From: Candidatus Abyssobacteria bacterium SURF_5
GTDB lineage: Bacteria; Abyssobacteria; SURF-5
Length of the DNA: 24,274 bases
Assembly (NCBI GenBank): GCA_003598085.1
Contig: QZKU01000132.1
Location: 1 to 24,274 of the forward strand
Reading direction: 5' to 3'
The translations under genes and the position numbers were made by a program. Under the pieces are notes generated by a model that was not told where the DNA came from, did not search any database, and saw only the letters and a list, made by a program, of their open reading frames with translations. This document shows positions 1 to 24,274 of this stretch, piece by piece (the stretch's first letter is position 1; every line of letters starts with the position of its first letter).

Positions 1-53
1 CATAATGCATCTGATACCGTCCATGATCTGAGTGCGCTCATGCATACGAGCAT
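1..53 (-). CDS. IS5-like transposase, N-terminus only (runs off the window edge)
   Basis: Reading the minus strand from position 53 (or the in-frame ATG at 41) to the window edge gives MLVCMSALRSWTVSDAL followed by a codon starting TG, which would be Trp if the next base is G. The pattern W-T-V-x-D-A-L-W is how many IS5-family transposases begin (the DUF4096-type N-terminal region). Only about 17 residues are visible, so neither the DDE residues nor the terminal repeats can be checked. Its position just downstream of a broken integrase fits an accessory-element boundary. The family call is from recognition of a short motif and is tentative. Confidence 0.45.
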   Translation of the reverse strand, partial: MLVCMSALRSWTVSDAL

Positions 54-80
54 ACCACAGCCGATAATAAAAGACAATAA

Positions 81-641
81 TTATTTACGGATAAGCTCTA
101 AGTACAGTTGGGTCGTGACAAGGTTTTTGTGTCGCAGAATCACCTTCGATACCACCTCCAGCGGGACGCCGCTTCTGCTTGCGTAGGTAGCAGAATGCCG
201 TCTCAGGTCATGTGGCCTCAATACAACTCCTATTCGTTCTCCCGCGGCTTTCACGATTCTTCTTCCGCCTGAGTACGTCAGCGGAAAGATACGCGCTTCT
301 AGACCCAAATTCCTGTCCAGAATGTATGCGTTCAATCTGGTCGCCAGAGATTCCGGCATGTACGCTTCTTCAGATTCTCTGCCGCTTTTCGGTAGAGACA
401 GATTCAGTTTACGTCCTTCAATGTCTATTACCTTCAGCCGCAGGACTTCTCCGATTCTGAGTCCGCTCCGGTCTTGCAATTCCAGAAACAGCCGGTCCCG
501 CAGCTTGGGAGTACAAAAGATAACCTCATCTATTGTTTCTTTTCCTAGAATCATCCTCCTTCCCGGTTGCGGGCTTCGAAAGGCCTTCCTCAAGTTTTCG
601 GTATCACAGGGGTTTGCCTTTGTTGTTCCCAGAATGTTCAT
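81..641 (-). CDS. Tyrosine recombinase/integrase, catalytic C-terminal part (frameshifted gene)
   Basis: This is a 186-residue catalytic domain of the phage-integrase/XerC-D family, which cuts and rejoins DNA through a covalent Tyr intermediate. All expected catalytic positions are visible: R62 in GLRIGEVL, K85, H144 and R147 in HDLRRHSAT, H171 in LRHKNLVTT and Y180. The N-terminal core-binding domain lies in the next ORF (638-880) in another reading frame. Codons upstream of the ATG at 641 continue in this frame as FFNYC, the usual linker of an intact integrase, so the ATG is probably internal to the ancestral gene. The two ORFs share an ATGA stop/start, so coupled translation is possible, but a frameshifted gene is the simpler reading. 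It points away from the restriction genes. Confidence 0.85.
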   Translation of the reverse strand: MNILGTTKANPCDTENLRKAFRSPQPGRRMILGKETIDEVIFCTPKLRDRLFLELQDRSGLRIGEVLRLKVIDIEGRKLNLSLPKSGRESEEAYMPESLATRLNAYILDRNLGLEARIFPLTYSGGRRIVKAAGERIGVVLRPHDLRRHSATYASRSGVPLEVVSKVILRHKNLVTTQLYLELIRK

Positions 642-880
642 GCAGTAATTGAAGAAAATTTGATCATAATGAAAGTATGGTTCTTGGTTCCTTCCTTAAG
701 ACCCTCCGTCTTGGAGGACAAAAATCCGAAAATGTCTGCAGGGCTAATTTCAGCTAATTCTTTTCCTCCGAAAGCCATCTCAACATCCCGGAGTAAATAC
801 CTATAGCTCTTCACCGTGTGCGGCTTCGAGTTTGCTTCATGGAACGCCAGGTACTGAACAATAGCCTCTTTGACAGTCAT
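638..880 (-). CDS. Tyrosine recombinase, N-terminal core-binding (SAM-like) domain part (frameshifted gene)
   Basis: This 80-residue product begins MTVKEAIVQYLAFHEANSK and continues with T-V-x-S-Y, typical of the SAM-like DNA-binding N-terminal domain of integrases. I chose the ATG at 880 because a good ribosome binding site (AAAGGAGG) lies just upstream; an upstream extension to 937 has none. The frame ends at a TGA that overlaps the ATG of the catalytic part. The last ten residues (IKFSSITA region) are out of register: adding one T to the TTTT run near 654-660 would give KFFFNYCMNILG and restore a single protein of about 266 residues. So this is probably half of a disrupted gene, or a sequencing indel. 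Confidence 0.75.
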   Translation of the reverse strand: MTVKEAIVQYLAFHEANSKPHTVKSYRYLLRDVEMAFGGKELAEISPADIFGFLSSKTEGLKEGTKNHTFIMIKFSSITA

Positions 881-941
881 TTTGGTGCCTCCTTTTTTAC
901 CATAGCTAGCGCACATCCCGTTGCGATAGTAGTTCAAAAGC

Positions 942-969
942 TTGACATACTTCTGCGCATGACTATAAT
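942..969 (+). promoter_or_regulatory. Consensus sigma-70 promoter of the restriction endonuclease gene
   Basis: A perfect TTGACA (942-947) and a perfect TATAAT (964-969) are separated by 16 bp, pointing to the endonuclease ATG at 1000. Transcription would start near 976, leaving a leader of about 24 nt. Only a weak purine-rich site (TGAGG, 984-988) lies ahead of the ATG, so strong transcription may be offset by modest translation initiation. Confidence 0.8.
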
Positions 970-999
970 GGATTCAGTCTATTCTGAGGCCCCAAATTC

Positions 1000-1608
1000 A
1001 TGATCCGAAATAAAGCTGATATTTCCAATTTCAATGTTGATGCAATCCTTCCTTATGAATTGAGGCTGCAGGATTTTCAAATAGCCATGCAGGATGTCTA
1101 TGACTTCTTTTTTGATGTCAATAATCATCTCGCAGAAAAGGGACTTGAACGCCTTGATGACATGCTGCGGCCCGCCATCATGTCCGGTGTTCTTTCAGAT
1201 ATGCTAACGTCGAGCCTTGCCAAGCATTCACGCGTTCTCAAGCAGAATCAATACTTCAACGGTCACCCTGATTTGGTTCTTCAAGGTGTCTATGCCGGCA
1301 ATGCAGTAAAAGGGGGAACTGAAGGAGTTGAAATCAAGACCACCAGAAAGATTGGCGGCGCGGTTGACACTCATGGCGCAAGAGACCAATGGATGTGTGT
1401 CTTTGTCTATGACGTAGATAATCGAACTGAGCCGGCGCGCGATCGGCGGCCAATGACTTTTCTCGAAGTTTATCTGGGAAAGGTGACGGTCGAGGATTTT
1501 CGCAGGAATCCGCGTGGGGAGTTGGGCACACGGACCGCAACGCTCCATAAGAACGGCATAAAGAAATTGAGAGAGAACTGGATTTATAAATTTACTGAAA
1601 CTGAATAA
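1000..1608 (+). CDS. Type II restriction endonuclease (PD-(D/E)XK type)
   Basis: This 202-residue protein carries a PD-(D/E)XK nuclease signature: P90-D91 in GHPDLV, then E111-I-K113 in GVEIKTTRK, with a spacing of 19 residues between D91 and E111. A hydrophobic beta strand (WMCVFVYDVD) follows, as in this fold. It converges with a DNA methyltransferase gene and overlaps its 3' end by 17 bp, the classic layout of a type II restriction-modification system, so it should cleave the site that the methyltransferase protects. The target sequence cannot be read from the protein. The C-terminal part (LGTRTATLHKNGIKKLRENW) looks complete. I do not recognise a named enzyme. The nuclease role is inferred from the motif plus the neighbour. 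Confidence 0.8.
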   Translation: MIRNKADISNFNVDAILPYELRLQDFQIAMQDVYDFFFDVNNHLAEKGLERLDDMLRPAIMSGVLSDMLTSSLAKHSRVLKQNQYFNGHPDLVLQGVYAGNAVKGGTEGVEIKTTRKIGGAVDTHGARDQWMCVFVYDVDNRTEPARDRRPMTFLEVYLGKVTVEDFRRNPRGELGTRTATLHKNGIKKLRENWIYKFTETE

Positions 1609-2719
1609 GGCGTGGTATTGAGTCGCAGGCCATTTGAAAGTAGTACTCATCCTTCTCAATGCCAATACTTTCGTATTCCACGGCCTCGGCCGCCGCTAAA
1701 GTGGAACCTGCCCCGGCAAAAGTATCCACTAAAATTCCCTCGCCCAAGGGCAATACGGCCCGTACCAATTGACGCAGAAATGACTGCGGTTTCAGACTGG
1801 GATGAGGGGCAACCTCACGCTCTTTCTTTCGAGTGGGCGCTGAGCTAATGACATCCCCGAAAGGTGTGTCTTTCCTCGGTCTTCGAAAGCCCCCTGTTTT
1901 CCATTTCCTTAAGTTGTCCTGAATTCTTCCTTCAACCGGCTTGCGAAAAACCACCCAAGGTTCCCACATCGAACGCGGCATGACGCTAATATCTGGAAAT
2001 TCCTCATGAGCGGCTTTTGGGCGGTCTCCTCCCCGCATGGTCATGGTAAGGCGAATGATTTCACCACGGCGCTCAAAACCTGCGTCCGCCAATGCTCCAG
2101 AAACGATAAAAGATAATAAGGGGTTTGACGCAATGATTACGTTGGCTCCCGGAACGAGCTTTGGGAGGAGCAACTTCCCCCAAAGAAAGAAGAATGTTCT
2201 AATCTCTTCCAATTGATCAGGCGTGAGCGTAGTAAATCGGGGAAGCGGCGATCTCTTGTTTCCATCGAAAGATGGTGGAATTCTCCAAACGCCTCCCTTG
2301 CCATTCCTCAGTTTTGTTTGCTGTTCCTCGGTATATTCATGCAGTCCGTAGGGGGGATCAGTTACCACTGCGTGATACGAACAATCTTTCTGAATTCTCA
2401 ACCAGTCGAAACAATCAGCATGATAAATGATCGATTTTCCAAAGCGAGCTGGCTTGCACCACGTGCCCAGATAAATTTCCTGCTGCAGGGCAGCATTCTG
2501 ATTTCTTCGCAGGGAATAAAGACCGTGTGACTCCCGAATGAATAATTCGGGATTATTCAGTCGCAGATACGAACGGATTGAGGAAGAAGGTGTCTCACCG
2601 ATCATCCGGCAGACATCTTCCTCAATTTCCTTTACGGACATAGGTTTCGAAGCCAAGGACATTGCCTTCATTATTGCATCCCTCACCTGCCCAGGTCGGC
2701 TTCTTCTCCTGTCACTCAT
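1592..2719 (-). CDS. Site-specific DNA methyltransferase of a type II R-M system (beta-class order, DPPY)
   Basis: S-adenosylmethionine-dependent DNA amino-methyltransferase, probably N6-adenine given DPPY. Numbered from the upstream ATG at 2728, motif IV (TDPPYG) is at 124-127, HPSLKP at 309-314 and the SAM-binding motif FAGAGST at 337-343. Catalytic motif before SAM motif is the beta-class order. Residues of about 13 to 75 form a winged-helix-like region (SVKEIEEDVCRMIG... HGLYSLR) resembling the HARE-HTH type known in some restriction systems. I start it at Met4 (2719) because the ATG at 2728 overlaps the -10 hexamer of a perfect promoter and would not be transcribed. Met4 falls at the predicted transcription start, implying a leaderless mRNA. 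It converges with the endonuclease gene. Confidence 0.9.
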   Translation of the reverse strand: MSDRRRSRPGQVRDAIMKAMSLASKPMSVKEIEEDVCRMIGETPSSSIRSYLRLNNPELFIRESHGLYSLRRNQNAALQQEIYLGTWCKPARFGKSIIYHADCFDWLRIQKDCSYHAVVTDPPYGLHEYTEEQQTKLRNGKGGVWRIPPSFDGNKRSPLPRFTTLTPDQLEEIRTFFFLWGKLLLPKLVPGANVIIASNPLLSFIVSGALADAGFERRGEIIRLTMTMRGGDRPKAAHEEFPDISVMPRSMWEPWVVFRKPVEGRIQDNLRKWKTGGFRRPRKDTPFGDVISSAPTRKKEREVAPHPSLKPQSFLRQLVRAVLPLGEGILVDTFAGAGSTLAAAEAVEYESIGIEKDEYYFQMACDSIPRLIQFQ

Positions 2720-2726
2720 ACGCTGC

Positions 2727-2755
2727 ATTATAGACGTCTGGACGTCTCATGTCAA
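2727..2755 (-). promoter_or_regulatory. Consensus promoter of the methyltransferase gene with doubled GACGTC motif in the spacer
   Basis: On the minus strand TTGACA (2755-2750) and TATAAT (2732-2727) are separated by 17 bp. The spacer contains two GACGTC palindromes as an 8-bp-period direct repeat (GACGTCCA, GACGTCTA). Seven bases after TATAAT comes the Met4 ATG, so the transcript is predicted to start at or next to the initiation codon. The repeat sits where a repressor would block RNA polymerase, and it could instead be a methylation-sensitive site. What binds there is inference. Confidence 0.8.
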
Positions 2756-2991
2756 GAAGAACTTTTCTTGAGGGAGCGTTTGACAACAACTGCAGCTTTT
2801 GTCTCAAAATCGCACTTCTTCCACGTCAAATTCCAATCAAACATATCATCACAACTCTTCATCGGATGACTTTCCCACAAGGGAAAAAGGCGGTCGGCCG
2901 GGAAAGGCTCCTTCATCATTTCGTCGAAAGAAATCCCGCTCCCATAGTCTACCTGTTTCCATTGCTGATGACCTGCCCGAGGCTTTCCCAC
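2752..2991 (-). CDS. Small ORF upstream of the methyltransferase, unknown, possible gene remnant
   Basis: A 79-residue frame opens at GTG (2991) and ends in a TGA that lies inside the -35 box of the methyltransferase promoter. The composition is protein-like, with four Trp residues (for example LFPLWESHPMKS and FDWNLTWKKC) and a basic C-terminus. There is no convincing ribosome binding site or upstream ATG, and the sequence above it changes into repeat-derived DNA near 3010. It may be the 3' end of a gene whose 5' part was lost, or a small gene of the restriction system. It does not look like a helix-turn-helix controller protein. I do not recognise a family. Confidence 0.3.
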   Translation of the reverse strand: MGKPRAGHQQWKQVDYGSGISFDEMMKEPFPADRLFPLWESHPMKSCDDMFDWNLTWKKCDFETKAAVVVKRSLKKSSS

Positions 2992-2999
2992 ACTTCTGC

Positions 3000-3350
3000 G
3001 CCTAAAGCCCGCTTTACTTGTCGGCGTTCATCGGCGTCGATCGGCGGTTGAAGAGAGAGATTCTTCGCTGTCGCTCAGAATGACAACGGCAAGGACATCG
3101 GCGCACATCGGCGGTTGAAATATGAGGATGGATTCAACCATTTTGGATCCCGGATCGAGTCCGGGACATGTTTTAGATTTCGGATTTTGGAAAGGATTAG
3201 AACCAGTGAGAATCCGCGTAATCTGTGGCCAAAAACGTTCTTTCTAATTCGCCTAATTCGCGCGAATTCGTGGTCAAAAATGGTTTCTCTGATCTGAGTA
3301 TATCAGAGCAATCTGCGGATCGAGCCCAGGATGGCGTCTGCGGATAGGAA
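3000..3350. repeat. Gene-poor stretch built from degenerate dispersed-repeat fragments
   Basis: No gene is supported between the small ORF and the ferritin-like gene. The stretch holds TCGGCG units at exact 10-bp steps (3021, 3031, 3041, and again 3098, 3108), with ATCGGCGGTTGAA repeated at 3040-3052 and 3107-3119. It also has a TCGCTCAGAATGACA element (3071-3085), a GGATCCCGGATCGAGTCCGG stretch near 3145, and AATTCGCCTAATTCGCGCG words near 3247. Phrases of these kinds recur in intergenic DNA of many environmental genomes. That family statement is from general recognition; the internal repetition is directly visible. Confidence 0.6.
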
Positions 3351-3362
3351 GAGCAGCACAAC

Positions 3363-3383
3363 GGGCGGGTTTGAAACCCGCCC
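3363..3383. repeat. 21-bp near-perfect palindrome
   Basis: GGGCGGGTTT-G-AAACCCGCCC is a perfect 10-bp inverted repeat around one base. It lies just upstream of the promoter of the ferritin-like gene. Without a T-run it is not a standard terminator, and it may be part of the repeat debris to its left or a protein-binding site. Confidence 0.6.
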
Positions 3384-3403
3384 CTGGGTGGGAATGGGGT
3401 CGC

Positions 3404-3432
3404 TTGCCGGCTTCCCGTTCTTCGTTTATAAT
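3404..3432 (+). promoter_or_regulatory. Predicted promoter of the ferritin-like gene
   Basis: TTGCCG (3404-3409) and a perfect TATAAT (3427-3432) are separated by 17 bp. The predicted start near 3439 leaves a leader of about 70 nt before the ATG at 3511. Confidence 0.6.
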
Positions 3433-3510
3433 TTCTGTATCTGCATGCCGGGACACAGGCAGAAAAAATCAGGGACATGCGCAGCGCGCGCGCGTTCAGG
3501 GGAGGTCGTC

Positions 3511-4023
3511 ATGGCGGAAGTGCTGGACATCATTGAGTTGATCAAAAAGCTGGCTCTGATCGAGGCCGAAGGCGTGGGATTCTACCGGAGCCTGGCCGAG
3601 CATGCAGGCGACGAAAATATCAAGAAGCTGGCGCGCATGATGGCGCGCGCCGAGGAGAATCATCGGCAAGGCTTCATCGAGGTGGCCGAAAAGCTCGAGA
3701 GGCGGCGGAAAACGGCGCGGCCTTCGAAAGTAACCGGCGATCTGCGGCAATACATCATCGAGCTTATCGATCATCGCATATTTCTGAGCCCAGAACAGGC
3801 GGCGACTCTCGCCAGAAACGTCGCAAACCTGGACGAGGCCGTCGATATGGCGATCAAATTTGAGAAGGAAAACATTCTCTTGCTGCAGGAATGCAGGGAA
3901 ATCGCGGCCGGAACAACCAGGAAGATCATCGACAAAATCATTCAGCAGGAACGAAAACACGTCATCGGGCTTCGCAAAGCGCGCGTACAACTTTTGGCGC
4001 GTACCGCTTCATCCGAGCAATAA
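3511..4023 (+). CDS. Ferritin-like (rubrerythrin-type) diiron domain protein
   Basis: This 170-residue, all-helical protein resembles the ferritin-like/rubrerythrin family, in which four helices hold two iron atoms. The ligand pattern is complete in two halves: a Glu in LIEAEGVGFY followed by EENH in the first, and a Glu in KFEKEN followed by QQERKH in the second. No rubredoxin-type Cys domain is present, so it is the bare bundle, as in many small oxidative-stress or iron-handling proteins. The frame extends upstream to 3331, but ATG 3511 is preceded by a strong AGGGGAGG site and the upstream part is repeat-derived. It converges with nrdJ across a terminator. Substrate and partner are unknown. 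Confidence 0.85.
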   Translation: MAEVLDIIELIKKLALIEAEGVGFYRSLAEHAGDENIKKLARMMARAEENHRQGFIEVAEKLERRRKTARPSKVTGDLRQYIIELIDHRIFLSPEQAATLARNVANLDEAVDMAIKFEKENILLLQECREIAAGTTRKIIDKIIQQERKHVIGLRKARVQLLARTASSEQ

Positions 4024-4063
4024 GCCCAACTTCTTCAGCGCCGATGACTTGGTCTCACACTCA

Positions 4064-4097
4064 AAGAAAAAGGCCGCTCGCAGAAACGAACGGCCTT
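4064..4097 (-). terminator. Rho-independent terminator after nrdJ
   Basis: The inverted repeat AAGGCCG (4070-4076) / CGGCCTT (4091-4097) forms a GC-rich stem. Read on the minus strand it is followed by TTTTTCTTTG, so it should end nrdJ transcripts. It sits in the 89-bp gap between the two convergent genes, and the stem may also slow transcripts from the other side. Confidence 0.8.
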
Positions 4098-4112
4098 CAC
4101 GTTTCCTGAAAC

Positions 4113-6434
4113 TCAGTTACACTTCGAGTAGCCGCACATGCGGCATACGATGCAACCGCCCTCGCGCTCGATTTTCGCGCCGCAATCGGGGCACGCGCTT
4201 ACGGCCGTTGCCGGTTCAACAGCGGCTTCGGTCTCGACTTCGCCATTGGGCTCCTCGATTGCGTGGCGCCCGGGAATCTTCGAATATTTCTCGATTGCGC
4301 GGCCGATCGCGTCGGGGCAGGAAAGACAACGAATATCCGGATTGATGCGTTTGGCGGCGACCGTAGAAAGACACCGGATGCCTTTCAGTTGCTCAATGAG
4401 CGCGTCAACGCTGATTCCCGATCTGAGCGCCAGCGAAACCAGCCGGCTCGTCGCCTCCGATTGAGACGGGCAACCGCCGGCCCTGCCGGTGCTGGTGAAG
4501 ACCTCGCAGATCCCGATCTCGTCCGAATTGACCGTCACATACAGATTGCCGCAGCCGATAACCACCTTCTCCGTGGTTCCCTGAGTCACTGTCTGGCGCA
4601 GACGCGGAATGATATCGTTTCCTTGTGGTGCAGCCTGACCCTTGGTGATGCTCTTCGTCCATACCTGCCCGCTTCGGCTGCCGTCGCGGAAAATCGTGAC
4701 TCCCTTGCATCCGAGTTTGTATGCGAGAGTATAGACGTTTTCGACGTCTTCCTTCGTTGCGCTGTTCGCAAAATTGACCGTCTTCGAAACCGCATTATCC
4801 GTATGCACCTGGAATGCCGCCTGCATCTTGATGTGCCATTCAGGAGTCACCTCGTGAGCCGTCACAAACACTCCCTTGATCTCCGGCGGCACCTCCGGCA
4901 AATCAGCCATTCCGCCGGCTTCCGCTATCTTCTTCATCAGTTGCGGAGAGAAGAACCCGCGCTCTTTCGCCAGTTGCCGGAAAATCGGATGGGCCTCGAT
5001 CAGCTCGTCGTTATCGAGCACATGCCGGGTGAACGCGATCGCGAAAATCGGCTCGATTCCGCTCGAACAGCCGGAAATGATGCTGATTGTGCCCGTCGGC
5101 GCAACGGTGGTGACGGTCGCATTGCGCATCGGACGCCCGGAGCCGGCATAAATGCTCTTGTCGTAGTTGGGAAACGAGCCGCGCGTTTCGGCGATCCTCG
5201 CCGATTCATCGTGCGCCTTGTTCTGGATAAATGCCATCAGTTCGTCCGCCACCTTGAGCGCCTGCTCTGAATTGTACGGAATGCCCATGCGAATGAGCAT
5301 ATCGGCGAAGCCCATCACGCCGAGCCCGATCTTGCGGTTCGCACGCGTCATCTCAGCGATCTTCGGCAGCGGATACTTGTTCGTGTCGATTACATTATCG
5401 AGAAAATGGACCGCCGTGCGCACGGTCCGTGCAAGCCTCGGAAAATCAACCTCGTAGTGACTGTTGCGCTTGATCAGCATTTTCTCCAGATTAATCGAAC
5501 CGAGATTGCACGATTCATACGGAAGCAGGGGCTGCTCACCGCATGGATTTGTGCTCTCGATCTGGCCCACCAGCGGAGTCGGGTTGCCCTTGTTGATCCG
5601 GTCGAGGAAGATGATGCCCGGGTCCCCGTTCAGCCATGCGTGCTCAACAATCTTCTGGAAGACCTCTCGCGCTTTGAGCCGGCCTACCGCCTCGCGTGTT
5701 CGCGGATTAATCAGATCATATTCGCCGTCCGACTCGCACGCCTCCATGAATTTGTCGGTTACCGCGACCGAGATGTTGAAGTTGTTAAGCTGGCTTTCGT
5801 TCTCTTTCGACTCGATGAACTCGAGAATATCCGGATGGTCTACCCGCAAAATACCCATGTTCGCGCCGCGGCGGGTGCCGCCTTGCTTGATGGTTTCGGT
5901 CGCCATGTCGAAAACTTTCATGAACGAGATCGGACCGCTCGAAATGCCTTTCGTCGATAGAACCATATCGTTCTTCGGCCTGATCCGGGAAAAAGAAAAA
6001 CCCGTGCCGCCGCCGCTCTTATGGATAAGGGCGGTGTTCTTTACCGCTTCAAATATGCTCTCCATCGAGTCTTCGACCGGAAGCACGAAGCATGCGGATA
6101 GCTGGCCCAGCTCGCGTCCGGCGTTCATGAGCGTCGGAGAATTCGGCATGAACTCCATGTTCGCCATCAGGAAGAAAAAGTCCTTTGCTACAGCGAGCAC
6201 GTCGGCATTCTCATTATAATCTTTGTCCACCTGCGCGATTGTGTACGCCACGCGCCAGAACATATCCTCCGGCCGCTCAATCGGCCTGCCGTCGTCATCT
6301 TTCTTTAAGTACCGTCTTTCCAATACTTTAAGAGCATTCACCGTAAACTCTATCTTTATCTTCGGCGGTTGCGGGAGGCCGGTCTTTGCTATCCTCCGTC
6401 CCATGGCTTTTCTGCCATTTCTTACCGCGGGCAT
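4113..6434 (-). CDS. nrdJ: Adenosylcobalamin-dependent (class II) ribonucleoside-diphosphate reductase
   Basis: Reduces ribonucleotides to deoxyribonucleotides using an adenosylcobalamin-derived radical, without oxygen requirement. The 773-residue length fits the class II NrdJ family. Active-site features are visible: C115 in ACFVLPVEDS, HKSGGGTGFSFS (138-149), the thiyl-radical Cys C298 in NPCGEQPLLP, and its partner C309 in SCNLGSINL, 11 residues on. A TSCPD-like domain (about 610-700; CGNLYVTVNSDE, GGCPSQSEA) and a C-terminal zinc-ribbon-like tail with CPDCG and CRMCG follow. The start is secured by AAAAAGGAGG 8 nt upstream of the ATG. It is transcribed alone, from a promoter about 350 bp away with an NrdR-box-like site, and ends at a clear terminator. 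Confidence 0.97.
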   Translation of the reverse strand: MPAVRNGRKAMGRRIAKTGLPQPPKIKIEFTVNALKVLERRYLKKDDDGRPIERPEDMFWRVAYTIAQVDKDYNENADVLAVAKDFFFLMANMEFMPNSPTLMNAGRELGQLSACFVLPVEDSMESIFEAVKNTALIHKSGGGTGFSFSRIRPKNDMVLSTKGISSGPISFMKVFDMATETIKQGGTRRGANMGILRVDHPDILEFIESKENESQLNNFNISVAVTDKFMEACESDGEYDLINPRTREAVGRLKAREVFQKIVEHAWLNGDPGIIFLDRINKGNPTPLVGQIESTNPCGEQPLLPYESCNLGSINLEKMLIKRNSHYEVDFPRLARTVRTAVHFLDNVIDTNKYPLPKIAEMTRANRKIGLGVMGFADMLIRMGIPYNSEQALKVADELMAFIQNKAHDESARIAETRGSFPNYDKSIYAGSGRPMRNATVTTVAPTGTISIISGCSSGIEPIFAIAFTRHVLDNDELIEAHPIFRQLAKERGFFSPQLMKKIAEAGGMADLPEVPPEIKGVFVTAHEVTPEWHIKMQAAFQVHTDNAVSKTVNFANSATKEDVENVYTLAYKLGCKGVTIFRDGSRSGQVWTKSITKGQAAPQGNDIIPRLRQTVTQGTTEKVVIGCGNLYVTVNSDEIGICEVFTSTGRAGGCPSQSEATSRLVSLALRSGISVDALIEQLKGIRCLSTVAAKRINPDIRCLSCPDAIGRAIEKYSKIPGRHAIEEPNGEVETEAAVEPATAVSACPDCGAKIEREGGCIVCRMCGYSKCN

Positions 6435-6777
6435 TCGTTCTTCCTCCTTTTTATTAATATGGTCTTCTTTCTTGCATCATGCGACCGCTCGGACCTGAAA
6501 TACGGTCAAAATCAACCGGCGAAGAGACAACACCCTCTCTTGGATGAGATGGTGGAGTATTTTTGGGATGTTCCCTTAGGTGAAAACTATCTTACATCGC
6601 GTGGGCTCGAAAGTCAATCGTGAGGTTGAGTATCGATCGCGCTCGAAGGAATTGGTAATCGCGCCGTCTGCTCAAAAGCGCACCAACGGGTACATCTGGT
6701 TTGTCGAGCCCCTCCTCCGTGCTCTCAGGCCTTCAAAATTGGGATCGCTAATGCCTTAAGTAGCCTATCCTGTGGCC
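6435..6777 (-). ncRNA. Long structured 5' leader of nrdJ (no known family recognised)
   Basis: The predicted transcript carries about 340 nt before the nrdJ ATG and holds no convincing ORF. Visible pairings are an 8-bp closing stem GGGCTCGA (6603-6610) with TCGAGCCC (6704-6711), and inside it TTGGT/ACCAA (6652-6656 with 6682-6686) stacked on GCGC/GCGC (6661-6664 with 6678-6681). Nearer the gene there is an AAGAGA/TCTCTT hairpin (6522-6527 with 6536-6541). I looked for the cobalamin-riboswitch B12 box and did not find it. The stems are self-complementary on either strand, so an independent RNA on the plus strand is also possible. Confidence 0.4.
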
Positions 6778-6783
6778 TACCTT

Positions 6784-6812
6784 ACTATAACATACTACAT
6801 GTTGTGTGTCAA
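6784..6812 (-). promoter_or_regulatory. Promoter of nrdJ
   Basis: On the minus strand TTGACA (6812-6807) and TATAGT (6789-6784) are 17 bp apart, close to the sigma-70 consensus. The predicted start is near 6777, about 343 nt before the nrdJ ATG. The spacer is almost entirely filled by an NrdR-box-like palindrome. Confidence 0.75.
6792..6807 (-). promoter_or_regulatory. NrdR-box-like operator in the nrdJ promoter
   Basis: The minus strand reads ACACAACATGTAGTAT, matching 13 of 16 positions of the NrdR box consensus ACACWATATATWGTGT. NrdR is the zinc-ribbon/ATP-cone repressor of ribonucleotide reductase genes and often binds over core promoter elements, which fits this position. NrdR boxes usually occur in pairs; I see no equally good second copy nearby. 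Confidence 0.65.
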
Positions 6813-7049
6813 TAGGCAATTTCTGCCGCGAAGACAACGCAGAAAAAAGGAAAAAATGCAAATAAAATCTACCCAACATACTGATTTTCGAGGGGTTGGA
6901 GACAAGCGACACCCGCCAACAGGACTCCTCGATTCGCCGAGGCGCGTGGGAAAAATAGAACGGACACATACAATCCCAATCGGCCCGAGAATCAGAATTA
7001 TGTTCTGCAAGTAATTTAATACTATACAATTAATATATTGATGTGAAAA
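6813..7049. other. Intergenic gap between nrdJ promoter and carbonic-anhydrase-like gene
   Basis: This is AT-rich near 7015-7040. It holds a CCTCG/CGAGG inverted repeat around 6927-6942 on the way out of the carbonic-anhydrase-like gene, but with no T-run, so I do not call a terminator. Short ORFs here have no ribosome binding site or family resemblance. Confidence 0.5.
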
Positions 7050-7586
7050 TCAGTACTCGGTGTCCGATTTTCTCATAGCGGTTTCGGTATAGCGTCGCGG
7101 AAGTGTCTGGTAAAGCTGCGTGGCAAAGGTCCACAGTTGCTCCTGCTCGGGAGTCACATCGCCCATGATCTTTCCAGGGACACCCATAACTACTTTGCGG
7201 GCCGGAACGATCATGCCGGGCCGGATCACGCAGCCGCTGCCGATAATGCAGTCGTCTCCGATTTCGGCGTTATCCTGAATCACCGCATTCATTCCGACGA
7301 GCACATGTTCGTGCAGGATGCAGCCATGCAGGATCGAGCCGTGCCCGATGTGGCTGTTCGGGCCGAGACGCACGGTGAAATCCGGGCGCGCGTGAATGAT
7401 GCAGTTGTCCTGCACATTCGAACCGTCGCCGACATCGATGTTGCACCAGTCGCCCCGAAGCCTGGCGCCGGGACCGATAAAGCAGTTTTTGCCGATAATA
7501 ACGCCGCCAATAATGCTCGCTTCGGGGTGGACATAAGAGCCTTCGCCTACGAGCGGCGTCTTTCCTTCAAATTTGTACAGGGGCAT
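7050..7586 (-). CDS. Gamma-carbonic-anhydrase-like hexapeptide-repeat protein (YrdA/PaaY type)
   Basis: This 178-residue left-handed beta-helix protein has the repeated I-G-x-x-x-x-I hexapeptides of the LbH superfamily. The zinc ligands of the gamma carbonic anhydrase group are present: H65 in NCIIHARPD, H82 in HIGHGS and H87 in ILHGC. Family members either hydrate CO2 or serve as uncharacterised YrdA/PaaY proteins, and the sequence does not separate these. The C-terminal helix (PEQEQLWTFATQLYQTLPRRY) is the trimer-packing helix usual here. It begins 15 bp after the UPF0173 hydrolase gene, and the two are probably one operon. Confidence 0.92.
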   Translation of the reverse strand: MPLYKFEGKTPLVGEGSYVHPEASIIGGVIIGKNCFIGPGARLRGDWCNIDVGDGSNVQDNCIIHARPDFTVRLGPNSHIGHGSILHGCILHEHVLVGMNAVIQDNAEIGDDCIIGSGCVIRPGMIVPARKVVMGVPGKIMGDVTPEQEQLWTFATQLYQTLPRRYTETAMRKSDTEY

Positions 7587-7601
7587 CCTGTCTCCCTTCG
7601 C

Positions 7602-8309
7602 CTATACCAGCTTGTATTCCTGGCCGGGGCTCAGAGTCACCACTTTCACTTTGGGCGCTTTCTCTTTCGCGAGTTTTTCGAAGCCGGCGGCATCGGGTTC
7701 AAGTATCGGAAACGACTGGTAATGCATCGGAATGACAGCTTTCGGCTTGAGCAACGTGAGCGCGTATGCCGCCTGGAACGGGTCCATCGTGAAGCAGCTG
7801 CCAACCGGCAGCAGGGCGAGGTCGATCTTGTACATTTCGCCGAGCGTAGCCATCGTCGCGAAAATGCCGGTGTCGCCCGCGTGGTAGATGGTTTTGCCAT
7901 TCTCGAGGCGCACGATCATTCCACATGGCTGACCCGAAGCCGATGAGTGAAAAGCCTGGGTGAGGGTCACCCTGATGCCGTCGAGATTGACCGTTCCGCC
8001 TATGTTCATGCCGTAGCCGCCGTTGACGATCTGCTCGGGCGCGACGCCCAACTCGCTCTGCAGTCTTGCCATCGTCTCGACGATGCCGACCACCACCGCC
8101 TTCGTCTTTTGCGCAATCTCAACCGTGTTACCCAGGTGGTCGAAATGATCGTGCGTGACCAGGATGTAGTCGGCCGAATACACCTCCGAGAGCGGCGTCG
8201 GGCAGGACGGATTCCCCTCAAACCAGGGATCGATCAGAATTTTTTTGCCGTTGGCGCTGGTGACTTCGAAATTGGCGTGGCCGTTCCATTTTACCGTTCC
8301 ATTACCCAT
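7602..8309 (-). CDS. UPF0173 metal-dependent hydrolase (metallo-beta-lactamase fold)
   Basis: This 235-residue metallo-beta-lactamase-fold protein of the UPF0173 (YtkL-like) family hydrolyses an unknown substrate. The metal site is clear: H53-D-H55-F-D57-H58 in THDHFDHLG, followed by AGDTGIF and, near the C-terminus, the PMHYQSFP motif. The start at 8309 (MGNGTVKWNGHANF) has a GGGAGG site eight bases upstream. The frame stays open to 8426, but that extension is Cys/Arg-rich and has no ribosome binding site. It probably leads an operon with the carbonic-anhydrase-like gene. Confidence 0.93.
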   Translation of the reverse strand: MGNGTVKWNGHANFEVTSANGKKILIDPWFEGNPSCPTPLSEVYSADYILVTHDHFDHLGNTVEIAQKTKAVVVGIVETMARLQSELGVAPEQIVNGGYGMNIGGTVNLDGIRVTLTQAFHSSASGQPCGMIVRLENGKTIYHAGDTGIFATMATLGEMYKIDLALLPVGSCFTMDPFQAAYALTLLKPKAVIPMHYQSFPILEPDAAGFEKLAKEKAPKVKVVTLSPGQEYKLV

Positions 8310-8429
8310 ATCAAAACCTCCCTGTTGTCTGAGATTTAATTCTGGAGCCGGAAGCCTTGTCGAACACGCGCAATTATAACAAAGAGCGGGTCTCAATTCA
8401 AAGAACCGTGGCCGGAAGGCATCCACTGA

Positions 8430-8678
8430 AGGTGGCTATCCGCTGGGTTGGCTCATCTCGAGAAAACGAAGTCGCCTTGTAAAGGAAGTTAGTGTCATCC
8501 GGGAGGAGCGACGGGAGTTGGCCCCTCTCTAAACAACAAGCCTCTACCCGGCCCTCTCATGAAGATGCAGGTCCGACGAGGACTCGGAGCAATGCCTTCT
8601 TTTTCGGAAGATAAGATGACAGAGGAGGAGTTAGATAAATTAATCAAATATCTGGCCGCGCTTCGCCGGCACGAATGA
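8430..8678 (+). pseudogene. Decayed cytochrome c domain gene
   Basis: Translating the plus strand in one frame gives a recognisable class I cytochrome c: GLAHLEKTKSPC, then CHPGGATGVGPSLNNK, then RRGLGAMPSFSEDKMTEEE and DKLIKYLAAL to a TGA at 8676-8678. The axial Met is in GAMPSFS, and the C-terminal helix (E-E-L-D-x-L-I-x-Y-L) is intact. The heme motif, expected as CxxCH, reads C-K-G-S-stop-C-H, with two extra codons including a TAG at 8490-8492. An in-frame TGA (8427-8429) and no start or signal peptide precede it. An internal ATG at 8559 would give only a 39-residue heme-less tail. It is probably a dead remnant; an assembly error is less likely because two defects coincide. Confidence 0.7.
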
Positions 8679-8691
8679 TTGCTTCACAACG

Positions 8692-8722
8692 CCAGGAGAA
8701 AAGGCAGTCCCCAAGAGCTCCT
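8692..8722. repeat. Imperfect stem-loop CAGGAG/CTCCTG
   Basis: CAGGAG (about 8692-8697) can pair with CTCCTG (about 8717-8722) across a 19-nt loop, followed by TTTTCG on the plus strand. It sits between the cytochrome remnant (+) and the end of the poly-Glu protein gene (-). It may be a weak terminator; the large loop makes this uncertain. Confidence 0.25.
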
Positions 8723-8729
8723 GTTTTCG

Positions 8730-8969
8730 CTAGTCCTCTTCTTCCTCTCCCTCCTCTTCCTCCTCCTCTTCCTCGTATTCTTCTTCGTGAATATCTTGTT
8801 CCTCGAGGAGATCCATGGTGTTGCGCTTGGATTCCTCTGCATCCATGCCAAATGCTTTGCCGGCAGCCGCAAATGTCTTGTTGGTTATTGCTTTTCCATT
8901 CGGATCCACGGCGGCATGGCCCTTGCCATGATCGTCATTCGGTAAGCCGCATCCACAGTTGTAGCACAT
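8730..8969 (-). CDS. Small conserved protein with CYNCGCG motif and poly-Glu tail
   Basis: This 79-residue protein begins MCYNCGCGLPNDDHGKGH, followed by AITNKTFAAAGKAFGMDAEESKRNTMDLL. I recall the same N-terminal Cys motif plus an ITN-x-T-F helix from small uncharacterised proteins in diverse bacteria and archaea. The three close Cys residues may bind metal or be redox-active. The C-terminus is almost pure Glu (EEEYEEEEEEEE), encoded by a GAG/GAA repeat tract that could vary in length. ATG 8969 has AAAGGTGAT ahead of it; the frame is open to 9068 but that part is unlike the family. Function unknown. Confidence 0.75.
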   Translation of the reverse strand: MCYNCGCGLPNDDHGKGHAAVDPNGKAITNKTFAAAGKAFGMDAEESKRNTMDLLEEQDIHEEEYEEEEEEEEGEEEED

Positions 8970-9170
8970 GACATCACCTTTTTGTTTTGATTGTTTCCCA
9001 AATGCAGCCGGACGCTGTCCCGGCATATTCACGTTCACAAAAACTTCGCGGATTACTCTTTCGGACAACAGGATTCCCGTGTTAGTAACATACTGCCAGC
9101 GAGCCGATAGTCGATAAATAAGGTGGATTCTGTATTTTCTGCAGAAACAGATGCCGTCTGCTGCGGCCCA

Positions 9171-9512
9171 CTAGGCGGTTCTGCTCTTTACCTTTCGCGT
9201 TGTGGTCAGCGCGCGCTCGGCCCATTTCAAAGCTGCGGAGGTTCGCGGAAAACCGATGACAGTAGTCATCAGCAGGACGGCGTGGTACACTTCTTCGCGC
9301 TTGGCGCCCGCTTCGATTGCCATGACCGCGTGCCGTTCCACAGCGGTCTCCTGGCTCGCTGTCGCCGAAATGGCCAATTTGATCAGTTCGCGCGTCTTGC
9401 GGTCGAGCGGACCTGCCTCGGCGCACGCTTCAGTGAGTTTTTGGTGGGCGTTCCAAATATCGGGATATTTGTCGACAAATTTTTTGAAATGCGGCGGGAG
9501 CGACTTTTTCAT
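9171..9512 (-). CDS. Carboxymuconolactone decarboxylase (CMD)/AhpD-fold family protein
   Basis: This 113-residue helical protein matches the CMD family pattern: a helix with LDRKTRELIKLAISATASQ, then ETAVERHAVMAIEAGAKREEV and a VLLMTTVIGFPRTSAAL helix. Family members are decarboxylases or AhpD-like peroxidase partners. The CxxC redox pair of AhpD is absent here (ETAVERH occupies that place), so an AhpD-type thiol activity is unlikely, while the conserved Glu and His remain. The start at 9512 is set by AAGGAGG six bases upstream. It stands alone between two minus-strand genes. Substrate unknown. Confidence 0.87.
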   Translation of the reverse strand: MKKSLPPHFKKFVDKYPDIWNAHQKLTEACAEAGPLDRKTRELIKLAISATASQETAVERHAVMAIEAGAKREEVYHAVLLMTTVIGFPRTSAALKWAERALTTTRKVKSRTA

Positions 9513-9625
9513 GATCTCCTCCTTATCCGTTCCGGCAAAATCTCGGTGCCTGTGCCTGCCCACTCGCAAAATTTTAACAGCAACCTGCGAATGCGGCTAG
9601 CAGGTAATATGCCCGGAGCGGAGGA

Positions 9626-10051
9626 TTAAGAAAAAAGACGCCTGTGCTCGCGAAGCATGCAGCGGTCCATCACGACGGCGAGGCCCGCGTCGGCCGCTCG
9701 TTTGGCGGCCTCTTCGTTCACCACGCCAAGCTGCATCCAGATCGTTTTCGCTCCGATCCTGATTGCCTCCTCGACGATGGCGGGTACGTGCTCCGGTCTC
9801 CGGAAAATATCGACGACGTCCACAGGTTCCGGAATGGAGACAAGATCGGGATATGATTTTTCGCCAAGTATCTTGTCAGCCGCGGGATTGACAGGTATGA
9901 TCCGGTAGCCTTGCTCCTGGAGGTATTGCGCCACTTCATGGCTGTCACGCGCGGGATTGGGCGAAAGACCCACGACTGCAACCGACTTGGCGGATCGGAG
10001 GATCTCCTTTATTTTCTCGTCTTGCACGGGGCCGCGCCTCCGTTCATTCAC
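9626..10051 (-). CDS. CoA-binding domain protein (YccU-like)
   Basis: This 141-residue protein is a single Rossmann-fold CoA-binding domain, with SVAVVGLSPNPARDSHEVAQ at its start and GYRIIPVNP after the first helix. DVVDIFRRPEHVP and the KTIWMQLGVVNEEAA stretch are typical of the YccU family. In succinyl-CoA-ligase-like enzymes this domain binds CoA; as a stand-alone protein its role is not established. Its ATG overlaps the stop of the upstream DUF4139 gene by 4 bp, so the two are translationally coupled. Confidence 0.92.
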   Translation of the reverse strand: MNERRRGPVQDEKIKEILRSAKSVAVVGLSPNPARDSHEVAQYLQEQGYRIIPVNPAADKILGEKSYPDLVSIPEPVDVVDIFRRPEHVPAIVEEAIRIGAKTIWMQLGVVNEEAAKRAADAGLAVVMDRCMLREHRRLFS

Positions 10052-11685
10052 CTGAGCAGGGGACTCTGCAGGAGACCTAACACGTCCATGTCGAGCGGAT
10101 GGACGACGGTGAACTCAATGATGATTTCCCTTTTCTCTCCCGGCCCCAGAGAGAGATTCCATTTTACAATTCCCGTGTCCCTGTTAAACTCGGACGGCTT
10201 GACGCTGAATTCGATCCCCGTAATTCTTATGTCCTCGTGTTGCGACGCCGGGACCTGATCGACGAGTTCCAGCGTCACCGCTTTCTTCTTATGATTGGTG
10301 ACGGTTATCTTGTTCTTGAAATAATGTTCTTTTCTCGTTCCAAAAACGCGCGATTCGTCTTCCTTGCGAACGAGTTCCTCGCGCTCGACTGTGAGCGCTT
10401 CGTCTGTTCCAAAACCTAAAGTGACCTCTTCGTTCGGTGCGACCGGCTCTATGTAGAGGCTTCCCGCCATATCGCCCTCGACAAAAACGGTGGTTTTGCC
10501 GGGGAGCCAATATGCGCCCGTCGCATTCTTGATTTTGCCCGTCAGATAAGCATGGGGGGATAGCTTCGGCACTGCCGTATAGGAAAATTCGGCCGGAAGT
10601 ATCTCGCTGAATATGGCGGCCCGATGATAGGCATTGTCGCTCGGGATATCAAGCTTATACGGGATCTCGAACTGAACCGAGGTCTCACGAGGGACAATTC
10701 TTGCCTCGATCGGCCGCGCTTCGTCCTTCTGCATCTGTAACTCGCGATCGAAAAGACCAGCCCCTCTCTCCATGGAGGGAGCGGCCTCCAATACCGGCGG
10801 GCGCGGCCGCAAAATCCAGGGAGGGAGCTCGGGCGCCTGAGCGCCGATCGCCGGCCGTGCAGTGGATAGAGAGAGGGAAACATCTTTCCAATCCTCACCC
10901 GTACGCTGGCGTACATTTCCGATGGCGGCAAACTGCACTCGCTCCTGTGGAATGTCGGCTCTCGCCTCGTAAGTTGGGTACCAGCCGGCCCCGGTAATGA
11001 CGTAAGAAAGCGACAGGTTGAACCGGCCGGCCTCAGCGGCGGACAGTGAAACCCGTACGTCGAGCCGTTCGCGCGCCGCCTGCCCCTGCAGTTCCTCGAT
11101 CTGTCGCAGAAGCGCATCGAGCCGGCGATTCAGTTCGCGGCTCTGAACGTGGACGTGGAGGATTTCCTCGCTTATCCGCGCAAGGTTTTGACGCTGGAAC
11201 TCCACCATTGCGGCCCATTCTTCCGGCTGGGGCTCGCACGTAATGAATTCTTTCGAAAACTGTTCACCCGTATACACGCCGATATCATGAACCAGCTTGT
11301 CTTCGGCTTGCAGGTCTTCCAGCCGTGCTTGAGTACCGGCAATCTGATCCCGGACATCCTCGATTTCGGCTTCCAGCCGGGCTATCTCCTCAGCGCGGGG
11401 TTGTTCGAGAATGACTCTCCGGGTTTCCGTAGCGAAAAAACTGAGGCCGGATCTGCCCTCTCCTCCGACCTGAATCGAGTCCAGATCGAGATTCGGAGGC
11501 AGGTTCTGAAATATTAGGACATGTTCTCCCGGGTCCATCTCAACGAGGGCCGTTCGGCTTACTCGTGCGCGATCGGGATAAACAATGACCGAAGTGATGC
11601 TCGATTCCGCCGCGATTTCGGCGGCATAAACCGGAAAAGAAAACGCAAAAAGAAATGCTGCAAGGATCACGAGACGCTTTTTCAT
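10048..11685 (-). CDS. DUF4139/DUF4140 (mucoidy inhibitor MuiA-like) secreted protein
   Basis: This protein of about 545 residues has a signal peptide (MKKRLVILAAFLFAFSFPVYAAE). The N-terminal DUF4140 region begins ITSVIVYPDRARVSRTA, a long coiled-coil follows (about 95-200, LEAEIEDVRDQIAGTQARLE), and the rest is the beta-rich DUF4139 part (SLSYVITGAGWYPTYEARAD; VTVTNHKKKAVTLELVDQVP). The family includes MuiA, named for an effect on mucoidy; biochemical function is unknown, and it acts outside the cytoplasm. I start at Met7 of the long frame because GGGAGGAGAAG lies directly before ATG 11685. It overlaps the CoA-binding gene by 4 bp. Confidence 0.9.
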   Translation of the reverse strand: MKKRLVILAAFLFAFSFPVYAAEIAAESSITSVIVYPDRARVSRTALVEMDPGEHVLIFQNLPPNLDLDSIQVGGEGRSGLSFFATETRRVILEQPRAEEIARLEAEIEDVRDQIAGTQARLEDLQAEDKLVHDIGVYTGEQFSKEFITCEPQPEEWAAMVEFQRQNLARISEEILHVHVQSRELNRRLDALLRQIEELQGQAARERLDVRVSLSAAEAGRFNLSLSYVITGAGWYPTYEARADIPQERVQFAAIGNVRQRTGEDWKDVSLSLSTARPAIGAQAPELPPWILRPRPPVLEAAPSMERGAGLFDRELQMQKDEARPIEARIVPRETSVQFEIPYKLDIPSDNAYHRAAIFSEILPAEFSYTAVPKLSPHAYLTGKIKNATGAYWLPGKTTVFVEGDMAGSLYIEPVAPNEEVTLGFGTDEALTVEREELVRKEDESRVFGTRKEHYFKNKITVTNHKKKAVTLELVDQVPASQHEDIRITGIEFSVKPSEFNRDTGIVKWNLSLGPGEKREIIIEFTVVHPLDMDVLGLLQSPLLR

Positions 11686-11736
11686 CTTCTCCTCCCGCTG
11701 CATCTATTCGAGTAAATCTTCTGCTATCTGGCAGTG

Positions 11737-11766
11737 ATTCTACCCCTGCAGCATATCCGCCGTCAA
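11737..11766 (-). promoter_or_regulatory. Predicted promoter of the DUF4139 operon
   Basis: On the minus strand TTGACG (11766-11761) and TAGAAT (11742-11737) are 18 bp apart, about 52 bp before the ATG at 11685. The -35 lies within CGTCA-AA-TGACG (11761-11772), a small inverted repeat that could be an operator. Confidence 0.5.
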
Positions 11767-11800
11767 ATGACGGTAAACCCGGCCCAGTTCCTTTATTCGC

Positions 11801-12463
11801 CTACGGAGACAGCTCCTTGCCGTCGGATTGAGTATTTTCGGATGAATTGGCTTCAAATCCTTTAAATGCGTCGTAATAACCGGCATAGCTGGAATATCCG
11901 TCGTATCCCTCGCTTTCCTCGGCTGGCGGAACATATCGTCCCCACCAGCCATAACCATACGGATAGTAATGGTAATCCCAAAGGAAAGGTCTGGGGTAGT
12001 ACGGATAATAGTAATAAGGAGAATAGAATCCCCCCACGTACGGGCCTTCGTTCGTGTCTATCGTGATCCCCTGGTAGGATACGCTGCGCAGATCGATTTC
12101 CGCACCGGCTTTCAGCGACCTGTGAGGGCCGACTCTGAGTTCGCCGGTAATGGTAACCGGTTCCCCGGCTTGGGCGGCTTCTTCAACCAGGTGATATGCC
12201 TTGTTTATTGTCGCCGGATTGTATCCGGCTTCCGTGACCAGGATGCGTCCGATGTCCGGATGGCCGACCAGGAAGGTCCAGGTGCGATACAGATCGCCCG
12301 ACGGCGGCGGATTCTCGAGCACCTGCGCGGAAAATTCAACGTTCTCATTCCGATACTGCGCCGGATTTTCAAAAATGGCGTCTAACGTAGTGGGAACGGG
12401 TTGCGAAGCGCATCCCGCAACGACCGCGATAGAAAAAGCAACGGCAAGACAAGATTTTTTCAT
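11801..12463 (-). CDS. Tyr/Pro-rich outer-membrane-type lipoprotein
   Basis: A 220-residue lipoprotein: signal peptide MKKSCLAVAFSIAVVAGC with lipobox VAGC, so Cys18 should be lipidated, and the next residues (A-S) predict outer-membrane sorting. Residues of about 25-135 look like a beta-barrel OB-like domain (NVEFSAQVLENPPP; EPVTITGELRVGPHRSL), loosely recalling Slp/YgdI-type lipoproteins. The second half is very rich in Tyr and Trp (SPYYYYPYYPRPFLWDYHYY), followed by an acidic Ser/Glu tail. GAGGAGGGACGGTC precedes the ATG. It lies between the DUF4139 operon and the VWA gene, all on the same strand. Function unknown. Confidence 0.8.
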   Translation of the reverse strand: MKKSCLAVAFSIAVVAGCASQPVPTTLDAIFENPAQYRNENVEFSAQVLENPPPSGDLYRTWTFLVGHPDIGRILVTEAGYNPATINKAYHLVEEAAQAGEPVTITGELRVGPHRSLKAGAEIDLRSVSYQGITIDTNEGPYVGGFYSPYYYYPYYPRPFLWDYHYYPYGYGWWGRYVPPAEESEGYDGYSSYAGYYDAFKGFEANSSENTQSDGKELSP

Positions 12464-12561
12464 GACCGTCCCTCCTCGTGGAAAGGCAGCTCTTCGAGTC
12501 TTCTACATCTTGCGGGTTGAATGGGAAAGTGGCAAGCGACGTGCCTGGAGCCGGGCTGGCG

Positions 12562-15012
12562 CTAATCGGCCGATGCCTGTTTCCTGCGCCCTTTCAAAGA
12601 AGCAAATCTTCCGGGAGATTCTGATCCGCCCTTGGCTTCCCGACTCACGAGATCCTTGACGCTGGAGCGCTCGATCAGGATCGAGACGATGTTGGGCATG
12701 TCTTTCGGCACCAGATAGAAACGTGCAGCCAGATTGGAATAATCAACCAGTGGATTCCCTTCGATCTTTTCGCCGTCAAAGAAGGTCACTTCGAGCAGCT
12801 CATGATGTTGAATTCGATCTTTCGGAATTCCGGACGCGCCGGAAGCATCCTGCAGAAAGAACACCCCCTTCAGGGTCTCGAAGTGTATGTTTGCGATCTC
12901 TTCCGCGGTTTCCTCGACACCTTCAACATCCGTCCGAAGTAATTCGAATGAAGGAGCGCCGATATCCCACGTTACCGGAGTCCCTCTCATGGTGCGACCG
13001 TCAGTGAAATGGACGACAACTTCCTTCTGTGATTCCGGGTTCGAGAACAGGAGTATGTACTCTCCGATCCCGAGCAGGTCCTTGTCGGCCAGCCGCGTCC
13101 TTCCCGTGCATTCGACGTCGTTGACTTTCAGAGACACTCCTTTTACCGGCAGAATGGAAACCTCCACCTGGTTCTCGATTTTCCTCGCGGACAATTTGAA
13201 GTGTGTTGCCGCGACCGACTCATGATCGAGGCGGATATCCGCGTTCGGCGAACTTCCCGCGATGAGCGTGTCCTTGCCGTGCAGCGATCCAATCCGTTTG
13301 AGATTGATGTTCTTTGTCTTCGAGTTGGTCGGGTCTTTTATAACCACCAGTTCCCCGACAAACAATTCCTGCGCCGGCTTCATCCGATACAGTAAAATGA
13401 TGAAGAGGATTATCACCCCACCAAAGAAAGGTATCAGGACGTAGCGCGACCCGAAGCGGGAAGATATGCTTCTGAGCGCCGAGACGATCCGGTTCTCTTC
13501 TTTTCCCTCGCGTCCCTCCAACTCCTGCGTCAATTCTTCGAATGTCATCTTGCGCGCCCGTGAGCGATCGATGCCGGCCGTGGTCGGCAGCAATTTTCTG
13601 CCCCACCGGACGCGGTCGGTATTCATTTCGATCCGGATCGGGATGACGAGCGGCAGGATCTCGATGTCCGCTTCATTTGAAACGAAGCGCATACTGCCCT
13701 CGTATGCGCCTTGGGGCAGCATCTCCTCCGGCAGTACGGTCTCCTGCGCGACGGAAATCGTTATCTCCGCCGCCAGCGTGGTGTCGCGGGTTCCATAGAT
13801 TTTGCTTTCGACATTGAAACCCTTCGGCAACTGGATCGAGACGTCCTGCGAGATCTTTTTCGAATCAGCTTCCTTGTTCAAGTGAAGCGTGATCATCTTG
13901 GTGTCTTTTTTCCCGGGCTCGAGCGGGCCGAACGTCAGCGGTCTTTCCGGCCTCGTCATACCGGCGGGTCTGCCTGTCGCGCTTTCCTTCGCCCTGGCTA
14001 CCACTTCTTCCAGTTTCTTCTCTTCCGGCTTCGGGCCCGGCACTTCCACCGGCGCGGGCGGAACGATCATGGCCGTAAGCGCGACTCTCTGAGGCTTCAC
14101 ATCGAGGATTGGGCCGGCGAGCGATTTGAAGACCACTTGTCCATTGTATACTCCCGGCGCGCCCGCGAAAGAAACGTCGAATTCCTGCTGCCACACTTGA
14201 GCCGACGCGACTATTCGATTCGGAGAAAGTGTGACGGGTATGGTTCGCGCCGGATTAGTCGGGTCTATCATTGTTGCTTCCGTAAAAAACTCCAGTCCCG
14301 CGGCGCCTGGATGTATCGGCTCGAACGTGAGCACAATCTTCTTCCGCACATTGTCATCATGGAACGAACCGAGATTGATGTCGCTCTCTCTTACACCGAT
14401 GCGAAATGTGGTTCGCCGCGCCCAGGTGACAAAATCCTCGAACGACTCGTTTTTCACCTCGCTCAGCGGCGCCTGGTAGGCAAACCATTCCCTGCCGGGC
14501 TCGAACTGTTCATTCTTCTCTCTCAGTCTATCGAGCGAGAGGTAATCCTGCCCCAGCGCGGCGGGGGGATTATCCTTGTCGTCGCTCAACCACAAAAGAA
14601 CTCGCTCGCGGTCCGGGTACTTTTCAAAGAGATACCGCAATTCGGAGATGCTTTTTTCCAGTCCGCTGTTCAAGTAGGTTGCATAATCGGTGGGATACAG
14701 GGCATCCACCTGGCGTTGAAGCTCTTCGATGTCCGCTTTTCCCCGGATCAGTCTGCGGTCAAGAAGCCGCGCGTTCTCTCCAAAGATGATAAGCGCTACG
14801 TTGTCTCCTGCTTTTGCTTCGCCCAGAGTGCGATTCGTGAGTCGCTTCACTTCGTCGAAGATATCCTGCATGCTCGTGGAGACATCGATGACGATGACAT
14901 AGTCTTTCCCATTGGCAGCAAAGACATTAAGTTGAAATAGTAAAAGAATGGTGACAAGAAGGATGGACGGAATAAAAAGAAAAGTCGGCCGGACGTTTCT
15001 CCTCAATTGCAT
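12562..15012 (-). CDS. Secreted/membrane VWA domain protein with C-terminal FHA domain
   Basis: An 816-residue protein. A signal or anchor sequence (about 10-33, FLFIPSILLVTILLLFQLNV) leads to a von Willebrand A domain with the MIDAS motif D43-V-S45-T-S47, a metal-dependent protein-binding fold. Beta-rich modules fill about 220-480, with a Pro/Glu/Lys linker near 320. A membrane segment (LIPFFGGVIILFIILLYRM, about 525-545) precedes a forkhead-associated domain (LIAGSSPNADIRLDHESVAATHF, about 580-660), which in this family binds phospho-Thr. Two similar beta modules close the protein (VVVHFTDGRTMRG and LEVTFFDGEKIEG). The layout puts VWA outside and FHA in the cytoplasm, which suggests signalling across the membrane. 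The ribosome binding site is modest. Confidence 0.9.
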   Translation of the reverse strand: MQLRRNVRPTFLFIPSILLVTILLLFQLNVFAANGKDYVIVIDVSTSMQDIFDEVKRLTNRTLGEAKAGDNVALIIFGENARLLDRRLIRGKADIEELQRQVDALYPTDYATYLNSGLEKSISELRYLFEKYPDRERVLLWLSDDKDNPPAALGQDYLSLDRLREKNEQFEPGREWFAYQAPLSEVKNESFEDFVTWARRTTFRIGVRESDINLGSFHDDNVRKKIVLTFEPIHPGAAGLEFFTEATMIDPTNPARTIPVTLSPNRIVASAQVWQQEFDVSFAGAPGVYNGQVVFKSLAGPILDVKPQRVALTAMIVPPAPVEVPGPKPEEKKLEEVVARAKESATGRPAGMTRPERPLTFGPLEPGKKDTKMITLHLNKEADSKKISQDVSIQLPKGFNVESKIYGTRDTTLAAEITISVAQETVLPEEMLPQGAYEGSMRFVSNEADIEILPLVIPIRIEMNTDRVRWGRKLLPTTAGIDRSRARKMTFEELTQELEGREGKEENRIVSALRSISSRFGSRYVLIPFFGGVIILFIILLYRMKPAQELFVGELVVIKDPTNSKTKNINLKRIGSLHGKDTLIAGSSPNADIRLDHESVAATHFKLSARKIENQVEVSILPVKGVSLKVNDVECTGRTRLADKDLLGIGEYILLFSNPESQKEVVVHFTDGRTMRGTPVTWDIGAPSFELLRTDVEGVEETAEEIANIHFETLKGVFFLQDASGASGIPKDRIQHHELLEVTFFDGEKIEGNPLVDYSNLAARFYLVPKDMPNIVSILIERSSVKDLVSREAKGGSESPGRFASLKGRRKQASAD

Positions 15013-15141
15013 AATTGCTCGTTTCCTTTAGGTGCCCCGGCCTGGAAAAGGAGTCGGCTTTTTCAGGTCCTTCTCATGTGGATTTCCAGGGGAAATATGA
15101 GCATCCGAATCCCGCTGCAACTGGCAAAGTGCCGTGACTAG

Positions 15142-15170
15142 ATTCTACCATAAGCGGCCATATTTTGCAA
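15142..15170 (-). promoter_or_regulatory. Predicted promoter of the VWA-FHA gene
   Basis: On the minus strand TTGCAA (15170-15165) and TAGAAT (15147-15142) are separated by 17 bp. The predicted start near 15135 leaves about 120 nt of leader. It lies after the stop of the cyclase gene, so the VWA gene can be expressed apart from the glp operon. Confidence 0.55.
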
Positions 15171-15229
15171 AAAAGTTGGAACTGCAACCATTTAAGAAAT
15201 GCGCAGCCTCTTGAAGACAGCCTCTTTGC

Positions 15230-15982
15230 CTACGGCGCCAGTGCGACAGCCCGAGTCCAGCCGGCGCTGGCGCCCGTTATCTTCACCGGAAAACAGGCGA
15301 CTTTGAATCCGGATGGAGGAAGCAAATCCAGATTTGCAAGTTTTTCGATGTGGCAGTACTCCCGCTCGATTCCGGCGAAGTGCGCTTCCCAGATGATCTT
15401 CGAATCGCCCGTTTGCCCGAATTCTTCCGCGATATGAACGAACGGGCGGTCAAAGCCCCAGGCGTCGATCCCCATAATCTTCACACCCTTATCGATCAGC
15501 CACAACGTCGCTTCTCTCCCCATTCCGCATCCTTTGTTGCCATATTCGGGAGATCCCCAGTACTTGTCGGCGCCTGTCATAATAAGGGCGATATCAAACG
15601 GCTTTACGACGTAGTTGATTTTCTTCAAGGCTTGTTCGACGTCGGCCGCCTCGATGCGGGCGCCGTCAGCCTTATGGCGCATATCCAGCACGAAACCATC
15701 GGAAAAACACCATTCGAGCGGCACTTGATCGATCGTCCGCGCCGGCTTCCCCTCGCTGGTCGGCGAAAAATGATAGGGCGCATCCAAATGGGTGCCGGTA
15801 TGAGTCATGAGCGTGATGTGGTCATTCGCCCAGCCGAGGCCGCCGGGAAGATCTTTTTCTGCGCACTGAAAAATTGCTTGCATGATTTGAGAACCGGCAG
15901 AATGATTTTCCCGGCCGATCTTGGGCTCGGTCATCTCGCTGGGACCTTCCTCGATTGGGACGCTGAGATCGATCACTCTCAT
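15230..15982 (-). CDS. Cyclase family protein (kynurenine-formamidase-like metal hydrolase)
   Basis: A 250-residue protein of the cyclase family (Pfam Cyclase), which includes bacterial arylformamidases and isatin hydrolases that open amide or lactam bonds at a metal centre. The signature H61-T-G-T-H65-L-D67-A-P-Y-H71 (HxGTHxDxPxH) is intact, and the start MRVIDLSVPIEEGP is typical. The chosen ATG (15982) overlaps the stop of glpB by 4 bp (ATGA), so it is translated with the glp genes. An upstream in-frame extension lies within glpB. The substrate is not predictable, and the link to glycerol phosphate is unexplained. Confidence 0.9.
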   Translation of the reverse strand: MRVIDLSVPIEEGPSEMTEPKIGRENHSAGSQIMQAIFQCAEKDLPGGLGWANDHITLMTHTGTHLDAPYHFSPTSEGKPARTIDQVPLEWCFSDGFVLDMRHKADGARIEAADVEQALKKINYVVKPFDIALIMTGADKYWGSPEYGNKGCGMGREATLWLIDKGVKIMGIDAWGFDRPFVHIAEEFGQTGDSKIIWEAHFAGIEREYCHIEKLANLDLLPPSGFKVACFPVKITGASAGWTRAVALAP

Positions 15983-17319
15983 GGGCGCGCTCCTTTCGCG
16001 GCGGCTTGCACGCCCGCTATATAGCCGGTCAAAATGGCCACGCCAAGCCCGCACTTGTCGGCTACATAATCGTATTCACCAATTATCGAGCCCGCGGCAT
16101 AAAGGTTTTCATAGACGGGTTCGCCGAATGGACTGAGCGGCCGCAGTTGCCCGTCGATATGAATGCCGCACGAAAAAAGCAACTGCTTTCCCTCCACCGT
16201 CCAGTTGAGCAGGTCCTGCATGAAGCGGGCATCCGCCCGGTTGTCCTTGCAGAACAATGGCAGATCGAAAATCGGCTCGATCGGAAAATCGTTGGTCAGA
16301 ATGCCGCCCGAATTGAATTTGCCGGCAGCAAGCACATAATTTTCCGCAGCCGCGGTTCGCTTCGATTTCCGCCCTTTCAGAATCAGATTCCTTATTTTCC
16401 TGCCTTCACGTTTGGCGTCGAGCACTTCGTCATTCAGAATTCGGACCCTATTCTCGCGAAGACTCGACTCCAGCGCCCGCTGCAGCCGATATCCCGGCAC
16501 CGAAAAAGTCGGCGAGATCAATTCGAACACCTTCTTGCCGATCTCGCGAGAAAAGATATCGAACGTCTCCTCGTGATTATCAAGCCCGAGAACCGGCGGA
16601 AGCGCCACGTGATTGATCCCGGCCGGCATATTGGCGCGAACAACTTTCGCAAAATGCCCGGCCGCCTGCGGCTCATCGAGGTAACGCGCGATCTCGAACG
16701 GGGCCGAAGGAAGCGCATTCATGGAATGCGGAATGATTGCTTCGATGATCTCCACCCGTTCAACCGGGCGAGGCGGATGCAATGATGAATACCGCGCGAG
16801 CGTCTGACGGCAGATGCGAGGCTGGAACAGCATCAGTCCACTGATCCCCACCAGCAGCACCTGCGCATCTCGCATCGCGCAGAGATTTCCCTCAGAAAGC
16901 GAGCGGGCGGCGAATGAGGAAAATTTTGCCGTTCCCAGAACGGTCGGCAGCGCAATATTCTGATCACACGAGCCGTACATCTGAAACCGCGGGATCTTGT
17001 GCAAAAGAAATTCCGTGGCTTGCGATAACTGCTCGCATAACAGGTCGATTCCGCTGCGCCCGCCCGCGACGATCGAATAGGGATGCAGCGGATTTACCCG
17101 CAATATCTCCTTCAGCCTGTCGCTTACCCGCGGGACTTCGCCCCATGAATCCAGCGGAAGGAATTTCTCCGGTCCGGCGATATCGATGGTACCCGACGAC
17201 ATGGCGGTCGAACCCTGACCCTTTCGAATCAGGATCACGTCGGCGCCGAGCGAGGCGGCCTTCAGCGCGGCAGTGGTTCCGGCCATGCCGCCGCCGATGA
17301 CAATGACATCAGCCTCCAT
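15979..17319 (-). CDS. glpB: Anaerobic glycerol-3-phosphate dehydrogenase subunit B
   Basis: A 446-residue FAD-dependent protein. The N-terminal dinucleotide-binding motif VIGGGMAGTTAALKAASLG is followed by IRKGQGSTAMSSGTIDI. The C-terminus has PVYENLYAAGSIIGEYDYVA and KCGLGVAILTGYIAG, typical of GlpB. In the GlpABC complex GlpB works with GlpA to oxidise sn-glycerol-3-phosphate to dihydroxyacetone phosphate and pass electrons to the membrane. The gene overlaps glpA by 11 bp and the cyclase gene by 4 bp. It is full length, with no broken motif seen. Confidence 0.9.
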   Translation of the reverse strand: MEADVIVIGGGMAGTTAALKAASLGADVILIRKGQGSTAMSSGTIDIAGPEKFLPLDSWGEVPRVSDRLKEILRVNPLHPYSIVAGGRSGIDLLCEQLSQATEFLLHKIPRFQMYGSCDQNIALPTVLGTAKFSSFAARSLSEGNLCAMRDAQVLLVGISGLMLFQPRICRQTLARYSSLHPPRPVERVEIIEAIIPHSMNALPSAPFEIARYLDEPQAAGHFAKVVRANMPAGINHVALPPVLGLDNHEETFDIFSREIGKKVFELISPTFSVPGYRLQRALESSLRENRVRILNDEVLDAKREGRKIRNLILKGRKSKRTAAAENYVLAAGKFNSGGILTNDFPIEPIFDLPLFCKDNRADARFMQDLLNWTVEGKQLLFSCGIHIDGQLRPLSPFGEPVYENLYAAGSIIGEYDYVADKCGLGVAILTGYIAGVQAAAKGARP

Positions 17320-18967
17320 GGAGCGTGTACCTTTCTGCTGCGATCATCTCATGCAGATTCGCCGAGAGGAAATGAGCGGCGCGATTGATCTCCTCCTGCG
17401 CCAATTGCAGGCCCGACAATATCGGAAGCTTTCCCTTCCAGCGCTCCTGGAGAAAAGCCTTGGCGACCTCGGTCAGATCGTCCGGATTCAGATGCAGCTC
17501 CTCCGCAAGAATGCAGGCGGCCGAAAGCGTACATCGACAACCTTGGCAGGGGCCGGCCCCCAGCCGCGTTCTGCGGCGTACGTCATCCAGAGTCCGCGCC
17601 CACTCGTGCCGAATGGCGTGCCGAATCTCCGCCTCTGTCACTGATTCGCACTGGCAGATGATAGATTTCGCCGAGCCTTGCGGTTCCTCCGCCATGACTT
17701 TCACGTAGTCCGAGCCATACCGCTGGTACAGCCGCTGGATCACGTATGCCGGCACTCCGTATTCCTTCGACGCCTCATGAAGGTCCACTTCGCCCTCGCC
17801 TCCCGGCAGCGGCTCGAGATGAGTGCGGCTTCGCTCCTTGATCCCCAGTTTCTGACAGATAACATCCGTGGCATGCTCAGCCATCAACCGATAACTGGCA
17901 AATTTTCCGCCCGCAATCGACAATAACCCTCTGATGTTTTCCGTCTGCTCGTGATCGAATACCTTATGCTCGCGCGAGAGATCGTCTTCATTCTTGCGCC
18001 ATTCGAAAAGCGTCGGCCTGACTCCCGCGAATGCGCGTATCATGCGCTCCTTGCGAATCGACGGGAACACGCGCTCGATGCCCTCCAGAAGATATTGTAT
18101 TTCGTCGCGAGTGACGGTGAGATTATCCATGTCGCCGTAGTAATCGTCGTCGGTGGTGCCGACCAGCGACGTGTTCTCGTACGGCAGCACGAAAATGCTT
18201 CTGCCGTCGATCGTCTCGGCGGTTATCGCCACATTCGAAAGCCTGCGGTCAAAAACCAGATGGATCCCCTTTGCCGGCCGAATCTTCACTTCTGCGCCGG
18301 CCATTTTGGCGACGCCGGGCGACCACGGACCGCCGGCATTGAAGATTATCCGCGCGCCGATTTCCTCGCGCTCGCCGGTCAGCGTGTTCCTCAGCTTCGC
18401 GCCGACCGCGCGCCGATTGGAATCGATCATGATCTTTTCCGCAATCGTATGATTGCGGATTTCCGCTCCATACCGGTGGGCCGAGAGTATGTTGAGGATG
18501 GTGAGCCGGAACGGACTGCATCCCCATTCATCCATCGTGACAGCACCCGCAATCTGCTCGGTCAGGCCGGGCTCCAGTTTCAATGCATCAGACCGGGAGA
18601 GTCGGGTATGCGGTCGCCCGTTCTTCAGAGGGACGAACCGATCATACGCTTCCATGAAAGTCTCGATCAGCTCGATGTTGTATTTCCCGCCCTTCAGGAC
18701 GGGGAAGATGAACGGGATGCGAAACAGAAGGAAAGGCGCGATTTTCTGGATGTAACCGGAATCCAGGCAGGATGTTCGGGTGGTCTCAATGTCGTATTCG
18801 AGATAGCGGGGACCGCCGTGTATCATGCCGCTGCATGCGCCCGTCGCGCCCGCGGCGAAATCGGTTTTCTCGACGAGGATCGTCTTGAGCCCGCGCATCG
18901 CGCAGTCGCGCGCAATGCCGGCCCCGTTGATGCCTCCTCCGATAATCAGTACATCGTAATGCGGCAT
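17309..18967 (-). CDS. glpA: Anaerobic glycerol-3-phosphate dehydrogenase subunit A
   Basis: A 552-residue FAD enzyme that oxidises glycerol-3-phosphate to dihydroxyacetone phosphate. The FAD fingerprint is at residues 7-24 (LIIGGGINGAGIARDCAMRG), followed by GATGACSGMIHGGPRYLE, characteristic of the GlpA/GlpD family. The C-terminal extension carries a BFD-like [2Fe-2S] domain with CQCE and GPCQGCRC at about 435-485, which marks GlpA rather than the aerobic GlpD. The start MPHYDVLIIGGG is the only plausible one, although no strong ribosome binding site precedes it. It heads the operon glpA-glpB-cyclase. The FeS subunit GlpC, expected as membrane anchor, is not in the window. Confidence 0.93.
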   Translation of the reverse strand: MPHYDVLIIGGGINGAGIARDCAMRGLKTILVEKTDFAAGATGACSGMIHGGPRYLEYDIETTRTSCLDSGYIQKIAPFLLFRIPFIFPVLKGGKYNIELIETFMEAYDRFVPLKNGRPHTRLSRSDALKLEPGLTEQIAGAVTMDEWGCSPFRLTILNILSAHRYGAEIRNHTIAEKIMIDSNRRAVGAKLRNTLTGEREEIGARIIFNAGGPWSPGVAKMAGAEVKIRPAKGIHLVFDRRLSNVAITAETIDGRSIFVLPYENTSLVGTTDDDYYGDMDNLTVTRDEIQYLLEGIERVFPSIRKERMIRAFAGVRPTLFEWRKNEDDLSREHKVFDHEQTENIRGLLSIAGGKFASYRLMAEHATDVICQKLGIKERSRTHLEPLPGGEGEVDLHEASKEYGVPAYVIQRLYQRYGSDYVKVMAEEPQGSAKSIICQCESVTEAEIRHAIRHEWARTLDDVRRRTRLGAGPCQGCRCTLSAACILAEELHLNPDDLTEVAKAFLQERWKGKLPILSGLQLAQEEINRAAHFLSANLHEMIAAERYTLHGG

Positions 18968-19002
18968 TGGTCAACTGAAATGGTTTCTTACAGGAAGATA
19001 TG

Positions 19003-19040
19003 AAAGCCGCCGTAATAACCGTGATATGTCCGCCGGCTTT
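19003..19040. repeat. Inverted repeat in the glpA leader
   Basis: AAAGCCG (19003-19009) and CGGCTTT (19034-19040) form a 7-bp perfect stem within the predicted leader of glpA, about 35 to 75 bp before its ATG. There is no T-run on the minus strand, so it is not a terminator in the direction of glpA. It might be an operator or leader hairpin. Confidence 0.35.
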
Positions 19041-19051
19041 TGTTCATTCTC

Positions 19052-19081
19052 ATTCTAGCGCAACAACCCGCCCGAAGTCAA
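19052..19081 (-). promoter_or_regulatory. Predicted promoter of the glpAB-cyclase operon
   Basis: On the minus strand TTGACT (19081-19076) and TAGAAT (19057-19052) are 18 bp apart. The predicted start near 19045 gives a leader of about 78 nt to the glpA ATG. It is back-to-back with the LolA-like promoter, about 65 bp away. Confidence 0.5.
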
Positions 19082-19145
19082 TGAATTGTCTTGCTTTTCG
19101 AGCCGTGTTTAGGAGCGGATAGCAACCGGCAACTCGCGAAGTCTA

Positions 19146-19174
19146 TTGTCATAACTTTTAAAATAGGATAGAAT
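19146..19174 (+). promoter_or_regulatory. Predicted promoter of the LolA-like gene
   Basis: TTGTCA (19146-19151) and TAGAAT (19169-19174) are 17 bp apart, with an A/T-rich spacer. Transcription would start near 19181, leaving about 77 nt before the ATG at 19258. The iolB gene begins only 39 bp after this gene, so the promoter may serve the whole downstream cluster. Confidence 0.55.
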
Positions 19175-19257
19175 TGGACCACTAACGGATGGCGACACCT
19201 ATTTGGACACGTTCCCGCACGGAGTAACAGCCGCGGTTCTTACCGCAGGAGGCAAAA

Positions 19258-20049
19258 ATGAAGACGCTCCGACTTCTCTCCGCTATCTGCATCCTTCTGT
19301 TGTTTTCTACATCAGCTCTGGCACAGGACGCGGCCGAGAACAACAAGGTCATTGATGACCTGATCAAGAAAGCCGAAGACGTCAAGAGCTATAAAGTCGA
19401 TATCAACACGCTAACGCACGCCATGGGCGAACCGATCACGATCAAGGGAACAATGTCCTTCGAACAGCCCGGTAAGATGCGCATGAGCACGGTAACCGAT
19501 ATGATGGGCGGAATGAAGCAGGACATTTACAAGACGGGCGATATTATCTGGACCTACATGCCGATCATGAAGATGACAACCAAGATGGACGTCTCACGTC
19601 TCAAGCAGGAGATGCCGGGACAACAGCCGGATATGGATGAGTCCGACGTGGCGACCATGCTCAAGGATTTCCCGAAAGACGCCATCACTTTCGTCGGGAA
19701 AAAGAAGGCCGACGGGAAGGATGTTTACGTTCTCCGGGTCGCGCCGGAAAAATTCAACATGGACATGACTGCTCCTCAGAAAAACTTCCCCGTCCAGCCG
19801 AAAAAAATCGAGTTCCTCGTTTACGCGGACAATGGACTGCCTCACAAGATACTCATGTACGGCAAGGATGACGCGCTCATCATGGAGCAGACGTACTCGA
19901 ATTATCAACTGAACATCGATATCCCCGACTCGGAATTCGAATTCACGCCGCCCGAAGGCGCACAGGTGATGGACATGACCGAGGCAACCATCAACATGAT
20001 GAGGCAAATGAAGGAAAGCGAACAGGCTCAACCCGCTCCGGCTGAATAG
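19258..20049 (+). CDS. LolA-like outer-membrane lipoprotein-sorting family protein, Met-rich
   Basis: A 263-residue periplasmic protein. A signal peptide (MKTLRLLSAICILLLFSTSALAQ) leads to a LolA-like half-barrel: VKSYKVDINTLTHAMG, IKGTMSFEQPGKMRMS, IWTYMPIMKMTTKMDV, DVYVLRVAP and LVYADNGLPHKILMY. The family carries or senses lipid-like ligands between membranes. About 24 of 263 residues are Met, concentrated at 75-140 and the C-terminus (DMTEATINMMRQMKES). That is unusual and could line a greasy pocket or bind soft metal. AGGAGG precedes the ATG. It is not a canonical LolA of about 200 residues; outer membrane lipoprotein-sorting protein is the safest call. Confidence 0.82.
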   Translation: MKTLRLLSAICILLLFSTSALAQDAAENNKVIDDLIKKAEDVKSYKVDINTLTHAMGEPITIKGTMSFEQPGKMRMSTVTDMMGGMKQDIYKTGDIIWTYMPIMKMTTKMDVSRLKQEMPGQQPDMDESDVATMLKDFPKDAITFVGKKKADGKDVYVLRVAPEKFNMDMTAPQKNFPVQPKKIEFLVYADNGLPHKILMYGKDDALIMEQTYSNYQLNIDIPDSEFEFTPPEGAQVMDMTEATINMMRQMKESEQAQPAPAE

Positions 20050-20088
20050 CGTTCCCGGTTCCCCTTGAGCAATCAGAGACGGTGCAGA

Positions 20089-20877
20089 ATGAGAAATATC
20101 GAATTGAAGTATCCTCACAAGAATAAGTCGGGCTTCGTTCCACTTGTCTCGCCGCGGAATTCGCGGCTGAAACTGATCGAGTTCGGCACGGTCACGCTTT
20201 CTCGCGGCGAGCGCCTCCGGCTGCCGTGCGCGGAGAAGGAGATCGCGCTGCTGCTCATCTCGGGCCGCTGCTCGATCGACGCCGAAAAAGAACGGTGGAC
20301 GCTCGGTCCCCGACACGATATCTTCTCCGAATTTCCGTGGGCGTGGTACGGGCGAGGCATCGATGGATTCTCCATCGTCGCCCGCTCGAAAGTCGAGGCC
20401 GTCGTGTCAGCGACGCCGGCAAAGGCAAGAGAGCCTCACGTATGCGCCATCGCGCCGGATGCGGTGATCGAGCGGCAGGTTGGCGCCGATACGTATGCGC
20501 GCCGGGTGCGTACGGTTATCGGAGAAGATTTCCCTGCGGAACGACTTCTCCTGGGTGAGACAATTAACGAGGCCGGCAAATGGTCGAGCTATCCGCCGCA
20601 CCGCCACGAAAAGGATTCGCCCCCGCACGAGGCGAAGCTCGAAGAGGTTTATTACTACCGCACCGAGAAGAGAAACGGATTCGGCGTTCAGCGGATCTAT
20701 ACCGACGACGGCCGCATCGATGAAACGCACACCGTCCGGCAGGGCGACGTCTGCGTGCTCCCGCGCGGCTATCATCCGGTTTCCGCAGCGCCAAGTTCGA
20801 AGCTCTATTATTTCTGGGTTCTGGCTGGGAAGAACCGAAAAATGCATGTCCGCGTGGACCCGCAGTTCGCGGAGTAA
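20089..20877 (+). CDS. iolB: 5-deoxy-glucuronate isomerase
   Basis: A 262-residue double-cupin of the IolB family, which converts 5-deoxy-glucuronate to 5-dehydro-2-deoxy-gluconate in myo-inositol breakdown. The second cupin holds the family signature: GETINEAGKWSSYPPHRHEK, then LEEVYYYR, FGVQRIYTDDG, GDVCVLPRGYHPVSAAPSSK and LYYFWVLAG. The His and Glu residues of PPHRH and LEEVYY are the expected metal ligands. I chose ATG 20089; an in-frame TTG at 20065 is less likely, and neither has a strong ribosome binding site, so it may rely on coupling to the LolA-like gene 39 bp upstream. It is the first gene of the four-enzyme cluster. Confidence 0.92.
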   Translation: MRNIELKYPHKNKSGFVPLVSPRNSRLKLIEFGTVTLSRGERLRLPCAEKEIALLLISGRCSIDAEKERWTLGPRHDIFSEFPWAWYGRGIDGFSIVARSKVEAVVSATPAKAREPHVCAIAPDAVIERQVGADTYARRVRTVIGEDFPAERLLLGETINEAGKWSSYPPHRHEKDSPPHEAKLEEVYYYRTEKRNGFGVQRIYTDDGRIDETHTVRQGDVCVLPRGYHPVSAAPSSKLYYFWVLAGKNRKMHVRVDPQFAE

Positions 20878-20913
20878 AACCCCGATCTGGCATTCTAGCA
20901 GGGGAGGAGGATA

Positions 20914-21699
20914 TTGGAAAGCAGGCTTTCGAAAAGGTTCGGGCTGGAGGGTAAAGTTGCTGTCGTTCTGGGCGGCACGAGCGGCATCGGCAAGGCGATA
21001 GCCCTGGGGCTCGCAGAGGCCGGCGCCGACGTCGCGCCTGTCTCGCGCCGAAAAGAGAAGGTCGAGGAAACAGCGCTCGAAATCGAGCGCATCTCGGGAA
21101 AGAAACCACCGATTGCGGCCGCCGACGTTCTCGACAAGTCGGCCGTCGCAGAAGCGTTCTCCAGAATCGCGGCGGAATGCGGGCGCCTCGATATCCTGGT
21201 GAATTCGGCCGGCGCCACAATCAAGAAGCCCTCGATCGAGTTAACCGAGGACGAATGGGACCGCGTGGTCGACACGAATCTGAAGGCGCTGTTTTTTGCC
21301 TGCCAGGCCGCCGCAAAAATCATGATATCGAAGGGGTCCGGCGGCAAGATCATCAACATAGCTTCGCTGGCTTCTTTTGTCGGCCTGAACGAGGTCGCCG
21401 CGTACTGCGCCAGCAAGGGAGGCGTCCTCGCTCTGACGCGGGCGCTCGGGCGCGAATGGGCGCATCATAAAATCAACGTGAACGCGATCGCGCCCGGCGT
21501 ATTCCGCACGCCGCTCAATGAGCACCTGCTTGCGATCAAGGAACGCTACGACATGTTTGTCTCGCGCACACCGATGGGCAGGGTCGGCCATGTCGATGAG
21601 CTCGTCGGCGCGGCCATCTATCTGGCGTCCCCCGCCTCCGATTTCATGACCGGCCAATCGATCGTGGTCGACGGCGGATTCCTCGCCATGGGGGTATGA
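20914..21699 (+). CDS. Short-chain dehydrogenase/reductase (classical SDR)
   Basis: A 261-residue NAD(P)-dependent oxidoreductase. The cofactor motif is GGTSGIGKA (20-28, a G-x-x-x-G-I-G variant), the NSAG motif is 97-100, the catalytic Ser is near 151-154 (ASLASFVG) and the catalytic pair is Y164-x-x-x-K168 (YCASKGG). The C-terminus (TGQSIVVDGGFLAMGV) is standard. Start is TTG at 20914, with GGGGAGGAGG immediately upstream and no better ATG. It resembles gluconate 5-dehydrogenase or sugar-alcohol SDRs, but the substrate is not fixed by sequence. It lies 36 bp after iolB and 4 bp before the frame of the next gene, so it is part of the cluster. Confidence 0.92.
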   Translation: MESRLSKRFGLEGKVAVVLGGTSGIGKAIALGLAEAGADVAPVSRRKEKVEETALEIERISGKKPPIAAADVLDKSAVAEAFSRIAAECGRLDILVNSAGATIKKPSIELTEDEWDRVVDTNLKALFFACQAAAKIMISKGSGGKIINIASLASFVGLNEVAAYCASKGGVLALTRALGREWAHHKINVNAIAPGVFRTPLNEHLLAIKERYDMFVSRTPMGRVGHVDELVGAAIYLASPASDFMTGQSIVVDGGFLAMGV

Positions 21700-21733
21700 G
21701 ATCTTGCCGCCCGCCCGCCCGCGAAAAGATAAA

Positions 21734-22801
21734 ATGCTTGCGGCGCTCCTGCGGGCTCCGCTCGATCTGCAGGCCAAAAGGATTCCATCCTTTGCGCTCG
21801 AGCCGGACCAGGTGATGATCCAGGTGGTCGCCTGCGGCATCTGCGGAAGCGACCTTCGTTATTATCACGGTGAGAATCCGTGGGCTTTGCATACGCTCGG
21901 AAAGCCGCTTCCGAATCCGCCAAACATCGTCCTTGGGCACGAATTCGCGGGAACTGTTTCCGGCAATACTATTTCTCCGCTTCGAGGGAAACGCGTCGCG
22001 GTGCTGTGCTTCAAGACGTGCGGCCGGTGCGACCAGTGCCGGAGCGGCCGCGAGAACCTGTGTAAAAACACCATGCATCTCGGGCACGGCGCCGGCTGGG
22101 GCAAGCGCCGCTATTATCCCGGCGGAATGGCTGAGCAGTGTCCGGCGTGGGAACATTTATGTTTTGCAATCCCCGATCACATGAGCTTTGACGAGGCGGC
22201 GCTGCTCGATGTCGTGGGCGTGGGCGTCCATGCCGCGCGCGTGGCCGCCGTCGCGCCCGGAGCGTCGGTCGCGGTTTACGGGGCGGGCCCCATCGGCAAC
22301 GCGATCATGCAAGCTTCCAAAGCGATGGGAGCGAGCAAGGTTTTTGTTGTCGATACCTATGATGTCGCGCTTGAGATTGCGCGCTTGTGCGGCGCGACCG
22401 GCGCCGTGAAAGCGGACTCAACCGATGCGGCGCAGTCGTTGCGGGAAGTGAACCGCGGGAACTTTCAGGTCGTGTTCGATACCGTTGGAACCGCCGAGAC
22501 CTTGCGGAACTGCATCGGCCTGCTGGCCGAGGGCGGCACGGCGGTGCTGATGGCGGTGCATGACCTCGAGTTCGCGGTGAACTCGCTCGATCTCGGGTCG
22601 GAACGCTCACTCAGGACGTCATGCAATTTCCGGATCGAGGAATATCCGCTCTCGATCGCTCTCGTTTCGTCCGGCCAAATCGATGTGAGGCCGTGGATCA
22701 CTCATCGGTTCCCCCTGAAGAAAGTGAGCGAGGCATTCGAGACCGCATTTCATAAAGAGGAAAACGGCGCATTCAAAATCATGATCTATCCTGACAGTTA
22801 A
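21734..22801 (+). CDS. Zinc-dependent alcohol dehydrogenase (MDR family, threonine/sorbitol dehydrogenase-like)
   Basis: A 355-residue medium-chain dehydrogenase that oxidises a secondary alcohol with NAD(P). The catalytic zinc site is visible as C37 in CGICGSD plus H69-E70 in LGHEFAG. The structural zinc site has four Cys: C96, C99, C102 and C110. The Rossmann motif VYGAGPIGNAIMQ follows. I chose ATG 21734; an in-frame TTG at 21704 would add ten residues. It belongs to the polyol/threonine dehydrogenase side of the family. With iolB nearby it may oxidise a cyclitol or sugar acid hydroxyl, replacing the role of IolG, but that is inference. Confidence 0.9.
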   Translation: MLAALLRAPLDLQAKRIPSFALEPDQVMIQVVACGICGSDLRYYHGENPWALHTLGKPLPNPPNIVLGHEFAGTVSGNTISPLRGKRVAVLCFKTCGRCDQCRSGRENLCKNTMHLGHGAGWGKRRYYPGGMAEQCPAWEHLCFAIPDHMSFDEAALLDVVGVGVHAARVAAVAPGASVAVYGAGPIGNAIMQASKAMGASKVFVVDTYDVALEIARLCGATGAVKADSTDAAQSLREVNRGNFQVVFDTVGTAETLRNCIGLLAEGGTAVLMAVHDLEFAVNSLDLGSERSLRTSCNFRIEEYPLSIALVSSGQIDVRPWITHRFPLKKVSEAFETAFHKEENGAFKIMIYPDS

Positions 22802-22818
22802 CCGCGCGATGGTGGGAC

Positions 22819-24000
22819 ATGAAAAAAGAGATCCAGGAAAAAGCCGAGCATATCTTTGACTGGCTGATCGAGATCCGGCGCGATCTGCATGCGCATCCCG
22901 AGATCGGCCTGCAGGAAATTCGCACCTCGAAAAAAGTCGCCGAAGAGCTTCGCGCGCTCGGGCTCGAAGTGAGGACCGATATCGGAGTGACCGGCGTCGT
23001 CGGCCTTCTGCGCGGCTCCTCGCCCGGCCGCACAATCGCGATTCGTGCCGACATGGACGCGCTCCCCATCATCGAGGAGACAGGTTTACCGTTCGCCTCG
23101 ACGAACATCGGAGTCATGCACGCATGCGGGCACGACGGCCACGTCGCGATGGCGCTCGGAACGGCGCGGGTGCTGACCGAGCTTCGCGAGAAGATCCATG
23201 GCGCCGTCAAGTTCATCATGCAGCCGGCTGAAGAGAGCTACGGCGGCGCGAAGGACCTCGTCGAGGAGGGAGTGCTCGAGAATCCGAACGTAGACGCGAT
23301 CATTGCGCTTCATATCGACGCGCATGAGCCCGTCGGCAAGCTCGTCATCAAACCGGGTCCCATTGGCGCATCGGTCGACGTTTTCATGGTATCGATCAAC
23401 GGCAAGGGCGGGCACAGCTCCGAGCCGCACGCGTGCGTCGACCCGATCCACATCGCGGCGCAGGCAATCATTGCGCTGCAGACAATGGTCACCCGCACCT
23501 TTGACGCGAGGGACCCGATTGTGCTGAGCGTGTGCTCGATCCAGAGCGGAAGCGCATTCAACGTGATCCCCGAGAACGTTCATTTCGGCGGCACCGTAAG
23601 AAGCCTCTCGGAGAAGCAGCGACACGAGATCCCCCGGAAGATGGAAGACATCATTCGCTCCGTCGCCGCAACATGGGGAGCGACGTTCGATTTCACATAT
23701 ATTCACGGAGCGCCCGTCACCGCGAACGAGCCGGCAATGACGGAGTTGATGCGGCAGACGGCGGCCGATCTGTGGGGCCCGGAGAGCGTCGTCGAAATGC
23801 CAAAGCCGCATATGGGCTCCGAGGATTACTGTTATTTTCTTGAGAAGGTGCCGGGCGCGATGGGCATGCTCGGCGCGGCCAAAGCCGGAGCAAAAATCTA
23901 TCCCGGCCACCATCCGAAATTCGATTTCGACGAGCGCTGTCTCCCGCTCGGCGTCCAGCTCCTGTCGCTCAGTTCCTTGCGCTTCCTGAACAGCGCCTGA
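22819..24000 (+). CDS. M20 family metallo-amidohydrolase (hippurate/N-acyl-amino-acid hydrolase-like)
   Basis: A 393-residue M20D-type zinc amidohydrolase. Metal ligands are in HACGHDGH (H101 to H108, with C103 and H105), catalytic E138-E139 in QPAEES, the His in ALHIDAH and the C-terminal His in GSEDYCYF/GHHPKF. Family members cut N-acyl groups from amino acids or similar amines. The lid domain begins near PIGASVDVFMVSINGKGGHSS. No signal peptide, so it is cytoplasmic. It is 17 bp after the dehydrogenase gene, with GGTGGGAC ahead of ATG 22819. In this cluster it may deacylate a cyclitol-like or amino-sugar substrate; the true substrate is unknown. Confidence 0.92.
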   Translation: MKKEIQEKAEHIFDWLIEIRRDLHAHPEIGLQEIRTSKKVAEELRALGLEVRTDIGVTGVVGLLRGSSPGRTIAIRADMDALPIIEETGLPFASTNIGVMHACGHDGHVAMALGTARVLTELREKIHGAVKFIMQPAEESYGGAKDLVEEGVLENPNVDAIIALHIDAHEPVGKLVIKPGPIGASVDVFMVSINGKGGHSSEPHACVDPIHIAAQAIIALQTMVTRTFDARDPIVLSVCSIQSGSAFNVIPENVHFGGTVRSLSEKQRHEIPRKMEDIIRSVAATWGATFDFTYIHGAPVTANEPAMTELMRQTAADLWGPESVVEMPKPHMGSEDYCYFLEKVPGAMGMLGAAKAGAKIYPGHHPKFDFDERCLPLGVQLLSLSSLRFLNSA

Positions 24001-24274
24001 GGTTTTTTTAGTGTGGATTACACGAATCTGAAAAACGTGAAAGAGTTTCGACCAGCGATTGGCACGGATTGACATGGCTATTTCATCCGCTGATTTTACG
24101 GATTTCTACTGATTGAAGACAAAAACTTTTTGTACCACGAATCCTTCGACATCAGGACGGGTTCCACGAATTATCACGGATGTGCGCCAAGGAAGCATAC
24201 AAGTTCTTACCAGTGAAAGTCTGGTCTGGACAAAGGGTAGCCGCCAGTCCAGCACCGAATCTCACATGTAGGGA
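24001..24274. repeat. Degenerate repeat-derived intergenic tail
   Basis: No gene is supported here. The sequence is made of variations on CACGAAT and CACGGAT words (for example near 24016, 24063, 24136 and 24170) with GATTTTACGGATTTCTACTG between. These resemble the ACCACGAATT/AATCCGCGTAATCTGTGG words seen, in the other orientation, at 3210-3270. A T7 run follows the stop of the M20 gene (24003-24009) but no stem precedes it, so I do not call a terminator. Confidence 0.5.

What the first reader, a model, noticed from the sequence alone, without database searches (positions are those of the whole stretch)
2719..2755. Methyltransferase promoter: leaderless start and tandem GACGTC inside the -35/-10 spacer
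The promoter is a perfect TTGACA-17-TATAAT, and the only ATG that can be transcribed sits seven bases after the -10. Two GACGTC palindromes at 8-bp spacing fill the spacer, an ideal place for self-repression. The methyltransferase has an N-terminal winged-helix-like region and no separate controller gene is seen, so it may regulate itself. GACGTC could also be the recognition site, making the promoter methylation-sensitive. Leaderless transcripts and methylation-controlled promoters are known in other R-M systems; their combination here is inference.
Basis: partly seen in the sequence, partly recalled or inferred. Interest (0 to 1): 0.6.

Follow-up and report, generated by a model that had tools for sequence, protein, structure and literature searches.

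The report
Self-controlling DNA methylase promoter switch
A bacterial DNA-protection enzyme appears to switch off its own gene through a small DNA-binding domain and a double GACGTC site inside its promoter, an arrangement kept letter for letter in relatives from about a dozen bacterial phyla; binding itself has not been shown.

Summary
It is not chance. The pair occurs once in the 5.1-Mb genome. GACGTCNNGACGTC is invariant upstream of 57 dereplicated methyltransferase loci from ~12 phyla that carry the N-terminal winged-helix-like (wH) domain, plus 2/2 held-out loci, and absent from all 24 homologs lacking it (one decayed wH-bearing pseudogene keeps a single GACGTC). In 43 loci a sigma70-like promoter brackets the pair; in 33 of these the start codon lies 4-11 nt after the -10. 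In three loci the wH domain is a separate ~72-aa gene before the methyltransferase, like a controller. Best explanation: the wH domain binds the pair and represses its own strong, leaderless promoter. Related wH genes in XamI-family systems (site GTCGAC, from memory) have GTCGAC in their promoters (4/4), suggesting GACGTC is this system's recognition site; unproven. It works like M.SsoII/M.EcoRII, but methyltransferase class, reader domain and operator differ. Caveats: domain and operator adjoin, so one 5' event removes both; binding and methylation were not tested.

The parts
2750..2755 (-). -35 hexamer TTGACA (perfect consensus)
   Evidence: TTGAC conserved at this offset from the pair
2733..2746 (-). 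operator GACGTC-CA-GACGTC inside the 17-nt spacer (2733-2749)
   Evidence: 12/12 positions invariant in all aligned wH-bearing loci
2727..2732 (-). -10 hexamer TATAAT (perfect consensus)
2717..2719 (-). start codon ATG, 7 nt after the -10: predicted leaderless or nearly leaderless mRNA
   Evidence: conserved N-terminus; spacing in relatives
1592..2719 (-). beta-class (DPPY...FAGAGS) DNA amino-methyltransferase, 375 aa
   Evidence: Pfam N6_N4_Mtase E=3.7e-14; PADLOC MTase_II E=6.6e-104; fold match to CcrM, MboIIA, TTHA0409
2507..2701 (-). N-terminal wH-like domain, residues ~7-71, predicted HHH-EE; helix 45-54 (SSSIRSYLRL) nearly invariant
   Evidence: AlphaFold2 model; alignments; weak HARE-HTH / HTH_12 hits below cut-off
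1000..1608 (+). convergent restriction endonuclease, 202 aa, PD-(D/E)XK type (PDL...EIK)
   Evidence: conserved next to the methyltransferase; model pLDDT 91.5, best PDB matches NaeI, BglI, EcoRV, weak E 1e-3 to 1e-2; no Pfam hit
942..969 (+). endonuclease promoter-like sequence TTGACA-16-TATAAT, without a GACGTC pair
   Evidence: sequence printed
1592..1608 (.). 3' overlap of the convergent methyltransferase and endonuclease genes
   Evidence: opposite strand in 56 of 58 loci with the endonuclease, mostly with short overlaps

Best explanation
This is the self-regulating promoter of a type II restriction-modification methyltransferase. The methyltransferase carries an N-terminal winged-helix-like domain that binds the GACGTC-NN-GACGTC pair between -35 and -10 and shuts off its own gene. 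In a new host the free promoter (perfect sigma70 consensus, start codon at or near the transcript's 5' end, no ribosome-binding site needed) fires strongly, so the genome is methylated quickly. As the protein accumulates it covers the pair and excludes RNA polymerase, capping its level. The endonuclease gene is convergent, ends tail to tail with the methyltransferase gene and has its own promoter without the pair, so early methyltransferase transcription may also hold it back. Shown here: anatomy, conservation, and the link between domain and pair. Inferred: binding, repression, leaderless 5' end, interference. Likely but less sure (about 0.55): GACGTC is also the system's recognition sequence, so the operator can itself be methylated.
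For: Pair invariant in all aligned wH-bearing loci from ~12 phyla while most flanking columns carry little information (titles); 2/2 held-out gammaproteobacterial loci. 56/0/0/24 association of wH domain and pair, Fisher 6e-21, not corrected for relatedness; on the tree both traits change 4 times, at least 2 on well supported branches, always together. wH domain as a separate ~72-aa ORF overlapping the methyltransferase start, with the pair upstream, in L130 (Iamia plasmid), L131 (Mycobacterium avium plasmid) and L164 (Chloroflexota). Free-standing wH ORF with the exact pair in L205. In pseudogene L148 the wH domain has a stop and only one GACGTC is left. Promoter 9/12 or better in 33/57 against 0% of controls; start 4-11 nt after -10 in 33/43. 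Predicted HHH-EE topology with nearly invariant third helix. Pair unique in the genome. Precedent for N-terminal HTH methyltransferase autorepressors: PMC3874152, PMC3695355, PMC12707154.
Against: No binding, transcript or methylation data. The wH domain and the pair are adjacent, so one 5' deletion or recombination would remove both; joint absence is weaker evidence than the Fisher value suggests, and only 2 independent joint changes are well supported. The wH fold is a prediction (pLDDT ~80) with no significant Pfam or PDB match. In an alphaproteobacterial-type clade the -35/-10 fit is poor and a longer leader is present, so the leaderless layout is not universal. L205's contig ends just downstream, so an undetected methyltransferase may follow its wH gene.
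Confidence: 0.8

Rival explanations
1. The promoter is controlled by methylation of GACGTC as the cognate recognition site (as in CfrBI, AhdI, LlaDII): methylated spacer sites lower RNA polymerase activity or are occupied by the catalytic domain; the wH domain has another role.
For: In four XamI-family plasmid systems with a homologous wH gene, GTCGAC, a different hexamer and the XamI site, lies within ~60 nt upstream of the wH start (1, 1, 2 and 2 copies; chance per locus 2-6%). In L214, with a ribbon-helix-helix-like regulator instead, two GTCGAC lie 8 bp apart. Promoter-methylation control is known.
Against: The Synergistota homolog L025 has a 74% identical catalytic domain and 72% identical endonuclease, hence probably the same specificity, but no wH domain and no pair. 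The pair goes with the wH domain in every intact locus. GACGTC is not depleted in carrier genomes, though this is a weak test.
Confidence: 0.12
2. The wH autorepression is right, but wH proteins of this family simply read GAC/GTC half-sites; their meeting XamI's GTCGAC is coincidence and the window's recognition site is unrelated to GACGTC.
For: GACGTC and GTCGAC share the same trinucleotide halves; C-boxes too are GAC-rich (PMC3695355).
Against: L214, with a non-wH regulator, also carries paired GTCGAC.
Confidence: 0.35
3. A chance consensus promoter with two chance hexamers.
For: GACGTC frequency in the window is within the shuffle range.
Against: Invariance of the pair across ~12 phyla and its uniqueness in the genome.
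Confidence: 0.01

Closest known systems
M.SsoII / M.Ecl18kI dual-function methyltransferases
   Same: N-terminal ~70-aa DNA-binding region represses the methyltransferase gene through an operator at its promoter (PMC3695355)
   Different: Those are cytosine-5 enzymes with an HTH resembling C proteins, a 15-mer GGACAAATTGTCCT-type operator and divergent R and M genes; here a beta-class amino-methyltransferase, winged helix, paired GACGTC in the spacer, convergent genes
M.EcoRII
   Same: Methyltransferase-repressor fusion whose repression depends on methylation of its substrate sites (PMC12707154)
   Different: Different methyltransferase class and reader; methylation dependence here is only a hypothesis
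CfrBI / AhdI / LlaDII promoter-methylation control
   Same: Possible cognate site inside the methyltransferase promoter
   Different: No wH regulator described there; identity of GACGTC as cognate site unproven here
RptR repressor (PMC12255303)
   Same: Repeated 6-bp palindromes in an R-M promoter bound by a small repressor and conserved with it
   Different: RptR is an all-helical dimer of type I loci, TAGCTA in 9-bp repeats overlapping -10; not fused to a methyltransferase
C proteins (e.g. C.PvuII)
   Same: R-M self-regulation; [quoted passage not shown]
   Different: C proteins are XRE-type; a separate HTH_3 gene of that kind accompanies the wH-less homolog L132
HARE-HTH / winged-helix readers
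   Same: Weak similarity of the domain (best E 0.0005); some wH domains read methylated DNA (PMC11037411)
   Different: Below Pfam gathering cut-off; no methyl reading shown

Membership tests
Type II restriction-modification system | DNA methyltransferase beside an endonuclease | tested here: met
   N6_N4_Mtase and conserved PD-(D/E)XK-like neighbour; endonuclease assignment rests on weak fold matches and motif
Type II restriction-modification system | both enzymes act on one shared site | not testable with these tools
   no methylome or cleavage data
SsoII-like dual-function methyltransferase | N-terminal DNA-binding domain on the methyltransferase | tested here: met
   HHH-EE predicted, conserved
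SsoII-like dual-function methyltransferase | operator overlapping the methyltransferase promoter | tested here: met
   by conservation only
SsoII-like dual-function methyltransferase | cytosine-5 methyltransferase | tested here: not met
   beta-class DPPY enzyme
SsoII-like dual-function methyltransferase | binding and repression demonstrated | not testable with these tools
   needs EMSA and reporter
C-protein regulator | XRE/HTH_3 fold | tested here: not met
   no HTH_3 hit for the domain
HARE-HTH (PF05066) | score above gathering cut-off | tested here: not met
   15.3 bits against 25.9 for the window's domain
Promoter-methylation-controlled R-M | cognate recognition site in the methyltransferase promoter | tested here: inconclusive
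   analogy with XamI-family systems; avoidance test neutral
Leaderless mRNA | start codon at the predicted transcript 5' end | tested here: met
   4-11 nt after -10 in 33/43 loci; 5' end not mapped

The most novel reading that the evidence does not exclude
The wH domain reads the methylation state of the system's own recognition site, placed twice in the promoter spacer, so methyltransferase synthesis is set by how completely the cell's DNA is methylated. The module (wH plus paired cognate sites) is portable between unrelated R-M systems (GACGTC here, GTCGAC in XamI-type), fused or free-standing.
Probability: 0.25. Interest if true: 0.8.

Novelty: new variant of a known kind. Interest (0 to 1): 0.62.

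Why it matters
R-M genes that move between distant hosts must make methyltransferase first and then limit it. A leaderless, consensus-strength promoter with a built-in operator read by the enzyme's own N-terminus needs little from the host, which would fit its presence in about 12 phyla and on small plasmids. If the operator is the recognition site, operator sequence would predict R-M specificity, and whether an enzyme senses its own product becomes directly testable.

Tried and rejected
A 79-aa ORF upstream (2752-2991, minus) that ends inside the -35: no relatives among fetched loci and no convincing family hit, rejected as a gene. L040 first looked like a domain swap; it is an insertion sequence in a wH-methyltransferase gene. 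Scans of viral contigs for the palindromic pair: of 71 stretches only L079 and L112 encode this methyltransferase; the rest are taken as chance. Site-avoidance test with GTCGAC (same dinucleotides) as control: uninformative. A scripted motif search for XRE genes near wH-less homologs found only L132; the pattern is crude. XamI-family loci of Chloroflexota and viral L215 carry no wH gene. Paper searches for AatII/ZraI-type methyltransferases and GACGTC methylomes gave only an m5C GACGTC enzyme in Natrinema, not checked for relation.

Full report
1. Observation. The pair fills 14 of the 17 spacer bases. GACGTC alone is ordinary (12 in the window, 7.8 expected; 1417 in the genome), but the pair occurs once in the 5.1-Mb genome. 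The gene is a 375-aa beta-class amino-methyltransferase with a ~65-residue N-terminal domain predicted as HHH-EE. Its conserved motif PG.VRDAI begins at residue 9, so later starts would cut it; ATG 2719 is the likely start.

2. Relatives. A genome-contig scan, plasmids, viral contigs and class/phylum searches gave homologs from Hydrogenedentota (Abyssobacteria), Myxococcota, Chloroflexota, Pseudomonadota, Planctomycetota, Bacillota, Kiritimatiellota, Lentisphaerota, Methylomirabilota, Acidobacteriota, Nitrospirota and Actinomycetota (record names and lineages). Nearly everywhere a ~200-aa convergent gene ends at the methyltransferase's 3' end (56 of 58 on the opposite strand, mostly short overlaps). 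It has a PDL...EIK motif and a confident model whose best, weak, PDB matches are NaeI, BglI and EcoRV, so it is taken as the endonuclease.

3. The operator. Upstream sequences otherwise differ, yet GACGTCNNGACGTC is exact in every aligned wH-bearing locus. In the dereplicated tree set 56 loci have wH domain and pair, 24 have neither, none is mixed; a further frame-broken locus, L023, brings the promoter set to 57. The only wH-bearing exception is a decayed gene, L148, with a stop in the domain and one GACGTC left. Two gammaproteobacterial loci found afterwards with the wH profile also carry the pair. A sigma70-like promoter of 9/12 or better brackets the pair in 33 of 57 loci against 0% of control positions; of 43 loci with 8/12 or better, 33 have a start codon 4-11 nt after the -10, with a peak at 6. 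A mostly alphaproteobacterial clade instead has TTGACGTCNNGACGTCAA-like pairs with a longer leader, often with a GGAG-like sequence.

4. Who reads it. Three loci encode the domain as its own ~72-aa ORF with a stop, overlapping the methyltransferase start, with the pair upstream (L130, L131, L164): a free-standing controller. L205 has a lone wH gene with the pair, though its contig ends soon after. Both traits change together on the tree (4 changes each), at least twice on well supported branches; L025 and L036 sit inside wH-bearing groups. L025 keeps a 74% identical catalytic domain and 72% identical endonuclease without wH domain or pair, so the pair follows the wH domain rather than the catalytic specificity. 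The main weakness is that domain and pair adjoin, so one 5' event can remove both. L132, without wH, has an XRE-type gene upstream of its endonuclease.

5. Is GACGTC the recognition site? Homologous free-standing wH genes (HMM E 1e-12 to 1e-16 for L203, L207, L208; L209 is 67% identical to L208) precede the unrelated methyltransferase of XamI-family systems (RE_XamI E=6e-53 for L203; annotated as XamI family in the others). Their promoters lack the GACGTC pair but hold GTCGAC: L203 and L207 once, L208 and L209 twice around a TATA-like -10 (chance 2-6% per locus). That XamI recognises GTCGAC is from memory of the Pfam entry; the paper search did not confirm it. L214, with a ribbon-helix-helix-like regulator, has two GTCGAC 8 bp apart. 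XamI-family loci with other regulators (L211-L213), L210 and viral L215 lack it at that place. This suggests that such operators hold the cognate site; four to five loci are few, and shared GAC/GTC half-sites are an alternative. GACGTC is not depleted in carriers, which is neutral because host sites would be methylated.

6. Mechanism. Inferred: strong unrepressed leaderless expression on entry, then wH-mediated repression by blocking RNA polymerase, possibly tuned by methylation of the sites as for M.EcoRII. The endonuclease has its own TTGACA-16-TATAAT (942-969) and no pair; GACGTC occurs upstream of the endonuclease in 3 of 58 loci. Convergent interference is conjecture.

7. Comparison. Dual-function methyltransferases are known, for example SsoII, Ecl18kI and EcoRII, which are cytosine-5 enzymes. 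I found no described case in the beta-class amino-methyltransferases, with this wH domain, or with the operator wholly inside the spacer; the literature search was limited to the open library. I therefore file it as a new variant of a known kind. It works like the SsoII type; it is not a member of that family, because the cytosine-5 feature is not met.

Noticed in passing
window 81-937 (-): Tyrosine integrase (XerA-like) split into two ORFs overlapping at 638-641, next to the R-M genes: probably a broken integrase of the mobile segment that carries them.
   Followed up: partly
window 942-969 (+): The endonuclease gene has its own consensus-hexamer promoter TTGACA-16-TATAAT without the operator.
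   Followed up: partly
L129 2581-2952 (-): Microvirga plasmid: a second wH ORF is divergent from the wH-methyltransferase gene across the operator region.
   Followed up: no
L214 ~1219-1244: Massilia XamI-family system: GTCGACAAGTCGAC inside a 26-bp palindrome just upstream of a ribbon-helix-helix-like gene.
   Followed up: partly
L040 3357-4585: Alloalcanivorax: insertion sequence inside a wH-methyltransferase gene; wH part and operator intact.
   Followed up: no
L123, L124, L128: The system sits on small ColRNAI-type plasmids (about 5 kb) of Klebsiella and relatives and on a Pseudomonas plasmid.
   Followed up: no
G459, G484 (Chloroflexota set): Two genomes without this system have almost no GACGTC (10 and 17 sites), suggesting another GACGTC-directed pressure.
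   Followed up: no
L026 4726-4741: Two GACGTC 10 bp apart lie near the start of the endonuclease gene in Mesorhizobium.
   Followed up: no
window 3511-4023 (+) and 4113-6434 (-): A rubrerythrin-like protein and a probable B12-dependent ribonucleotide reductase lie beside the R-M segment.
   Followed up: no
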